Positions 1-64,000 of a DNA stretch of 64,000 nucleotides are shown piece by piece. This stretch comes from Paractinoplanes tereljensis (lineage in GTDB: Bacteria; Actinomycetota; Actinomycetes; Mycobacteriales; Micromonosporaceae). The stretch's first letter is position 1. Every line of letters begins with the position of its first letter. Under the pieces are notes generated by a model. That model was not told the origin of the DNA, searched no databases, and saw only the letters and a list, made by a program, of their open reading frames with translations. The position numbers and the translations under genes are program-made. The stretch is taken from NCBI RefSeq assembly GCF_016862435.1, contig NZ_BOMY01000022.1, positions 1-64,000 of the forward strand, written 5' to 3'.

Positions 1-46
1 CACGGCAAGCCGGAAGAACGCAGCCCGGCAAGCCGGAAAGACGCGG
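1..46. repeat. Two copies of a 23-bp tandem repeat at the left edge
   Basis: Positions 1-23 and 24-46 are imperfect tandem copies sharing a CGGCAAGCCGGAA core. The array may continue beyond the window. No gene is seen in 1-145. A different 23-bp array lies outside the other 76-bp element at 24437-24505. Confidence 0.6.
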
Positions 47-70
47 CTCGGCTAGGCGGGCGGACGCGGT

Positions 71-146
71 CGTCATGTTGACGGTCAATATGACATCAAC
101 ACGTCAACATCTGGGTGTGGCGTCAATGTTGATTCAGTCAACACGT
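71..146 (+). repeat. 76-bp GTCAA-rich element, left copy
   Basis: This AT-richer block begins CGTCATGTTGAC and ends CAGTCAACACGT. It contains about seven copies of TGTTGAY or its complement RTCAACA, including TGTTGA-N5-TCAACA at 129-145. The same 76-bp element occurs in opposite orientation at 24308-24383. The outer 30 and inner 26 bp match with two mismatches, while the central 20 bp differ. This copy overlaps the stop codon of the amylase gene (146-148). Its function is unknown: multi-site operator, mobile palindromic repeat or transposon end are all possible. Confidence 0.75.
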
Positions 147-1363
147 CAATATGTACTGATCGACCAACCCAGCGGTGGGAGGGCGGCGGTGCCGTCGGGG
201 TTGGTCGTCGCCTCGCCGGCCTCGTGGGTCCAGTCGGCCGGCGGCAGCTTGGCTACGGCGCGGCGATCGCCGAAATTCAAGGCTACGGCCACGGCGTTCT
301 CCCCCGCCTTCAGGGTGTATGCCAGGACACCGTCACCCAGGGTGTGCACCTCGGCGGTGGCGCGGACCAGCCACGGGTTGCGCCGGCGGATGCCGATCAG
401 CTGCTGGTGCAGGTGCTGGATGTCCAGGCCGTAGTCGCCCAGGTCGGCGGGGGTGGGTGGGAACTCGGGGCGGATCGCGTCGTCGCCGCCCTCGCGTTCC
501 TCCTTCACGGCCTGCCAGCCGCGTTCGTCGCCCGCGTAGATCGACGGGACGCCGCCGACGGTGAACAGGACGGCCAGAGCGTGCGGCAGATGGCCGGGTT
601 CGGTCAGGCGGCTGGCTATCCGGGTCACGTCGTGGTTGCCGACGAAGGTCTGCGGCGCGAACGTGTCGAGCATTTCGTTGTGCCGGCCCAGGGCCCAGGC
701 CAGCTCGTGCGGGTTGACGTCGTTCAGCGAGCTCCAGATCGCCTTCCACAGCTCGTACTGGGTGACGGTGTCCAGGCCGCCCTCCTGCACGTACGCCTCG
801 TAGTCGCCGTGGATGACCTCGCCGCTGAACCAGACGCCGGGGTGTTTTTCGCGGGTGCGGTCGGTGACCGTGCGCCAGAACGGGCGGGGTACGGCGTAGG
901 CGGCGTCCAGCCGCCACGCGTCTACGCCGCGTTCGGTCCAGTAGTCCAGAACGTTCGTCACCTGGTCGGCGACTGAAGGGTTGGCATGGTCGAGGACCAC
1001 CAGACTGCGGTGGCCCTCGAACACCCGGTAGTCGTCGCCCTCGGGGATCCACCACTCCTGGTGGCCGTACGAGCGGCCGACGTGGTTGAACACGCCGTCG
1101 AGCATTACCCGTACGCCTCGGGATTTTGCTTTTTGAATTAGCGCGACCAGGTCGTCTTCCGTGCCCAGCCGCGGGTCTATCCGGAAATGATCAGTGGTGT
1201 CGTAACCGTGCGACTCGGCGGCGAAGACCGGGCCGAGCATCAGGCCGTTGCAGCCCAGCTCGAGCAGGTGGTCGAGCCAGCCCTCCAGCGCCGGCAGCTT
1301 CCGCTTGCCGAGGAAGCCGAGCGGATAGACGTGCCACCAGATCGCATGGTCGGGCCAGTTCAT
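146..1363 (-). CDS. GH13 alpha-amylase-family glycosidase
   Basis: A 405-residue protein with no signal peptide, so probably cytoplasmic. The four GH13 regions are visible: DGVFNHV (region I), GVDAWRLDAAY with the nucleophile Asp (region II), GEVI with the general acid/base Glu (region III) and FVGNHD with the transition-state Asp (region IV). It is short for an amylase and has little room for a B domain. The family hydrolyses or transfers alpha-glucosidic bonds; I cannot tell maltodextrin glucosidase, trehalose-related or other activity. It lies 10 bp downstream of the serine-hydrolase gene on the same strand and may be co-transcribed. Its last codon and stop fall at the edge of the 76-bp repeat. 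Confidence 0.9.
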   Translation of the reverse strand: MNWPDHAIWWHVYPLGFLGKRKLPALEGWLDHLLELGCNGLMLGPVFAAESHGYDTTDHFRIDPRLGTEDDLVALIQKAKSRGVRVMLDGVFNHVGRSYGHQEWWIPEGDDYRVFEGHRSLVVLDHANPSVADQVTNVLDYWTERGVDAWRLDAAYAVPRPFWRTVTDRTREKHPGVWFSGEVIHGDYEAYVQEGGLDTVTQYELWKAIWSSLNDVNPHELAWALGRHNEMLDTFAPQTFVGNHDVTRIASRLTEPGHLPHALAVLFTVGGVPSIYAGDERGWQAVKEEREGGDDAIRPEFPPTPADLGDYGLDIQHLHQQLIGIRRRNPWLVRATAEVHTLGDGVLAYTLKAGENAVAVALNFGDRRAVAKLPPADWTHEAGEATTNPDGTAALPPLGWSISTY

Positions 1364-1373
1364 GCCGCTGAGG

Positions 1374-2558
1374 CTACGCTCCGCACAGGGCGTCGTTGAT
1401 CAGGTCGGTGGCGATGTCGACGGTCGGCCTCGACACACCGGGGTCGGGCTGGAGCGAATCGGTGTTGATCGAGACGATCACGCTGCGTTTGCCGTCGGCG
1501 CTGATGCCGTTGCGGGTCTTGAAGCCCATGATGTCGCCGCCGTGCGCCCACGCGCCGCCGCAGTCGTTGGGGACCCACATCAGGCCGAGGCCATAGCGGG
1601 CGCCGGGCCAGTTCGTCGCGAACTCGGGGCTGACCGGGACGGTGCGCTGCATCTCGGCGAGCTGGGCCGGCTTGAGCACCCGGCCGCCGATCAGGGCCTT
1701 CAGGAACGTGTTGCTGTCGGCGCCGGTGCTGATCATCTCGCCGGCCGCGCCGCCCCAGGTCGGGTTCTGCCGGGTGGCGTCGATGGCCGGGCCGTAGTCG
1801 GGGTCGTCCTCGGTGGCGTCCGGGCCGGAGAAGCGCTCGTAGCCGACCGCGTGCGGGCCGGGGATGTCCGGGTTGGCGGCGGGCAGGTAGGTGTGCCGCA
1901 GGCCGAGCGGCTTGACGATCCGGTTACGCACCTCGGTCCGCCAGTCGTGGCCGGTCACCGCCTTGATGATCAGCCCGGCCAGCTGGTAGTTGGTGTTCGA
2001 GTACGACCAGGAGGTGCCGGGGGCGAACTGCGGCGGGAAGGTCATCGCGGTGGCCACCGCCTGCTCGGCGGTCACCGTGTCGAAGCGGTGCTGCTCGAAG
2101 CCCTCCTGGGAGAAGTACCAGGTGTAGCCGGCCAGGTAGTCGGTGAGGCCGCTGGTGTGCTGGAGCAGCTGCCGTACGGTGATCTTCTTGCCGTCGTTGC
2201 CGTTGCCCTGCACCACGCCGCGCAGCCAGTGGTCCACGGTGTCGTCCAGCGACAGTTTGCGCTCCCCGACCAGCTGCAGGACGGTGGCCGACACGTACGT
2301 CTTGGTGAAGCTGCCGATCCGGAACCGGGCGTCCCACGGGACCGGGGTCTTCCGGTCGACGTCGCCGTAGCCACTGCGGACCTTGATCGTCGTGCCGCGG
2401 CCGGTCGAAAGTTCGGCCAGGACGCCGGGTGCGCCTTGCCGGAGAAGTTTGTCGGCGTCGGCTTGCATCGCGTGCCGGGTCCCCGCTTGAAAGGACGTTC
2501 CGGCCGTGGTGCCCACCAGCGTTAGAGCTCCGATGACTGCGATCAATGCTCGTCTCAT
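1374..2558 (-). CDS. Secreted serine hydrolase (class C beta-lactamase / DD-peptidase fold)
   Basis: A 394-residue protein starting MRRALIAVIGALTLVG. This ATG gives a clean signal peptide; the frame is open further upstream. The active-site SxxK motif is IGSFTK, the YxN motif is YSN, and the third motif (KTG equivalent) is AHGGD. The family includes D-alanyl-D-alanine carboxypeptidases, esterases and class C beta-lactamases. Length and motifs suit a secreted DD-carboxypeptidase or esterase and do not prove beta-lactamase activity. It is divergent from the kinase gene at 2690, with 131 bp between them. Confidence 0.88.
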   Translation of the reverse strand: MRRALIAVIGALTLVGTTAGTSFQAGTRHAMQADADKLLRQGAPGVLAELSTGRGTTIKVRSGYGDVDRKTPVPWDARFRIGSFTKTYVSATVLQLVGERKLSLDDTVDHWLRGVVQGNGNDGKKITVRQLLQHTSGLTDYLAGYTWYFSQEGFEQHRFDTVTAEQAVATAMTFPPQFAPGTSWSYSNTNYQLAGLIIKAVTGHDWRTEVRNRIVKPLGLRHTYLPAANPDIPGPHAVGYERFSGPDATEDDPDYGPAIDATRQNPTWGGAAGEMISTGADSNTFLKALIGGRVLKPAQLAEMQRTVPVSPEFATNWPGARYGLGLMWVPNDCGGAWAHGGDIMGFKTRNGISADGKRSVIVSINTDSLQPDPGVSRPTVDIATDLINDALCGA

Positions 2559-2689
2559 GCCGTCGACGCTAGGCAAGACATCGACGGCTATCTTCACCCC
2601 TGGCTGGGAGCCGGTCTACCACCAGAGGGGTAGACGCCCTCCCCTTCCGAGCGGATGCCATACCCGGGCGGTCTGGATAGCGTGGGCGG

Positions 2690-3787
2690 GTGCGAACACT
2701 GCTGCGACCGGTCCTGGCCGACGTGCTGCTCGCGATCCTGCTCACCGTCCTGACGGTGGTCACGCTGGTCGGCCAGCCGGGCGCCCCGGCGCCGGTGGCC
2801 CTGGTGCTGGCCGCGCTGTCGGTCGCGCCGGTCGCGCTGCGGCAGGTCGCGCCGGTGCTGACCATGCTGGTGATGATCGCCGCGGTCGGGCTGGCCAGCC
2901 TGCTCGGCTACGGAGATCTGCCCAGCAACGGCATCGGCCTGCTGGTGGCGATGTTCTCGGTGGCGACGCTGCGGTCCCGGCGGGTGGCGGCGGCGATGTT
3001 CGCGACCACCTCGGCCGTACTCGTGCTGATGTTCGCGTCCATGCTCGACGTGGTGGTCTGGTCGCAGCTGGCCCAGTCGGCGCTGATCCTGGCGGGCGCG
3101 TGGGTGCTCGGCGAGGGCACCCAGCGCTGGGCGCGGCGCACCAAACAGCTGGCCGAGAGCGCGGCCCGGGCGGTCGCCGACGAGCGGGTGCGGATCGCCC
3201 GCGAACTGCACGACATCCTGGCCCACCACATGTCGGTGATCTCGCTGCAGGCCGGCCTGGCCGAGTACGTTCTCGAGTCCGACGGGCCGACCGCTCGCAA
3301 GGCCATCGGCACGGTGGCCGACACCGGGCGGGAGGCGATGCTGGAGATGCGCCGGCTGCTCGACGTGCTGCGGGTGGACCGCGACGAGGAACCCGACCTG
3401 CGGCCGCAGCCGGGCCTGGAGATGCTGGACGAGCTGATCGCCCGCACCCGCACCGCCGGGCCGGCCGTCACGGTGGTGGTCAGCGGAGCGGCTCGTTCGC
3501 TGCCACCGGGGCCGGACCTGTGCGCTTACCGGATGGTGCAGGAGTCGCTGACCAATGTGCTCAAACACGCCGGGACGGGCGGCGCCCAGGTGGCGCTCGA
3601 GTACGGTCCGCACACCCTGACCATCCGGGTCACCGACGACGGCCCGGCCGTGCGCGGCTACCACGAGGGGCACGGCATCCGCGGCATGCGCGAGCGGGCT
3701 TCGCTGTACGGCGGCGTGCTGACCGCCGGACCGCGCTCGTCCGGCGGCTTCGTGGTGTCGCTGCGTCTCCCGCTGGCGGAACAGTGA
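2690..3787 (+). CDS. NarL/DesK-type sensor histidine kinase
   Basis: A 365-residue kinase with a GTG start. The N-terminal ~135 residues hold several hydrophobic helices with no obvious extracytoplasmic domain. A coiled linker leads to a HisKA_3 dimerisation domain with the phosphoacceptor in ARELHDILAHH. The HATPase_c domain near the C terminus has a GHGIRGMRERA G-box. The stop overlaps the response-regulator start by 4 bp (GTGA), so the two form a pair. The signal is unknown. Divergence from the serine hydrolase leaves open that it senses cell-envelope stress. Confidence 0.93.
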   Translation: MRTLLRPVLADVLLAILLTVLTVVTLVGQPGAPAPVALVLAALSVAPVALRQVAPVLTMLVMIAAVGLASLLGYGDLPSNGIGLLVAMFSVATLRSRRVAAAMFATTSAVLVLMFASMLDVVVWSQLAQSALILAGAWVLGEGTQRWARRTKQLAESAARAVADERVRIARELHDILAHHMSVISLQAGLAEYVLESDGPTARKAIGTVADTGREAMLEMRRLLDVLRVDRDEEPDLRPQPGLEMLDELIARTRTAGPAVTVVVSGAARSLPPGPDLCAYRMVQESLTNVLKHAGTGGAQVALEYGPHTLTIRVTDDGPAVRGYHEGHGIRGMRERASLYGGVLTAGPRSSGGFVVSLRLPLAEQ

Positions 3788-4449
3788 GCGTGCGGGTGCT
3801 GGTCGCCGACGATCAGCCGCTGATCCGGGCCGGGCTGGTCGCGCTGTTCCGGGCGGCCGACGGGCTCGAGGTGGCCGGCGAGGCCGCCGACGGCGCCGAG
3901 GCGGTGGCGCTGACCGCGCAGACCCGGCCCGACGTGGTGCTGATGGACATCCGGATGCCGATCCTGGACGGCATCGCGGCCACCCGGCAGATCCTCGCCG
4001 CCACCGGCCCGCGACCGAAAGTGATCGTGCTGACCACCTTCGACCTGGACGAGTACGTGTACGGCGCGCTCGGCGAGGGCGCGGCCGGTTTCCTGCTCAA
4101 GGACACCCCGCCCGACCGGATCATCAGCGCGATCCACACCATCGCGGCCGGCGACATCCTGCTCGCGCCCCGGATCACCCACCGGCTGATCGAGACGCAC
4201 GCCCGGCGGCACCGGGCCACCGCCGGCAGTCATCGCCTCGGCGAACTGACCGCTCGCGAGACCGAGGTGCTGCGGCTGGTCGGCAACGGGCTCACCAACG
4301 GCCAGATCGCCGCCCGGCTGCTGGTCAGCGAGGCCACCGTGAAGACCCACCTGAAACACACGATGTCCAAACTGCACCTGTCCAGTCGCGCCCAGGCGGT
4401 GGTCCTGGCCTACGAAACCGGCCTCGTCGTCCCCGGCGACCCGGGCTGA
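3784..4449 (+). CDS. LuxR/NarL-family response regulator
   Basis: A 221-residue regulator starting at the GTG inside the kinase stop (VSVRVLVADDQ). The receiver domain has the acidic pair DD near residue 10 and the phosphoacceptor Asp in VVLMDIRMPILDG. A C-terminal LuxR-type helix-turn-helix follows (LTARETEVLRLVGNGLTNGQ, then EATVKTHLKHTMSKL). It is the partner of the kinase just upstream. Confidence 0.94.
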   Translation: MSVRVLVADDQPLIRAGLVALFRAADGLEVAGEAADGAEAVALTAQTRPDVVLMDIRMPILDGIAATRQILAATGPRPKVIVLTTFDLDEYVYGALGEGAAGFLLKDTPPDRIISAIHTIAAGDILLAPRITHRLIETHARRHRATAGSHRLGELTARETEVLRLVGNGLTNGQIAARLLVSEATVKTHLKHTMSKLHLSSRAQAVVLAYETGLVVPGDPG

Positions 4450-4468
4450 ACTGGTTCAATCTGGAGCC

Positions 4469-5368
4469 ATGAAGCCACGCTCCTACTTCGGCCCGGACGA
4501 TCTGGCCGCCATGCAGCGTCTCGTCCAGCGCAGCTGGACCACGGACAGCCATTGGCACCTGGGCGACCTCGGCTGGCAGCGCCCGTCGATGGCCGACCGC
4601 CGGATCGCCCTGTGGGAGGACGACGAGGCCGGCCAGGTTGTCGCGTGGGCTTGGATCTCGGCGCCGGCGCGGCTCGAGATGCAGGCACCCGCGGGGCTGA
4701 CCGGGGACGTCCTGGCTTGGTTCGACCAGGAGGCCGCCGGTGAGCAGCAGACGGTCACCGTGGTGGAGACCGACGCCGCCCTCGTCGAGGAGCTGTCCGC
4801 GGCCGGCTACCGGCCGGTGGACGATGAGCCGTTCTTCCGGCACTGCCTGCGCGACCTCGACGATTCGCTGCCCGCTCCCCGGTTGCCGGGCGGCTATCTG
4901 GTGCGGGCGGTCCGACCGGGCGAGCTGGCGGCCCGCGCCGCCGTGCACCGGGCCGCCTGGCGGCCCGGACGGCTCGGCGAGATGCAGGTGCCGCCGGTCG
5001 ACCTCGGCGACGGCGAGTCCGGCATGACCACGAAGCGGTACGCCGACATCGTCAGCCACTGGCCGTACCGGTCCGATCTGGACCTGGTCGTCGAGGCGCC
5101 GGACGGCCGCCTGGTCGGGACGGCTCTCGGCTGGCTCGACGAGGTCAACCGGGTCGCCCTGCTCGAACCGGTCGGCGTCGACCCCGAGCACGGCCGGCGC
5201 GGGCTCGGCGTGGCGGTCAGCCTGGCCTGCCTGCACGCCATGCGCGACGCCGGCGCCACTCAGGCGGTGGTCTGCCCGCGCGGCGACGACGCCTACCCGG
5301 TCCCCCGCCGCCTCTACCATGCCGTCGGCTTCCGCGACGCCGGACGGACGGTCACCTACCGACGCTGA
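4469..5368 (+). CDS. GNAT-family N-acetyltransferase, probably two GNAT domains
   Basis: A 299-residue protein starting 19 bp after the response regulator. The C-terminal half has the acetyl-CoA-binding motif A (VGVDPEHGRRGLGVAVS) and a typical closing segment (RRLYHAVGFRDAG). The N-terminal ~130 residues look like a degenerate GNAT fold without a clear motif A. The substrate is unknown. A hairpin at 5374-5407 ends the transcription unit. Confidence 0.85.
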   Translation: MKPRSYFGPDDLAAMQRLVQRSWTTDSHWHLGDLGWQRPSMADRRIALWEDDEAGQVVAWAWISAPARLEMQAPAGLTGDVLAWFDQEAAGEQQTVTVVETDAALVEELSAAGYRPVDDEPFFRHCLRDLDDSLPAPRLPGGYLVRAVRPGELAARAAVHRAAWRPGRLGEMQVPPVDLGDGESGMTTKRYADIVSHWPYRSDLDLVVEAPDGRLVGTALGWLDEVNRVALLEPVGVDPEHGRRGLGVAVSLACLHAMRDAGATQAVVCPRGDDAYPVPRRLYHAVGFRDAGRTVTYRR

Positions 5369-5373
5369 AATCC

Positions 5374-5407
5374 GGTGGCCCGGGCGTGTCCCGACGCCCG
5401 GGTCACC
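5374..5407. terminator. Bidirectional terminator hairpin
   Basis: CCCGGGCGT (5379-5387) and ACGCCCGGG (5394-5402) form a perfect 9-bp stem with a 6-nt loop. The stem is extended by GGTG/CACC with one mismatch. It lies between the convergent GNAT and lyase genes. Confidence 0.75.
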
Positions 5408-5415
5408 GGACGGTG

Positions 5416-7050
5416 TTACGCCGGGTCGACGGCGAGGGCGTCGAAGATGAAGTTCGGGCTGAGGAAGGTGTCCCCGCTCGAACCGCTCAGCACCGACACC
5501 GAGATGGTGTTGTTGCCCGCTTTCAGCGCGCTGGCCGGCACCGTGAACGTGTACGTGGTGTTCACGCCCCGCCAGGTGCCGCGGGTGACGCCGCGCGAGT
5601 TGAGGTTGGTGGGTGCGGGCGAGGCCGAGGCCGGCGAGGTGTAACTGCCGATCGAGATGGCCGGCCGGCCGCCGGCGAACGCCCCGGTGGTGGCGATCCG
5701 CACCTTGACCCCGGCGGCGGGCACCGAGGACAGCGGCAGGGTGACCGCGAGCGGCGAGTTGACCGACTTGAACTCGGCCATCGGCAGGGTCGCGGCCGAG
5801 GTGACCGCGCCGGTCCAGGCCGACATCCGGGAGTCGGACGGGTGCATCGTCTCGATCTTGTCGGCGTTCTTGAACCCGGCCGGGGTGCCGTCGAACGCGC
5901 CGAGCTGCAGCAGCGTGCCGCTGGCCGGGACGTCGCCGGTCAGGGCCAGGGTGCTTGTCGCGCCGGCGGTCACGGTGACCGACTTGGTCGCGCCGACCGC
6001 GAGCTCACCCGCGTACAGCGTCGCGGTGTAGGTGCCCGGCCGCACGTGTCCGATCAGGAACTGCCCGGACTTGCTCTGCCCCCAGTACTGCCCGTTGGGC
6101 CCGGCGAGAGCGACGGTCCCGCGCTGGCCGTTCCACGACCCGCCGCTGGTTCCGCTCACCGCGCCACGCGCGGCATTCGAGAGAAGACCCGGGATGTACG
6201 CCGAGAGAAAGTCCAGACTCCGACCGGCCGGGAGCGCACCGTCGGTGACCGCCATCGCGTACGGCCCGTGCAGGCCCAGCCGCAGCCCCTCGGTGTTGTA
6301 GTGCCCGCTGAACATGTAGTTGGTGATGTTCACGGCGCCGCCGGTGTCGTTCACCTCGATGTCCCGGAAGAACGGTCCGCCCGAGGTCAGCTCGTTGGTG
6401 CCGGGAATGATGTACACCCCGTGCCCGTTGCCGGACGCCCCGAACGACTGTTGTGCAACCAACCGCTGAGAGCTGTAGAACTTTGACGCGGTCTGACCGT
6501 TCGCGAAGCTGAAGACATCTGAACCTTCGACGGTGGCAGTACTGGAAGCAGTGCGCGCGGCGGCCGGCGACGTGGTCAGCAGGGACCCACTTACCCGGGT
6601 GATGAACCGGGCCTCACCGGGGTTCAGCGCCTTGGTGATGTTGGTGGCGATGTAGATGGTGTTGTCGTTCTTGCGGGCGAAGTAGTACATCGTCACGCCG
6701 ATGTCGGTGTTCGCGGCGGTGACCAGGAGCGCGCCGTTGCTGAACGTCTTGCTGGTGACCGCGGCCGACGACCACCCCGACTCGAACTGCCCGGCGGCCT
6801 GCCCGGACTGGGCCAGCTCGGTGCCGTTGTGCTTGAGCGAGCTGATGTTGCCGTTCGTCGCGTTGACCACGAACGTCAGTCCACTGCCGGTGTCGTACGT
6901 GATGTTGGTGGCCGCCGAGGCCCAGGGCTGGCCGCCGAACAGGCCGACACCGGCGAGCGCGGCCACCACGGCCACGCCACCGGCCAGCAGGCCACGCCGG
7001 CGCCTCGGGAGGCGCCGGTGCGAGGCGGGAGACGGAAGGTTGATCGACAT
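5416..7050 (-). CDS. Secreted rhamnogalacturonan lyase-like protein (PL4 type)
   Basis: A 544-residue protein with an Arg-rich leader (RRLPRRRRGLLAGG) and a signal peptide ending near ASA, possibly Tat-dependent. The order matches PL4 lyases: an N-terminal beta-sandwich domain (from TNITYDTGSGLTFVVNATNG), an FnIII-like middle domain (GTVALAGPNGQYWG, HVRPGTYTATLYAG) and a C-terminal carbohydrate-binding jelly roll ending FIFDALAVDPA. The family cleaves rhamnosyl-galacturonic acid bonds in pectin by beta-elimination. It starts 2 bp after the stop of the membrane protein gene upstream, so it is probably the last gene of a three-gene operon. Confidence 0.85.
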   Translation of the reverse strand: MSINLPSPASHRRLPRRRRGLLAGGVAVVAALAGVGLFGGQPWASAATNITYDTGSGLTFVVNATNGNISSLKHNGTELAQSGQAAGQFESGWSSAAVTSKTFSNGALLVTAANTDIGVTMYYFARKNDNTIYIATNITKALNPGEARFITRVSGSLLTTSPAAARTASSTATVEGSDVFSFANGQTASKFYSSQRLVAQQSFGASGNGHGVYIIPGTNELTSGGPFFRDIEVNDTGGAVNITNYMFSGHYNTEGLRLGLHGPYAMAVTDGALPAGRSLDFLSAYIPGLLSNAARGAVSGTSGGSWNGQRGTVALAGPNGQYWGQSKSGQFLIGHVRPGTYTATLYAGELAVGATKSVTVTAGATSTLALTGDVPASGTLLQLGAFDGTPAGFKNADKIETMHPSDSRMSAWTGAVTSAATLPMAEFKSVNSPLAVTLPLSSVPAAGVKVRIATTGAFAGGRPAISIGSYTSPASASPAPTNLNSRGVTRGTWRGVNTTYTFTVPASALKAGNNTISVSVLSGSSGDTFLSPNFIFDALAVDPA

Positions 7051-7052
7051 GC

Positions 7053-8084
7053 CTACCTGGTGGCCGCCAGCGACGGAAAGGTTGCCCGGGTTTCCACACT
7101 TTTTAGAAGAGTCACGATGATCAGCGCGAGACAACCGAGCGAACCGGCCACGGTAAGGTCCGCCGACTCGGCCAGCAGCGCCAGATAACCGATCGCCCCG
7201 GCCGATAGCGGCCGCCGCCGATCCACCGCGAACAGCAGGATCGACGCCACCGCGACCGGGAACCAGTAGTACGGGAATTGCACCGGATCGGTGACCACCC
7301 GCAGCACCGCGACCGACAGCGGCACCAGGGCGACCGCCCGCGGGTCGCGCCGGCTGCGCAGCGCGATCAGCGCCACTCCCCCGGACACGACGACGGCCTG
7401 GACCAGCCGGGTCACCCAGGTCACCTCGCTGATCAACGGTGACCACAGGGTCCCGGCACCGACCGCCCAGTGCAGCTCGAACATCGCGAAGTGCCCGGTC
7501 AGCACGAACGGCAGATAACTGCCGACGCCGAACGCCACGGCCAGGACCCCGGTGCGCACGGCCCGGCCGAACGGCGCCGCGGCGAGCAGGCCGGGAACAC
7601 CGAGAATCGCCCAGGGGGCGATCGCGAAGCCGAGACCGAGAGAGGCCGCTGCGGCGAGGTGCCGGCCGTTTCTTTGCAAACCGATGGCGTACGCCCACAG
7701 CAGTGGAATCGCGATCTCGGCCGGGTGCCCGTTCCAGGGCAGCGGAGCCAGCACCCAGAGCAGGGCCAGCCCACCCGCGAACAGTTCCCGGCGCAGGCTG
7801 CCCCGGCACAGCCACATCGCGCCCACCACGAGCGCGGCGCCGACCAGGCCGATCACCGGCAGCGCGGGCGTTCCGGCCGACCCGCCGATCAGCAGGATCC
7901 GGGCGACCAGCAGCTGGACCGGCCCGGCCTGGTTCCACGGCGTGGCGTAGACGTCGGCGAACCGGCCGTGCAGCATCAGGTCGCCGGCGGCCGCGAAGTC
8001 GGCCAGGTCCGGCGGCAGGGTGACGGTGAGAACGCCGGCGAGCGCCCCGAGCACGGCCGCGATGACCCACCGCGCATCTCTCAC
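7053..8084 (-). CDS. Polytopic membrane protein, GT87/GT-C-like
   Basis: A 343-residue protein with about nine or ten hydrophobic helices and an acidic first loop (PPDLADFAAAGDLMLHGRF), as in GT-C polyprenyl-phosphate-sugar transferases. It overlaps the upstream GT87 gene by 4 bp (ATGA), so the two probably act together. The glycosyltransferase role rests on context and topology; no diagnostic motif is complete. Confidence 0.65.
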   Translation of the reverse strand: MRDARWVIAAVLGALAGVLTVTLPPDLADFAAAGDLMLHGRFADVYATPWNQAGPVQLLVARILLIGGSAGTPALPVIGLVGAALVVGAMWLCRGSLRRELFAGGLALLWVLAPLPWNGHPAEIAIPLLWAYAIGLQRNGRHLAAAASLGLGFAIAPWAILGVPGLLAAAPFGRAVRTGVLAVAFGVGSYLPFVLTGHFAMFELHWAVGAGTLWSPLISEVTWVTRLVQAVVVSGGVALIALRSRRDPRAVALVPLSVAVLRVVTDPVQFPYYWFPVAVASILLFAVDRRRPLSAGAIGYLALLAESADLTVAGSLGCLALIIVTLLKSVETRATFPSLAATR

Positions 8085-9244
8085 GCGGCGACCGCCACCG
8101 CGCGGCGGACGCGGACGGCCGGGCGGACGCCGCCGACCGGGGTGGCCAGCAGGGCGGCGAACAGCAGCAGCTCGGCGGCGACCAGCCAGGACTGGCCGTC
8201 GGTGTGCCGCCCGAGGATCAGGGTCAGGTACGGGCCCGGGGCGGCCAGCAGGAACAGGCCGGGCAGGAACCGCACCCAGATCCGGGACGGCAGGCGATGC
8301 ACGACGACGAAGAGCATGATCCCGGCGTACGCCGAAAGCAGGAAGTGGACCTCGGAGATGCCACCCGCCAGGAAGGTCATCAGCAGCAGCACGTTTCCGA
8401 GCCAGACCGGCGACAGCCGGCTGCCGCCCCCGCGCCAGACCCGCCAGAGCACCGCGACCACGACCAGCGCGGAGGCCACCACCGCCGCCGTGTGCGGCGC
8501 GCCCTGGCCCTCGGCCCAGCCGCGCAGCGACAGGTTGTTGATCGAGTTGGTGCCGTGCAGGTTGGTGCCGCTGACCACGTAGCGCAGCACGTGCGGGAAG
8601 TCGAGCCCACCCGGCACCAGCAGCACCGACAGCACCAGCAGCCCACCGGCCGGCACCATCGTGCGCAGCAGCGCCGACCAGCGGCGGTGCAGGATCGGCA
8701 CCAGCAGCAGCGGCGCCAGCAGCGGTTTGATCAGCAGGCTGGCGGCAAGCAGGGCGCAGCCGAGCACCCAGCGGCCGCGATGGAAACAGAGCAGAACCCC
8801 GACCGCGATCGGGACGAGCAGTTCGCTGAGGTTGCCGAGGAACAGCGAGCGGGCCGCGATGACCCCGCCGAGCAGGCCCATGGTGGCCACCGCGAAGATC
8901 GCCAGCCGGTGCGGCCGGGGCGCGGCGCGGGCGATGAGCAGGGCGGCGAGCAGCAACGCGGCCGCGCCGGCCACCACCCAGCCGGCGAACGCGGCGCCGA
9001 CCGAGCCGAACGCGGTCGGCAGCAGCGCGACCGCCGCGGTGGGCGGGTAGACGAACAGCGGGTCGGCGAAGACCGAGACGCCGTCGAGCAGGCCGGTCGC
9101 GGCGTTGCGCAGCGGCAGGAAGTCCATGCCGGGCACGATCCAGCCACCGAGCACGTCATACAGTTCCGGCCCGGCGAAGAGCAGCGCGACCGCGATCAGC
9201 AAAACCCCACCCGTGCGCGGCGACACTCGGCTCAGCAGGTTCAC
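8081..9244 (-). CDS. GT87-family membrane glycosyltransferase
   Basis: A 387-residue protein with about ten membrane segments. The first periplasmic loop contains Asp in PGMDFLPLRNAATGLLDG, followed by FVYPPTAAVALLP, both typical of GT87 (DUF2029) mannosyltransferases that use polyprenyl-phosphate sugars. It is the first gene of the operon that ends with the lyase. The acceptor is unknown; lipoglycan or protein mannosylation are possible. Confidence 0.82.
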   Translation of the reverse strand: MNLLSRVSPRTGGVLLIAVALLFAGPELYDVLGGWIVPGMDFLPLRNAATGLLDGVSVFADPLFVYPPTAAVALLPTAFGSVGAAFAGWVVAGAAALLLAALLIARAAPRPHRLAIFAVATMGLLGGVIAARSLFLGNLSELLVPIAVGVLLCFHRGRWVLGCALLAASLLIKPLLAPLLLVPILHRRWSALLRTMVPAGGLLVLSVLLVPGGLDFPHVLRYVVSGTNLHGTNSINNLSLRGWAEGQGAPHTAAVVASALVVVAVLWRVWRGGGSRLSPVWLGNVLLLMTFLAGGISEVHFLLSAYAGIMLFVVVHRLPSRIWVRFLPGLFLLAAPGPYLTLILGRHTDGQSWLVAAELLLFAALLATPVGGVRPAVRVRRAVAVAA

Positions 9245-9280
9245 ACCAGCCCGATCGGCCGCGCGCAGGGCGCGGCTGAG

Positions 9281-9781
9281 TCAGTCCGAGGCCAGCAACC
9301 GGGCCGACACCACGAGACTCCGGTCCTGCTCCCCACCGACCGTGAGAAGGGTGAGGGTGGGCTGGTCGGACGGGCCGTAGGCCTGATCGGTGGGCAGCGC
9401 GCCGGTCGGGTAGATGCCGACGCCGACGACCGCGAACCGGGCCACGCTGTGGTCGGCCCGGCGCACCGCGATCCGGTCGCCGGGGCGCAGCAGCCGCAGC
9501 CGGAAGAACACCGCAGGGGCGCCGTCGGCCGCGCCGACGTGGCCGGCGATCAGCGAGGAGCCCATCTCGCCGGGGCTCGGGGATTTCCTGTACCAGGCGG
9601 CGGGGGCGTCGCCGTGTGCCGGCGGTACGTCGAGGGTGTGGTCGACGCGCAGGCCGATCGGCACCACGCCGGTGCTCACCCCGATGGCCGGGATCTCGAG
9701 CCGGACCGGCATGGACGGCCCGAGGACCCGCAAGTTACGCACTCCGGCGGAGGTCGCCGGCGGGAAATGGCTCTCGGTCAT
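9281..9781 (-). CDS. Class F sortase-like protein lacking the catalytic Cys
   Basis: A 166-residue protein; the chosen ATG has a GGGGAGA ribosome site 7 bp upstream. The sortase fold is clear: the substrate-facing strand region (MPVRLEIPAIGVSTGVVPIG) and the active-site His81 in SLIAGHVGA. The nucleophile position, which in class F reads LTLxTCGG, reads TLTLLTVGG: Val148, codon GTC, replaces Cys. Arg154 could be the third residue, but the usual loop before it is shortened. There is no N-terminal membrane segment or signal peptide, even from the upstream start. It is probably a pseudoenzyme, not an active transpeptidase. Confidence 0.85.
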   Translation of the reverse strand: MTESHFPPATSAGVRNLRVLGPSMPVRLEIPAIGVSTGVVPIGLRVDHTLDVPPAHGDAPAAWYRKSPSPGEMGSSLIAGHVGAADGAPAVFFRLRLLRPGDRIAVRRADHSVARFAVVGVGIYPTGALPTDQAYGPSDQPTLTLLTVGGEQDRSLVVSARLLASD

Positions 9782-9861
9782 GGCGGCGTCTCCCCTGAGC
9801 GCGGCTGGGACGACACCGCCCCGATGCACGCTAACTCCGCCGCCGCCGTACCGGAACTCTT

Positions 9862-12800
9862 CTATCCGTGATCAGTCAGTCCCGCGGTCTCCAGCGTCAG
9901 TACAAACCTTGAGCCGCCGGCCGGGTTGGGCTCGTGGTGGATGTCGCCGTGGTTGGCGTGGGCCAGCCCGCGCACGATGTAGAGGCCCAGACCGGTGCCC
10001 CGCACGCTGGCCGCGTCCCGGTCGGCCCGGGCCAGCCGCTCGAACAGGTGCGGCCGGAACTCCTCGGGCACGCCCGGCCCGCTGTCCTCGACCCGCACGC
10101 TGGCATGGCCCAGGCCGTCCCCGGACAGCCGCACCGCGGTGGCGCCGCCGCCGTACTTGGCCGCGTTGGACAGCAGGTTCACCAGGATCTGCTGGAGGTG
10201 CCCGGGGTGGCAGAGGACCCGCACGTCGGCCCCGGCGACCGGGATCCGCTCCAGGTCCATGGAGGCCAGGGCCTTCTCCGCCTCGGCCCGCAGGGACAGT
10301 TCCTGCCGGATCGCGGTGATCGTGCCGGCGTCGATGCTGACCATGGCGAGGACCTCGCGGACGATCTCGTCGAGCCGGGCGGCCTGCCGGGCGATCGCGT
10401 CGAGGGCCCGGGTGCGGCGGGCGTCGTCGAGGCCGGCCGGGTTGTCGCAGAGCAGCTCGGCGTAGCCCTGGATCGACGACAGCGGGTTGCCGATCTCGTG
10501 GCCGAGCATCCCGATGATGTCGAGTTTCAGCTGGTTGGCCGCCTCCAGCTCGGTGTTGCGCTCACCCAGCGCGGCGGCCGCCACGTCGCGGGCGGCCTCG
10601 GCGGCCCGCCGGGCCGAGATGTCGGTGATCACGCCGATGATGGTCCGGGGCCGGCCGGCCTCGTCGCGGACCAGCGAGATGGTGGCGGCCACGTCGACCC
10701 AGTGCCCGTCGGCGTGCCGCAGGCGGCACTCCTGGGTGTAGGCGGCGGCGTTCCCGGCGAACAGGACGGCCAGCTCGTCGTACGCCTTGCCGAGGTCGTC
10801 CGGGTGCAGGAGATCGGCGTCGGGGATGGCCGCCAGCACCTCGGGCGGGTAGCCGAGCATCGCCGCGTACGCCGGGTTGACCTGGGTGTGGTCGGGGTCG
10901 ATGGCCCGGATGAACTGGCCGGCCGCCGAGTTGGCGAACTGGGCGCGAAACCGCTGCTCGCTCTCGGCCAGGGCCATCTCGCCGGCCCGGGCCGCCGTCA
11001 CGTCCGAGTTGATCTCGAGGATCTGCGGGTCGGCCCCGGCGCTGGGCCGGTGCAGCACCTGCCGGCTGAGCACGGTCACGGTACGGCCGGCGGCGGTCAG
11101 GTGTTCCAGCGGCCCGTTCCAGTGCCCGCTGCGGTCCAGGCCGTCCTGCAGTTCGAGGACGCCGCCGACGGTCGGGAAGCCGGTGGCGAGCAGCCGGTGC
11201 ACGTTGCGGCCCTGCGCGACCCGCAGCGGCCAGCCGTAGAGGGTCTCGGCGCCGGCGTTCCACCACCGGATGGTCCCGTCCAGGTCACGGACGATCACCG
11301 CGGCCGGGATCAGTTCGAGCAGCCGGGCCTGGCGGCGCAGCTGGGCGTCGGCGGCCCGCTTCTCGGTGATGTCCTCGACCTGGCTGACCAGGTAGAGCGG
11401 GCGGCCGTGCTCGTCGTACACCGGCGCGCCGGCCACCGACACCCACACCACCCGCCCGTCCTTGTGCAGGTAGCGCATCTCGGTCCGGTACGGGTCGAAG
11501 CCGGTCGCCACCGCGTCCCGGACCGCGTCGTCGGACGGCACGTCGGACGGGTGCATCAGCTCCTTGTAGGTCATCTGGGTGAGCTCGTCGGCCCGGTACC
11601 CGGTGATCGCGCTCATCGCCGGGTTGACCTGCAGATACCGGCCGCGGTCCGGGCCGTCCATGCCGATCAGGGTGAGGCCGAGCGGCGAGTTCTGGAAGGC
11701 CATCCGGAACCGGATCTCGCTGGTCTCCAGGGCGGCCAGGGCCCCGGTCCGCTCGGCCAGCAGTTGCGCGTTACGTTCGGCGTCGTCGGCGTGCCGCAGC
11801 GCCGCGCTGAGACCGTCGGCGAGCAGCGCGAGCTGCTGCTCGTCGGTGTCGTCGAAGACGTTCGGCCGGGCCGCCGAGATCTTCAGCACGCCGATCACCC
11901 GGTTCTCGGCGTGCAGTGGGGCGATCAGCATCGACCCGATGCCGAGCCGGGCGCAGGCCTCCCGATTGACCCGCGGGTCGTCGGCGGTGTCGGCGCAGTG
12001 CGCGGGAGCGTCGGTGACGAGCACCTGGCCGCTGAGTGAGCCGGCGATCGCGATCCGGGTACCGAGCGCCCCGGCCAGGGTGCCGGCCGTCGCCTCGTAG
12101 TACAGCTGGGGGCCGTCGACCAGCTCGACCGCCGAGCCGTCGGCCGCGTCGAACACCGCGACCGCCCGCTCGGCGACCACCCGCAGCGCCGCCTCGCGGT
12201 TGCCGGCCGCGGCGGTCACCTCGCGCTGCACGGCCAGGGTGACCCGCAGCCGGTGCAGCTCACCCTCGCGGGACGCCAGGGCGGTCCGCTCGGCCGAGAT
12301 GTCCTGCAGCTGGACCAGCCGCCAGCGCCGGCCGGCCGGCCCGGGGATCAGCGACAGGGTGACCCGGGTCCAGAGGACGTTGCCGTCGGGGCAGCGGATC
12401 CGGGCGTCGTAGCAGACGTCGCCGGCCCCGCGCAGCAGGGCGAGCCGGCCGCGGGTGGCCTCGTCGAGGTCGGCCGGGTCGGTGATCTCGCGGTGGGTGA
12501 GGCCGACGAGCTCGTCCCGGGGCCGGCCGGTGAGCCCGGCCGCGGCCGGGTTGGCCCGCTGGAACCGGCCGTGCTCGTCGGCGATGAGCAGGCCGATCGG
12601 GCAGCCGTCGAAGGCGGTGCGGAACTGCTCCTCGCTGCGGGCCAGGTCGGCGCGGGCCTGGCGTTCGGCGGTGACGTCGAGCAGCTGCACGACCGCCGAC
12701 TGCGGACCCTGGTCGTCGGTGATGGCGATCAGGTGCACGGCCACCGTGACCAGGCTGCCGTCGGCCCGGCGCAGCTCGGCCTCGCGGGCCTCACGCACCT

Positions 12801-14373
12801 TTTCACCGGCCTCGGCCGCGGCCAGGGCGAGCGCCGGCAGGTCGGCCGCGGCCAGGTCGGCCTCGTCGTAGCCGAGCAGCTGCCGGAAGGCCGGGTTGGC
12901 CAGCAGGATCTTGCCGCGGTCGGCGCCGCGCAGCCCGATCAGGATCTTCGGGACCGGGCTGTGCTCGAAGACCTCGGCGAACCGGCGTTCGCTGCGGGCC
13001 AGCCGGTCCACCGCGGCCAGCGCGGCCCGGCGTTCCTCCTCCAGGTCGCGCAGCGCGGCAGTGGCCCGGCCGAGCAGGTCCTGCTTGTGTGCGGCGTCGT
13101 CGGCGTGCCGCAGCGCACCGGCCAGGGCGTCGGCGAGCAGGGCCAGTTGCCGCTCGTCGGAGTCGTCGAACGCGTCCGGGTGCCGGCTGGCCACCGCCAG
13201 CACGCCGAGCGGACCGGCCGGGGTCAGCAGCGGGGTGACCATCAGCGACCGGACCCCGATCAGGGCGTTGAACTTCTGGTTGCCGTGCGGGTCGGCCGGC
13301 ACGTCCCCGGTGCGCACGGTCATCCCGGAGGCGACGGCCTGCCCGGCCAGCGAGCCCGCGAGCGGCAGCGCCGGGATCACCCGGTCGGAGAGCGCGCCGG
13401 TGCCGGCGGCCGGCCGCAGCGTCTCCCCGTCCTCGTCGATCAGCTGCACGACGGCCGAGTCGCCGGCCGTGATCACCTGCAGCGCCCGGTCGGCCATCAG
13501 CCGCAACACGGCGTCCCGGTCGGTCGCGGCCGCGGTCACCTCGCGCTGCACCGCGATCGTGGTGCGCAGCCGCTGGGCCTCCCCCGCCGCCGTCTCCTCG
13601 GCCAGCTTGCGGGCGGTGATGTCCTCGCACTGCAGCAGCCGGTCCCGGCGGCCGTCCGCGCCCGGGATGGTGGTCACGCTGACCTTGGCCCAGATCACGG
13701 TGCCGTCCGGCCATACGTATCGCTTGACGAACGCCGCCACCGCGCCCGGGTCCGCATCCACGCCGACCAGGGTCCGCTCGTTGTCGGAGCGGTCGTCCGG
13801 GTGGGTGAACTCCATGAAGTGGTGGCCGACCAGGTCGGCCGCCGGGCGGCCGAGCATCTGTTCGAGCACCGCGTTCACCCGGTGGATCACGCCGTCCTGC
13901 CCGGCCAGGCCGGAGCCCAGCGGGCTGGCGTCGAACGCCGCCCGGAACTTCTCCTCGCTGTGCCGCAGCGCCTCCTCGGTGGCGGCGGCGCCGGTGCGGT
14001 CGACCAGCTGGGCGAGGAAGTTCGCCGGCACGCCGTCGTCGGCCGGCATCGGGGTCACCGCGATCAGACAGTGCACCGCCGGCCCGTCCTTGGCCTGCAG
14101 CCGGGTGTGCGACCGGTAGCTGTCCACCCGCCCGTCCAGCAACTCCGTCCACTGCTGCTGGTCGGCCGTACGGTCGTCGGGGTGGGTGAGGCCGGCCAGG
14201 TCGAGGGCGGCCAGCTCCTCGGCGGAATAGCCCAGCAGGGCGGTGACCACGGGGTTGACCCGCAGCCACGCCCCATTTCGGGTCAGCACGGCCATGCCGA
14301 TCGGCGAGGAGTCGAACACCGACCGGAACCGTGCCTCGCTCTCGGCCGGCCGATCGAGGTAGCCGACACTCAC
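9862..14373 (-). CDS. Giant cytoplasmic PAS/GAF sensor histidine kinase
   Basis: A 1503-residue kinase with no membrane segment. Domain order by eye is PAS-PAS-GAF, PAS-PAS-GAF, PAS-PAS-PAS, HisKA, HATPase_c. Most PAS units begin with a SExxFRxxF motif (SEARFRSVF, SEEKFRAAF, SEEQFRTAF, SEQRFRAQF). The GAFs share VQREVTAAA at their start and FDD(S/T)DE near their end, so the PAS-PAS-GAF block looks duplicated. The phosphoacceptor is in GMLGHEIGNPLSSIQGY; N-box NLLSNAAKYGG, G1 DSGPGVPEE and G2 GTGLGLYIV are intact. The GTG start sits inside a hairpin at 14369-14408. There is no adjacent response regulator, so it is an orphan kinase. No haem- or flavin-binding motif is evident. Confidence 0.92.
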   Translation of the reverse strand: MSVGYLDRPAESEARFRSVFDSSPIGMAVLTRNGAWLRVNPVVTALLGYSAEELAALDLAGLTHPDDRTADQQQWTELLDGRVDSYRSHTRLQAKDGPAVHCLIAVTPMPADDGVPANFLAQLVDRTGAAATEEALRHSEEKFRAAFDASPLGSGLAGQDGVIHRVNAVLEQMLGRPAADLVGHHFMEFTHPDDRSDNERTLVGVDADPGAVAAFVKRYVWPDGTVIWAKVSVTTIPGADGRRDRLLQCEDITARKLAEETAAGEAQRLRTTIAVQREVTAAATDRDAVLRLMADRALQVITAGDSAVVQLIDEDGETLRPAAGTGALSDRVIPALPLAGSLAGQAVASGMTVRTGDVPADPHGNQKFNALIGVRSLMVTPLLTPAGPLGVLAVASRHPDAFDDSDERQLALLADALAGALRHADDAAHKQDLLGRATAALRDLEEERRAALAAVDRLARSERRFAEVFEHSPVPKILIGLRGADRGKILLANPAFRQLLGYDEADLAAADLPALALAAAEAGEKVREAREAELRRADGSLVTVAVHLIAITDDQGPQSAVVQLLDVTAERQARADLARSEEQFRTAFDGCPIGLLIADEHGRFQRANPAAAGLTGRPRDELVGLTHREITDPADLDEATRGRLALLRGAGDVCYDARIRCPDGNVLWTRVTLSLIPGPAGRRWRLVQLQDISAERTALASREGELHRLRVTLAVQREVTAAAGNREAALRVVAERAVAVFDAADGSAVELVDGPQLYYEATAGTLAGALGTRIAIAGSLSGQVLVTDAPAHCADTADDPRVNREACARLGIGSMLIAPLHAENRVIGVLKISAARPNVFDDTDEQQLALLADGLSAALRHADDAERNAQLLAERTGALAALETSEIRFRMAFQNSPLGLTLIGMDGPDRGRYLQVNPAMSAITGYRADELTQMTYKELMHPSDVPSDDAVRDAVATGFDPYRTEMRYLHKDGRVVWVSVAGAPVYDEHGRPLYLVSQVEDITEKRAADAQLRRQARLLELIPAAVIVRDLDGTIRWWNAGAETLYGWPLRVAQGRNVHRLLATGFPTVGGVLELQDGLDRSGHWNGPLEHLTAAGRTVTVLSRQVLHRPSAGADPQILEINSDVTAARAGEMALAESEQRFRAQFANSAAGQFIRAIDPDHTQVNPAYAAMLGYPPEVLAAIPDADLLHPDDLGKAYDELAVLFAGNAAAYTQECRLRHADGHWVDVAATISLVRDEAGRPRTIIGVITDISARRAAEAARDVAAAALGERNTELEAANQLKLDIIGMLGHEIGNPLSSIQGYAELLCDNPAGLDDARRTRALDAIARQAARLDEIVREVLAMVSIDAGTITAIRQELSLRAEAEKALASMDLERIPVAGADVRVLCHPGHLQQILVNLLSNAAKYGGGATAVRLSGDGLGHASVRVEDSGPGVPEEFRPHLFERLARADRDAASVRGTGLGLYIVRGLAHANHGDIHHEPNPAGGSRFVLTLETAGLTDHG

Positions 14374-14408
14374 ATCGGTCCGTTCGGCGGGAACGGACCG
14401 AATGTGAG
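14369..14408 (-). terminator. Strong hairpin overlapping the start codon of the PAS kinase
   Basis: TCGGTCCGTTC (14375-14385) and GAACGGACCGA (14391-14401) form an 11-bp stem with a 5-nt loop. Flanking CTCACAT and ATGTGAG extend it to about 17 bp with a one-base bulge. It follows the stop of the nuclease-like gene (14415) and could terminate that transcript. The kinase GTG start (14373-14371) lies in its 3' arm, so folding would hide the start from ribosomes. Confidence 0.65.
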
Positions 14409-14414
14409 CGCAAC

Positions 14415-15749
14415 CTACCGCTTGGTGAAGATGAAGCCGACCTTGTCGACCTCGTCGCCGGCCCGGCCCTGGAAGCCGGCCACCTGCCATCCGCTGGGTG
14501 CGGTGCGGGTGACGCAGTCGCTGGTGGTGGTGCCGCCGGCCAGGGTGTTACCGGCACTGGTGGTGAACTGGACGTAGAAGATGCGGGTGGTGTTGCTGTA
14601 TTTGCCCTGGCACAGCTTCACCGCGGTGACGTACTCGGTGCTGGCCAGGGTGAGCGACTTCGCGGTGCCGCCGGTGCCGCCGTGCGCCAGCACCACGCCG
14701 GTGCTCAGGGTCAGCCCGATCTGGTCGACCCGGCTGCCGGCCCGCAGGCTCACACTGCTCGCCCGGCCGGCCGCCGGCACCTTGTCGATGTCGGAGTAGT
14801 AACCGCCGTGCGGCCCGCCGAACTGCTCGCTCATCGCGAACGCGGCGTTCGTCGACCAGCTGAACTTGGTGCTGATCGGCATGTGGTCGCTGAGCATCAG
14901 CCCGGTGCCGGTCTCCAGGAAACCGGCGTTCTCGTTGTGGTAATCGGTGGCGGTGAGGGTGATGAACTTGCTGCCCCGGTAGAGCACCTTGTCGACCACC
15001 TCGCAGGTGTCGGTGACCGCGGCCTCGTCGCAGACCAGCGCGTCGGTTCCCTTGACCGGCGGCACACCGGCGCGCTCGATCTTCACCCAGGCGTCGGTGA
15101 GGCCGTTGGCCGCGGTGAACTCGGCGATGGTGTCCCCGGCCCGGGTGTAGCGGGTGTTCGAGTCGCCCATCACGATCACCGCGTTGCCGGCCGAGTGCGC
15201 GGCGATGAACGCGGTCAGCTGGTTGAGGTTGTCGGCCCGCGAGGAGAGGTCGCCGCTGTTGGTGCCGGCGTTGGTGTGGATGTTGTAGAGGTCGACGTAG
15301 ACGCCCTCGGCCAGCCGCTGCCGCATGAAGGTGAAGCCCTTCGGGGTCAGGCAGTCACCGGAGTCGATCTGGCAGGAGTTCCACCCCACCCGCTCGAAGT
15401 CGTCGCCGTCGTAGGGGTAGCTCGACAGCGTGTTCAGCCCGCTGCCGATGCCGGCGCCACCGCTGGTCGGGGTGCGGTAGGCGTGCGTGTCGGCGGCGTA
15501 CAGATTGGCGTGGTAGTTGAAGTCCTCCTGCACGTGGATGACGTCGTAGGGGGCGAGCCGCTGACCGATGGCGGTGGTCGCCGTGGCGCGCGGGGTGGGC
15601 GCGCTGGACAGGCCTTCCGGGAGCCCGGCCACGTTGTAGCTCAGGGCGGTGAAGGTGCCGCTCGCAGCGGCGGCGGCCGGCGTGGCGGTGACCGCGAGGC
15701 CGGCGAGGACGAGGAGGGCGGCGGCGAAGCCGGCCCGGATGCGGGACAT
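14415..15749 (-). CDS. Secreted EEP-fold phosphodiesterase with C-terminal jacalin-like lectin domain
   Basis: A 444-residue protein. MSRIRAG is followed by a signal peptide ending near TPAAAA. Residues about 30-300 are an endonuclease/exonuclease/phosphatase domain: FTALSYNVAGLPEG at the start, HVQEDF with the metal-binding Glu, MGDSNTRYT and the closing LSDHMPI. This resembles sphingomyelinase C or DNase I-like enzymes. The C-terminal ~140 residues (from EQFGGPHGGYYSDID) have the repeated Gly-rich strands of jacalin-like lectins (RVDQIGLTLSTG, GGTGG, EVDKVGFIFTKR). Likely substrates are phospholipid head groups or nucleic acids. It is divergent from the PAP2 phosphatase gene. Confidence 0.85.
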   Translation of the reverse strand: MSRIRAGFAAALLVLAGLAVTATPAAAAASGTFTALSYNVAGLPEGLSSAPTPRATATTAIGQRLAPYDVIHVQEDFNYHANLYAADTHAYRTPTSGGAGIGSGLNTLSSYPYDGDDFERVGWNSCQIDSGDCLTPKGFTFMRQRLAEGVYVDLYNIHTNAGTNSGDLSSRADNLNQLTAFIAAHSAGNAVIVMGDSNTRYTRAGDTIAEFTAANGLTDAWVKIERAGVPPVKGTDALVCDEAAVTDTCEVVDKVLYRGSKFITLTATDYHNENAGFLETGTGLMLSDHMPISTKFSWSTNAAFAMSEQFGGPHGGYYSDIDKVPAAGRASSVSLRAGSRVDQIGLTLSTGVVLAHGGTGGTAKSLTLASTEYVTAVKLCQGKYSNTTRIFYVQFTTSAGNTLAGGTTTSDCVTRTAPSGWQVAGFQGRAGDEVDKVGFIFTKR

Positions 15750-15815
15750 GTACCGGACAGTAGGGTTTGACAACCGTCGATGAGAAGGCTTGGACTTATC
15801 TTGCAAGGTGAAAAA

Positions 15816-15872
15816 AGGTCACGTTCCGGCAAGATTCACAAGCCGACCAACGGGCGTTAGCCAACGTGACCT
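15816..15872. promoter_or_regulatory. Inverted repeat in the divergent phosphodiesterase/phosphatase promoter region
   Basis: AGGTCACGTT (15816-15825) and AACGTGACCT (15863-15872) are perfect 10-bp inverted arms with centres 47 bp apart. They lie in the 145-bp gap between two divergent secreted phosphoesterase genes. They could bind a dimeric or looping regulator. They do not read as a canonical direct-repeat Pho box. Confidence 0.45.
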
Positions 15873-15894
15873 CCGGTTTGAAAATTATTCACAC

Positions 15895-17709
15895 ATGCCC
15901 GCTCTCAGCCGCCGTGCGCTTCTGCGCGCCGCCGTCGCCACCGCCGCCGCCCCCGCTCTGCTGGGCAGCCGGCCCGTATTCGCCGCGACGACCTCCGCAC
16001 TGCCGTTCGTCGACAGCTATAAGACGAACCTCACCGGCAACCTGACCGCCGAGACCAACGCGGCGGTGCGGGCCCTGTCCGGCATGCAGCGGCTGTGGCA
16101 GACCGGCACCGCCTGGAACACCGGCACCGTGCTCGACGAGCCCGCGCTGCGCGCCAACCTGCGCTACTGCGTGCGGGTCACCGCGCACCGCAGCGCCGCC
16201 GACGAGGCCCGCGCGTTCATCCAGGACCGGCAGCACCAGAGCTACGCCGCGATCGCCGGCCTCGGCCCGCTCGCCGCCGCCTACAAAGCCGGCGCGCTCG
16301 CCGTCACCGGCATCACCACCGCCCCCACCGGCACCCCGGCCACCAAGATCGACGACGCGGTGCCGGCCGACGCGCCGGCCGGGTCCGCGCTCGGGGCCGG
16401 CTCCCCCACCTCCGCGCTCGGCCAGGTGGTCACCCTGGTCAACACCGTGCGTGGCTCGTACTCCTCGGGAAACCCCAGCAAGGCCGCCTACCAGTACCCC
16501 CGCCCGTGGCGGATGAACGAGCGCAGCGAGGTCGCCGACACCGGAGTTCTGGATGAGTTGGGCTTCCCGATCTACAACTCTCCGGTGAAAGTTGTGCCGC
16601 AGCTGCTGCGCCAGCGCAGCACGACACCGGCCGAGGACGGCGGCTTCCCCAGCGGGCACACCAACGCTTTCCACCTGGCCGCGCTGGCCTACGCGTACGC
16701 CGTTCCGGAGCGCTTCCAGGAGCTGGTGACGGCCGCGTTCGACCTGGCCGAGACGCGCATCGTGGCCGGCATGCACTCGCCGGTCGACGTGATCGGCGGC
16801 CGCATCCTGGCCACCGCGCTGACCGCCGCGATCCTCAACGACCCGGCCAACGCCGCGCTGAAGGCCGCCGCCCGCGCCCAGGCCCAGGCCTACTTCGCAA
16901 CGGCCAAGGCCGACGGCACCGATGCGTACGCCAGCCGGGCCGCCAACGCGCGGATCGTCAACCCCAAGCTGACGTACGGGCTGCCGCGTGGCCGCTCGAC
17001 CGCACCGATGACCGTGCCGGCCGGGGCCGAGGTCCTGCTCGAGACCCGCCAGCCGTACCTGAGCGCCGAGCAGCGCCGCGAGGTCCTGCGCACCACCGCG
17101 CTCGGTGCCGGCTGGCCGCTGCTGGACGGCCCGGAGAACTGGGGCCGGCTCAACCTGTTCGCGGCGGCCGACGGTTACGGCGCGTTCGACCGGGACGTCA
17201 CCGTCAGCCTGGACGCGGCGGCCGGCGGGCTCGCCGCCGCCGACACCTGGCGCAACGACATCGCCGGCCGGGGTGGCCTGGTCAAGTCCGGCACCGGCAC
17301 GCTGACCCTGACCGGCGACAACTCCTACCGGGGTGGCACCACGCTGGCCGGCGGCGTCCTGGTCGCCGGCTCGTCGGCCGCGCTCGGCTCCGGCGACGTG
17401 CTGGTCGCCGGCGGCACCCTCGCGGTCACCGAGGAACTGCGCCTCGGCGGCGACTACCGCCAGTCGGCCGGCACCCTGGCGGCCACGGTGTCGTCGCACT
17501 GCCGAGGTGGGCTGATCGACGTGCGCGGCGACGCGGTCCTCGGCACGCACAGCGTCCTGGAGATCCACGGCGACGCCGGCCGCGACCTGACCGTCCTGCG
17601 CGCCCACCGCGTGACCGGCAAGTTCGGCCAGGTGGTGGCCCCGGCCGGCCTCAAGGCCACGGTCACCTACTCCCGCACGGCGATCACGGTCCGCCTCCGC
17701 CGCGCCTGA
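15895..17709 (+). CDS. Secreted PAP2-type acid phosphatase with autotransporter-like beta-strand repeats
   Basis: A 604-residue protein starting MPALSRRALLRAAVATAAAP, a Tat-type leader. The phosphatase domain (about 35-350) has PSGHTNAFH and the third motif in ETRIVAGMHSPVDVIGG, with catalytic His in each. The C-terminal ~170 residues hold an autotransporter-associated repeat (LVKSGTGTLTLTGDNSYRGG, TTLAGGVLVAGSSAALGSG), predicted to form a beta-helix. Such repeats are best known from Gram-negative passengers. No outer-membrane barrel is present; here they probably act as a stalk or surface-binding module. It likely releases phosphate from organic esters outside the cell. Confidence 0.85.
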   Translation: MPALSRRALLRAAVATAAAPALLGSRPVFAATTSALPFVDSYKTNLTGNLTAETNAAVRALSGMQRLWQTGTAWNTGTVLDEPALRANLRYCVRVTAHRSAADEARAFIQDRQHQSYAAIAGLGPLAAAYKAGALAVTGITTAPTGTPATKIDDAVPADAPAGSALGAGSPTSALGQVVTLVNTVRGSYSSGNPSKAAYQYPRPWRMNERSEVADTGVLDELGFPIYNSPVKVVPQLLRQRSTTPAEDGGFPSGHTNAFHLAALAYAYAVPERFQELVTAAFDLAETRIVAGMHSPVDVIGGRILATALTAAILNDPANAALKAAARAQAQAYFATAKADGTDAYASRAANARIVNPKLTYGLPRGRSTAPMTVPAGAEVLLETRQPYLSAEQRREVLRTTALGAGWPLLDGPENWGRLNLFAAADGYGAFDRDVTVSLDAAAGGLAAADTWRNDIAGRGGLVKSGTGTLTLTGDNSYRGGTTLAGGVLVAGSSAALGSGDVLVAGGTLAVTEELRLGGDYRQSAGTLAATVSSHCRGGLIDVRGDAVLGTHSVLEIHGDAGRDLTVLRAHRVTGKFGQVVAPAGLKATVTYSRTAITVRLRRA

Positions 17710-17767
17710 CCCGGCCAGCCCAACCGCCGCGCCCAACCGCGGCCGCGCCTGATCTCGCTGCGCTCAA

Positions 17768-17798
17768 CCCGCCGCGCGCCACTTCAGCGCGCGGCGGG
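17768..17798. terminator. Bidirectional terminator hairpin
   Basis: CCCGCCGCGCGC (17768-17779) pairs perfectly with GCGCGCGGCGGG (17787-17798) around a 7-nt loop. It lies between the convergent phosphatase and hydrolase genes and overlaps the hydrolase stop. Confidence 0.8.
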
Positions 17799-18599
17799 GG
17801 TGGCGTCCACCTCGCGGACAAACCGGGCGATGGCCTCGGCCAGCCGGTCGGGGGCCGCCAGCGCGACGTAGTGCCCCACCCCATCCAGCACGACCGAGTT
17901 GATCTCTGCCGCGGCCACCTGCGACATGGTGGCCGCGGTGAACGTGCCACCGGCCGCGCCGACCGCCAGCACCGGCGTCTTCAGGGTGCCCAGGGCCCGG
18001 ATCTCGTCGCCGTCGGCCAGCATCGACCGGTAGAGGCCGATCGCGCCGCCCCAACCGCCCGGCCGCGAGTAGGTGCGCGCGAACTCCTCGATGTCGTCCT
18101 CGGTGAACGCCCCCGGGAAGGTGTTACGGAGGAACTCCGCCTCCCGGCCCGCCAGCAGCATCTCCGGCACGCCCGGCGCGGTCAGGACCCTGATGTACCA
18201 GGTGTCGGCGAGCGCCTCCAACCCGTACCCGGGCAGGCCCGTCTCGATCGCGGTGAGGCTGAGCACGTCCGCCGGATGGGTGGCGGCCAGCCGGAACACC
18301 GTGCCCCCGCTGATGTCCTGCCCGGTCAGGTGGACCGGGCCGACGCCCAGGTGCTCGATCAGCCCGTGCAGGTCTTCCGCCGCGGTCGCGCTGTCGACGC
18401 TCCCCGGGGCCGAGTCGCCGAAGCCGCGCAGGTCCACCGCGAAGACCCGGTGGTGCGCCGCGAGCAGCGGAATCAGCTTGTGAAAGGCGTACCAGGTCTC
18501 CGGGAAGCCGTGCACCAGCAGGATCGGCGAGCCGCTCGACCCGGCCGACACGTAGTGCAGTGACGTTCCGTTGACCTCGGCGTGGTGATGGGTGGTCAT
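17784..18599 (-). CDS. Alpha/beta hydrolase of the epoxide hydrolase / haloalkane dehalogenase type
   Basis: A 271-residue enzyme. ATG ([11 protein letters not shown]) follows a GAGGAG ribosome site. The oxyanion segment is [10 protein letters not shown]. The nucleophile elbow is GQDISGG, with Asp at the nucleophile position, indicating the epoxide hydrolase or dehalogenase branch and not an esterase. Catalytic His is in DGVGHYV. It is divergent from a MarR gene, with two near-identical operator palindromes between them. MarR therefore probably controls it, with induction by a small organic compound. Confidence 0.88.
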
Positions 18600-18614
18600 G
18601 ACGCTCCTCAAATC

Positions 18615-18652
18615 GACAGCCTGACTGTCGAACTATAGACAGCCAGGCTGTC
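18615..18652. promoter_or_regulatory. Twin MarR operator palindromes
   Basis: GACAGCCTGACTGTC (18615-18629) and GACAGCCAGGCTGTC (18638-18652) are both GACAG-N5-CTGTC palindromes with centres 23 bp apart, about two helical turns. TATAGA/TATAGT, a possible -10 on each strand, lies between them. The position between the divergent hydrolase and MarR genes fits autoregulated repression. Confidence 0.75.
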
Positions 18653-18679
18653 GTTCGTCCAGGACGGTAATCTGCCTCC

Positions 18680-19159
18680 ATGGCTCGCTCGGGTGCTGAT
18701 CTCGCATTGCTGCTGCTCGGCGGCTTCCGCACGCTGGTGGACGCGGCGACCGCCGAACTGGCCCGGCGCGGCCACGAGGACGTCCGGCCGGTGCACGACT
18801 TCGCGATGCGAGCGATCGCCGACGGCGCCGACACCGCCGCCGAGCTGAGCCGGCGGCTGTCGATCGCCAAGCAGTCGGCCGCCAAGACCATCGCGGTCCT
18901 GGAGGAGCGCGGCTACGTGGCCGGCGCCACCGACCCGCGCGACGCCCGGCGCAAACGCCTGGTGGTCACCGAGCTCGGCTTCGAGGTGCTGCGCACCGGC
19001 GAGGCGATCTTCGAGGAACTCCGCGGCCAGTGGGCCCAGCAGATCGGCGCGCCCGAGCTGGAACTGCTGGAGAAGCAACTGGCGGCGCTGGTCGGCGCGG
19101 TGCCCGTACGCTTCGACACGCCTGGCTGGATCACCCGGGACCTGGGCGAATCGATCTGA
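18680..19159 (+). CDS. MarR-family transcriptional regulator
   Basis: A 159-residue protein with the winged-helix core TAAELSRRLSIAKQSAAKTI (recognition helix) followed by LEERGYVAGATDPRDARRKR, the wing with its conserved D-x-R. It is predicted to bind the twin palindromes upstream as a dimer and to control itself and the divergent hydrolase. It is convergent with the ABC permease gene, 2 bp apart. Confidence 0.92.
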   Translation: MARSGADLALLLLGGFRTLVDAATAELARRGHEDVRPVHDFAMRAIADGADTAAELSRRLSIAKQSAAKTIAVLEERGYVAGATDPRDARRKRLVVTELGFEVLRTGEAIFEELRGQWAQQIGAPELELLEKQLAALVGAVPVRFDTPGWITRDLGESI

Positions 19160-19161
19160 GC

Positions 19162-20340
19162 TCAGGTCGTCGCCAAGGCCTCCGTGGGCGACATCCGGGC
19201 GGCCCGGAGGGCCGGGTAGAAGCCGGAGATGCCGCCGATCACCACGGTCGCGGCGAGGCCGCCGGCCATCGCCCACAGTGGCACCACCGTCGTCCACGAC
19301 TGGACGGTCGCGAAGACCGCCGTCACGCCGATCCCGGCGACCACCCCGCCGGCCCCGCCGAACAGCGAGAGCAGCAGCGCCTCGGACAGGAACTGGGTGC
19401 GGATCTGACCCCGGGTGGCGCCCAGCGCTCGGCGCAGGCCGATCTCCGACCGGCGCTCCAGCACCGAGATCACCATGGTGTTGGCCACCCCGACCCCGCC
19501 GACCAGCAGCGCCACCGCGCCCAGGCCGAGCAGCAGTGCGCCCAGCGTCTTCGACGTCTCCTGCCGGGCGGCCAGGATGTCGGACGGACGGGAGACGTCG
19601 ACCTCGCCGGGATCCTCCGGGTTGGCGGTGGCGCCGAGCAGCGGCTGCACGCTGGTCACGGCGTTCTCCCGGGCGCGGGCGTAGATCGTGGTCGGACGGC
19701 CGTCGAAGGCCAGCTCGGCCGCCGCCACCGGCCAGCCGACGAAAGCGCCGTAGTCCAGGTCGGTGATCAGGTCGTTGGCCGCCAGGATGCCCACCACGGC
19801 GAACCACCGGCCGCCGAGCCAGACCAGTTCGCCCGGTCCGGTCCGGACCACCGCGAGCCGGTCCGCCGCCGCCGCGCCCAGCACCACCGCCGGGAAGTTC
19901 GCGGTCGCCTCGTTGAGCCAGGCCCCGCTGGTCACCCGGGTGCCGGCCACCGCCGGCAGGTCGGTCCGGGCCGCGAAGACCGTGATGCCGCCGGTCTGCT
20001 CGGGCGGGAGGTGGTCGTTGCGGTAGACCTTGGCCTCGGTCCGGCCCAGGGCGGAGACCCGCTCGACGCCGGGCATCGCGGCGATCATGCCGATCGCGGT
20101 GTCCGGCAGGCGCGCGTTCACGCCGCCGATCGACTGGCCGGGCGCCACCGTGAGCAGGTTGGTGCCGAACGCGCTGAGCCGCCGGTCGAGCTCGGCGGTC
20201 GACGACGCGGAGATGCCGACCACGCCGACCATTGCCGCGATGCCGATCGCGATGCCCAACGCCGACAGAAAAACCCGCAAAGGCCGAGAACGAAGACCAA
20301 AACCGGCTACGCGTACGACGTCCGTCAGCGACAGCCTCAT
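19162..20340 (-). CDS. MacB/FtsX-type ABC transporter permease
   Basis: A 392-residue permease: one N-terminal membrane helix (VFLSALGIAIGIAAMVGVVG), a large extracytoplasmic domain, then three C-terminal helices in the FtsX domain (from LLLGLGAVALLVGGVGVANT). The conserved EIGLRRALGATRGQIRTQFL cytoplasmic segment and a closing RMSPTEAL are present. It is the last gene of the six-gene operon and overlaps the ATPase gene by 4 bp. The complex probably exports a toxic amphiphile or peptide. Confidence 0.92.
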   Translation of the reverse strand: MRLSLTDVVRVAGFGLRSRPLRVFLSALGIAIGIAAMVGVVGISASSTAELDRRLSAFGTNLLTVAPGQSIGGVNARLPDTAIGMIAAMPGVERVSALGRTEAKVYRNDHLPPEQTGGITVFAARTDLPAVAGTRVTSGAWLNEATANFPAVVLGAAAADRLAVVRTGPGELVWLGGRWFAVVGILAANDLITDLDYGAFVGWPVAAAELAFDGRPTTIYARARENAVTSVQPLLGATANPEDPGEVDVSRPSDILAARQETSKTLGALLLGLGAVALLVGGVGVANTMVISVLERRSEIGLRRALGATRGQIRTQFLSEALLLSLFGGAGGVVAGIGVTAVFATVQSWTTVVPLWAMAGGLAATVVIGGISGFYPALRAARMSPTEALATT

Positions 20341-20993
20341 ATCCGGCCGTCCCGGATCCGGACCGCACGAGGCAGCGCGGCCGCGATGTCCCGGTCATGC
20401 GTGATGATCACGACCGTCGTTCCGCCCGCGCACAGCTCGCGCAGCAGGTCCATCACTACCCCACCGGCCTGCGAATCGAGATTTCCGGTGGGTTCGTCGG
20501 CCATCAGCAGCGGGGGGTCGCCGAGCACCGCCCGGGCGATCGCCACCCGCTGCTGCTCGCCGCCGGAGAGCTGGTGCGACCGGTGGGTCAGCCGGTGGCC
20601 GAGACCGACCCGGCGCAGGGCCGCCTCGGCCGCGCTCCGCCGGTAGCCGCGCGGCTGGCCGCTGTAGAGCAGGCCGTCGGCGACGACGTCGAGCGCGGGC
20701 ACGCCGCGGGCCAGGTGGAACTGCTGGAAGACGAAGCCGATGGTGCGGGCGCGCAGGGCGGAGACCGCCCGGTCGGTCAGTGCGCCGACGTCGAACCCGT
20801 CCAGGCGCAGGGTCCCGGAGGTCGGCCGGTCGAGGGTGCCCATGATGTTGAGCAGGGTGGACTTGCCGGACCCGGACGGCCCGACGACGGCGAGCAGTTC
20901 ACCCCGCTCGATGCGCAGGTCGACGTCGTGCAGAGCGGTCACGTCGCCGTACCGTTTGGAGACCCCGGCCATCTCGACGATCGGCTCGGTCAT
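20337..20993 (-). CDS. MacB/LolD-type ABC transporter ATPase
   Basis: A 218-residue ATPase starting MTEPIVEMAGVSKRYG. It has Walker A GPSGSGKST, Q-loop FVFQQFHL, signature LSGGEQQRVAIARA, Walker B LLMADEPTGNLD and switch His in VVIITHDRD, all intact. It overlaps the genes on both sides by 4 bp. It powers the adjacent FtsX-type permease. Confidence 0.94.
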   Translation of the reverse strand: MTEPIVEMAGVSKRYGDVTALHDVDLRIERGELLAVVGPSGSGKSTLLNIMGTLDRPTSGTLRLDGFDVGALTDRAVSALRARTIGFVFQQFHLARGVPALDVVADGLLYSGQPRGYRRSAAEAALRRVGLGHRLTHRSHQLSGGEQQRVAIARAVLGDPPLLMADEPTGNLDSQAGGVVMDLLRELCAGGTTVVIITHDRDIAAALPRAVRIRDGRI

Positions 20994-21964
20994 CGCGGGA
21001 CCTCCACGGCCATTCCTTCGCTGACCCCGGTTACCTCGACGTAGCCGTCGGCGAACAACCCGGTGGTGACCGGCACGGCGCCTGTCCCGGCGACGACTGC
21101 ATAGCCGCCGCCGGACCGGGCGACCAGGGCATTGACGGGTACGGCGAGAACGTCCCGGCGGGTCTCGGTGGTGATCGTGACGGTGACCTTCCCGAGGTTC
21201 TTGCGGTCCGGCACGCTCAGCTCGACCGGCAGGGCCTTGGCGGTCGGGGTGCCGACGTGGGTGACCCGCGCCGGGGTGGTGGTGCCGTCCGGCAGTTCGA
21301 CGGTCGCGGCGGTGCCCGGCTTGACCAGGTCGGCATAGTCGATGTCCAGGTCGACGTCGACGACCCGGGTGGTGGCGGTCCACTTGAGCAGGATCCCGGC
21401 CGCGGTGGTGCCGACCGTGCCGGTGAGCTCGGCGACGCGACGTGCCCCTGCGGACACCACGGCGTCGCCCGGCTTCACCACACCGGTGGTTCTTCGGCCC
21501 AGGTCCGTCTGCCAGCGGCGCACCGCCGCCACGGTGGCTTTGCTGTACTCGCCGTCGGCGGTGAACCCGCGGTAGCCGAGGGCGGCGAGGTTGCTTTCGA
21601 GCTGCCGCACGTCGGCGCCCCTGCTCCCGTCCGACAGGGTGCGATAGAGCGGGATGGTCCCGAACAGCAGCGGAATCCGCACCTGGTCGACGCGGTAGAC
21701 GGTGTCGCCGCGGTCGAGGACGTCACCCACGTCCGGCAGCCACGTGAGCATGCCGCTGCCGTTCTGAGCCGGCACCGGGAACACCGCGCCGAAGCCCAGA
21801 ACGCCGCCGACCTTCTCGCCCCGGCTCAGGGTGCGCCGCTCTACCGTGGCGGTGGCCGGGGGCGCAGTGGCGGCCACGCTCGCCGGGCTGGTGCCGTGGC
21901 AGCCGCACAGTGCACCTCCGAGCGTGATCGTCATGGCCGGCATCAGCAATCGGCGCTTTCTCAT
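20990..21964 (-). CDS. HlyD-like adaptor lipoprotein with peptidoglycan-binding domain
   Basis: A 324-residue protein with leader MRKRRLLMPAMTITLGGALCGC (lipobox near Cys21). A biotinyl-lipoyl-like segment (GGVLGFGAVFPVP, LPDVGDVLDRGD) is split by a PG_binding_1 domain (LYRTLSDGSRGADVRQLESN to AVRRWQTDLG). HlyD-type beta-barrel strands follow (ATVELPDGTTTPARVTHVG, VPVNALVARSGG). Such adaptors couple MacB-type transporters to the envelope. The start overlaps the upstream lipoprotein stop by 4 bp. Confidence 0.88.
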   Translation of the reverse strand: MRKRRLLMPAMTITLGGALCGCHGTSPASVAATAPPATATVERRTLSRGEKVGGVLGFGAVFPVPAQNGSGMLTWLPDVGDVLDRGDTVYRVDQVRIPLLFGTIPLYRTLSDGSRGADVRQLESNLAALGYRGFTADGEYSKATVAAVRRWQTDLGRRTTGVVKPGDAVVSAGARRVAELTGTVGTTAAGILLKWTATTRVVDVDLDIDYADLVKPGTAATVELPDGTTTPARVTHVGTPTAKALPVELSVPDRKNLGKVTVTITTETRRDVLAVPVNALVARSGGGYAVVAGTGAVPVTTGLFADGYVEVTGVSEGMAVEVPR

Positions 21965-22443
21965 TGCCCGTCCACCGTCCGCATGGAACCGCCCGGAGCA
22001 TGCGATTCGCAGGACTTCCGGGCCTTTTCGTATTCGCCCTTTATTCCGGTGCCCTTGAGGGTGATGGTGATGGTATTTCCGCTGACCGTCGGGTCCGGGA
22101 AGTTCGGCAGTTGCGCGCGCATGCATTTCGTCCAGTCGGCCAGCTTGGCCGAGTCGACGCCGCCGCCTTGGTCGTCCGCCTCGCCCTGCGGGAGCTTGTC
22201 CCGGCAGGCCTCCTCGGCCTTGGTCAGGGCCGCCTTGTCGGTGCCCTTCGGCACGCTGACCTCGATACCGTTGCCGTTGCGGACCGGGTCGGGGAAATCC
22301 GGGACGCCGCTTTCGCGCATGCATTCCGCGTACGCAAGGGATTGTGTGAAGTTTTTGTCGCCATTATGTCCGACTGCGTCGTGATGACCGCACCCGGCGA
22401 GCAGAAGAACGGCCGCGAGAAATACTTTTTTATGTGCTGGCAT
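21961..22443 (-). CDS. Small lipoprotein with duplicated Cys-Met/PDFPDP motif
   Basis: A 160-residue protein with lipobox LLLAGC. Two internal repeats are seen: YAECMRESGVPDFPDP and WTKCMRAQLPNFPDP, each with one Cys that could pair in a disulfide. Proteins of this kind are common in actinobacterial operons with HlyD/MacB-type efflux genes, as here. The molecular role is unknown; a substrate-binding or accessory role at the membrane is my inference. It starts 25 bp after the kinase stop. Confidence 0.82.
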   Translation of the reverse strand: MPAHKKVFLAAVLLLAGCGHHDAVGHNGDKNFTQSLAYAECMRESGVPDFPDPVRNGNGIEVSVPKGTDKAALTKAEEACRDKLPQGEADDQGGGVDSAKLADWTKCMRAQLPNFPDPTVSGNTITITLKGTGIKGEYEKARKSCESHAPGGSMRTVDGQ

Positions 22444-22468
22444 GCGTATTGTTCTACGCCCCGGCCGG

Positions 22469-23608
22469 TCACACGAAGGACACACCGATCGCGAGCCCAC
22501 CGGACTTCTGGGCGCGCACCGTCAATTCCGCGGAATGGGCCACCGCAATGGATTGCACGATGGACAGTCCGAGGCCGTGGTGGCCATCGTCGCCGGTCCG
22601 TTCGAGCCGCTGGAACGGGCTGAGCAGCCGGTCCACCATCTCCGGCGGAACCGGCGGCCCGGTGTTGGTCACCGCGAGCCCATGGTCGCCGGTCGTCACC
22701 TCGATCCGCCCGCCTGGGATGTTGTAGCTCGCCGCATTGTCGATCAGGTTGGCCACCAGGCGCTCGACAAGCGCCGGATCGCCGGTGATCGGGGCAGGCC
22801 GCAGGTCTTTGTGAACGTCCAGCCCTGTCAAGCGGGGTGCGGTGGCCCGGAGCACCTCGCCGGTCACCTCGGCCAGGTCGACGGGTTCCCGGCGGTCCAG
22901 GCCGCGTTCGCTGGTGGCCAGGGTCAGCAGCGCGTCGAGCAGCCGGGCCTGCTGGTCGCTCACCACCATGAGTTCGGCGAACTGGGCCCGGAAGTCGGCG
23001 GCCGTCGCGTCCGGGTCGAGGACGGTCTCCTCCAACAGCGCCCGTTCCAGGGTCAGCGGCGTGCGCAGCTCGTGCGCGGCGTTGGCGACGAACCGCCGGT
23101 GCGAGTCGAGCGCCGCCGACAGCCGGCCGAGCAGCCCGTCCACGGTGTCAGCCAGGTTCTTGAACTCGTCCCGAGGCCCGGCGACGGCCAGCCGCTCGTG
23201 CACGTTGCGCGCCGAGATCCGCTGAATGCGAGTCGTCATGGTCTGCACCGGACGCAGCACCCGCCCAGCCATCAGCCAGCCGAAAACCGCCGCGACGACC
23301 GCCATCACGGCGAGCGCCAGTCCCGACTTGACCAGCAGCTGATGCAGGAAGTCGGCCTTCTGCCGGGCGACCATCTGCTGCAGAGCCTCGGTGACCCGCT
23401 GTTCCGCCTCAGGCAGTCGACCGCTGTCCGGCAGTCCGCCGACGAGGTAGGTGGTGACGGTCTGCCCGGTCGGCGTGGTGCTGCGCGACGACATCAGCAG
23501 GTTCGCGCCGCCGTGCGCCACCAGCAGGTAGGTGATGGCCAGCAGGACAGCGCCGGAGACCAGGAAGAGCCCGCCGTAGAGGAGGGTAAGGCGCAGCCGG
23601 ACCGTCAT
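22469..23608 (-). CDS. OmpR-system sensor histidine kinase
   Basis: A 379-residue kinase with two membrane helices (LTLLYGGLFLVSGAVLLAIT and GLALAVMAVVAAVFGWLMAG) flanking an extracytoplasmic region of about 80 residues. A HAMP segment follows, then HisKA with VANAAHELRTPLTLERALL, N-box LVANLIDNAASYN and G2 HHGLGLSIVQSI. It overlaps the response-regulator gene by 4 bp and probably senses the substrate or envelope damage handled by the downstream exporter. Confidence 0.94.
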   Translation of the reverse strand: MTVRLRLTLLYGGLFLVSGAVLLAITYLLVAHGGANLLMSSRSTTPTGQTVTTYLVGGLPDSGRLPEAEQRVTEALQQMVARQKADFLHQLLVKSGLALAVMAVVAAVFGWLMAGRVLRPVQTMTTRIQRISARNVHERLAVAGPRDEFKNLADTVDGLLGRLSAALDSHRRFVANAAHELRTPLTLERALLEETVLDPDATAADFRAQFAELMVVSDQQARLLDALLTLATSERGLDRREPVDLAEVTGEVLRATAPRLTGLDVHKDLRPAPITGDPALVERLVANLIDNAASYNIPGGRIEVTTGDHGLAVTNTGPPVPPEMVDRLLSPFQRLERTGDDGHHGLGLSIVQSIAVAHSAELTVRAQKSGGLAIGVSFV

Positions 23609-24264
23609 GCCGCGATCCGGTAGCCGGCCCGCGCGACCGTCTCGATGAGCGGCGGCTCGCCCAGTTTGGACCGAAGGCGGTTCATGGTGGTCTTCACCGT
23701 GTTGGTGAACGGGTCGGCGGCCTCATCCCAGACCCGCTCCAGCAGTTCCTCGGCGGAGACCACCCGGCCATTAGCGGCCAGCAGGCACTCCAGCACGCCC
23801 AGCTCCTTGGGGTTCAGCGCCAGCCGGACCCCGGCCCGGGTGGCGACCCGGCGGCTGGCGTCGAGGGTCAGGTCGCCGTGCTCCAGAACCGGCGGCACCG
23901 CGGGTTGCGCCCGGCGCCCGAGCGCCCGAATCCGGGCCACCAGCTCGGGATAGGCGAACGGTTTCGGCAGGTAGTCATCCGCCCCGATGGTGAGGCCGTG
24001 CACCCGGTCGGCGATGGTGGCGGCCGCGGTCAGCATGAGGACTCGGGTGCGCAAAGGCTCCCGCATCAGCTGCCGGCAAACTTCATCGCCAGGCACCCCC
24101 GGCAGATCCCGGTCAAGCACGACCACGTCGTAGTCAGTCTCAGCGGTCCGCTCAAGCGCCGCACCACCGTCATAGGCGACGTCAACCGCCATACCTTCAC
24201 GCCGCAGCACCCGAGCCACCGACGCAGCCAGCCGGGTATGGTCCTCAACCACCAGGACTCTCAC
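23605..24264 (-). CDS. OmpR-family response regulator
   Basis: A 219-residue regulator. The receiver has the phosphoacceptor in YDVVVLDRDLPG and the conserved Lys in YLPKPFAY. The winged-helix output domain ends FTNTVKTTMNRLRSKLGEPP, then ETVARAGYRI. It is the first gene of the six-gene exporter operon (24264 to 19162). Its start lies 44 bp from the right 76-bp element, so that element could contain or affect its promoter. Confidence 0.94.
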   Translation of the reverse strand: MRVLVVEDHTRLAASVARVLRREGMAVDVAYDGGAALERTAETDYDVVVLDRDLPGVPGDEVCRQLMREPLRTRVLMLTAAATIADRVHGLTIGADDYLPKPFAYPELVARIRALGRRAQPAVPPVLEHGDLTLDASRRVATRAGVRLALNPKELGVLECLLAANGRVVSAEELLERVWDEAADPFTNTVKTTMNRLRSKLGEPPLIETVARAGYRIAA

Positions 24265-24307
24265 CCCGCCAGCGTACGGACGCCCCAGTCACACCCCCGT
24301 CACACCA

Positions 24308-24383
24308 ACGTGTTGACTGAATCAACATTGACGCATGTATTCCCCATCAACATGTTGATGCCATATTGACAGTCAACATGACG
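24308..24383 (-). repeat. 76-bp GTCAA-rich element, right copy (inverted)
   Basis: Reading the minus strand, this copy begins CGTCATGTTGACTGTCAATA and ends CAGTCAACACGT, as the left copy at 71-146 does. Differences fall at two outer positions and in the central 20 bp, where this copy has the palindrome ATCAACATGTTGAT. Both copies point their CGTCATGTTGAC end outward. The surrounding 24265-24540 has no gene, only this element and a 23-bp tandem array. Confidence 0.75.
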
Positions 24384-24436
24384 CGCACGCCGCAGCCAAC
24401 GCGACGGGTGCGCTGCGGCACGGCGCGACGCGCGCG

Positions 24437-24505
24437 CCGCGGACAGCATGGCGGGCGCGCCGCGGACAGCATGGCGGGCGCGCCGCGGACAGCATGGCGG
24501 GCGCG
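24437..24505. repeat. Three tandem 23-bp repeats
   Basis: Three identical copies start at 24437, 24460 and 24483, each opening CCGCGGACAGCATGGCGGGC. The array lies in the gene-free stretch between the 76-bp element and the Ldh2-family gene stop. Confidence 0.8.
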
Positions 24506-24540
24506 CCCGCGGCCGGCTTGACGCGGCCGACGGCGGGCGA

Positions 24541-25587
24541 TCAAACCGGCGTGGGTGGGGTGACGCCGAGCTTGTCGGCGGCGACCTCGAGTTCGGCCCA
24601 CACCTTCGGGCTCACCGGGATGCCGTTCGCGGCCCGGGACGCGGCCACGCCGGCGCTGTGCTCGCCCGGATAGCGGATGTCGGCGTCCTCGTTCGCCTTC
24701 GGCAGGCCGTGCAGGGTGTCGAGGGTCGCGGTCACGGCGGCGACGAACTCCGCCGGGTCGCCGAACGCGGCCGGGTCGAGAGCGATGATCAGGGCGTTCT
24801 GCCGGTGGGCCCGGCCCTGCGGGTCGTCCGAGTGGAACGACGACACGATCGGCGCACCCACCAGGACGCTGGTGAGCAGCTCGAACACCAGCGACATGCC
24901 GGCGCCCTTGGCCCCGCCCAGCGGAAGCGGCATCTTGGCCAGCGCCGGATCCGTGGTCGGGGTGCCGTCGGCGGTCGCCGCCACGCCTTCGGGCAGCTGC
25001 TTACCGGCGTTGCGGTACTGGGCGATCTTGCCGAGCGCGATGCCGGCGGTGGCCATGTCCAGCAGCACCGGCGGGCGGCCGTCGGCGGCAGGCACCGAGA
25101 TGGCGAGCGGGCTGGTGGCGACCGCGGCCCCGGTGACCCCCGGGTAGCTCATGTTGGGCATGCCGGCCACGAACGCGATGCCGATCAGGCCCTCGGCGGC
25201 GATCTGCGACGTGTAGTAGCCGACCGCCCCGGTGTGGACGGTCCGCCGGACCCCGACCGCGCCGATGCCGCCGACCCGAGCGCGGCTGATCGCCTCAGCG
25301 GCGGCGGTCGTCAGGGCGACCGGCCCGGGAGCCCGGTCGGCGTCCAGCACGGTGACGCCGGCGGCGCTGCCGGCGAACACCAGCGACGGCGTCGCGTTGG
25401 CCTCCCCGGAGTCGAGCAGCTCCAGGTAGCGCGGCACCCGGGCGACCCCGTGCGAGTCGACGCCGCGAAGGCTGGCCCAGAGCAGCACGTCGGTGATGAT
25501 GGCGGCCTGGGCCGGATCGGGCACGGCCGTCCGGAACAGAGCAGTGACGAAATCACGCAGCTCAGGGGCCGGAATCACAACTGGCAT
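24541..25587 (-). CDS. Ldh2-family NAD(P)-dependent 2-hydroxyacid dehydrogenase
   Basis: A 348-residue protein of the malate/L-lactate/sulfolactate dehydrogenase type, unrelated to Rossmann-fold LDH. Seen: GVDSHGVARVPRYLE near residue 40 with the conserved His, VHTGAVGYYTSQIA mid-protein, TSPLAISVP, and the nucleotide-binding GGAKGAGMSLVFELL. The family reduces 2-oxoacids with NAD(P)H. The preceding genes encode a ThDP enzyme that may handle 2-oxoacids and an amidohydrolase, so the substrate may be an intermediate of the same route. The start lies beyond a 354-bp repeat-filled gap from the ThDP gene. Confidence 0.88.
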   Translation of the reverse strand: MPVVIPAPELRDFVTALFRTAVPDPAQAAIITDVLLWASLRGVDSHGVARVPRYLELLDSGEANATPSLVFAGSAAGVTVLDADRAPGPVALTTAAAEAISRARVGGIGAVGVRRTVHTGAVGYYTSQIAAEGLIGIAFVAGMPNMSYPGVTGAAVATSPLAISVPAADGRPPVLLDMATAGIALGKIAQYRNAGKQLPEGVAATADGTPTTDPALAKMPLPLGGAKGAGMSLVFELLTSVLVGAPIVSSFHSDDPQGRAHRQNALIIALDPAAFGDPAEFVAAVTATLDTLHGLPKANEDADIRYPGEHSAGVAASRAANGIPVSPKVWAELEVAADKLGVTPPTPV

Positions 25588-25670
25588 CGGTGACGCTCCA
25601 GGGGATCAGCGCGAGTGGAAGTCGGCGCGAGAAAAAGGTGCGAGGGCGAATCGGCGCCGGCGCGAGGACG

Positions 25671-25917
25671 GTCGGCGCCAGTAAAGGCAGTCGGTGCCAG
25701 CAAAGCGGGTCGGCGCCAGCAAAGCGGGTCGGCGCCAGCAAAGTCGGTTGGTGCCGGCAAAGCGGCGGCGCCAGCAAAGCGGGTCGGCGCCAGCAAAGTC
25801 GGTTGGTGCCAGCGAAAGCGGCCGGCGCCAGCAAAGTCGTTTGGTGCCAGCGAAAGCGGCCGGCGCCAGCAAAGGTGGTTGGTGTCGGCGAAAGCGGTCG
25901 ATGCTGGCGGAGGCAGC
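25671..25917. repeat. Minisatellite: about 13 copies of a 19-bp repeat
   Basis: The consensus is GTCGGCGCCAGCAAAGCGG. Units start at 25671, 25690, 25709, 25728 and 25747; one unit is 17 bp, then the series continues from 25783 to about 25917 with growing divergence. The 19-bp period shifts reading frame every unit, so it is not a coding repeat. It fills most of the gap 25588-25941. No gene or clear promoter is seen there. Confidence 0.88.
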
Positions 25918-25941
25918 GGGACGGTTGGCGCCGAGACTGGG

Positions 25942-27867
25942 TCAGCGGGAGACGTGGACGTTGACTATCGCGGTGGTGCCGTTGCGCACGGACTTGAGTG
26001 CGCGGTCGAGGGCCGGGGCCAGCTCGGCGGTGGTGGTTACGGTCTCGCCGTGCATGCCGAAGGGCTCAGCGAAGGACGACAGGGACGGCTGGGTGGACAG
26101 GTCGTTGCCGAGGAACTCGCCGGTCTGCACGGCTGCGCCCTGCGGGTAGAAGCGCAGGTGATTCATCTTCATCGAGCGGTACTCGTGGTTGTTGAAGATC
26201 ACGATGAGCAGCGGCAACCCGTTGTCCTTGGCGGCGGCCAGGGACGGGATTACCGGGTTGTAGAGGAACGCGCCGTCGCCGATGGTCAGCACGACCGGCC
26301 GGTCGGCGACGGCGAGCTTGACGCCGAGCGCCACCGCGATGCCCTGCCCGAGCCCGCCCTGCACGTAGAAGTAGGAGTCCGGCTGGGACAGCTGCAGGTG
26401 CCGCTGCACCACCCGGCTGTGCGTGATGGTTTCGTCGACGTAGACCGCGTCGTCGGCAAGCTCGCGCAGCGCGGCCACGACGTGCACCGGATCAATCCCG
26501 GCGCCTCCGGCCGTCCTGGTCCCGGCGGCCCCGGCTTGGGTCGCCGCAGCCCCAGCGACCCCGGCTTGGGCCGCCTCCACCCCAACGGCTCCGGTTTGGG
26601 CAGCCCCGGCCCCAACGACTCCGGTTTGGGCAGCCCCGACCCCAACGACCCCGGCTTGGGCAGCCCCGGCCCCGCCAGCCCCGGCCCCGCCAGCCTCGGC
26701 CCCGCCAGCCTCGGCCCCGCCAGCCCCGGCATCGGCAGCCCCGGTCCCAGCGGCTCCGGTCCTTGCGGCCTTTTCCTCGGCGGCGCGGACTGCCGCTACC
26801 TCGATCGCGTGGTGGTCGGTCACCCCGGGGCGGCCGGGTGCCTCGCCGGCCTGCGCTGCCAGCTCGCGCAACGTTGCGGCTACGCCGCCCTCCAGGTAGG
26901 CGTCGGCTCGCAGGACCTGGTAGACGATGTGCGGGCGCTGCGGCACGTCGTCGATCACCACGATCTTCGCGTGGGCCGGCTTACGTGACGGCGGGTAGAA
27001 CGGGGCCCGGCAATTGACCAGGAGGATCAGGTCGGCCGCGTCGACCCACGGTTCCAGGTCACCGCCGGCGTGCAGCGCGTGGTCGCGGGGGAAGTTCGCG
27101 CACACCGCCGAGTTGGGCTCGACTACCGGGATCTCGAACGCGGTGGCGAAGTCCACAAGCGCGTCCATGCCGTCCGCCTCCCGGCCGACCGTCTCGGTGA
27201 CGATCACCGGGTTGGCCGCCGCGCGGATGAGTTCTAGAACGGCGGCGATGTCCGATGCAGAACTCACGGTCGAGCCCTTGGTAACCACCGGCTGGACCGT
27301 TTCAGAACTCCACGGCTCCAGGAGCACCTCGAGCGGGATGTTCAGGTAGACCGGGCCGGCCGGCGCTCTAGAAGACAGCTCCATGGCTCGGGTCACCATG
27401 GTGGGCAACGTGTGCACACTCGCCGCCTGGGTGGCCCATTTCGTGAACGGCGCGGCCATCGTGTGCGGGCCGCCGACCACCGACAGGTTGCGGTACCACT
27501 GGCCACCCGGATCCGGTCCCGGCCCGTCACCATAGGTCGTCGACTCGGAGGAGGCCACCACCATCGGCACCCCGGCCAGCAGCGCGCCGTGGATGGCCAC
27601 CGAGCCCTGGAGCAGGCCGGGGCCGGCGTGCAGCAGCACCCCCTGGCCGCGCCGGGTGACCAGGCCGTAGCCGGTGGCCATGCCCACGGCCACGGTCTCG
27701 TGCGTCAGGTCGAGGTAGGAGGGGCAGGGCAGGCCGTCCCGGTGCCGGCGGGCTATCGACTCCCACACCGGCGCCCACTCCGAGCCGGGCGAGGAGAAGA
27801 TGTAGTCGACCCCGGCCGCGGCCAGGGCGTCGACGACGGCGTCGCCGCCGTCCGTACCGACAGTCAC
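25942..27867 (-). CDS. Thiamine-diphosphate-dependent enzyme with an Ala/Gly repeat insertion
   Basis: A 641-residue protein of the acetolactate synthase/benzoylformate decarboxylase superfamily. The PYR domain has DLTHETVAVGMATGYG with the cofactor-activating Glu. The central domain follows (about 190-340). The PP domain has the ThDP motif GDGAFLYNPVIPSLAAAKDN ending in NN. Without residues ~363-452 it would be about 550 residues, the normal family length. Those residues are a low-complexity insert made of 5- and 10-residue repeats. The substrate is not deducible; a 2-oxoacid decarboxylase or carboligase is likely. It overlaps the amidohydrolase gene by 4 bp. Confidence 0.85.
   Translation of the reverse strand: MTVGTDGGDAVVDALAAAGVDYIFSSPGSEWAPVWESIARRHRDGLPCPSYLDLTHETVAVGMATGYGLVTRRGQGVLLHAGPGLLQGSVAIHGALLAGVPMVVASSESTTYGDGPGPDPGGQWYRNLSVVGGPHTMAAPFTKWATQAASVHTLPTMVTRAMELSSRAPAGPVYLNIPLEVLLEPWSSETVQPVVTKGSTVSSASDIAAVLELIRAAANPVIVTETVGREADGMDALVDFATAFEIPVVEPNSAVCANFPRDHALHAGGDLEPWVDAADLILLVNCRAPFYPPSRKPAHAKIVVIDDVPQRPHIVYQVLRADAYLEGGVAATLRELAAQAGEAPGRPGVTDHHAIEVAAVRAAEEKAARTGAAGTGAADAGAGGAEAGGAEAGGAGAGGAGAAQAGVVGVGAAQTGVVGAGAAQTGAVGVEAAQAGVAGAAATQAGAAGTRTAGGAGIDPVHVVAALRELADDAVYVDETITHSRVVQRHLQLSQPDSYFYVQGGLGQGIAVALGVKLAVADRPVVLTIGDGAFLYNPVIPSLAAAKDNGLPLLIVIFNNHEYRSMKMNHLRFYPQGAAVQTGEFLGNDLSTQPSLSSFAEPFGMHGETVTTTAELAPALDRALKSVRNGTTAIVNVHVSR
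26505..26775 (-). repeat. In-frame 30-bp and 15-bp tandem repeats inside the ThDP enzyme gene
   Basis: Four to five 30-bp units encode 10-residue repeats of the type AQTGVVGAGA. They adjoin several 15-bp units encoding GGAEA or GGAGA. All keep the reading frame. The segment falls between the central and ThDP-binding domains, a natural linker. Confidence 0.82.
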
Positions 27868-28778
27868 TTCGCCGGCTCAGCAGGCGAGGGCGACGGCGAC
27901 GGCGACGGCGAGGGCGAGGGCGAGGTGATCGGCCAGTCCAGGCACTCGCAGATGCCCCGGCCCATGATCCACTCCAGCTCTTCGGGGGTGAAGTCGAAGT
28001 GCTTGGTGAACTGCTCGATGGTCTCGACGTAACTGAGCCCGTGGCCGAGCAGCCGGGTGATGTCGGTGCCCCAGAAACAGCGTTCCGGCCCCATCTTGTC
28101 GACCATTTCCCGTACGTACTTCTCGATGTTGAGGTTGGGGAAGGGTTGGGTCGAATAGCCGGGCAACGCCGAGACCTTGACGTAGATGTTGGGGTGTTCG
28201 TAGAGGTCAGCGGTCTCCTGCACCCAGTAACCGATGGCGTCGTCGACGCAGCGAGCCATGATGCCCATGTGGTCGATAATGATCTTCAGGCCGGGGTGGC
28301 GTCCGGCGATCTGGCCGAGTTCGGCCTTCCACACCGGCGCGTGCACCATGGTGGGGATGTTCAGTTCCTCGGCGATCGGCCAATACCAGTCGTTGGTGCC
28401 GTCGATCATCCAGTTCCGGTCCTGCGGGCGGTGGAAGGTCAGCCGAGTGCCCTTGATGTGCGGATTCTGCGCGAAGTCGCGCAACATCGCCGTACCCTCC
28501 TCGGGTTTGTTCTGCGGAATGCGCGCCATGATTCCGAAGCGTTCCGGGTACGCCTCGCAGGCCTCCAGGGCGTAATCAATCCGGTTGCCCTCCCACGACG
28601 GCGGAAGAATGAGCGCCCGGTTGACGCCGGCCTCGTCCATCAGCTGAAGGCATTCCTCATAGCTGAACGGGTCCTCGCGGTGACCGTTGAGACGGATCCG
28701 CTCGCGGGCCCCGGGGACCCACGGGCGGTCCGGGGTCTCCTCCTTCCAGATGTGCACCTGGGAGTCGACGACGAACAT
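27864..28778 (-). CDS. Amidohydrolase-2 family protein
   Basis: A 304-residue TIM-barrel protein. The chosen ATG (MFVVDSQVHIWKEE) follows an AAGGAAGAG ribosome site. QVHIW is the first metal motif, in which amidohydrolases usually have HxH and this subgroup QxH. MVHAPVW, IIDHMGIMA and FWGTDITRL supply the later His and Asp positions. Relatives include lactonases and decarboxylases such as ACMSD and 5-carboxyvanillate decarboxylase. The C terminus carries an (SP)8-type tail from a hexanucleotide repeat. It overlaps the ThDP enzyme start by 4 bp, so a coupled pathway is likely. Confidence 0.85.
   Translation of the reverse strand: MFVVDSQVHIWKEETPDRPWVPGARERIRLNGHREDPFSYEECLQLMDEAGVNRALILPPSWEGNRIDYALEACEAYPERFGIMARIPQNKPEEGTAMLRDFAQNPHIKGTRLTFHRPQDRNWMIDGTNDWYWPIAEELNIPTMVHAPVWKAELGQIAGRHPGLKIIIDHMGIMARCVDDAIGYWVQETADLYEHPNIYVKVSALPGYSTQPFPNLNIEKYVREMVDKMGPERCFWGTDITRLLGHGLSYVETIEQFTKHFDFTPEELEWIMGRGICECLDWPITSPSPSPSPSPSPSPAEPAK
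27883..27924. repeat. Hexanucleotide repeat encoding a Ser-Pro tail
   Basis: Seven units of GGCGAG or GGCGAC occur on the plus strand. On the coding strand they give about eight Ser-Pro dipeptides at the C terminus of the amidohydrolase. Confidence 0.85.
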
Positions 28779-28892
28779 GGGCTCTTCCTTCCTCTGCCGG
28801 CCGGTCCCGGCCGGTTGGATTTCGACGCTAAATGGAGGAACACCGGCCAAGAAGCCTCTGGCGTGCAAGCGGTTGTTGCACGAATGTGGGGG

Positions 28893-30098
28893 TCAGCGCC
28901 CGTCGAGCACATTCACCACGTGCTCGGCAATGGCCATGCTGGAAGTCGCGGCCGGCGAGGGCGCATTGCGGACGGCCGTAACGGCGCCGAGCCGGTGAAT
29001 GCGGAAGTCGTCGACCAGGCTGCCGTCCCGGTCCAGGGCCTGGGCCCGCACGCCGGCACCGGCGCGGACGACGTCACCGACGCCGATCTCCGGGACGTAG
29101 CGGCGGGCCGCTTTCATGTAGGCCCGTTTGGAGAACGAGCCGTACATTTCCCGAATACCGGTGCGCCAATGCCGGCCGGCCATCTTCCAGGTGCCCGGCC
29201 AGCCGGCGATACCGCCGAGGTCGCGCAGCGAGAAATCGCCGAGCCGATAGCCCTCGCGCGCGGTGGCCAGGACCGCGTTGGGTCCGACCTCGACGGAACC
29301 GTCGACCCGCCGGGTGAAATGGACCCCCAAAAACGGATAACGAGGATCCGGTACGGGATAAATGAGCCCGCGAATCATGTGCGTCTTCGCCGGGATGACC
29401 CGCATGTACTCACCGCGGAACGGAATGATCCGCGGTTCGGCGGCATCCCCGGCGAGCCGGGCCACCAGATCGCTCTGAATGCCGGCGCAGACGATCAGCT
29501 CGTCGACGGTGACCTCACCGGCCGCCGACGAGACGGTCAGGCCTCCGCCGCTCTCGCGCACCTCACGGACCGCGAAATTGAACCGGATCTCTCCCCCGGC
29601 CGCCTCGATGTCATCGGCGAAACTTCGGCTTATCCGCACGTAATCCGTGATCGCGGTCTTCGGCGAATAGAGCGCGGCCAGCCCGGTGGCGTGCGGCTCC
29701 AGGTCGCGAATTTCCTCGGCTCCGACCCGTCGCAGTCCCGGCACCAGGTTGATCCCGGCCCGGGCGGCGAGCGCGTCCAGCCGGGTCACGTCGTCCGGGG
29801 TGACCGCTACGACCAGTTTCCCGCACTCGTCGTACGGCAGCTTCCGATCGTTGCAGTACTCCCGCAGCATCGCACCGCCACGCGTACACAACAGTGCTTT
29901 GAGGCTTCCGGGCTGGTAGTAGATCCCGGCGTGCACAACTCCAGAATTGTGGCCGGTCTGATGTGCCGCGACGTGGTCTTCCTTCTCCATCACCACGACC
30001 CGAGTTCCAGAACGCCGCCGGGTGAGTTCTCGTCCGATCGCCAGCCCGACGATGCCGGCGCCGACGATCCCGATGGTGCGATCGGCCACCGGGCTCAT
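28893..30098 (-). CDS. lhgO: FAD-dependent L-2-hydroxyglutarate oxidase-like protein
   Basis: A 401-residue flavoprotein starting MSPVADRTIGIVGAGIVGLA, an N-terminal dinucleotide-binding motif GxGxxG. AAHQTGHNSGVVHAGIYY is highly typical of LhgO/L2HGDH. VPDPRYPFLGVHFTRRVDG and a C-terminal substrate/FAD segment follow. LhgO oxidises L-2-hydroxyglutarate to 2-oxoglutarate and passes electrons to quinone or oxygen. The next gene upstream is an aldehyde dehydrogenase, overlapping by 4 bp; a glutarate-type side route is possible but not shown. Confidence 0.88.
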   Translation of the reverse strand: MSPVADRTIGIVGAGIVGLAIGRELTRRRSGTRVVVMEKEDHVAAHQTGHNSGVVHAGIYYQPGSLKALLCTRGGAMLREYCNDRKLPYDECGKLVVAVTPDDVTRLDALAARAGINLVPGLRRVGAEEIRDLEPHATGLAALYSPKTAITDYVRISRSFADDIEAAGGEIRFNFAVREVRESGGGLTVSSAAGEVTVDELIVCAGIQSDLVARLAGDAAEPRIIPFRGEYMRVIPAKTHMIRGLIYPVPDPRYPFLGVHFTRRVDGSVEVGPNAVLATAREGYRLGDFSLRDLGGIAGWPGTWKMAGRHWRTGIREMYGSFSKRAYMKAARRYVPEIGVGDVVRAGAGVRAQALDRDGSLVDDFRIHRLGAVTAVRNAPSPAATSSMAIAEHVVNVLDGR

Positions 30099-31546
30099 CG
30101 CCCGAAGTGGATGGCGACGGACTTGACCCGGGTGTAGAAGTGCAGTGCCTCGGTGCCCTGCTCCTTGAACGCCGACCCGGAGTCCTTGAAGCCGCCGAAC
30201 GGATGGTGCACGTCCCAGCCCGAGGTGGTGGTGTTGACCGCGATCTGCCCGCAGTCGACCTCGTCGGCGAACCGGTAAGCGGCCTCCAGGCTGTCGCTGA
30301 ACAGCGCCGCGGCCAGCCCGTAGGCGGAGTCGTTGACCAGCTCGATCGCCTCGTCCAGCCCGTCGAACGCGCGAACCACCACGACCGGCCCGAACACCTC
30401 GTCGCGCCAGATGTCCATCTCGCCGGTGACGTCGGTCAGGATCGTCGGGTTCACGTAGCAGCCGTGCGCGAGGTCGCCGGCCGGGGCGTCGCCGCCCAGC
30501 TCGACCCGGGCGCCCTGCTTGATCGCGGCACCGATGTGCCGCAGCACCCCGTCCTGCTGGTTGCGGCTGACCAGCGGCCCGACGTTGGTGGCGGCGTCCG
30601 GTCCCGGACCGAGCCGCAGCGCGGCAACGCGTGACCGCAGCTCGGCCAGGAAAGGATCGTGCACGGCCCGGTCGACCAGCACCCGGCTGGTGGCCGTGCA
30701 GCGCTGCCCGGCCTGTGCGAACGCCGCGGCGACCACGGCGCTGGCGGCGGCCGCGAGGTCGGCCCCGGCGAGCACCACGGAAGCGTTCTTTCCCCCGAGC
30801 TCGGCCTGGAAACGCACGTTGCGCGGCGCGACCCGGGCCCGCAGCCGCTCCCCCACCTCGTTGCTGCCGGTGAAGGTGAGCGCGGCGATCCTCGGATCGT
30901 CGAGCAGCGCGTCGGAGATCTCCGAGGTGCGGCCGGTGACGACGTTGAGCACGCCGGCCGGCAGGCCCGCGTCGTGCAAGGCGCGAGCGAGATAGAGCGC
31001 CGAGGTCGGTGTCTCGGACGCCGGTTTGAGAACCACCGCGTTGCCGGCCGAGAGCGCCGGCGCCAGCTTCCGGGCCGGGGTGATCAGCGGGTCGTTCCAG
31101 GGTGTGATGGCCAGAACCACGCCGATCGGTTCCCGCTGGAACGAGGTGCGGGTGTCCGGGCGTACGTCGTGGACGAGTGACCCGTACGCCTCCCGGGCGT
31201 GCCCCGCGTAGTACTCGAAGAAGTCGGCGGCCTTCTCGACCTCGACCCGCGCTTCGGCGAGGGTCTTGCCGTTCTCGGTGACCACGCCGAGCGCGATCTC
31301 GGCCGACCGCACCCGCAGCAGCTCGGCCGCCTTGGCCAGGATCTTGGCCCGGGCCAGGGCCGGAGTGCGCCGCCAGGCCGAAAACCCGGCCGCGGCCGCG
31401 GCATAAAGCCCATTTACCTGTACGGCGGTGAGCGCCGGAACCCGGACCACCGGCTGCCGCACGTCCACCGGGTCGAACACGTCCACCCACGTCTCGGACC
31501 CAGTCCACTCGCCGCCGGCCAGTGTCTCCATGGTTCGCACGAACAT
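30095..31546 (-). CDS. NAD(P)-dependent aldehyde dehydrogenase
   Basis: A 483-residue enzyme of normal family length. The ATG at 31546 has GAGGAG five bases upstream. The catalytic Cys is in QAGQRCTATSR and the general-base Glu in ELGGKNAS. The GxxxxG cofactor turn is in FTGSNEVGERL, and EVFGPVVVV closes the catalytic domain. It is the first gene of a pair with the LhgO-like gene. The substrate is probably a semialdehyde or aromatic aldehyde. Confidence 0.92.
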   Translation of the reverse strand: MFVRTMETLAGGEWTGSETWVDVFDPVDVRQPVVRVPALTAVQVNGLYAAAAAGFSAWRRTPALARAKILAKAAELLRVRSAEIALGVVTENGKTLAEARVEVEKAADFFEYYAGHAREAYGSLVHDVRPDTRTSFQREPIGVVLAITPWNDPLITPARKLAPALSAGNAVVLKPASETPTSALYLARALHDAGLPAGVLNVVTGRTSEISDALLDDPRIAALTFTGSNEVGERLRARVAPRNVRFQAELGGKNASVVLAGADLAAAASAVVAAAFAQAGQRCTATSRVLVDRAVHDPFLAELRSRVAALRLGPGPDAATNVGPLVSRNQQDGVLRHIGAAIKQGARVELGGDAPAGDLAHGCYVNPTILTDVTGEMDIWRDEVFGPVVVVRAFDGLDEAIELVNDSAYGLAAALFSDSLEAAYRFADEVDCGQIAVNTTTSGWDVHHPFGGFKDSGSAFKEQGTEALHFYTRVKSVAIHFGR

Positions 31547-31707
31547 CACCACTCCTCGGATCGCACCCTGGCCAGATATTAGAAAGAAGAATGGTGGTCA
31601 ACAACGCGCTCAGCGGCATGCATTGCTTGCACCGCGCGCACTGAAGACGACCGGCGAAATCTGATGGAATGCGGGCGAAAACCGATCGAGGACGCCTGGA
31701 GGATCTC

Positions 31708-31998
31708 GTGCCGTACGCGGTGATCGCACACTACCGATGCCTGGACGAGGAGGCCGCCCTGATCCGGGAAGCCCTGCTCAGCATGCGTGAGCACACCCGG
31801 CGCGAACCGGGCAACCTGGCCTACGAGGTGCACGCCGAGGAAAGCGCCGACCCACCCGCGTTCATTCTCTACGAGCAGTACACCGACCGAGCCGCATTCG
31901 ACGCCCACGCCGCCTCAGACCACTTCGAAAAACACATTCTCGGCACAGTCCGCCCACGCCTGATCGACCGCACGGTGTACTTCGCCGAGACACTCTGA
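31708..31998 (+). CDS. ABM-domain monooxygenase-like protein
   Basis: A 96-residue protein. The GTG start (VPYAVIAHYRC) has a GGAGG site 6 bp upstream. It is a dimeric alpha-beta ferredoxin-like (ABM) fold: EHTRREPGNLAYEVHAEE, then FILYEQYTDRAAFDAHAASD with conserved His, typical of YgiN/quinol monooxygenases. These act on quinols or small aromatics. It is divergent from the aldehyde dehydrogenase operon. Confidence 0.86.
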   Translation: MPYAVIAHYRCLDEEAALIREALLSMREHTRREPGNLAYEVHAEESADPPAFILYEQYTDRAAFDAHAASDHFEKHILGTVRPRLIDRTVYFAETL

Positions 31999-32083
31999 CC
32001 GCCCGCCGCCCGCCACGGGGCGCGGGGACCGTCGGGCGATGTGGGGCCGCGGGGCGGGCCCCGCGGCCGGTAGGTTCGCGGCT

Positions 32084-32830
32084 ATGGCTGAGATCGCCGG
32101 GCTGGAAGCCGAGGGATACGTCGTTCTGCCGGGGGTGCTCTCCGCGGAGCAGTTGGCCGCGGCCGGGCGGCACGCGGATGACCTGCTCGGCGGGGTCGGC
32201 TGGAGTGACAACGACTTCGACGGGCGGCGGACCCGGCGGGTCTATTCGCTGCTGAGCCGGGCCGGCGCCTTCGAACCGTTGCTGACTCACCCCGAGGTGC
32301 ATCGCCTGGTCACCGCGCGCCTGGGCCAGGCATACCAGTTCGGCATGCTGTTTCTCTCCGCTGTCGATCCGGGGCAGGGTTCGCAGGCGCCGCACTTCGA
32401 CGCGGGGGTCTACCCGCTTCCCCGCGAGATCGAGGCCGAGACCAACGTCATCTGGGCGCTCGACGACTTCACCGTCGACAACGGCGCCACCCTGATCGCT
32501 CCCGGCAGCCACCGCTGGCCGGCCGAACGCCGGCCGCGACCGGACGAGCTGGTCCCGGCCGTGATGCCGGCCGGGAGTGCGCTCGTCTACAGCGGCCGCC
32601 TGTGGCACGCGGCCGGTCACAACCGGGCCGAGACCACCCGGCGCGCCCTGATCTGCGAGCACGTCCTGCCCTGGCTGCGCCCGGCCGACAACCACATCCT
32701 GGCCACCGGGTTCGACCAGCTCCGCAGCCTCAGCCCGGAACTTCGGCGCCTCGCCGGGGTAGCGCCCGCGAGCGACTACCTCGGCTTCGTCGGCGGTCAG
32801 GATCCCGAGCAGTGGCTGCTCTCGCACTAG
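32084..32830 (+). CDS. Phytanoyl-CoA dioxygenase (PhyH)-family protein
   Basis: A 248-residue Fe(II)/2-oxoglutarate dioxygenase-fold protein. MAEIAGLEAEGYVVLPGVLS is a typical start. Metal ligands are HFDAG (HxD) and the distal His in GRLWHAAGH; an Arg for 2-oxoglutarate follows in ETTRRALI. Its TAG stop is formed from TA of the target site plus the first G of the fold-back element at 32830. Without the insertion the frame would read on past this point, so the present C terminus is set by the element. Confidence 0.85.
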   Translation: MAEIAGLEAEGYVVLPGVLSAEQLAAAGRHADDLLGGVGWSDNDFDGRRTRRVYSLLSRAGAFEPLLTHPEVHRLVTARLGQAYQFGMLFLSAVDPGQGSQAPHFDAGVYPLPREIEAETNVIWALDDFTVDNGATLIAPGSHRWPAERRPRPDELVPAVMPAGSALVYSGRLWHAAGHNRAETTRRALICEHVLPWLRPADNHILATGFDQLRSLSPELRRLAGVAPASDYLGFVGGQDPEQWLLSH

Positions 32831-32992
32831 GGCTTATCTGGTGGATCACGTGGGAGCGAGGCGAGGTCCAGGTCGTGGCTGGCGTCGGCCGCAGGGCGGT
32901 CTCATACCGGTGTTGTATGAGGCCGTTCTGCGGACGTCGTCAGGCGCGGGCTGGGCCACGCCGCAGCCCCGCGTGATCCACCAGATAAGCCC
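32830..32992. mobile_element. 163-bp fold-back MITE-like element with TA target duplication
   Basis: Perfect 21-bp terminal inverted repeats (32830-32850 and 32972-32992) begin GGGCTTATCTGGTGGATCAC. TA flanks each end (32828-32829 and 32993-32994). An inner stem, 32889-32907 with 32915-32933, pairs with 3 mismatches around a 7-nt loop. Outer and inner stems share one dyad axis, so the whole element folds into one long hairpin. There is no transposase. TA duplication suggests mobilisation by an IS630/Tc1-type enzyme. It also separates two convergent genes and could terminate both. Confidence 0.85.
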
Positions 32993-34014
32993 TATAGTTC
33001 GTTGCCCCAGCACATGCGGGCTACGGTCTCGACGTGGATCAGCTTGCGTTTCTGATCCTCTACGCCGATCGACGGGCCGCCGGCCACCGGTTCGAACCCG
33101 GCCGCCGGGCTGACCGCCACGTCGTCCAGGTCGCGGATCTCGAAGGCGGCGTCCATCCGGTCCATGATGGCGTCGATGTCCTCGAGTTCTACAACTCTCG
33201 GGTCGACGATGCCTAGACAGACGTCCTTGGTGGCAGGAACGGCCCGCAAGAGTTCTAGTTCCTCGGCCGCACCGTTGTAGAACGGTAGGAGCCACCGATC
33301 TACCGGCAGGTCGGCAAACAACCGTGCCGCGACGGCCGCGTCGACCGTCCGGGGCGCCGAGGTGGCCGGGCACAGCCCGATCCGCACGTCGTCGGCTTTC
33401 GCCAAGGGCAACGCCAGCGAGTCGATCGCGATCGCGTCATCCAGCGACAGGCCCGGCAGCGGTTCGCCGCCCAGCGCCGCCGCATAGAGGTGGTTGTCGA
33501 GCTGGATATAGCGCACGCCGCGCGCCAGGATCGCCTCGATCTCGTCCCGGATCAGCACCGCGAGAGCCTCGCCCAACTCGCGGGCGCTGCCGAACGGCGA
33601 CCCGGCCGACGGGTCAAAGGTCAGCGCGGCGAGGAAGGCCGGCGAAGGAAGAGTGGCCTTGGCCGGAATCACGGTCAACCCCGCCACCGCGGCAACGTCA
33701 TCAGCCACCAGCGACGCATGTGGCTTCAACTCATCAACCGCAACCCACGCGCCATGTTCGGCCGGGCGGAAGCCGGTCACCGCGTTGAACACCGCTGAGC
33801 GGAGGTCGGCTCGGCGGAACTCGCCGTCGGTTACCGCGCTCAGGCTCAGCTTGCGCTGCGTACGTACGGCTTCGGCTATGGCCTGGTCCTCTACGGCCCG
33901 CAGGTCTTCCGCGGAGATTTCGCCGGTGGCGCGGCGGCGCCGGGCCTCCAGCAGCTCGGCCGGGCGCACCAGGCTGCCGTGGTGGTCAATCCGGAATTTG
34001 TAAGTGTCAGCCAT
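32992..34014 (-). CDS. MetE-like (cobalamin-independent methionine synthase C-domain) protein with altered zinc site
   Basis: A 340-residue TIM-barrel protein. FRIDHHGSLVRPAELLEARR matches the start of MetE-like methyltransferases. Zinc-ligand positions deviate: IQLDEP reads IQLDNH, the HxC motif reads GLC, and the closing SPQCGF reads SPAAGF. It may therefore not be a zinc-dependent thiol methyltransferase and may have a new role in the aromatic operon, of which it is the last gene. Its start overlaps the GlcG/HbpS gene by 8 bp. Its TAG stop abuts the fold-back element. Confidence 0.8.
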   Translation of the reverse strand: MADTYKFRIDHHGSLVRPAELLEARRRRATGEISAEDLRAVEDQAIAEAVRTQRKLSLSAVTDGEFRRADLRSAVFNAVTGFRPAEHGAWVAVDELKPHASLVADDVAAVAGLTVIPAKATLPSPAFLAALTFDPSAGSPFGSARELGEALAVLIRDEIEAILARGVRYIQLDNHLYAAALGGEPLPGLSLDDAIAIDSLALPLAKADDVRIGLCPATSAPRTVDAAVAARLFADLPVDRWLLPFYNGAAEELELLRAVPATKDVCLGIVDPRVVELEDIDAIMDRMDAAFEIRDLDDVAVSPAAGFEPVAGGPSIGVEDQKRKLIHVETVARMCWGNEL

Positions 34015-34456
34015 CTTTGCGGGCACCTCCCCATGCCGCGAACTGCAACTCATAACCCAGCGTGCCCAGCACCTCGTCGCAGACCTGCTGGTCCTCGTCG
34101 CCGGTGCCGCCGGAGATGCCGAGGCCGCCGAGGATTTCGCCGTCGCGCTTGATGGTTACGCCGCCCTCGGTCGCCACGATCGGCTGGGCGCCCATGGTGG
34201 ACAGCGAGGCGAAGAAGCCGGGGTTGCTCTCGGCCCAGGCCTTGAGCATCTTGGTCGGGCGTTCCATCACGGCGCTGCTGTAGGCCTTGGCGATGGCGAT
34301 GTTGGGGGTCAGCGGTCGCGCGCCGTCGGAGCGCTTCACCACCAGCAGGAAACCGCCGGCGTCGACGACCGCGATACTCAGGGCCTTGCCGAGGGCGGCG
34401 CCCGCCTTCTGGCAGGCGGCGACGATCTCGTCAGCCTCGGCCGATGCGAGCTTCAT
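34007..34456 (-). CDS. GlcG/HbpS-family protein
   Basis: A 149-residue protein with ALSIAVVDAGGFLLVVKRSD near residue 25, KAYSSAVMERPT, and the Gly-rich ending GEILGGLGISGGTGDEDQQV, all typical of the family. HbpS from Streptomyces binds haem and interacts with a sensor kinase. GlcG-like members occur in many catabolic operons with unclear function. There is no signal peptide here. It overlaps neighbours on both sides. Confidence 0.88.
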   Translation of the reverse strand: MKLASAEADEIVAACQKAGAALGKALSIAVVDAGGFLLVVKRSDGARPLTPNIAIAKAYSSAVMERPTKMLKAWAESNPGFFASLSTMGAQPIVATEGGVTIKRDGEILGGLGISGGTGDEDQQVCDEVLGTLGYELQFAAWGGARKDG

Positions 34457-35220
34457 GCGAGTGCCTCTCGGATGCGGGTGACCGCCGCGTTGAACAACGC
34501 GGGTGCCTCCCAGTACATGGAGTGCGGGGCGTCGGGGATCAGCTCCAACCGGGAGCCTTTGACCAGCTCGTGCGCCCGGCGGACGGTGGCGGCGCTGAGC
34601 ACCGCGTCGTTCTCGCCGGCCAAGAAGGTGATGTCGAGGCCGGAACCGATCACCTCGGCGATGGTTGGGCCGCCGGTGGACAGGTTGCGCAGGTCGGCCA
34701 TCTTGGCGACGTTGAACGTGCCCATCTGCTGGAACAGGAAGGTCTTGGCCGGTTCGCTCGCCTGGAACTGCGCGGAGAGCAGCCGGTCGAGCACCGGCAG
34801 CTTCACGGCTTCGGACCGGTCGGCGGCGACCAGTTCGGCCAGCGCAGGGTCGGCGATGCCGCCGAGCGAATGCGCCAGCGCGACCCCGGCCACCCGGGCG
34901 GGGCGGGACAGGCCGGCGCGCAGTGCGGCGACCGCGCCGATCGACTGGCCGACCAGCAACACCTCGGTCAGGTCTTCCTGGTCGAGGACCGCGAGGATGT
35001 CGCCGGGGAAGTCCTGGCCGTCGAACTCCGGCATGGACGAGTCGGAATTACCGAAGCCGCGCAGGTCGACGGTGACGACCGTGAAGCGGCCGCCCAGCGC
35101 AGCTACCTGTTGCCACCAGGCGGCGTGGTGGCCGCCGGAGCCGTGCACGAACAGAATGGCCGGACCGGAGCCGTGCCGTTCGTAGTAGATGGAGACCCCA
35201 TCCGATTTGGCGATGCCCAT
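34453..35220 (-). CDS. Alpha/beta hydrolase, possible meta-cleavage product or enol-lactone hydrolase
   Basis: A 255-residue enzyme: oxyanion region LFVHGSGGHHAAWW, nucleophile elbow VGQSIGAVAALRA (Ser), catalytic Asp before LAGENDAVLS and His in PDAPHSMYWEAP. It resembles 3-oxoadipate enol-lactonase (PcaD/CatD) and C-C hydrolases (MhpC/BphD). Next to an extradiol dioxygenase, a C-C hydrolase is a reasonable guess. It overlaps the HbpS-like gene by 4 bp. Confidence 0.85.
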   Translation of the reverse strand: MGIAKSDGVSIYYERHGSGPAILFVHGSGGHHAAWWQQVAALGGRFTVVTVDLRGFGNSDSSMPEFDGQDFPGDILAVLDQEDLTEVLLVGQSIGAVAALRAGLSRPARVAGVALAHSLGGIADPALAELVAADRSEAVKLPVLDRLLSAQFQASEPAKTFLFQQMGTFNVAKMADLRNLSTGGPTIAEVIGSGLDITFLAGENDAVLSAATVRRAHELVKGSRLELIPDAPHSMYWEAPALFNAAVTRIREALA

Positions 35221-35229
35221 TTCGCCTCC

Positions 35230-35601
35230 TTAAGCCGGACGGTTGCCGTGGTAAACGAGCTCGATCATGGTGTGGTCGGGGTCGTGGATGTAGCAGAACT
35301 TCGACTTGTTCTCCGGCCGCTCGACCGGGCGGGTGTGCCGGATGCCGAGCTCTTTCAGGTGTTCGAGGAAGCCGTCCCAGTCGTCGACCTCGATGGCGAA
35401 GTGGTAGGGCGCCATCCGGTCCATCTCTTCGACGGGAGTGAAATGCAGGTCGAAGTTGCCGCGGGTCATCAGCACGACCCGGGTGTTGCTCTTCGGCGTG
35501 ATCGCCTTGAGCCCGAACACCTTCGAATACCACTCCTTGGTGCGTTCGGGATCGGTGGTCGGGAAGTTGACGTGGTGGATGTACCGGGGTTTGTTGCTCA
35601 C
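35230..35601 (-). CDS. Small VOC (glyoxalase/bleomycin-resistance fold) protein
   Basis: A 123-residue single-VOC protein. The GTG start (VSNKPRYIHHVNFPTTDPER) has a GGAGGA site. Probable metal positions are His in IHHVNF, His in YHFAIEVDD and Glu in HTMIELVYHG. It could be a second dioxygenase-like or isomerase component. It overlaps the FAH gene by 4 bp and sits mid-operon. Confidence 0.87.
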   Translation of the reverse strand: MSNKPRYIHHVNFPTTDPERTKEWYSKVFGLKAITPKSNTRVVLMTRGNFDLHFTPVEEMDRMAPYHFAIEVDDWDGFLEHLKELGIRHTRPVERPENKSKFCYIHDPDHTMIELVYHGNRPA

Positions 35602-36365
35602 GATTCCTCCTGCACGGGGTTGCTCAGCACGCCGATGCCGCTGATCTCGATGTCCACGACGTTTCCCGGTTCCAGTTGGACGGTCGCGTCGGCACCCATC
35701 CACAGCACGTCGCCGGGGTGCATGGTGATGTATTTCGTCGTCTCGACGATGAAATCGAACGGGTCGAAAATCATCGCCCCGGTCGCGAACTCGGCGCGCA
35801 CCTCGCCGTCGACCCGGCAGGTCGTGGTCTGCGCGAGCGGATCGACGTCGGTTTCGATCCACGGGCCCATCGGCTTGAACGTGTCGCTGTTCTTGCTCCG
35901 CCAGAAGGTGCGGTCGCTGTTCTGCCATTCCCGGGCGGAAACATCATTGCCGATGGTCCAGCCGAAGACGCTCGCTTGCGCTTCACCCCGAGAGGCATTC
36001 CGGATCGTACGGCCAATGACTGCCACAACCTCAGGTTCGGCCTCGAAGCGCCCGTGGACTCCAGCGGGGCGGACGATCGGCGAAAGGTGACCGGTCAGCG
36101 CGTTGTTGGCCCGGTAACCGACCTCGGGCCGCTCGGGAGAGGTGGCGGCCGGATAGCCTCGCGCGAGAGCGTGCTCGACGTGACTGCGGTAATTGAGCCC
36201 GACCGCGTAGAACACCGGCGGAATGACCGGCGGCAGCAATTTAGCGGCTGCCAGGGGAACGACCAGCCCGTCCGGCCGGCCACCCTCCAACGGCGAACGG
36301 TCGAGCAGCCGGATAACGTCGTCGTCGATCAGGCCGAAGCCCTCAGCGATGCGGCAATACCTCAC
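35598..36365 (-). CDS. Fumarylacetoacetate hydrolase (FAH)-family protein
   Basis: A 255-residue protein. The GTG start lies 2 bases beyond the stop of the aldehyde dehydrogenase gene. The family core is clear: FYAVGLNYRSHVEHA, metal-binding Glu pair in RFEAEPEVVAVIG, GWTIGNDVSARE with Asp, and ILSP-type ending GDVLWMGADATVQLEPGNVV. The family includes 2-oxo-hepta-3-ene-dioate isomerase/decarboxylase (HpaG), 4-oxalocrotonate decarboxylase and acylpyruvases, so it fits a late step of meta-cleavage. Confidence 0.9.
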   Translation of the reverse strand: MRYCRIAEGFGLIDDDVIRLLDRSPLEGGRPDGLVVPLAAAKLLPPVIPPVFYAVGLNYRSHVEHALARGYPAATSPERPEVGYRANNALTGHLSPIVRPAGVHGRFEAEPEVVAVIGRTIRNASRGEAQASVFGWTIGNDVSAREWQNSDRTFWRSKNSDTFKPMGPWIETDVDPLAQTTTCRVDGEVRAEFATGAMIFDPFDFIVETTKYITMHPGDVLWMGADATVQLEPGNVVDIEISGIGVLSNPVQEES

Positions 36366-36366
36366 G

Positions 36367-37797
36367 TCAGTCCACCAACAGGTGCGATACGCGCTTGGTG
36401 ACCAGGTAGCCCTCGAGACCCTCGGGACCGCCTTCCTTGCCGTACCCGGATTGTTTGACGCCGCCGGACGGCGCCTCGTGGACCGACCCACCGCAGTGGT
36501 TTATCGAGAGAATGCCCGCCTCGAAGCGGCGAATGAGCTTCTCGGCCGTGGCCGAGGAGCGAGTGAAGCCGTAGGCGGCGAGCCCGTAGGGCAGCGAATT
36601 CGCGATGTCGATCGCGTCGTCCAGATCGCGGAACGACACGATCGGGGCGATCGGCCCGAACGGCTCCTCGGTCATCACCCGGGCGTCGGCGGGGACGTCG
36701 GTGAGCACGGTCGGCGCGAAGAAGAACCCGGCCCGGTCGATCCGCTCGCCGCCGCGGACCAGGTTGGCACCCCGGCTGACCGCGTCGGTGACCAGCTCTT
36801 CCATGGCCTTGAGCCGGCGCGGATTGGCGAGCGGGCCCATGGTGACGCCGTCGTCGAGGCCGTCGCCGACCCGCACCCGATCGGCGGCAGCCACGAACTC
36901 GGTGACGAACTCGTCGTAGACGTCCTCGTGCACCAGGAACCGGCTGGGCGACGTGCAGACCTGACCGGCGTTGACGAACTTGGCGAACGCGGCCTTGCGC
37001 GCGGCCACCACCGGGTCCGCGTCGGCGCAGACAATGACCGGCGCGTGCCCGCCCAACTCCATCAGGCACGGCTTCATCTCACTGCCGGCGTGCGCGGCCA
37101 GCAGCTTGCCCACCGGGATGGACCCGGTAAAGGCGACCAGGCGGATCTCCGGCTGGGCGATCAGGTGCCGGGAGACCTCGGCCGGATCCCCGAAGACCAG
37201 GTTCAGTACGCCGGCCGGCACGCCCGCCTCGGTGAAGCAGCGGACCAGCTCGCAGGCGGTGCCGGGGGTTTCCTCGGAGGCCTTGATGACGATCGAGCAG
37301 CCGGCCGACAGCGCCGCCGCGATCTTGCGCATCGGTGAGCCGGCCGGGAAGTTCCACGGGGTGAACGCGGCGACCGGCCCGACCGGCTCGTGCCGCACCG
37401 ACAGCACGGTGTCGTCGGCGGTCGGGATGATCCGGCCGTAGGCGCGGCGGGCGTCGTCGGCGTCCCAGCGCAGCGCGTTCGCGACCCGGGCCACCTCGCC
37501 ACGGGCCTCCTTGAACGGCTTGCCCTGTTCGAGGGTCATCACCCGGCCCACCCGGTCGGCGCGGCTGGTCAGGATGTCGGCGGCCTGGTGCAGGATCGCG
37601 ACCCGCTCGGCGATCGGAATGGCCCGCCACACGGCGAAGCCTCGCACCGCGGCGGCGACCGCGCGGTCCAGGTCGGCGGGGGTGGCGAGCGGCAGGTGCC
37701 CGAGGATCTCCTCGGTGGCCGGGTTGAGCACCGGGACGGTCTGCCCGCTCGAACCCGCCGTCCACTCACCGTCGATAAAGAGACCAAAGTCGGTCAT
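36367..37797 (-). CDS. NAD-dependent (semi)aldehyde dehydrogenase
   Basis: A 476-residue enzyme of the succinate-semialdehyde dehydrogenase type. It has AFTPWNFPAGSP, cofactor loop FTGSIPVGKLL, general base MELGGHAP, catalytic Cys NAGQVCTSPSR and EEPFGPIAP. Within the operon it would oxidise a muconic or carboxymethyl-muconic semialdehyde. It overlaps the dioxygenase gene by 4 bp, which supports coupled function. Confidence 0.92.
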   Translation of the reverse strand: MTDFGLFIDGEWTAGSSGQTVPVLNPATEEILGHLPLATPADLDRAVAAAVRGFAVWRAIPIAERVAILHQAADILTSRADRVGRVMTLEQGKPFKEARGEVARVANALRWDADDARRAYGRIIPTADDTVLSVRHEPVGPVAAFTPWNFPAGSPMRKIAAALSAGCSIVIKASEETPGTACELVRCFTEAGVPAGVLNLVFGDPAEVSRHLIAQPEIRLVAFTGSIPVGKLLAAHAGSEMKPCLMELGGHAPVIVCADADPVVAARKAAFAKFVNAGQVCTSPSRFLVHEDVYDEFVTEFVAAADRVRVGDGLDDGVTMGPLANPRRLKAMEELVTDAVSRGANLVRGGERIDRAGFFFAPTVLTDVPADARVMTEEPFGPIAPIVSFRDLDDAIDIANSLPYGLAAYGFTRSSATAEKLIRRFEAGILSINHCGGSVHEAPSGGVKQSGYGKEGGPEGLEGYLVTKRVSHLLVD

Positions 37798-38702
37798 GAC
37801 TGCTCCCGGGAGGTCCGCAGGGTCCAGATGTGGTGTGGCGGCGCCGTTTCGTGGACGCGGGTGCCGTAGGTGTCGTCGACCCGGTCCATGTCGGCGGCCA
37901 GTTCGACCCGGCCGCCGCAGGGGGCGTGCACGAACCGGAAGACGTTCGAGCCGACCGTGTGCCGCCCGAGCCGCCGGGCCTCCTGCCAGCCCTTCTCGAT
38001 CATGTGGTTGCCGCCCTCGATCACGTCGTCGAAGCCGGGGGCCTCGAACGAGACGTGGTTGACGCCGGCCTTGTCGGGCCGGTGGCAGAGCAGGAAGTTG
38101 TGCTGGTCGGCGTCGCCGGGCACCCGCATGAACACGCCCATCGGCTTGACCACGTCGGTCGGGATGAAGCCGAGCCGGTCGACATAGAACGCGACCGCCT
38201 CCTCCCGCCCGTCCTTGGGGATGTTCAGCGCGACGTGGCACATCCGCAGCGGCCGGACCGCGCCGACCGTGGACAGCGCCTGGTTGACCCGGTTGACGAA
38301 ACCGGTCACGTTGGCGGCGCGCGGGCCTACCGGCTCAAATTTCGAGGCACCGGCCACGGTGAGGCCGACGCCGAACCCGGTCTCGTCAACCGTGTGGAAG
38401 ACGCCGCCGGCGTCCCGGGTGACCTCCCGGTCGGTGCCGACCGCCGCCACGAACGCGGCCAGGTCGTCCTCGTCCTCGGCGCCCCACACCACCTCGCGCA
38501 GCGTGTTGCCGCTCTCCACCGGGGGCGGCAGGCCGTCGTCGTCGCCCGCGCGCAGGTGCAGCGTCTGGCCGATCCGGGTCTCGAAGGTCGCGTGCTTCTC
38601 CTCTTTACCAAGAAGATCAAGACCGAAATCGGTGAAGAAGCGTACGCACGTCTCGAGGTCGTCCACCGTGTAGACGACGGACTCGATCCGCTGGATTCCC
38701 AT
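37794..38702 (-). CDS. Type I extradiol ring-cleavage dioxygenase-like (two VOC domains)
   Basis: A 302-residue protein starting MGIQRIESVVYTVDDLETCV. Two VOC modules are present. The second carries the Fe ligands of type I extradiol enzymes: His in MCHVALN, His in GVNHVSFEA and Glu in GGRVELAADMD. The ending HETAPPHHIW is typical of catecholic dioxygenases. It is the first gene of the seven-gene operon and should cleave the ring of a catechol-type substrate. The identity of the catechol is unknown. Confidence 0.87.
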   Translation of the reverse strand: MGIQRIESVVYTVDDLETCVRFFTDFGLDLLGKEEKHATFETRIGQTLHLRAGDDDGLPPPVESGNTLREVVWGAEDEDDLAAFVAAVGTDREVTRDAGGVFHTVDETGFGVGLTVAGASKFEPVGPRAANVTGFVNRVNQALSTVGAVRPLRMCHVALNIPKDGREEAVAFYVDRLGFIPTDVVKPMGVFMRVPGDADQHNFLLCHRPDKAGVNHVSFEAPGFDDVIEGGNHMIEKGWQEARRLGRHTVGSNVFRFVHAPCGGRVELAADMDRVDDTYGTRVHETAPPHHIWTLRTSREQS

Positions 38703-38789
38703 TTCGCCTCCGCCCTTTAAAATGGCTGCCCCGATCCTATGGGCGGCGAGCAGCCCATTGGCATGCCGATGACGCAAGCCTTGGTTGCT

Positions 38790-39698
38790 CTACTCGAATG
38801 CTGGAATCGGATTCGCCGAGAACCATTCGGTGAGAAATGCGAGGAACACCTCGACCTTGCGCGGCGCCTGCTGGGCCGGCCCGTAAATGGCGTACAGCGA
38901 ACGGCTCGGCACCGGCAGCTCGGGCAGCAGCACCTTGAGCGTGCCGTTCATCAGGTCGTCGTAGGCGGGCCGGCTCGGCAGCAGCGCGATGCCCCGCCCG
39001 TGCACGCAGGCCTTCTGCAGGGCGATGTACGAATTCGAACTGAACGCCACGTTCCGGATCTTGTGCAGGGTGCTCTCGTGGCCGTGCCCGATCCGCCAGA
39101 CCGGGTCGTTCGAGTGCACCAGGCAGTCGTGGTTGTTCAGGTCGTTCGGGTTGGTCAACTCCCCGTGCTCTTTCACATAGGCCTCCGACGCCACCAGCAC
39201 GAACGGTAGCGACGCGATCTTCTTCAGCCGGACGCTGGAGTCGCGCAGGTCGCGGGTGTGGAACGCGATGTCGAAGCCGGAGTCGAGGAAGTCGTAGGTG
39301 CGGTCGGACATGCCGCCCAGCTCGAACCGCACCGCGATCTTGGGGTGCGCCACCGAGAACGCGGCGATCGCGTCGCCGAGGTCGAGGCTGCCGATCCACT
39401 TCGGGCAGATGATCGACAGCGGGCCCTCGGGCCGGTCGTGCAGCTGGGCGATCTTCTCGTCCTCGTCGTCGATCTCGTCGAGGATCCGGTTGGCGAACTC
39501 GCTGTACCGCAAACCCGGTTCGGTCAGGCTGACCGAGCGGGCGGTGCGGTTGACCAGCCGTACGCCCAATTGTTTTTCCAGATCGGCGACGTGCCGGGAG
39601 ATCAGCGAACCGGAGGTGCCCAGCTGTTTCGCGGCGCCGGAGAAGCTGCCGACCTTGGCGACGGTCACGAAGCTGCGCATGACGAGGATGCGGTCCAT
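38790..39698 (-). CDS. LysR-family transcriptional regulator
   Basis: A 302-residue protein. The N-terminal winged helix is FVTVAKVGSFSGAAKQLGTS then SLISRHVADLEKQLGVRLVN; a type-2 periplasmic-binding effector domain follows. It lies just upstream of the dioxygenase operon on the same strand (87 bp gap), and downstream of the importer genes. It probably activates one or both in response to an aromatic effector. Confidence 0.92.
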   Translation of the reverse strand: MDRILVMRSFVTVAKVGSFSGAAKQLGTSGSLISRHVADLEKQLGVRLVNRTARSVSLTEPGLRYSEFANRILDEIDDEDEKIAQLHDRPEGPLSIICPKWIGSLDLGDAIAAFSVAHPKIAVRFELGGMSDRTYDFLDSGFDIAFHTRDLRDSSVRLKKIASLPFVLVASEAYVKEHGELTNPNDLNNHDCLVHSNDPVWRIGHGHESTLHKIRNVAFSSNSYIALQKACVHGRGIALLPSRPAYDDLMNGTLKVLLPELPVPSRSLYAIYGPAQQAPRKVEVFLAFLTEWFSANPIPAFE

Positions 39699-39718
39699 GG
39701 GCCCTCCCGCCCTCGGGC

Positions 39719-39744
39719 CACGCGGCGGCTGATTCCGCCGCGTG
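39719..39744. terminator. Terminator hairpin after the importer operon
   Basis: CACGCGGCGG (39719-39728) and CCGCCGCGTG (39735-39744) form a perfect 10-bp stem with a 6-nt loop. It is 54 bp beyond the binding-protein stop, in the 99-bp gap before the LysR gene. Confidence 0.7.
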
Positions 39745-39797
39745 ACCGGGGATGTTACGTCGGTAACCTAATTGTCAACAATCCAGCTGACAAGGGT

Positions 39798-40745
39798 TTA
39801 CGCCAGGCAATACTTCGGCGCCTCGCTGAGGTTGTCCTTGGTGATCAGGCTGATCTTGATGTTCGCGATCTTGTCGGCCTGACCCTCGTTGAGCAGGGTA
39901 AGTGTGTTCTTGACGGCCAGCTGGCCGATGTCGGTGGCCGAGTTGGCGACCGTCGCGGAGAACTTGCCATCCTTCACCGCGGCCAGGCCCGCATCGGTGC
40001 CGTTCGCCGTAACGATCTTGACATCTTTGCCGGCCGCTTGGAATGCCTGGTAGGCGCCGAAGGCCATGTCCTCGTTCGCCACGAACGCGTACTTGAGGTC
40101 GGGGTGGGCCTGGATCATGTTCTCGGCGACGTCCTGCGCCTTGGCCCGGTTGAACATGCCCGGCTGGTTGGCGACCACCTTGACGTTGGCCGGCAGGGCG
40201 CCGGTGAACCCGGCCGACATCAGGTCGCTGGCGGCGCCGGGGGCACCGGCGATCACGCCCGCCTCGACCTCGGCCGAGCCGGCGTCCTTGGCGATCCAGC
40301 CCGCGTCGAGCGCGCCGAGGGCCTTCAGGTCGACCACCACGGCGCCGAGGATGTCGGTGGTGTCGGAGGTGATCACCGAGGTCATGAAGATCGGGATGTT
40401 GGCGCTCTTGGCCTTGGCGATGTCGTTCTTGAGCGCGTCGACGTTCACCGTCTGCACGATCAGCGCGCTGACGTTCCGCGAGATCATGTCCTCGATGTTG
40501 GAGAGCTCGGCGGCCGGGTCCTGCTTCGAGTTGGCCGTGATGACCTTGGCTCCCTCGGTGCTCGCCTCACTTTCGATCGCCTTCTGCAGGCAGGTGTGGA
40601 ATTCGGTGGTGGCGCCGTTCACGAATCCGAGGGTGACGCTTTTCTTTTCCGTGCTGCTGCCGGCGGCGGAATCGTCGCTGCACGCACTGAGCGAGGCAAT
40701 TCCAAGGGTGGCCGCGAACAGGGCCGGAAGAAGTTTATTAGACAT
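39798..40745 (-). CDS. Ribose-type ABC transporter substrate-binding lipoprotein
   Basis: A 315-residue protein with lipobox SLSAC. It is a type-1 periplasmic-binding fold: SVTLGFVNGATTEFHTCLQK, the hinge segments VSALIVQTVNVDALKNDIA and YAFVANEDMAFGAYQAFQAA. It delivers a sugar or other small ligand to the permease encoded upstream. Given the neighbours, an aromatic or polyol ligand is conceivable; the sequence does not show which. Confidence 0.92.
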   Translation of the reverse strand: MSNKLLPALFAATLGIASLSACSDDSAAGSSTEKKSVTLGFVNGATTEFHTCLQKAIESEASTEGAKVITANSKQDPAAELSNIEDMISRNVSALIVQTVNVDALKNDIAKAKSANIPIFMTSVITSDTTDILGAVVVDLKALGALDAGWIAKDAGSAEVEAGVIAGAPGAASDLMSAGFTGALPANVKVVANQPGMFNRAKAQDVAENMIQAHPDLKYAFVANEDMAFGAYQAFQAAGKDVKIVTANGTDAGLAAVKDGKFSATVANSATDIGQLAVKNTLTLLNEGQADKIANIKISLITKDNLSEAPKYCLA

Positions 40746-40782
40746 GGCTCCATTGCCTTCCATAAAAAGAGAATTGGGGGAT

Positions 40783-41754
40783 TCAGTGCCGGCGTCGTTG
40801 CAGGAGATTCGCGATGGCCGCGATCAGCAGCACGGCGCCGACCGAGATCTGCTGGTAGTAGCTGTTGATCTGGAGCAGGTTGAGCACGTTGGCGACCACC
40901 CCGAGCAGCAGCACCCCGAGCACGGTGCCGAGCACCGTGCCCTTGCCGCCGGCCAGCGAGGTGCCGCCGATGACCACCGCCGCGACCGCGGTGAGCTGGA
41001 GCTGCAGCCCGCCGGTGCCCGGGCTGCTGGCGCCGAGCCGGGCCAGCAGCATGATCCCGGCCAGCCCGGACAGCGCCCCGGCCAGGCCGTAGAGCAGCAG
41101 CTTGTCCCGGGACACGTTGATTCCGGACAGCCGGGCCACGTCCTCGTTGCCGCCGATCGCGAACGCGTCCCGGCCGAACGTGGTGTACCGCATCACGAAG
41201 GCGATGACGGCGAGCACCACGATCGCGACGATCAGCAGGTGGGGCAGGCCGAACGTCTTGCCGATGCCGAGCGGGGAGAGCTGGTCGTCGATCGAGACAC
41301 TGAGTCCGTTGATGACCAGCAGCGCCACCCCGTCGAGCAGGGTCGCGGTAGCCAGCGTCGCCACGAACGGCGCCACCCCGGTGAACGTAACCACCACCCC
41401 GTTGACCAGTCCGATCACGGTGGCCAGCAGGATCGCCGCGACAATGGTCAGCCAGATCGACTGACCGTGCGCGAACATCTGCGCCGCCACCGCGGTGGTG
41501 ACCGCGACGTTGCCGCCCATCGAGAAGTCCATGCCGCCGGCCGTCATCAGCAGGGTCAGCCCGGCCGCGATCACCGCGACCACGCTGACCTGGCGCAGCA
41601 CGTTGAGCAGGTTGTTGGTGCTCAGGAACGAGTCGGTGCGCAGGCCGGCGAACACGACGATGGCGACCAGCACGAGCAGCAGGCCACCGTGGGCGAAGCC
41701 GCGGGGAAGCACGCGGCGGCGGGTCGCCACCGGCGCCGTCAGGGTCGTTGTCAC
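40783..41754 (-). CDS. Ribose-type (RbsC-like) ABC transporter permease
   Basis: A 323-residue permease starting at a GTG that overlaps the ATPase stop by 4 bp (GTGA). It has about nine or ten membrane helices. The family block is present: LMTAGGMDFSMGGNVAV, FVATLATATLLDGVAL, AIGGNEDVARLSGINVSRDK and VVIGGTSLAGGKGTVLGTVL. It forms the importer with the adjacent ATPase and binding protein. Confidence 0.93.
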   Translation of the reverse strand: MTTTLTAPVATRRRVLPRGFAHGGLLLVLVAIVVFAGLRTDSFLSTNNLLNVLRQVSVVAVIAAGLTLLMTAGGMDFSMGGNVAVTTAVAAQMFAHGQSIWLTIVAAILLATVIGLVNGVVVTFTGVAPFVATLATATLLDGVALLVINGLSVSIDDQLSPLGIGKTFGLPHLLIVAIVVLAVIAFVMRYTTFGRDAFAIGGNEDVARLSGINVSRDKLLLYGLAGALSGLAGIMLLARLGASSPGTGGLQLQLTAVAAVVIGGTSLAGGKGTVLGTVLGVLLLGVVANVLNLLQINSYYQQISVGAVLLIAAIANLLQRRRH

Positions 41755-43250
41755 GAGATCGCTCCTCCCAGGGCGACGGCGACGAGCTCGTCGCGGGTGA
41801 TGCGGTCGATGTCGTACTCGGCGATGGCCCGGCCGTCGCGGACCACGACGACCCGGTCGGCCAGCCGCATCACCTCGTCGGCGTCGCTGGAGGCGAGCAG
41901 GACGGCCACGCCGTTGGTGGCGAGCGCGTCGACCAGGGTGTGAATGTCGGCCATGGCGGCGATGTCGACGCCGTTGGTCGGGTCCTCCAGCAGGCAGGCG
42001 ACCGGTTCGGTGCCGAGCCACTTGGCCAGCAGGACCTTCTGCTGGTTGCCACCGGAGAGCAGGCCGACCGGCGGGTTCGGGCTGAGGGTGACGACCCGGT
42101 AGTCGTCGCGCAGCGGGGCGGCCCGCCGGGCCAGCCGGTCCCGGCGGTGCAGGCGGCGGCGATCGAGGCGGTCCCGGGCGAGCATCAGGTTCTCGTCGAC
42201 GGTCAGCTCGGGGATCAGGCCGAGACGCCGGCGGTCACCGGTGACGCACCTCAGTCCACTATCGAGTGAGCGGGCGACCTTTCCGAACGGGATTCTCTTG
42301 CCGGCCACTTCGAGGTGCCCGCGCTCAGGCCTGCGCCGCCCGGAAAGCAGGTCGAACAGACGGGACTGGGCGTCGCCGGCCGGGCCGAGGACCGCCACCA
42401 CCTCGCCTTTGCGGACTTCCACGGTGAGGTTCTCGATGAATCGGCCGTCGGCAAGGCTTTCGATCTTGAGTCCCGTGACCGATTTATCGGATTTGCGCGA
42501 TGGCCGCGTGGACACCACATCCCGGCCCACCATGCTGCGGACCAGGTCGGTCTCGTCGGTCTCCTTGGCCAGGCCGGACCAGACCACCCGGCCGTCCCGC
42601 AGCACGGTGATCCGGTCGGCCAGGGCGAGCACCTCGGAGATGTGGTGCGAGATGAACACGACCGCCACCCCCGACTCGCACAGCCGTCGCACCAGGGCGT
42701 GGATCTGGGCGGCCGCCTCGGCGCCGAGACAGGCGGTGGGCTCGTCGAGGATCAGCACCCGGCCGCCGCGCCGCACCTCACGGGCCACCTCGACCATGGT
42801 CTGCTCGGCCACGGTCAGGTCGCCGGCGAGCGCGTTCACGTCGACGTCGATGCCGAGGTCCCGCAACGCCTGCCGGGCCAACTTCCCGATCAAATTCCAA
42901 CGGACCAATGAGGTACGGGTGGGCAGGTCGCCGAGCATGATGTTCTCGGCGACGGTCAGCGTCATGACCAGTTCCCGGCGCTGCGGGACGGTGGCGATGC
43001 CGAGCTTGCGAGCCTTGCGCGCGGTCATCGGCCCGGCCGCGGTCCCGCCGATCTCCAGTACGCCGTCGTCCGCGTTCTGCGCGCCGGAGAGAATGCGGAC
43101 CAGCGTCGATTTGCCGGCGCCGTTCATCCCCATCAGCGCGTGCACCTCGCCCGGAATCAGGTCGAGGGAGACGTCGCGCAGGGCCACCGCCCCGCCGAAG
43201 CTCTTCGAGATCCCCCGGGCCCGGACTACCTCAGTCCCGGGTGCCGTCAT
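41751..43250 (-). CDS. Ribose-type (RbsA-like) duplicated ABC ATPase
   Basis: A 499-residue protein with two nucleotide-binding domains. Domain 1 has Walker A GMNGAGKST, a signature-like LTVAEQTMVEVA, Walker B VLILDEPTACLG and switch His in FISHHISE. Domain 2 has a degenerate Walker A (GPAGDAQSR), as usual in this family, signature LLSGGNQQKVLLAKWL and an altered Walker B: LLEDPTNGVD, where Asp-Glu has become Glu-Asp. The start overlaps the CMD-like gene by 20 bp. Confidence 0.92.
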   Translation of the reverse strand: MTAPGTEVVRARGISKSFGGAVALRDVSLDLIPGEVHALMGMNGAGKSTLVRILSGAQNADDGVLEIGGTAAGPMTARKARKLGIATVPQRRELVMTLTVAENIMLGDLPTRTSLVRWNLIGKLARQALRDLGIDVDVNALAGDLTVAEQTMVEVAREVRRGGRVLILDEPTACLGAEAAAQIHALVRRLCESGVAVVFISHHISEVLALADRITVLRDGRVVWSGLAKETDETDLVRSMVGRDVVSTRPSRKSDKSVTGLKIESLADGRFIENLTVEVRKGEVVAVLGPAGDAQSRLFDLLSGRRRPERGHLEVAGKRIPFGKVARSLDSGLRCVTGDRRRLGLIPELTVDENLMLARDRLDRRRLHRRDRLARRAAPLRDDYRVVTLSPNPPVGLLSGGNQQKVLLAKWLGTEPVACLLEDPTNGVDIAAMADIHTLVDALATNGVAVLLASSDADEVMRLADRVVVVRDGRAIAEYDIDRITRDELVAVALGGAIS

Positions 43251-43818
43251 CGTCCACTCGCCGGTAGCCGCGGATATCGGGGAACGGCGGCTTCTTGTCC
43301 GCCTGCAGGTCCACCTGGAACGCGTTGAGCAGCATGCCGAGCATGGTGAAATTGCCGAGCGCGCCGACCGTGTCGACAAGTCCTTCGGCCCCGAAATACT
43401 CACGGGCCCGCTCGAAGGTGTCGTCCGCGACGAAATGGTCGGCCAGCAATTCCTGGCAGAACTGATAGAACGCGTCGTCCTGCGGGTTGTCGAACACCGG
43501 CGTCCGGTGCTCGGCGATCGCCTCGATCGCCGCGACCGGGATGCCCTCCTCGATCGCCTTGGCGACGTGCGCGTTCCACGAGTACTGCGCGTCGCGGTGC
43601 CGGGCCGCGATCAGCAACGCCAGCTCCCGCAACCGCAGCGGCAGGCTCGATTCGAACCGGCAGAACGCGCCGAGCGCCTCGACCTTCTCGCACAATTCGG
43701 GGCTCTGGATCCAGACCTGGAAAGGCCCGCGAACGGCTCCCCGCCGCCCGGCGATTCGGGCGCTGATCTCCTGCTGCCGTTCGGTCATCGCGTCCGGCTT
43801 GATGACGGGAAGTCTCAT
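43231..43818 (-). CDS. AhpD/carboxymuconolactone decarboxylase-like protein
   Basis: A 195-residue all-helical protein: RLRELALLIAARHRDAQYSW is the CMD core, with NAHVAKAIEEGIPVAAIEAI after it. The CxxC pair of peroxidase members is absent, so it is not an AhpD-type peroxidase. It may bind or transform a ring-fission lactone. It is the first gene of the importer operon, which joins uptake to a catabolic role. Confidence 0.87.
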   Translation of the reverse strand: MRLPVIKPDAMTERQQEISARIAGRRGAVRGPFQVWIQSPELCEKVEALGAFCRFESSLPLRLRELALLIAARHRDAQYSWNAHVAKAIEEGIPVAAIEAIAEHRTPVFDNPQDDAFYQFCQELLADHFVADDTFERAREYFGAEGLVDTVGALGNFTMLGMLLNAFQVDLQADKKPPFPDIRGYRRVDDDGTRD

Positions 43819-43887
43819 CGACGACTAACCCCTTGCCTTGTGATCCCGCGCACTCGGGTTGACTGTTCGCAGGACCGTAACAACGGG

Positions 43888-43920
43888 GTGGTAGGCCACC
43901 ACAGGTCGTTGAGCGCAACG
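43888..43920. promoter_or_regulatory. Candidate operators in the divergent CMD/cupin promoter region
   Basis: GTGGTAGGCCACCAC (43888-43902) and CGTTGAGCGCAACG (43907-43920) are two adjacent interrupted palindromes in the 159-bp gap between divergent genes. The second has LysR-like symmetry. Binding is unproven. Confidence 0.4.
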
Positions 43921-43977
43921 TAAGGCTGCACTTCTCGTATCGCTGATCACCCTGCCCGCGGGCATAGCCTCGAAGCC

Positions 43978-44388
43978 ATGACGGTGATCATCAAGGCAGC
44001 AGACGTACGGGTTCTCGACCGCGGCGGTTCGGTCGCCACCACGCCCCTGGTCACCACCACGTCGACGGCCGGCGAGAACCGGATCACCAGCGGGATCAGC
44101 GTCTACCCGGTCGGCACCGGCGCCCCGATGCACTCGCACAACTGCGACGAGCACGTGACGATCCTGGACGGTTACGCCGAGGTTCTGGTCGAGGGCGTGG
44201 TGACCCGGCTCGAACGCTTCGACACCACGTACATCCCGTCGCCGATCCCCCACCTGTTCCGCAACGCCGGCGGCGTACCCCTGCGGATTTTGTGGGTTTA
44301 TACGTCCGGAACCGTGACGCGGACCTTCACCGACACCGGTGTCACCGTGGAGCACCTGTCCGCGGCTGACCAGATGGTGCGCGACTGA
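43978..44388 (+). CDS. Cupin-domain protein
   Basis: A 136-residue single cupin. Motif 1 [20 protein letters not shown] supplies two His and a Glu for a metal. Motif 2 is around [19 protein letters not shown]. It is divergent from the CMD-like gene and probably belongs to the catabolic region as a metal-dependent enzyme or ligand-binding protein. Its end overlaps the hybrid kinase end by 47 bp. Confidence 0.88.
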
Positions 44389-46327
44389 GGGCCTCGTGCA
44401 GTTTGTGCAGCAGGTCGGTGGACGCGAACGGCTTCTCCAGGAACGGGATGTCCGAGTCCAGCACGCCACTGCTGCCCAGCAGCCCGTTGCTGTAGCCCGA
44501 CATGTAGACCACCGGCAGGCCCGGCTGCCGCTCGTGCACCAGCTCGGCCAGCCGCGGCCCGGACATCTCCGGCATGATCACGTCGGTGAGCAGGGCGTCG
44601 CAGCCCTTGTCCAGGTAGAGCTGAAGCCCCTCGGCGCCGGTCGACGCGGCCAGCACCCGATAGCCGTTTCCGGTCAGGATGCGATGCACGACCCGGGCCA
44701 GCGGCGCCTCGTCCTCGACCACCAGGACCCGTTGCCCGTTGCCCTTGGGCGGCACCATCAGCCGGGTGCCGGTGCTCGCCGGCCCGGCCGATTCGGTGGC
44801 CAGCGGCAGGTAGATCCGGAAGGTGGTGCCCACGCCCAGCTCGGAGAACACGTTGATGCTGCCGCCCGCCTCGGCCACGATGCCGTACACGGTGGCCAGC
44901 CCCAGCCCCGTACCCTTGCCTCGGGGTTTGGTGGTGTAAAAAGGCTCGAAGATGTGCGTCGCGACCTCGGCCGACATGCCCTCGCCGGTGTCACTGACCT
45001 GAATCCGGGCGTACGGCCCGGCGGCCACCGACGGCTGCATGTTGATCTCCTGGCCGTCCAGCTCGGCCTCGTCCGCCTCGATCACCAGGGTGCCGCCGTC
45101 CGGCATCGCGTCCCGCGCGTTCAGCGCCAGGTTGAGCAGCACCTGCTGCAGCTGACCCGGGTCGCCGTGCACGATCAGCGCCTGCTTCGGCTGCCGCGCG
45201 AACAGCGCGATGTCCTCCCCGATCGTGCGGTCCAGCATCGCCCGGACCTCGGCGATCGCGTCCCGCAGATCGATGTCCTGCGGCTGGATGGTGTCCCCGC
45301 GGGTGAAGGTGAGCAACTGCCGGGTGAGGTTCATGGCCCGGTCGGCGGCGGTCCGCACATGCTCCAGATCGGCGCGCACGGCCGGATCCGCCGAGGCTTC
45401 GGCCGCGAACTCGGTGTAGTTCACGATGATGGCGAGGATGTTGTTGAAGTCGTGCGCGACACCGCCGGCCAGCTTGCCCAGGCTCTCCATCCGCTGCTGC
45501 TGGTGGGTGCGCTCCTCCAGGGCACGCGCGCGGTCCGCGGCCTCCTTGGCGGCGCCGATGTCCCGGGCCACCACCGACGTACCGGTGACCTCGCCGCTCG
45601 TCTCGCGCACCGCGGCCAGGCTGATCGAGAGCTCGATCGGCGAGCCGTCCTTGCGGATCCGGCGGGCCTCGTAGCTGATGTTCCGCTCCCCCTCGCGGAC
45701 CCGGGCCTGCACGTCCTGCTGCTGCTCCTGACCGGGCTCGTCAGTGAGCACCCCGACCGAGCGGCCGATCATCTCGTCGGCGGTCCAGCCGAACATCTGC
45801 TCGGCGCCGGCGTTCCAGGCGGTCACGATGCCGTACAGGTCGATGCCGATCAGCGCGGCGTCGGTGTGCTCGACCACCGCGGTCAGGGTGACCAGGTGAC
45901 TTTCGGCCACGTCGCGGGCGGCGCGCTCCCGGGCGGCGGACTCGTCCAGGCGGCGCTGCTCCCAGGGGGAGACGTACATGGCGCCCTTGCCGAGCAGGAC
46001 GCCGTAGCCTCGGCGCAGGGTCCAGTAGTAGACGCCTACGGCCGCGGTCAGCAGGTCCCAGATGGCGGTGGGCCAGGACTCGTTCATCATGTGGCCGAGG
46101 TGGGTGCCGCCGGTGCCGCCGGTGGCTGCGGTGATGCTGCGGTAGGCGAGGAACGCGTGCAGGCCGTGGCCTACGGCGCAGCTGAAGAAGATCAGCGCGG
46201 TGGCTACGGCCAGCTTGTTGGTGCGCAGCTGGCCGGCGTTCCTCACCGGCACCACGATGGCCACGGTGATCGCCGCGTAGGCCACCATGATCACTAGGTT
46301 GCCGATCAAGAAAAGCTGTTCCGGCAC
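44342..46327 (-). CDS. Hybrid histidine kinase with ethylene-receptor-like N-terminal domain
   Basis: A 661-residue protein. The chosen GTG ([20 protein letters not shown]) has AGGA 5 bp upstream. Three N-terminal membrane helices resemble the ETR1 ethylene-binding domain: Asn10, Cys50 and His54 sit at exactly the spacing of ETR1 Asp25, Cys65 and His69, and helix 3 ([13 protein letters not shown]) also aligns. A PAS domain, HisKA ([20 protein letters not shown]), HATPase_c ([22 protein letters not shown]) and a C-terminal receiver ([13 protein letters not shown]) follow. It is orphan in position. An open frame upstream to 46468 runs through a long palindrome and is unlikely to be translated. 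Confidence 0.9.
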
Positions 46328-46389
46328 GATCGTCCTATCGGTCGCGCCTTGGAATCGCTGAGCGCTGGTCGGCTCGCTTGCGCTAGGAC

Positions 46390-46462
46390 GATTTTGGCCG
46401 GGGTGACCCAAGACGAGCGGTGAATCATCTAGTGCTTGTCTTGGGTCACCCCGGCCAAAATC
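46390..46462. repeat. Perfect 25-bp inverted repeat with 23-bp spacer
   Basis: The arms 46390-46414 (opening GATTTTGGCCGGGGTGACCC) and 46438-46462 are perfect inverted complements. The structure lies 63 bp upstream of the hybrid kinase start, in a gene-poor area. It may be a small palindromic mobile element, a terminator for something now lost, or a leader hairpin. Confidence 0.8.
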
Positions 46463-46789
46463 TTGCATGGTCGTCCGTTGCGGGCAGGACTTTGGTTTCT
46501 CGCTGCTGGCTGCCTGATCGGGGTGGGCGGTCCCCTCCGGGTTTGTGGTCTGGCTGCCGCGCTGCGGTTGGGGTGGGCGCGTCAGTTGGGCAGGCCGGGC
46601 TGGGTGGTGGGTCCTGGGAACATTCCGCGCCGGTTGCGCTGGTGGGACATCAGTCGGTTGGGCCTGGGACTCCCGGTTTACGGCCTACGAGTCCCGTGCG
46701 GGGGTAGAGCACCGGGTTCACGCGGCTGATGGTGACTGTCGATCATCGCTGGGCGTTCGCCGGGGATTCTTGGTGCTCACGAGGTCGGT
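46463..46789. other. Gene-free stretch, GT-rich
   Basis: I see no convincing gene. Open frames here have no ribosome site, no recognisable domain and a base composition unlike the neighbouring genes. With the palindrome before it and two broken genes after it, this looks like a decayed or rearranged segment. Confidence 0.5.
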
Positions 46790-46890
46790 ATGTTGGCGGC
46801 CGTGAGTCGGCGGGCGGTGCGCAACGACGGGCCTGTGCCGGTTTATGTCCAGATCGCCGATTACGTCGGTGCGGACATCGCTGGGTCAGC
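46790..46890 (+). pseudogene. N-terminal fragment of a GntR-family regulator
   Basis: A GTG/ATG-started frame reads SRRAVRNDGPVPVYVQIADY then VGADIAG, the characteristic opening of a short GntR winged-helix regulator. It then stops matching any family and enters antisense DNA of the ankyrin-type gene. The rest of the regulator is missing, so the junction near 46890 marks a deletion or rearrangement. Confidence 0.7.
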
Positions 46891-47452
46891 ACGCAGCCGC
46901 CGGGTATCTCGGTTACGCCTACGAGCAGCAGGTCGTTCATCTCTGAGAGCCAGTTCCAGTCGTCCTCGACGCCCGGCTCGGGCTCCTCATCGACCTCGAC
47001 GTCGTAGTGGGCCAGCAGCTCGTCCTCGGTCATCGGGGTGCCGTTGAGTCGGCGGATCGCCTCGGGTGCGTCGATTCCGGCTACGGCTAGCAGGCCGATC
47101 CCTTCGAAGTGGTCGACCTGCAGGCGTTCGGCCAGCTCGGCGGCCAGTGCTACGGCCTCCCGCTCGGCTGGGGTCAGCTTCACGCCGGTGGGTGCGGGGC
47201 CGAACAGGTCGGGCTCGGGGCCGGCTAGGTTCAGGCGGCCGGGTGACCAGCCGGCCGTCATCGGCTGCCACGGGTTCGCGCCTGCGGTCGCCAGGGCTCG
47301 CGCGTTGTCGTGGCGGCGGGAGTGGACCGCTGACCACAGTGCGGAGCGGCCGTCGGACCGGGCATCGACATCCTGCTGCTCGTCGGTCAGCTCGGGTGGT
47401 CGCACGAGCGGTGGCGGGCGTGGGCGGTGGACTGCTTGATCCGTACCCTCAT
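46891..47452 (-). pseudogene. Decayed ankyrin-repeat-type gene
   Basis: ATG at 47452 begins MRVRIKQSTAHARHR but hits a stop after 21 codons. A different frame then carries SDGRSALWSAVHSRRHDNAR, ATAGANPWQPMTAGWSPGRL and VAGIDAPEAIRRLNGTP, resembling an actinobacterial ankyrin-domain protein. The match ends at PGGCVLTQ near 46891, where the GntR fragment begins on the other strand. So it has an N-terminal frameshift or deletion and a lost C terminus. Confidence 0.68.
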
Positions 47453-47467
47453 CGTTTGAATTTGATG

Positions 47468-47752
47468 TCAGGAAGGACGGCCGCGTTGGATGCGGTTGAT
47501 TTCCTGTTCGATGCGGTCCTCGTCGAGGCTTGACGACGAATAGATCGCCCAGATGTGGAACACCAGGCCGATGCCCCAGCCGAGGATCGACCAGAGCGGC
47601 CAGAAGAACTGGTCGGGGGTGTACGCCCACCACACGATTACCTGGATCAGATTGGCCAGCAGGTAGATCAATACGTGGGCCTGGACCCCTCGTTTGCGGT
47701 TCAGCTGTTGGATGGCTCTCGCCCGTACCGGATCCTGGCTGCTTGCATTCAT
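47468..47752 (-). CDS. 2TM-domain membrane protein
   Basis: A 94-residue protein: a short basic N-terminal stretch (RARAIQQLNRKRG), two hydrophobic helices (AHVLIYLLANLIQVIVWW and LWSILGWGIGLVFHIWAIY), and an acidic then basic tail (DEDRIEQEINRIQRGR). This matches the small 2TM-domain family. The role is unknown. It lies 15 bp upstream of the decayed ankyrin-type gene. Confidence 0.82.
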   Translation of the reverse strand: MNASSQDPVRARAIQQLNRKRGVQAHVLIYLLANLIQVIVWWAYTPDQFFWPLWSILGWGIGLVFHIWAIYSSSSLDEDRIEQEINRIQRGRPS

Positions 47753-47893
47753 GATTTTGTCCGTATCTCTGGATTTCTTTGCCGCCGAAACTAGAGCGCC
47801 GCACTGGACAGGCCGTGAACGGGCGAATTCAGTCGCTGTTCACAGCCGGCTCATAGCGTCCGGTCCTGACGATCCGATCAGGAGGACGACGTG

Positions 47894-48700
47894 ATGCGCA
47901 GATATAGATCGAAGCTGGCCGTGGCGACCGTGGCGGTCGCGGCCTTGAGCCTGTTCGCCGCGCCGGCGGCCGACGCCCAGCCGAACCGGCCGGCGAAGCC
48001 GACCATCGTGCTGGTCCATGGTGCGTTCGCCGACAGCAGCGGCTTCAACGCGGTCATCGAGCGGCTGCTGGCCCGCGGCTATCCGGTGGTCGCGGCGCCC
48101 AACCCGCTGCGCGGGCTCACCTCCGACGCCGCCCAGGTCAAGGCGGTGCTGGACCACATCGACGGGCCGATCGTGCTGGTCGGACACTCCTACGGCGGTG
48201 CGGTGATCTCGGCCGCCGCCACCGGGAACGCCAACGTGAAGGCGCTTGTCTACCTGGCCGCCTTCGTCCCGGAGACCGGGGAGAGCGCCCAGCAGCTGGC
48301 CGGGCAGTTCCCGGGCAGCACGGTCGGCGAGTCACTGCTCCCGGTGCCGCTGCCGGACGGCCAGGTCGACCTCTACATCAATCCCAAGGTCTACCACGCC
48401 AACTTCGCGGCGGATGTGCCCGCCCGGGACGCCGCCCTCTACGCGATAACCCAGCGGCCGGCCACCGGCGCCGCACTGGGCGAACCGGCGGCCGGACCGC
48501 AGGCGTGGCACACCATTCCGAACTACAACCTGATCAGCGGGGCCGACCGGATCATCCCGCCGGCGGCGCAAGAATTCATGGCCCGCCGGGCCGGCGCCAA
48601 GGTGCAGGTCGTACGGGGAGCCTCGCACTTGATCTTCGTTTCTCAGCCCCGGACGACCGTGGACTTCATCGAGCGGGCGGCGCGCGAGACCGTCTCTTAG
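47894..48700 (+). CDS. Secreted alpha/beta hydrolase (EstC-like esterase)
   Basis: A 268-residue protein. ATG at 47894, with a GTG three bases earlier also possible, follows an AGGAGG site. The signal peptide ends near AADA. Oxyanion region VLVHGAFADSSGFN, nucleophile VGHSYGGAVISAA, catalytic His in GASHLIFVSQP. It resembles plant/bacterial salicylate-esterase or pyrethroid-hydrolase-like enzymes. The natural ester is unknown. It is convergent with the glycosidase gene, overlapping by 4 bp. Confidence 0.88.
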   Translation: MRRYRSKLAVATVAVAALSLFAAPAADAQPNRPAKPTIVLVHGAFADSSGFNAVIERLLARGYPVVAAPNPLRGLTSDAAQVKAVLDHIDGPIVLVGHSYGGAVISAAATGNANVKALVYLAAFVPETGESAQQLAGQFPGSTVGESLLPVPLPDGQVDLYINPKVYHANFAADVPARDAALYAITQRPATGAALGEPAAGPQAWHTIPNYNLISGADRIIPPAAQEFMARRAGAKVQVVRGASHLIFVSQPRTTVDFIERAARETVS

Positions 48701-50163
48701 GTCAGGGCGACGTCGTCGTACCAGACGGTTCCGGTGTTGTCGCCGCACTTGAGGTGGAGTTGGACGCCGGCCGCGCCGGCCGGGGCGACGGTGTCCACGA
48801 AGAGTTTGGTCCAGGTGGTGTTGCCGATCGGCAGGCGGTTCGAGGTGTTCTGGCTGATCCAGGTGCCGTTGATGTCGAACCAGCTCAGCGCGATCTCGGT
48901 GATGCCGGTGGCGGCGGTGCCGCGCGCGTACGCCTCGGCGTGCCACGCGGCGCCGGGCTGGACCGGCGTGATGGGCGAGGTGAGCAGCGAGGGCAGGTTG
49001 CTGCCGACCCGGGTGGTGCCGTAGAAGCGGGCCGACTGGGTGCCGGTGCGGGGCATGTCGGTGGTGATCAGAGCGGAGCCGGCCTGCGGCAGGTATTGCC
49101 GCCACGGCGAGTTGGCCGCGGTGGCCTCGAAACCCAGGTTGAGAATGCTGTTCGGGATGCTGCCGGTCGTCCAGGCCGGACCGACCACGGAGGCGCTGAA
49201 CTTCGCGGTTCCGTCGGTGCGGTAGAGGCCGTACTTGTATTGGGCCGGCTGGGTGGAGACCGTGGAGTTCGACGGGATGGCGCCGGAGGCGAAGTCGTTG
49301 AGGATCCACGGTGCCACCGAGCCGACGCCCGCCTCCTGCGCGGCGCGGAAGACCCGGGCCAGGTAGGCGCCCTGCTCGCCCTCGGTGGCCGCGAGGGTGC
49401 TGAGCCCGGTCTCGCCGACGACCACCGGGTCGGGGGCGACCGCGGCCTGGGCGCGGCGGATCTCGGCGAGGGACCGCTCCGAGGCGCCGTAGAAGTGGAA
49501 GTCGTAGTAGTCCAGCGGGGTGGTGCCGAGCTGCGACTTGAGGCTGGTCATGCCGGCGGCACCACTGACGCCGTCGACGGTCAGGGTCAGCGGCATGGCC
49601 GGCGCGGTGGCCCGGATCGCGGGGATCAGCTGGCGGGCCCAGTTGATCGCGGCGGAGTCGCTCGGCGAGATCTCGTTCTTCAGCTCGACGGCGATCACCC
49701 GCGGGTCGTCCACGTAGGGAGACAGCAGGCTCAGGGCCCAGATGACGCTGTTGTCCACATCGGTGTAGCCGTTCCACCAGTCGAACAGCGTCAGCTTGAC
49801 GGTCAGGCCGCGGGTGTCGGCGATGCCGATGAACTGGCTGAGCTTGGCGGTGTAGGCGGCGGTCGGCGTCGGATAGCCGAACGTCTGCGGGAAGACGATG
49901 ACCCGCACGGTGGTCGCCCCGAGGGTGGCCGCCTTGGCCAGATCGGTGTCGATCCGGACCGGGTCGAAGCTGGTCCACATGTTCGTCCAGCCGGCGTTCG
50001 AGGGGTAGTAGTTGATGGTTTTGGCGGTCTGGACGGCGGCCATCCGGGTCGCCAGGGTGGGTGCGGCGGCGGTGGTCGCGGCGTGGGCCAGGGAGGCCGG
50101 AAGCATCGTGCTGAGCAGCAGGACGCCGGCCACGGCAATGGCACGGAGGCGTAGCTTGCGCAT
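48697..50163 (-). CDS. Secreted GH5-like glycosidase with C-terminal carbohydrate-binding module
   Basis: A 488-residue protein with a signal peptide ending LAHA. The TIM barrel (about 45-320) has acid/base Glu in IAVELKNEISP and nucleophile Glu in PVVVGETGLS, as in clan GH-A. The C-terminal ~150 residues (ILNLGFEATAANSPWRQYLP to GTVWYDDVALT) form a CBM-like beta-sandwich. Likely substrates are cellulose, mannan or xylan. The 339-bp gap upstream contains a 15-bp palindrome that may be an operator. Confidence 0.85.
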   Translation of the reverse strand: MRKLRLRAIAVAGVLLLSTMLPASLAHAATTAAAPTLATRMAAVQTAKTINYYPSNAGWTNMWTSFDPVRIDTDLAKAATLGATTVRVIVFPQTFGYPTPTAAYTAKLSQFIGIADTRGLTVKLTLFDWWNGYTDVDNSVIWALSLLSPYVDDPRVIAVELKNEISPSDSAAINWARQLIPAIRATAPAMPLTLTVDGVSGAAGMTSLKSQLGTTPLDYYDFHFYGASERSLAEIRRAQAAVAPDPVVVGETGLSTLAATEGEQGAYLARVFRAAQEAGVGSVAPWILNDFASGAIPSNSTVSTQPAQYKYGLYRTDGTAKFSASVVGPAWTTGSIPNSILNLGFEATAANSPWRQYLPQAGSALITTDMPRTGTQSARFYGTTRVGSNLPSLLTSPITPVQPGAAWHAEAYARGTAATGITEIALSWFDINGTWISQNTSNRLPIGNTTWTKLFVDTVAPAGAAGVQLHLKCGDNTGTVWYDDVALT

Positions 50164-50295
50164 ACGGAACCAACCTTTGAATGAATCAATCCGGGGGCGG
50201 ATCGGCGCAGCAAATCAGCGCCCTTATCTCGGCCTTGCGACGTCGGCCAACGCGCGAAGGCGTCTATTCACGACGGTAAGTTCGCACCGAACGCG

Positions 50296-50310
50296 CGGCA
50301 ATGATTGCCG
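50296..50310. promoter_or_regulatory. 15-bp palindrome upstream of the glycosidase gene
   Basis: CGGCAATGATTGCCG is a perfect palindrome about one bare base. It is 133 bp upstream of the glycosidase start, in the gene-free stretch 50164-50502, where I otherwise see only a very short doubtful frame. It could be the site of a sugar-responsive repressor. Confidence 0.4.
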
Positions 50311-50502
50311 TGTGCCAAGCAGGTGGCGCCCCGAAATCATGCTGCGAGCCGATCTCGCCGAAAACCGAACTATGGCAGGTCGGGGGAAGTCCAAACTAGA
50401 TCGGCTGTCGAAGAAAGCGCCGGAACCAGCTACGGATGAATGAAGAAGAATAAGATCGCATTCTTGTAGTGCCGATCCAAGAATGGCATACCGCGTTGGC
50501 GC

Positions 50503-51165
50503 CTACCGTAGACCGTTGGCGGGCACGGTTACCGCGGTCAGCAGCAGGCCGGTGTCGGCCAGCCAGCGGCCCTCGAAGCCGGACACCGGGCCGTCCACCA
50601 AGAGTTTCGCGCTGAAGGTGCCGTCCTCGCGTAGCTCGACCCGGGCCTCGGTGAAGTCCAGCCAGCGGCGGGCCAGCGGGAACCACGCCTTGTAGATCGA
50701 CTCCTTCGCGCTGAACAGCAGGCGGTCCCAGGCGAAGGCCGACAGCTGAGCACGCTCCTCGGGGAGGCTTATCGCGTCCAGGACGCCGGGCGGCAGGGGC
50801 TCGTTCGGCTCGGCGTCGACGCCCACCGACGCGTACGCGTCCAGATGGGCGACCACCGCGGCTCGATAGCCCTCGCAATGGGTGATCGAGCCGGCTATCC
50901 CCTGCGGCCAGCCAGGGGCGCCCCGCTCCCCCGGCAGGATCGGGGCCGGGGGGACGCCCAGCTGGTGCAGCGCCTGGCGGGCGCACCAGCGGCCCGTGGT
51001 GAACTCACGCCGCCGCTTGGGAACCGCCTTGGCTATGACCTGCTCCTCCGAGGGGTAGAGCGCCTCGGCGACCTCATCGTCGAAGCGCTCGGACCAGGCC
51101 ACTCCCGATGGGAGCAGGTCACCGATCACCGCCGGCGGCCGGGGAGGCAGAGGAAATCCGGGCAC
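50503..51165 (-). CDS. 4'-phosphopantetheinyl transferase (EntD/Sfp-like)
   Basis: A 220-residue enzyme, GTG start. It has GSITHCEGY, the magnesium-binding SVGVDAEPN, and the family signature FSAKESIYKAW. It transfers phosphopantetheine from CoA to carrier proteins of polyketide, peptide or siderophore synthases. A frameshifted NRPS fragment with a carrier-domain start lies just upstream, so it may be left from a lost cluster or now serve carriers elsewhere. Confidence 0.94.
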   Translation of the reverse strand: MPGFPLPPRPPAVIGDLLPSGVAWSERFDDEVAEALYPSEEQVIAKAVPKRRREFTTGRWCARQALHQLGVPPAPILPGERGAPGWPQGIAGSITHCEGYRAAVVAHLDAYASVGVDAEPNEPLPPGVLDAISLPEERAQLSAFAWDRLLFSAKESIYKAWFPLARRWLDFTEARVELREDGTFSAKLLVDGPVSGFEGRWLADTGLLLTAVTVPANGLR

Positions 51166-51229
51166 ACCCCGGCACGATACCGACCGGACCGCGCGGTGAT
51201 CATGTCAGGAACCGGACGAGCTCGGCGTT

Positions 51230-51545
51230 GACACGTCGGCCGGTGTTCCGCCGTCGGCGTCGATGCGGCCGGCGAACGATGTCAACCGGGCGACATGCGA
51301 TGCCCAGGAGGCTGTCCCGCACGCCGGCTCGGGGAAGCCCGGGAACGTCGGCAACCGCGCGGGCGAAGAATTCCTCGGCCGGCGTGCGGGGGTCGTCGGC
51401 GCCGGCCCGAGCGGCGAATCAGGGCCGGCAGCCCTCGGCGGTCAACCTTGCCGTCGGGGCTGACCGGCAGCAAGCCCAACTGGACGACTGCCGCCGGAAC
51501 CCGGAGCTCGGGCGGTGGTGCCGTCGCCCGGCCCGGGTTGAGTAT
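51230..51545 (-). pseudogene. NRPS remnant: adenylation C terminus plus start of a carrier domain, frameshifted
   Basis: One frame reads PPELRVPAAVVQLGLLPVSP followed by DGKVDRRGLPAL, matching the A10 motif at the end of NRPS adenylation domains. After a frameshift, another frame reads PAEEFFARAVADVPGLPRAG then VRDSLLGI, the start of a peptidyl-carrier domain. The GGxS phosphopantetheine site is missing. It occupies most of the 418-bp gap 51166-51583, which otherwise has no gene. Confidence 0.68.
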
Positions 51546-51583
51546 CCTGTGCGAACCAACGAGCACAGGGACGACGAAGATCG

Positions 51584-52240
51584 ATGGCTGAGCGCGACGG
51601 TGACCGTCGGCATGTGAGTGACGCGCTCCGCGAGGCGATTCTGCGGGGCGAGTTCCTGCCCGGCGAGCGGCTGGTCGAGGCGCAGTTGATGACCAGATTC
51701 GGGGCGAGCCGGTTCAACGTGCGCTCGGCGCTGACCGACCTGTCCGCCGAGGGCCTGGTCGAGGTGCAGCGCAACCGGGGCGCCCAGGTGCGCAAGGTGT
51801 CCCTCGACGAGGCGGTCGAGATCACCGAGGTGCGCATGGTGGTCGAGGGCCTGATCGCCGCGCGTGCGGCCGAGCGGGTCCAGGCCGAGCAAGCGTCCGA
51901 GCTGGACGAGATCGGCCTGCTGATGCGCCGCGCGGTCGAGGCCGGCGAATACCGGCGGTACAGCGACCTCAACTCGCGGCTGCACGCCCTGATCCGGCAG
52001 ATCGCCGGCCACCAGACCGCCGACCGCATCGTCGGCACGCTGCGCGGCCAGCTGGTGCGGCACCAGTTCGTGCTGTCGCTGCTGCCGGGCCGGCCGCAGA
52101 CGTCGCTGCCACAGCACGAGCGCATCATCGCGGCGATCCGCGACGGCGACCCGAAGGTGGCCGAGGAATCGATGCGCGAACACATCGCCAGCGTCATCGA
52201 AGCGCTTCGCTCGATCGACCAGCTGGGCGGCCCGGCTTAG
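51584..52240 (+). CDS. GntR-family regulator, FCD subfamily
   Basis: A 218-residue protein. N-terminal winged helix: ALREAILRGEFLPGERLVEA, then RFGASRFNVRSALTDLSAEG. The C-terminal all-helical FCD ligand domain has VRMVVEGLIAARAAER and metal-site His in LNSRLHALI and QHERIIAAI. Such regulators respond to small organic acids or sugar acids. It is convergent with the response-regulator gene (4-bp overlap). Confidence 0.93.
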   Translation: MAERDGDRRHVSDALREAILRGEFLPGERLVEAQLMTRFGASRFNVRSALTDLSAEGLVEVQRNRGAQVRKVSLDEAVEITEVRMVVEGLIAARAAERVQAEQASELDEIGLLMRRAVEAGEYRRYSDLNSRLHALIRQIAGHQTADRIVGTLRGQLVRHQFVLSLLPGRPQTSLPQHERIIAAIRDGDPKVAEESMREHIASVIEALRSIDQLGGPA

Positions 52241-52884
52241 GAACCGGCCCGGACCAGGCCGCACTCGTACGAGAAGATCACTGCCTGTACGCGGTCGCGG
52301 AGGCCGAGCTTGGTCAGGATGCGGCTGACGTGGCCCTTGACCGTGCCCTCGGTCAGGAACAGCCGGCCGGCGATCTCGGCGTTGGACCGGCCGCGGGCGA
52401 TCAGTTCGAGCACCTCCCGTTCCCGGTCGGTGAGCACGCGCAGTTCCGCCTCGGTGCGCGGCAGCGGGTCGCCGGACGAGCCGATGTGCCGTTCGATCAG
52501 GCGCCGGGTCACCGACGGCGCGACGATGGCGTCACCCCGGGCCACCGCGCGGATGGCGGACAGCAGGTCGGCGGCGAGGGTGTCCTTGAGCAGGAAACCG
52601 CTGGCGCCCGCGCGGAGCGCGGCATAAACGTACTCATCGAGGTCGAAGGTGGTCAGGATGAGGATGCGGGGCCCACTGATCCGGCGGGTGGCCTCGATGC
52701 CGTCGACCTCGGGCATCCGGACGTCCATCAGGATGACGTCGGGTCTCGTCTCGGCGGCCAGCGTGATGGCGGCGACGCCGTCGCCGGCCTCGCCGACCAC
52801 GTCCATGTCGTCGGCGTTCTCCAGGAGCATCCGCAGGCCGGCCCGGAGCAGGGTCTGGTCGTCGACGAGAAGCACCCTGATCAT
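52237..52884 (-). CDS. LuxR/NarL-family response regulator
   Basis: A 215-residue regulator starting MIRVLLVDDQTLLRAGLRML. The phosphoacceptor is in VILMDVRMPEVDG and the receiver Lys in FLLKDT. LuxR helix-turn-helix: LTDREREVLELIARGRSNAE, then EGTVKGHVSRILTKL. Its start overlaps the kinase stop by 4 bp. Confidence 0.94.
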   Translation of the reverse strand: MIRVLLVDDQTLLRAGLRMLLENADDMDVVGEAGDGVAAITLAAETRPDVILMDVRMPEVDGIEATRRISGPRILILTTFDLDEYVYAALRAGASGFLLKDTLAADLLSAIRAVARGDAIVAPSVTRRLIERHIGSSGDPLPRTEAELRVLTDREREVLELIARGRSNAEIAGRLFLTEGTVKGHVSRILTKLGLRDRVQAVIFSYECGLVRAGS

Positions 52885-54065
52885 TTCTGGACGCCCAGCG
52901 GGAGGCGAGCAAGCACCAGATAGCCGCCGTCCGGGCAAGGGCCGGCGGTGACCGAGCCGCCCAGCAGCTCGGCGCGTTCCCGCATGCCGCGCAGGCCGTT
53001 GCCGGTGCCCGGCGGCGCCGCCCCGGAGCCGTCGTCGCCGACCTCGAGCGTCAGCGCGTCTCCGTAGGACACCAGCACGGTGGCGCGGGCGCCCGGGCCG
53101 GCATGCTTCATCGTGTTGGTGAGGGCCTCCTGCACGATCCGGTAGGCCGACACGTCCACGCCGGTGGGCAGCGGCCGAGGTGATCCGGTGACGTGCCACT
53201 CGACCGGGGTGCCCGCCTGCCGCACCTGGTCGACCAGGGCGGACAGCTGAGCCAGGCCCGGGTCGCCCGCGGCCGAGGAGGTGGACAGCACCTGGCGCAT
53301 CTCGGCCAGCGAGGCCCGGCCGGTCGTCACGATGGTGTCGAGGGCGGTGAGGGTGTCGGCCGGCCGCTTGGCGAACGCGGCCGCGCCGCCCTGGGCTTGC
53401 ATCACGATGACCGCGAGGCCGTGCGCCACCACGTCGTGCAGCTCGCGGGTGATCCGGGCCCGCTCGGCCGCCACCGCCTCGGCGGCCTGCCGGTCCCGCT
53501 CCCGGGCCTGCGTCGCGGCGAGCTCGGCCAGGTAGGCGCGGCGGCTGCGCTCGCCCCACCCGACCGCCCAGGCCACCGAGAGCAGGGAGCCGAGGACGGG
53601 AAGCCCGCCCCAGGACGTCGGCCCGGTCGGCGCACCCTGCCCGCCCCGGCCCGGACCGGCCGGCGGCTGTTCCTCTCCCCCAACGCCCCACGGTCCGCTA
53701 TAGACCCAGCCGTCCCGCTCACCGTCCAGCGAGACATGAACCGACCAGGCGGTCGCCGTGGCCAGCACCACGCCGAGCAGGGCGAGCGACACCGCCGGGC
53801 GGCGGTAGACGGCAATCGTGCCGAGCAGGATCGGAACGGCGAGGTCGGCGGCCACCGGCGCGGCTGCCATCGCCATGTGTGCCACGGTGGCGACCACCGC
53901 CGCGGCGAGCGCGGGAAGCGGCCATCGGCGGCGCACCGCCACCGCGGCGACACAGACGCCGATCGGGACCCAGCGCCGCTCGTCGCCGGCGCCCGGGATC
54001 GAGCCGGCGAGCAGCAGGGCGGCGAGCGCGGCGTCCTGGATGCTCGGTCGGCGTAGGGGATCCAC
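52881..54065 (-). CDS. NarL/DesK-type sensor histidine kinase
   Basis: A 394-residue kinase if the GTG at 54065 (VDPLRRPSIQDAAL) is the start; an ATG at 54128 in the same frame is also possible. Five or so N-terminal membrane helices are interrupted by a Gly/Pro-rich loop (GVGGEEQPPAGPGRGGQG). HisKA_3 follows with TRELHDVVAHGLAVI, and HATPase_c with GNGLRGMRERAELLGG. It pairs with the response regulator downstream and is divergent from the acetylesterase-like gene. Confidence 0.9.
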   Translation of the reverse strand: MDPLRRPSIQDAALAALLLAGSIPGAGDERRWVPIGVCVAAVAVRRRWPLPALAAAVVATVAHMAMAAAPVAADLAVPILLGTIAVYRRPAVSLALLGVVLATATAWSVHVSLDGERDGWVYSGPWGVGGEEQPPAGPGRGGQGAPTGPTSWGGLPVLGSLLSVAWAVGWGERSRRAYLAELAATQARERDRQAAEAVAAERARITRELHDVVAHGLAVIVMQAQGGAAAFAKRPADTLTALDTIVTTGRASLAEMRQVLSTSSAAGDPGLAQLSALVDQVRQAGTPVEWHVTGSPRPLPTGVDVSAYRIVQEALTNTMKHAGPGARATVLVSYGDALTLEVGDDGSGAAPPGTGNGLRGMRERAELLGGSVTAGPCPDGGYLVLARLPLGVQK

Positions 54066-54177
54066 CGGCTCACCGTAGGCGGTGGCGCCGCCGCCCGGGA
54101 ACCCGTCGAAAGTCAGGGTCGGGGACATGACCGCAGGCAGGTGTGCGCCGGGCCGGGCCGCGGGCAGCCTGTCCGGC

Positions 54178-55146
54178 ATGACGAAACGCGTGCTGACCAT
54201 GCTGGCCGCGCTGACCCTTCTCCTGGGCGGCTGCCACGCCGCCGCCCGCCGGCAACTGGAGTGGACCCGGATCGCGGCGGCCGCCGACTGCCACTGCGCC
54301 GACGGCAGCCCGTTCGCCTTCTGGGAGCGGCGCGCCGACGCGAAGAAGGTGGTGTTCTTCCTGAACGGGGGTGGGGTCTGCTGGGACGCGGCAAGCTGCG
54401 CGTTCACCGGGGAACACGGCGAGAACGACAACTACGACTGGAGCCTGGTGGGCACCGATCCGGAGAACCGGGCCGGCCTGTTCGACACCACCCGATCCGA
54501 CAACCCGTTCGCCGGCTACTCGTACCTGTACGTGAGTTCCTGCACCGGCGACGCGCATCTGGGCACCAGCGGCCTGCACCACGGTTACGCCAACGGCACC
54601 GCCGCGCTCGACTACCTCGCCGCCCGCTACCCCGACGCCACCCAGGTCGTCGTGGTCGGCAAGACCGCGGGCTCGGTGGCGGCCCCGCTCTACGGCCGCG
54701 AGGTCGCCAACCGGCTGCCCAAGGCCAAGGTCATCGTGTTCGGCGCCCAGTCCGGTGCCTGGCCGGACAGCCCCGCGCTGACGTCCGACCTGTTGGAGGC
54801 GCAGTGGGGCGCGGCGGTCGACGGCCGTACCGTGCCTCGCTTCTGGATTCAGAAAGGCCTGGTGCTGGCGCGTTTCGACTTCGCCTACGACCCGCACGCG
54901 TCGCGGGAGGTGACCCGATGGATGGACGGAAGCCTGCTCGCCACCATCGACCGCAACGAGGCGACGATCGAGGCCGCCGGGGTGACCCTGCACAGCTACA
55001 CCGCACCGGGCGCCGACCATCAGATCTTCGAGCTCGACAAGTTCTACGGGACGACGGTGAACGGGGTCCGACTGGTCGACTGGCTCAAGGATCTGGTCAC
55101 CGGCAAGCCGCCCGCCGACGTGCACTGCACGGAGTGTGGCCCGTGA
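54178..55146 (+). CDS. Pectin-acetylesterase/Notum-like lipoprotein with Ser-to-Thr at the nucleophile
   Basis: A 322-residue protein; ATG (MTKRVLTMLAALTLLLGGC) has a lipobox ending at Cys. The family features are clear: FFLNGGGVCWDAASC, a Cys-rich extracellular domain, SSCTGDAHLG and the closing His in APGADHQIF. The nucleophile elbow, normally GxSAG, reads VVGKTAGSVAAP: Thr163 (codon 54664-54666, ACC) replaces Ser. Either Thr serves as nucleophile or activity is lost. It is convergent with the ABC permease gene, 4 bp apart. Confidence 0.82.
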   Translation: MTKRVLTMLAALTLLLGGCHAAARRQLEWTRIAAAADCHCADGSPFAFWERRADAKKVVFFLNGGGVCWDAASCAFTGEHGENDNYDWSLVGTDPENRAGLFDTTRSDNPFAGYSYLYVSSCTGDAHLGTSGLHHGYANGTAALDYLAARYPDATQVVVVGKTAGSVAAPLYGREVANRLPKAKVIVFGAQSGAWPDSPALTSDLLEAQWGAAVDGRTVPRFWIQKGLVLARFDFAYDPHASREVTRWMDGSLLATIDRNEATIEAAGVTLHSYTAPGADHQIFELDKFYGTTVNGVRLVDWLKDLVTGKPPADVHCTECGP

Positions 55147-55150
55147 CCGG

Positions 55151-57811
55151 TCAGGTGCCGACCCGCAGCACCTCGCCGAGTCTGCGGCGCCGGCGGGTGA
55201 CGGCCTCGGCAGCCACCACCGCGATCAGCGCGCCGAGCAGCACGACCGCCGTTCCGGCGAACATCCACCACGGCACCACCGTGGCCGGGTCGGCGGTCTG
55301 GCCGGTCAGCGTGCGCAGCGCGAGCGGCCCGAACGTCAGTGCCACCAGCAGCATCCCGAGCAGCGGCCCGAACACCGCGGCGGCCAGCACCGGCGGCAGC
55401 AGCTCGCCGGCCGCGACCCGGTGGGTGTCGCGCGGTCGCAGGCCGAGGGTGCGCAGCCGGGCCAGGGTCTCCCAGCGGGCCGGGGCACTTGCCGCGGCGG
55501 CCAGCGCGAACCCGAGCAGGCCCAGCGCCAGCAGGGTCACGGCGACCGCCCAGTTGAGGGCGTGCAGTCCGGAGTTGAGCGGCGCGGTCCGGCGGTCGTC
55601 GAGCACGTCGGCCCGGATCAGGACGTGCCCGCCGGCCGCCGCCGACGAGACCGCGGCGGCGGCTCCGGGACCGGTGGCCCACACGGTGTTCGGCGTGTAC
55701 GGCAGGCCGGCCGTGGCGTCCAGCACGATCACGTCGGTAGCGTCGCCGATGGCGGGTGCGATGCCGACCGCGGTGACCTCGACGGGCTGGGTGTCGTCGT
55801 CGACGCGCAGCCGCATCGTCATCCCCGGGCGGAGGCTGCCGTCGCTGGAGCGGACCAGCGCGCGCAACCCGGAGACCGGCGTGACCGACGGCTTGAGCTG
55901 CCGGAACGCGGCGGTGTCGACGATGACGAGGGCGGGCGTCACGGCGGTGTTGTCGGCGATCACCCGCACGACGTCGGTCACCTGCGCGGCCACCGCGTGG
56001 GTGACCCCGGGTGCGGCGGCGATCCGGGCCGCCAGTTGCGGGGTTCCGATCGCGTCGGGGGCCACGTCGAGGCGGGCGTCGGCGCCGACGGTCTGCCGGG
56101 CCCCGTCGGCCATCCCGCGCGCGGTGGTGACGTCGAGGGTGACCGCGAACCCGGCCAGCGCGGTGGTGGCGGTGAGCACCAGCAGCGGCAGCACCCGGCC
56201 GGCGGTGGCTGCGGCCCGGGCTGCGCCGAACACGGCGAGCGGGCGGCGCGAGCGCAGTGCCTGCCGCAGGGCGAGCCCGGTGCCGGCCGGCATCAGCCGC
56301 AGCAGCAGGAGCGCTCCGGCCACCGCGCCGAGGGTGGGCGCGCTCGCGGGCAGGGCGGTGTCCGCGCCGGCCGCGATGCCGCGCTGGCGCAGGGCGACGA
56401 CCGCACCGACGGCGGCGGTCAGGACGGCGGTGTCGATCGCGGCGCGGCGCAGCTGTTCGAGGCGTTGCTGCCGGCGGCGGGCGGACCGGTTGGCGGGGGC
56501 CCGCCGGTCGCGGGTGGCCCGGGCCGCGGCGAGGACGCCGAATCCCGGGCCGGCGAGGAGGGCACACACCACGACCGGGGCGGCCCAGAGCAGTGCGGCG
56601 TCGCCGGCGACCAGATACGACAGCAGCAGGCCAAGTGCCGCGGCCGGCACGGTCACCACCAGCGACTCGATAAGCAGTTCGGCGGCGAGGCTGGGCAGTC
56701 CGGCGCCGCGCTGCCGGGCGGCGGCCAGGGCCGCGTCCCGGCGGCGGGCCAGCAGGTCGGCCGCGAGCAGCAGCACCAGCACCGCCCCGGCCAGGACCGC
56801 GATCAGCAGCACGGACGCCTGCGCGTAGGCGGCGTTCACCTGGTCGCGGACGGCGCGCAGCACCCGGTCGAGCCCGGTGTCCCACTTGAGCGAGTCGTCA
56901 CGCTCCCCCGATGAGGCGGAGGTGGCCTTGAGCGCGGCGGCGGTGGCGGCGAGCTGCTGGGCGGATTCCCAGGTGATCCGGTCCGGGTCGGCGGCGAACC
57001 AGACCGTGCGCTGCAGCTGGTCCGGCAGGAACGCGAGGCGGCCGTCGGGCAGCGACTCGGCGGTCATCAGGCCGCCGAACCGGGTGGTGCCGGCGCCGTC
57101 CAGACCAGACGACGGCGCCAGCAGCCACGGGACCGTCTGCCAGGCCGGGTCGGCCGGGTCGGCCGGCCGGAAAATGCCGCTGACCAGCACGTTGTAGGGG
57201 GTGCGCAGGTCGTCCTGGACCGGCACGTGGTCGCCGGGGCGCAGCTTCATGGTGGCCGCCTCGGCCTCGGAGAGCCCGACCTGCACCTCCCACTTCGGCC
57301 CGTTGAGCGGGATCTCCACGGCGTCGTCCCGGGTGGCCTCGGGTGCCTTGCCGCTGGTCCAGGTGACGGCCGGGCCGCCGCTGTCGGTGCGCAGGTAGTC
57401 GACCTGGAAATGCCGCTGGACGCTGCCGTCGGTGACCGCGAGGGTGACGCTGGTGGCGGTGGTGACCGGCGGCCGCAGGATGGCTCGCAGCGCGGGGTCG
57501 AGCGCTTCCTGGGCGCGGGTGCTCAGGTCGTTGACGTCGTCCGCGAGCGCCGGAAAGCGGACCCGCCCGCCGTTCGGCCCGTAGTCGTCCTCCCACCGGG
57601 CCTCGGCCTGGACGGCGGCGTCGGGCCCGGCCCGCCGGATCGCGTCCCGGGCCGCCTCGTCGGCGGTGGTGCGCATCAGCGGCGGCACGATCGCGGCGAG
57701 CAGCGTGATGACCAGGACGACCCCGGCGACCAGCAGCAACGGCCCGAGATCGGCGCGGGCGCGGCCCTTGACGCTGGGCCAATGAAGCGAAAGCCGGTGC
57801 AGAGTGGTCAT
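55151..57811 (-). CDS. Large FtsX-type ABC transporter permease (1)
   Basis: An 886-residue permease: first helix LLLVAGVVLVITLLAAIVPP, a long extracytoplasmic domain (about 60-300), then two FtsX-like membrane blocks (helices near 320-480, one around 520, and a C-terminal set near 720-880). Near the end, WETLARLRTLGLRPRDTHRV is the FtsX cytoplasmic coupling segment. It is the last gene of the four-gene operon and overlaps its partner permease by 4 bp. Confidence 0.88.
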   Translation of the reverse strand: MTTLHRLSLHWPSVKGRARADLGPLLLVAGVVLVITLLAAIVPPLMRTTADEAARDAIRRAGPDAAVQAEARWEDDYGPNGGRVRFPALADDVNDLSTRAQEALDPALRAILRPPVTTATSVTLAVTDGSVQRHFQVDYLRTDSGGPAVTWTSGKAPEATRDDAVEIPLNGPKWEVQVGLSEAEAATMKLRPGDHVPVQDDLRTPYNVLVSGIFRPADPADPAWQTVPWLLAPSSGLDGAGTTRFGGLMTAESLPDGRLAFLPDQLQRTVWFAADPDRITWESAQQLAATAAALKATSASSGERDDSLKWDTGLDRVLRAVRDQVNAAYAQASVLLIAVLAGAVLVLLLAADLLARRRDAALAAARQRGAGLPSLAAELLIESLVVTVPAAALGLLLSYLVAGDAALLWAAPVVVCALLAGPGFGVLAAARATRDRRAPANRSARRRQQRLEQLRRAAIDTAVLTAAVGAVVALRQRGIAAGADTALPASAPTLGAVAGALLLLRLMPAGTGLALRQALRSRRPLAVFGAARAAATAGRVLPLLVLTATTALAGFAVTLDVTTARGMADGARQTVGADARLDVAPDAIGTPQLAARIAAAPGVTHAVAAQVTDVVRVIADNTAVTPALVIVDTAAFRQLKPSVTPVSGLRALVRSSDGSLRPGMTMRLRVDDDTQPVEVTAVGIAPAIGDATDVIVLDATAGLPYTPNTVWATGPGAAAAVSSAAAGGHVLIRADVLDDRRTAPLNSGLHALNWAVAVTLLALGLLGFALAAAASAPARWETLARLRTLGLRPRDTHRVAAGELLPPVLAAAVFGPLLGMLLVALTFGPLALRTLTGQTADPATVVPWWMFAGTAVVLLGALIAVVAAEAVTRRRRRLGEVLRVGT

Positions 57812-60800
57812 GATGCGACTCGCAGATGCGCGGCGTCGGCCCGGCGGGCCTGCACGGTGACGACGACAGCGACCGCAAACCCAGCCCCGAAAATCAGGAC
57901 CGCGGCGAGTACGCCGAACGCGCCCCACGGCCAATGCGCGGCGGCCGGTGGCATCGGGGCGGCGCCGGTGTCGGAGCGGATCAGCAGCGGCGCGACCGCC
58001 CAGGTGGCGATGGCACCGACGACCGCACCGGCGACGATCAGCGGCACCAGGACAGCGGCGTGCTCGCCGAGCAGAGCAGCCCGGATGTCGCGCCGGGACA
58101 TGCCGAGCCCGCGCAGCCGGGCTACCTCGAGTGCCCGCAACTGCACGTCGTAGGCCACGTGCAGGACCACCCCGCCGAGCAGCAGCGCCACCGCCGCGGC
58201 GACCAGCACCTTCAGCACGGCCGGCAGGGAGGCGCGCAGCGGGCTTCCGACCAGGCGCGCGGTCTCCCCCGTACGCGTGGTGATCCGGCCGATCTGAAGG
58301 CCGTCGGCGGACCGCGGATGCCCGGCCCACCACCCGGTCACCGGGGAGTCGAGGTCACCGTGGGTGACCAGCACCCGGGACAGGGTGTCCACGTCGGCGA
58401 GGACGGCGGGCGAGCCGGGTGCGGACGGGATGGCCGGCACGATCCGGGTGACCACCGCGTTGATCGGGGTGAGGCCGTAGGTCAGGCTCAGCTTCGCGCC
58501 GGGCCGGGCGCTGACATCGGCGGCGAAGCGGGCGGAGACGGCCAGCGGCACCGGCCCGGGATCGTCGAAGGTCGTCGCGATCAGCACCCGGCTCAGGTCG
58601 GTCGGGTCGGCGAACTGCACGTTCGCCTGGAACCGCAGCCGATTCCCGGTCGCCGCCACCATCGGTTCGGTGAGCTGGCCGGACTCGGCCGAGGCGGCCC
58701 GCGCGGACCAACCGGCCGGTGACGCCGTCGCGCCGGGCAGGGTCAGGGTGACGTCGATGCCGCTGTTCGGCCGGCCCTCCCAGCCGCCGGTGACCGGCAG
58801 CGCGACGGCGACCAGTCGCAGGCCGGCCACCGGCACGCAGCCCGGCATCGGGTGCGGCCGGCCGTCGAGCACGATCGGGGTCCCGTTGCAGGCGGTCCGC
58901 AGCCCGGCCTCGTCCTGCAGCAGCAGCCGGGGCGTGACCAGCACGGAGGTGTCCCGGGTGGCGGTGCCGGTGACCGTCGGTGTGCTGCCGGCCGGCAGCA
59001 GCGGGCCGGTCACCGCCGTGGCCGGCGTGAGCCCGTCGGCGACGGAGTCCGAGTCGCGGCCGCGCAGCAGCTCCGGCGCGTGCCGGGTGTCCATGGCGAC
59101 CAGGCGCGGCGAGGCGCCGGACCCGCCGAGCCATTGGCCGACCGCGATGTTGCGGTCGGCGACCGGGCTGATCACGCCGCCGGTGGCCGCCGCGACCGTC
59201 GCGCTCTGCCCGGCCACCGGCGGGGCGTCCAGGGTGAGGGCGAGGTCGGTGCCGACGGACAGGTCGGCCTGCTCGTGCTGGGAGACCGTCCAGGTGCTGC
59301 CGAACGCGGTGCCGAAGGTGGCGGCCGCGCAGGCCAGGCCGATCAGCAGACCGGCGGCGTACGCCTGCGGGCGGCGCGCGGCCTGGAAGGCGGCCAGCGG
59401 CAGGACGAGGCCGCGGGCCTGCCCGGCCAGTCGTTCGGCCTGGCGCAGCAGGGGCGGCAGGATCCGCAGGGTCAGCGCGGTGCCGGCGGTCAGCAGCAGG
59501 GCGGGCGCGAGAACGCGTACGGCGTCGGCCCGCGAGTCGGAGCCGGCCGGTTGGGCCCGCAGTTGCCACCAGCCGACCGCGGCCAGGGCGAACAGGAGCA
59601 GGTCGGCGCCGGACCGGGCGAGCAGTTCGCGCCGCCCGTGCCGCTCGCCGCTGACGGTGACCGGACGCACCGCGAGCCCGATGTGCAGCAGGGCCAGTGC
59701 GACGGCACCGCAGCCGACGGCGAGCACCTGCCCGGCGGTGACGGCCGGCCGGGCGGCGAGCCCGGCCCCGGCCAGCGGCTGCACGTGGGTGAGCAGGCTG
59801 TGCAGGACCGACGAGGCGGGAACGGCGATCGCGGCGGCGAGCACGGCCAGCGCGGCGGCCTCGACGGCCGCGGCGGCGGCCGCCTGGCCCCGGCTGGTGC
59901 CCAGGGAGGTGAGCAGGGCACTCTCCTCGGCGCGTACGCCGGTGGTGAGCCGCCCGGCCAGGGCCAGCGCGATCGCGGTTAGCAGGATGCCGATCAGGGC
60001 CAGCGCGAGCACCGACCCGGCGGTGAGTTCCTGCTGGCTGCGGTCGTCGAACAGGGTCTGTGGCAGCGGCGACGCGACCCGCTCGATCTCGACCCGCTCG
60101 CCGAGGACGCCGCCGAGTCGCCGGTCGGCGCCGCTCACCGAGGTGCGGAGCCGGTCGAGGTCGGCTCCGGTCGGGTCGGACAGGTCGGGCCGGGCGGTGA
60201 CCTCGAGCCGGTCCAGAGCGGAGCCACTGGCCAGCAGGTCGTCCAGGGTGACCAGGAACGGCCCGTACGCGTTGACGTCCTCGGCGTACACGGCGTCCTT
60301 GGGGTCCGGGTCGAAGCCGGTCCCGCCGAGCGGGTCCCGGTCCCAGCCGGCGTCCGGCAGCGGATGCACCACCCCGACCACGGTGAGGTCGATCGGCGGC
60401 GCCGGGTCGCGGCCCAGTTCCGGCCCGAGGTGGACCCGGCTGCCCACGGTCAGCCCGAGCAGGCGGGCGGTGTTGTCGAACAGAGCGGTCTCGCCGGCCC
60501 GGTCCGGCCAGCGTCCGCCGATCAGCCGGGCCTGGTCGCGCAGCCCGTCCCCGCCGGACAGGTAGGCCTCGCTGAGCAGGCTCCGCTTGTCGTCGGTGTG
60601 CGACGGCAGGATCCGCATGATCGACGACGCCCGGGTGGCGGTGGTGGCGGTGAACGGCGCGACCGCCGAGGTCAGCACGGCCCGGGTGTCGGCCGCGACC
60701 GACCGCGCGTCGGCCGCCGCGATGGTCACCGTGTACGCGGTCACCCGCACGTCGTCCGGGTCGGCCCGGGACGCCGCGACCTCCACCGCCCGTTCCGAGG

Positions 60801-60918
60801 TGCGGGTCACCAGCAGCGCGCAGGTGCCGAGCAGGGTGGCGCCGAGCGCCAGCACCGCGAGCAGACTGAGCAGCAGCGGCCACTGCGCCCGCGCGCGCCG
60901 CGTGAGCAGCGCGATCAC
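57808..60918 (-). CDS. Large FtsX-type ABC transporter permease (2)
   Basis: A 1036-residue permease with the same plan as its neighbour: first helix (WPLLLSLLAVLALGATLLGT), large extracytoplasmic domain, two FtsX-like blocks, and the coupling segment LRALEVARLRGLGMSRRDIR near residue 940. About ten membrane helices in total. The two unlike permeases probably form a heterodimer driven by the two ATPases upstream. The substrate is unknown; lipids, lipoproteins or antimicrobial peptides are plausible for this architecture. Confidence 0.88.
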   Translation of the reverse strand: MIALLTRRARAQWPLLLSLLAVLALGATLLGTCALLVTRTSERAVEVAASRADPDDVRVTAYTVTIAAADARSVAADTRAVLTSAVAPFTATTATRASSIMRILPSHTDDKRSLLSEAYLSGGDGLRDQARLIGGRWPDRAGETALFDNTARLLGLTVGSRVHLGPELGRDPAPPIDLTVVGVVHPLPDAGWDRDPLGGTGFDPDPKDAVYAEDVNAYGPFLVTLDDLLASGSALDRLEVTARPDLSDPTGADLDRLRTSVSGADRRLGGVLGERVEIERVASPLPQTLFDDRSQQELTAGSVLALALIGILLTAIALALAGRLTTGVRAEESALLTSLGTSRGQAAAAAAVEAAALAVLAAAIAVPASSVLHSLLTHVQPLAGAGLAARPAVTAGQVLAVGCGAVALALLHIGLAVRPVTVSGERHGRRELLARSGADLLLFALAAVGWWQLRAQPAGSDSRADAVRVLAPALLLTAGTALTLRILPPLLRQAERLAGQARGLVLPLAAFQAARRPQAYAAGLLIGLACAAATFGTAFGSTWTVSQHEQADLSVGTDLALTLDAPPVAGQSATVAAATGGVISPVADRNIAVGQWLGGSGASPRLVAMDTRHAPELLRGRDSDSVADGLTPATAVTGPLLPAGSTPTVTGTATRDTSVLVTPRLLLQDEAGLRTACNGTPIVLDGRPHPMPGCVPVAGLRLVAVALPVTGGWEGRPNSGIDVTLTLPGATASPAGWSARAASAESGQLTEPMVAATGNRLRFQANVQFADPTDLSRVLIATTFDDPGPVPLAVSARFAADVSARPGAKLSLTYGLTPINAVVTRIVPAIPSAPGSPAVLADVDTLSRVLVTHGDLDSPVTGWWAGHPRSADGLQIGRITTRTGETARLVGSPLRASLPAVLKVLVAAAVALLLGGVVLHVAYDVQLRALEVARLRGLGMSRRDIRAALLGEHAAVLVPLIVAGAVVGAIATWAVAPLLIRSDTGAAPMPPAAAHWPWGAFGVLAAVLIFGAGFAVAVVVTVQARRADAAHLRVAS

Positions 60919-61574
60919 GTGGTCAGCCGGCCGTCCGCGATGGTGATGACCCGGTCGGCCAGGGCCATCATCACCGGGTCGTGGGTGGAGACCAGCACGG
61001 TGACGCCCTCGGACTCGACCACGCCGCGGATCAGGCCCATCACCGCCAGCCCGGTCTCGGCGTCGAGCTGCCCGGTCGGTTCGTCGGCGATCAGCAGCCG
61101 GGGCGAGCCGGCCAGGGCGCGGGCGATCGCGACCCGCTGCTGCTGCCCGCCGGAGAGTTCGCCGGGCCGCTGCTGGGCGTGCCCGGCCAGGCCGACGAGG
61201 TCCAGCAGCAGCTCGACCCGGCGCTCCCGGTCGGCGCGGTTGGCCCGGGCCAGGCGCAACGGCACGCCGACGTTCTCGGCGGCGGACAGGACCGGGATCA
61301 AACCGAAGGTCTGGAAGACGTACGAGACCCGGTCGCGCCGCAGCTGGGACAGGCCGTCCTCGTCCAGGGCGGTGACCTCGACGCCGTCCACGGTGACCGT
61401 GCCCTCGTCCGGCCGGTCCAGGCCGCCGATGACGTTGAGCAGCGTGGTCTTGCCCGACCCGGACCGGCCGACCAGGGCGACCATGGTGCCCGGCTCGACC
61501 TCGAAGGAGATGTCCTGCAACGCGCGCACGTCGCCGAAGCTGCGGGACACCCCCGCCACCGTCAACAGGGTCAT
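60915..61574 (-). CDS. LolD/MacB-type ABC transporter ATPase
   Basis: A 219-residue ATPase: Walker A GRSGSGKTT, signature LSGGQQQRVAIARA, Walker B LLIADEPTGQLD, switch His in VLVSTHDPVM. All motifs are intact. It overlaps both neighbours by 4 bp. It serves the two FtsX-type permeases downstream. Confidence 0.94.
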   Translation of the reverse strand: MTLLTVAGVSRSFGDVRALQDISFEVEPGTMVALVGRSGSGKTTLLNVIGGLDRPDEGTVTVDGVEVTALDEDGLSQLRRDRVSYVFQTFGLIPVLSAAENVGVPLRLARANRADRERRVELLLDLVGLAGHAQQRPGELSGGQQQRVAIARALAGSPRLLIADEPTGQLDAETGLAVMGLIRGVVESEGVTVLVSTHDPVMMALADRVITIADGRLTT

Positions 61575-62449
61575 GCGTCGGGCCGGATCGTGACGTGGTC
61601 GGGTTCCAGCGCGAGCCGGACCCGGCGGGTCAGGGCGAGCGCCTCGCGGTAGTCGGCCGGGATCTGCACCCGTCCGGCCCGGTCCATCACGGCGTACTCC
61701 TCGGCGATGACGTGGGTGTCGCCGTTGTCGGCGGTGGCGGTGCGGCGCAGCACCTCGCTGCTGGTGCGCCCGTCGCGGATCGCCACGGTGCGCTCGACCT
61801 GGCCGCTGACCGCCGGGTCGTGGGTGACCACCACGACGGTGACCCCGAGTTCCCGGTTGACGTCGCGCATCGCGCCGAACACCTCGGCCGAGGTGGCGGT
61901 GTCCAGCTCGCCGGTCGGTTCGTCGGCGAACAGAACCTGCGGCTTGTTGGCCAGCGCCACCGCGATGGCGACCCGCTGCTGCTGCCCGCCGGACAGCTGC
62001 CCGGGCTTACGGTCGGCGCAGTCGGCGACCCCGAGCAGGCCCAGCAGCTCGAGGCTGCGGTCCTTACGGGTCTTGGCCGGGACCCGGGCCGCGGTCATCG
62101 GCAGGTCGACCATCTGCCGGGCGGTCAGGTAGGAGATCAGGTTGCTGGCGGTCTGCTGGCGGACGAAGCCCACGGTGTGCCGCCGGTAGCGCACCCGGTC
62201 GGTGCGGGACATCGACAGCAGGTTCCAGGTGCCGACCCGGGCCCGGCCGGCGGTCGGCGCGTCGATCCCGGCGAGGATGGACAGCAGCGTCGACTTGCCC
62301 GACCCGGAGGCGCCGACCACGGCGACCATCTCGCCGCTCTCCACGATCAGGTCGAGCCCCTGCAGGGCCTGCACCTCGACCGGCCCGGTCTGGTAGATGC
62401 GGACCAGGCTCTCGCACACGATCAGCGCCTCGGCGCCGAATTCCGGCAA
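61571..62449 (-). CDS. ABC transporter ATPase with C-terminal AbrB-like domain
   Basis: A 292-residue ATPase: Walker A GASGSGKST, signature LSGGQQQRVAIAVA, Walker B VLFADEPTGELD, switch His in VVVTHDPAVS. The last ~45 residues (EYAVMDRAGRVQIPADYREA, then LALEPDHVTIRP) look like a SpoVT/AbrB-type swapped-hairpin domain, which usually binds DNA. It is the first gene of the operon, so self-regulation or a protein-interaction role for the tail is possible. Confidence 0.92.
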   Translation of the reverse strand: MPEFGAEALIVCESLVRIYQTGPVEVQALQGLDLIVESGEMVAVVGASGSGKSTLLSILAGIDAPTAGRARVGTWNLLSMSRTDRVRYRRHTVGFVRQQTASNLISYLTARQMVDLPMTAARVPAKTRKDRSLELLGLLGVADCADRKPGQLSGGQQQRVAIAVALANKPQVLFADEPTGELDTATSAEVFGAMRDVNRELGVTVVVVTHDPAVSGQVERTVAIRDGRTSSEVLRRTATADNGDTHVIAEEYAVMDRAGRVQIPADYREALALTRRVRLALEPDHVTIRPDA

Positions 62450-62504
62450 AGCCCTCTCCTCCCCGTGCGGCGCCTCACCCTACAACCGGGCCGCACGGGG
62501 ATGA

Positions 62505-63419
62505 TCAGTCGTCCTGGCCTAAAGCCCGGCGGATCAGGGACAGGGTGCCGGTGACGCCCCAGCCGGAGATGGTGACCACCCGGTCGCCGAAGATCGCCCA
62601 CTCGGCGATCAGTGACGCCGACCGGTCCATCGCCCGCCGGGCCGCCTCGAAGTCCTTCTCGTTGTTGCGCAGTTCCCACATCTCCCGGCCCTGGTCCCAG
62701 GCGTGCGCCCGGGTGACCCGCACCAGGATGCGCTGCGACCAGTCGTCGAGCGGGCCGACGAACTCGTCGATCTCGTTCTGCCAGTCGGTGGCGAAGCCGC
62801 GCCGCAGCCCCGGGGTCTCCTGGTAGAAGATCTCGTTGACCAGCAGATAGTCGGGGTGGATCTGGTCGTCGGTGGGCGCGCCCAACTCGTTCCAGGTGCC
62901 GATGAGCGCCAGCGCCAGGTCGTGGTTGATGTGCGCGTTGACGCCGAGCATGGCCGCGGTGAGCTTGGACATGCGCGTGTCATGACCACGCTTGAAGAGC
63001 ACCTCCCAGACGTCGGGGGTGTCCTCGTCGTCGAGGTTCCACAGGTTGAGCGCGGCGAAGTACCGCTTGGCGAACTCGACGTCGAGCAGTTCCAGGAAAT
63101 CGGGCGAGTTGACCTCGTCCCCGGCGGTGAGCGCGCCGTCCACCCGGCGGGTGATCTTGAGATAGAGCTCGTTGAAGGCCGAGACCCGGTTGTTGGCCGG
63201 ACTCGGCGGCAGCTCGTCGAGGACCTTCTGGGTGATGACCAGCTTGTCGATCACCGCGGTGATGCCCTGCGGCTGGGTGGACAGCACCTCGGCCATCCGG
63301 TCCCGCATCGGGTCCCAGCCGCGCCCCTTCGGAATCTCCAGCGCGGAAAGCTGGGTCCGCTTCTCCCGGAGCGTGTCGGCGCTGCCGTGCACGAGTGCCC
63401 GGTCGAACGTTGTCGTCAT
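62505..63419 (-). CDS. DUF5995-like protein
   Basis: A 304-residue, mostly helical protein. Recognisable family text includes RVSAFNELYLKITRRV, LLDVEFAKRYFAALN, LGVNAHINHDLALAL (a His-rich helix) and NEIFYQETPGLRR. There is no signal peptide. The function of this family is not known; the conserved His/Asp/Glu positions could bind metal. It stands alone, 55 bp upstream of the ABC operon on the same strand. Confidence 0.8.
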   Translation of the reverse strand: MTTTFDRALVHGSADTLREKRTQLSALEIPKGRGWDPMRDRMAEVLSTQPQGITAVIDKLVITQKVLDELPPSPANNRVSAFNELYLKITRRVDGALTAGDEVNSPDFLELLDVEFAKRYFAALNLWNLDDEDTPDVWEVLFKRGHDTRMSKLTAAMLGVNAHINHDLALALIGTWNELGAPTDDQIHPDYLLVNEIFYQETPGLRRGFATDWQNEIDEFVGPLDDWSQRILVRVTRAHAWDQGREMWELRNNEKDFEAARRAMDRSASLIAEWAIFGDRVVTISGWGVTGTLSLIRRALGQDD

Positions 63420-63548
63420 GTCAATAGGGTGAGCACCTGGGCACCGCCTTTCCAGCACGTTGTCGGCAACCCGTCCGCACGAGATCCGCCACATCCCCCA
63501 AAGTGCTGAACCGATGACTTTCCGCCGTGGGCACGACGGAAATGTCGG

Positions 63549-64000
63549 TCAGGCGGCCGGTCCGACCGTCAGCGTGCCGATCCCGGCCACCGCGTCGATG
63601 CCGAACCCGCCCGATTCGACGCCGGCGCCGCCGTCAGCCCGGACCGAAGCGCCCTTCTTGAGGCTGCGGACCTTCTTGCCGTTGAGCGAGACCTCGCCGG
63701 CCCCCTGGCGCAGCAGCGCGCTCAGCGGCACCTTCTTCAGGGTGGTGATCTGCCAGGTGTTCACGCCGCCGGTCATCCGCAACGGCATCGTCTCGTCCGG
63801 CGTGGGCAGCACCATGGTGATCCGGGTCGCGCCGCCGTCCAGGTCGATCCGGCGCAGCTTGGCGTCGCCCAGGGTGAAGTTCCCCCGGGTCACCCCGCCG
63901 GCCATCCGGATCGACCAGGTGACCTTGCTGTTGAGCTGCACGTCTACCCGGCCGTTGCCCTTGCTGCCGTCCGGCCGCGGGTCCAGTTTCACCGTGCCGC
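63549..64000 (-). CDS. Unidentified protein, 5' end outside the window
   Basis: The frame is open to the right edge. The visible C-terminal ~150 residues are rich in short beta strands and Gly turns (WSIRMAGGVTRGNFTLGDAK, MRMTGGVNTWQI-like repeats, GAGEVSLNGKKVRSLKKG). This recalls repeat-strand folds such as DUF4097-type or toastrack domains, but I cannot assign it. It ends IDAVAGIGTLTVGPAA. Confidence 0.6.
   Translation of the reverse strand, partial: GTVKLDPRPDGSKGNGRVDVQLNSKVTWSIRMAGGVTRGNFTLGDAKLRRIDLDGGATRITMVLPTPDETMPLRMTGGVNTWQITTLKKVPLSALLRQGAGEVSLNGKKVRSLKKGASVRADGGAGVESGGFGIDAVAGIGTLTVGPAA

Follow-up and report, generated by a model that had tools for sequence, protein, structure and literature searches.

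A Divergent ETR1-Type Membrane Domain in a Hybrid Histidine Kinase of Paractinoplanes tereljensis, and Its Possible Role in Copper(I) Sensing

The window that was analyzed is a stretch of 64,000 nucleotides from Paractinoplanes tereljensis (assembly GCF_016862435.1, contig NZ_BOMY01000022.1, positions 1 to 64,000). It carries a gene for a hybrid sensor histidine kinase. The gene and its domains are as follows.

44342..46327, minus strand: gene for the hybrid sensor histidine kinase, 661 aa from a GTG start (translation and Pfam domains)
45974..46327, minus strand: ETR1-type membrane domain at the N terminus, residues 1-118 (27.7 bits with Pfam ETR1_N when residues 1-109 are scored by themselves; hhalign against canonical domains; AlphaFold2 model)
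45557..45880, minus strand: PAS domain, residues 150-257 (Pfam PF00989, E 1.4e-16)
45293..45481, minus strand: HisKA dimerisation domain, residues 283-345, with phospho-acceptor His292 (Pfam PF00512, 31.2 bits against a cut-off of 26.9; HDFNN motif)
44798..45166, minus strand: HATPase_c kinase domain, residues 388-510 (Pfam PF02518, E 7.6e-23)
44399..44728, minus strand: receiver domain, residues 534-643, with Asp582 in TDVIMP (Pfam PF00072, E 4.4e-16; motif)

The PAS, HisKA, HATPase_c, and receiver domains all exceed their Pfam cut-offs. The phospho-acceptor histidine, the N and G boxes, and the receiver aspartate are all present, and the protein is a hybrid histidine kinase. The first-pass annotation had placed a hybrid kinase with an ETR1-type membrane domain here, and the open reading frame, the Pfam domains, and the profile homology described below agree with it. 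It also likened the PAS, kinase, and receiver domains to those of ethylene receptors. These domains resemble the ones in ordinary bacterial hybrid kinases, and this says nothing about ethylene. The top NCBIfam scorers for the kinase are CckA-type models, yet these fall below their own cut-offs, and among the best 25 of 137 models only a generic PAS model passes.

An AGGA-type site precedes the GTG start, and in several relatives, L008, L017, and L018 among them, a Met stands in the corresponding position or next to it. A longer frame from the ATG at 46468 exists, but its extra 5′ stretch contains an inverted repeat at 46390-46462, just upstream of the kinase, with 29-base arms that are 97% complementary and a 15-base loop. 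A second arm pair with the same spacing and three mismatches per arm occurs elsewhere in the genome, as does one single arm. The repeat looks like a rare dispersed palindromic element. At the other end, the last 47 bases of the kinase gene (44342-44388) are shared with the 3′ end of a cupin ORF on the opposite strand, which converges on it.

Eight flanking ORFs (39801-50163) were scanned. Three are sugar-type ABC transporter ORFs. The others encode a carboxymuconolactone decarboxylase family protein, the cupin, an alpha/beta hydrolase, and two proteins with no match at E <= 1e-4. No recognisable copper or ethylene gene was found among the eight. For the hybrid-kinase form, no neighbour cluster was present in more than 11 of 80 loci, apart from clusters exemplified by Nocardioides-type loci. 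These clusters come from rough ORF calling, with some wrong frames, over at most 4 kb on each side of the best 80 of 124 loci. The neighbours of the hybrid-kinase form are weak evidence on the ligand because none recurs widely among relatives.

Residues N10, Y17, C50, and H54 of the window protein occupy the places of ETR1 D25, Y32, C65, and H69. The 40-residue spacing between N10 and C50 equals that between D25 and C65, with no gap. The places first given to Asn10, Cys50, and His54 are thus confirmed. A gap-free match to ETR1 across helices 1 and 2 had also been claimed. It stands as regards spacing; the identity is at chance level, as the ungapped alignment has 9 identical residues over 57 positions and five shifted registers have 8. 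BLASTP of the window protein against ETR1 gave an E of 0.52. Pairwise likeness to ETR1 was dropped as evidence of homology, since it is no better than chance.

Profiles gave a different result from the pairwise comparison. Pfam ETR1_N (PF25487) scores 27.7 bits with the N-terminal domain alone and 24.7 bits with the whole protein, against a curated cut-off of 27, and the family in general scores near or below this cut-off. The match spans profile positions 5-69 of 97, which are helices 1 and 2 only, and in some relatives it extends to profile positions 82-95. An alignment of the window protein with 80 relatives (A5; the best 80 of 124 confirmed places in named genomes) was also scanned. All 81 rows match ETR1_N at E <= 0.01 (best 3.1e-9), and any further Pfam family is confined to a single row at most. 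The check with an ETR1 N-terminal profile, as proposed in the first-pass annotation, is thus significant at the level of the family. With hhalign, 110 family sequences were aligned with 16 canonical domains over 89 columns (94% probability, E 1e-7, score 45.4), with the same register across all three helices. The maximum score of 73 decoys was 24.0, these being column-reversed or locally shuffled rather than real unrelated membrane families. Runs with smaller sets gave E values of 2.9e-6 and 3.8e-6. Fifteen of the canonical domains came from plasmids, by way of the ETR1 sequence or three of its matches, and one (L154) came from the window's phylum. L055 and L168 are identical, so that 15 canonical domains are distinct.

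When a profile of 11 canonical domains was run on the genome that carries the window, the kinase was not recovered at E <= 1. Across 60 genomes this profile gave 16 places at E <= 1, of which only one (E 5.8e-4) was a known family member. Three weak ETR1_N matches from one genome (L161, L162, and L163; E about 3e-4 to 6e-4) were rejected, as by eye they are unrelated membrane proteins. An ETR1_N match of this size in a single genome is no proof of homology. Two other proteins with weak ETR1_N matches, L159 and L165, belong to another family of membrane proteins with several helices, in which the motifs AYFSMG and GIVHG occur. As read, they have a His and no Cys at the site.

The pairwise result, the miss by the canonical-only profile, and the chance matches of L161-L163 could all be taken to mean that the likeness to ETR1 is convergent or fortuitous. 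This is very improbable, given the real score against that of the decoys, the 81 of 81 rows that match ETR1_N and scarcely anything else, and the constant register through three helices. Homology was accepted because the profile-level evidence, unlike the pairwise evidence, is significant. The window domain is almost certainly a distant homolog of the ETR1 ethylene-binding domain, as judged from sequence profiles.

The extent of the family was explored through several searches. In 100 relatives' genomes, ETR1_N had matches at E <= 0.001 in 41, of which 40 were within the window's genus (n = 60, own genome included). The other 20 genomes of the genus had no match at this threshold. Matches above the curated cut-off were present in 24 of the 100. 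The 30 loci retrieved from this search constitute one family, and the window kinase is the sole ETR1_N match at E <= 0.001 in its own genome. A family profile found relatives in 20 of 296 class-level genomes and in 8 of 396 phylum-level genomes, own genome counted in each. An independent ETR1_N search of the 396 phylum-level genomes gave 12 with matches, including seven of those eight. A scan of named genomes with two patterns, one containing Cys and His, gave 124 confirmed places. The best 80 of these, which were retained, belong to Actinoplanes and its allies, Dactylosporangium, Virgisporangium, Nocardioides (with many members), Frankia, Pseudofrankia, Blastococcus, Pseudarthrobacter, and metagenome-assembled genomes, one of which is labelled Chloroflexi. 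A plasmid search with the window domain gave nothing at E <= 0.01.

In a tree of 15 canonical and 40 family rows, which was midpoint-rooted for drawing only, the two groups are split with a support of 100/100 by a very long branch. The family, as sequence comparison presents it, is a divergent, mainly actinobacterial, separate branch of the ETR1-type three-helix sensor domain. When the ETR1-type domains of the window protein and of two relatives were compared with NCBIfam, nothing matched at E <= 0.1. Among the listed titles and abstract openings of open-licence literature, no account of this actinobacterial branch was found.

The AlphaFold2 model of the N-terminal domain has three confident helices and weak loops (mean pLDDT 86.9). 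The three helices lie ahead of the output domains, as they do in ETR1-type receptors. The helices and the conserved residues are listed here; residue counts are from 94 non-redundant (90%) sequences, including the window protein, unless another number is given.

46238..46324, minus strand: helix 1, residues 2-30, taken as transmembrane (DSSP on the AlphaFold2 model)
46121..46216, minus strand: helix 2, residues 38-69, bearing C50, H54, and H57 (DSSP on the AlphaFold2 model)
46007..46075, minus strand: helix 3, residues 85-107 (DSSP on the AlphaFold2 model)
46298..46300, minus strand: Asn10, at ETR1 Asp25 (Asn in 132/135; 91/94 non-redundant, with Ser in 2 and Gly in 1)
46277..46279, minus strand: Tyr17, at ETR1 Tyr32 (94/94)
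46268..46270, minus strand: Ile20, at ETR1 Ile35 (94/94)
46178..46180, minus strand: Cys50, at ETR1 Cys65, a copper ligand in ETR1 (93/94; the exception is Ser in L153)
46166..46168, minus strand: His54, at ETR1 His69, a copper ligand in ETR1 (94/94)
46157..46159, minus strand: His57, an extra invariant His at ETR1 position 72 (94/94; His in 2/16 canonical domains)
46055..46057, minus strand: Asp91 of the helix-3 WD motif, at ETR1 Lys91 (Asp in 91/94; register from hhalign)

Loop 1 is taken to be inside and loop 2 outside because the kinase is cytoplasmic. By the positive-inside rule, a loop rich in Arg and Lys is expected on the cytoplasmic side. This topology agrees with the rule, as Arg and Lys make up 20-21% of loop 1. 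In loop 2, which joins helix 2 to helix 3, His reaches 7.0% and Met 4.6%, compared with 2.3% and 2.0% after residue 130. The Met excess hardly goes beyond the Met content of helix 1 (4.0%). A search of solved structures with the window domain alone gave nothing usable, the single match being a histone construct at E 0.14. The same search with a profile of canonical domains gave none at E <= 1, and Foldseek against PDB and BFVD gave none at E <= 0.001.

The residue counts above were preferred, together with a 40-sequence (70%) set, because counts from the 135 members include overlapping strains. In addition to the residues listed, I46 is kept in 93 of the 94 and F47 in all 94. Position 21, at ETR1 Pro36, can be T, M, S, A, C, V, L, or F. 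L153, a phylum-level protein, has Ser in place of Cys50 and retains both His residues. N10 is missing from L148, and both N10 and D91 are missing from two Blastococcus proteins of one genome. Because several searches had used Cys and His, a further search was made with only the 27 columns of helix 3 in 394 class-level genomes. It gave 25 places in 24 genomes at E <= 4.4e-11, with the next match at 7e-4. All 25 carry N10 and C-x3-H-x2-H (by pattern; two by eye). Twenty of the 24 genomes were already known from the class-level profile search and four are new. The 25 exclude four weaker places with E values between 7e-4 and 0.035, two of which look unrelated on reading. Conservation of Cys50 and His54 among orthologues, on which the earlier reading had been made to depend, is therefore borne out.

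Seven ETR1 residues are required for ethylene binding, a number that is given, with some of the identities, in PMC11819568 and PMC6586836. Four of the seven (Y32, I35, C65, and H69) are kept in the family, and three (D25, P36, and I62) are replaced. Asp is at position 25 in none of the 135 family members and in 15 of 16 canonical domains. Pro36 is found in 0 of 94 as opposed to 14 of 16, the canonical exceptions being L065 and L154. Position 62 is Phe in 94 of 94 and Ile in 16 of 16. Position 91 is Asp in 91 of 94; among the canonical domains it is Lys in 10, Gln in 4, Arg in 1, and Asp in 1, so that Lys91 is not universal there either. The first-pass annotation was right to point to Asn for Asp25 as a difference. 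It is one of several, since the positions of P36, I62, and K91 have changed as well. The window protein is not filed as an ethylene receptor because of the residues found at these four positions, and it may still work like one.

Asp25, Cys65, and His69 are described as the essential copper site of ETR1 in PMC12643061. According to a passage of PMC11819568 that leaves an Asn substitution unspecified, mutation of D25 or C65 abolishes ethylene binding in ETR1, and the same paper reports modelling that places D25 in a bond with K91. In the 135 family members the 25/91 pair is N-D in 131 and N-E, S-D, S-M, and G-A in one each. In the 16 canonical domains it is D-K in 10, D-Q in 4, D-R in 1, and S-D in 1. 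Neither D-D nor N-K occurs among these 135 and 16 domains. The two positions thus appear to change together between the groups, which is suggestive only, as at most a handful of evolutionary events would be involved. L154, from the window's phylum, and L065, from a Deinococcus plasmid, are of canonical type, without Pro36 and with His at position 72. They mix both types and may resemble intermediates; the tree puts them on the canonical side.

Among bacteria, Synechocystis and Azospirillum have known ethylene receptors, and putative ones are described from other phyla (PMC11819568). AzoEtr1 of Azospirillum (L062) has a similar arrangement of a three-helix N-terminal domain followed by PAS and histidine kinase domains, and it is identical to the family at the Y32, I35, C65, and H69 positions. 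However, it has D25, P36, I62, and K91, where the family has N, varied residues, F, and D. It also has an HGxC stretch before helix 1 that is absent from the window protein, and it lacks the extra invariant His of the family. AzoEtr1 is described without an attached receiver (PMC11819568), whereas the window kinase has one. Plant ETR1 shares with the window protein the gap-free spacing of helices 1 and 2, the Cys and His copper ligands, and the hybrid kinase with a receiver. It differs in having GAF where the window protein has PAS (PMC6586836) and in its full set of seven ethylene-binding residues. MHYT domains are proposed copper-binding gas sensors of bacterial signalling proteins, and they resemble the reading put forward below in that copper bound within the membrane would detect a gas. 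No MHYT domain was found in a Pfam scan of the N-terminal domain at E <= 1.

The window protein is probably a membrane-bound hybrid kinase whose divergent ETR1-type input domain is a Cu(I) sensor with a rearranged site. We put the probability of this at roughly 0.55, from sequence and model. C50, H54, and probably H57 would hold one Cu(I) within the membrane, with H57 standing in for the part of Asp25. A swapped polar pair, N10 of helix 1 with D91 of helix 3, takes the place of D25 with K91 in ETR1. A small Cu(I)-binding ligand, or altered copper loading, would change the packing of helices 1 and 3 by way of N10 and D91. This change would then pass through the PAS linker to autophosphorylation at His292, from which the phosphoryl group would move on to Asp582 in the receiver. 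Ethylene may be the ligand. Since the pocket has changed, a different one, for example carbon monoxide, acetylene, or copper itself, is at least as likely. The function may also have been altered altogether, given the single very long branch between the family and the canonical domains.

Two other explanations are special cases of this reading, so that the likelihoods do not add up to one. The protein could be a genuine receptor for plant ethylene that still works with the substitutions in place, in line with the first-pass annotation. The homology and the retained equivalents of C65, H69, Y32, and I35 favour this, as does the replacement of P36 in canonical-type L065 and L154. Relatives are also present in Frankia and Pseudofrankia (L126 and L140), two genera that occur in the root nodules of plants, although the species of Pseudofrankia concerned bears the name asymbiotica. 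It is nevertheless unlikely, as ETR1 itself loses ethylene binding when D25 or C65 is mutated (PMC11819568) and three of its seven residues are replaced across the family, with Asp at the K91 position. Also against it, many relatives are Nocardioides. Plant ethylene sensing is unsupported. The protein could instead be a sensor of copper itself, in which Cu(I) loads the domain and the kinase signals how much copper is available, no gas being involved. Three ligands (Cys/His/His) would complete the coordination of copper further than Cys/His does, and loop 2 has a moderately high His content. Against this, the eight flanking ORFs that were scanned include no recognisable copper gene, and the hybrid-kinase form has no widely recurrent neighbour. 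A copper sensor of this kind is rated slightly less likely again than an ethylene receptor.

It could also be that the fold was kept and copper was not. C50, H54, and H57 would then bind another metal or haem, or be structural, and the signal could be redox, light, or membrane state. The Ser in place of Cys in L153, with both His residues kept, and the changes at several other ETR1 site residues fit with this. It appears rather improbable, since the strict spacing and the near-complete retention of Cys and His match the ETR1 copper site. A rearranged Cu(I) site remains the preferred reading.

The output domains vary, as is typical of an input domain that has been shuffled. The N-terminal domain lies ahead of PAS-HisKA-HATPase-receiver in the window protein and L039, of HisKA-HATPase-receiver in L153, and of PAS-HisKA in L149, where the locus end cuts the gene. 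L148, also cut by its locus end, has PAS-GGDEF and a weak partial EAL match, which suggests a cyclic-di-GMP output. A short form of 187-239 aa, as read, accounts for 29 of the best 80 named loci and is of Nocardioides type (L109-L145). Its tail was read as HisKA_3-like; L150 is just below the HisKA_3 cut-off and L111 has no match. The phospho-His place is Asn in all 29 loci (21 by pattern, eight by reading) and His in L150-L152. The Asn-bearing tail is possibly a non-phosphorylatable relay. A receiver-like motif was found just downstream in each of the 28 loci with enough sequence (27 by pattern, L139 by reading); L144 was left out, as its sequence ends too early. Two of the downstream proteins were scanned, and both are receiver-HisKA-HATPase proteins.

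Taken more broadly, copper sensors of the ETR1 fold could tentatively comprise a second type, found mainly in actinobacteria and represented by the family. In it, a His of helix 2 would have taken over from helix-1 D25 the third polar contribution to the copper site, and the acidic partner would now lie on helix 3 and no longer on helix 1. The signal would be something other than ethylene, and several outputs would be served, including a compact two-gene system of the Nocardioides kind. If this is true, membrane copper sensors would form a wider family, and the ethylene receptor of plants would be just one specialised member. A sister family bears on the questions of what makes ETR1-type domains select ethylene and what role they had before plants put them to use. 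As it keeps the copper ligands in a rearranged site, it offers the swaps N10D, D91K, H57N, T21P, and F47I. If ethylene is bound, actinobacteria including Actinoplanes, Frankia, and Nocardioides could sense a plant hormone. If it is not, the original signal of the family becomes approachable.

A membrane protein with conserved His residues (AHxxHY and GVHAAVGPxHL) lies directly upstream of the short protein in 26 of the 29 loci by eye. The copy in L111 (3253-3963) has no Pfam or NCBIfam match. It may belong to the same sensor system as the short ETR1-type protein.
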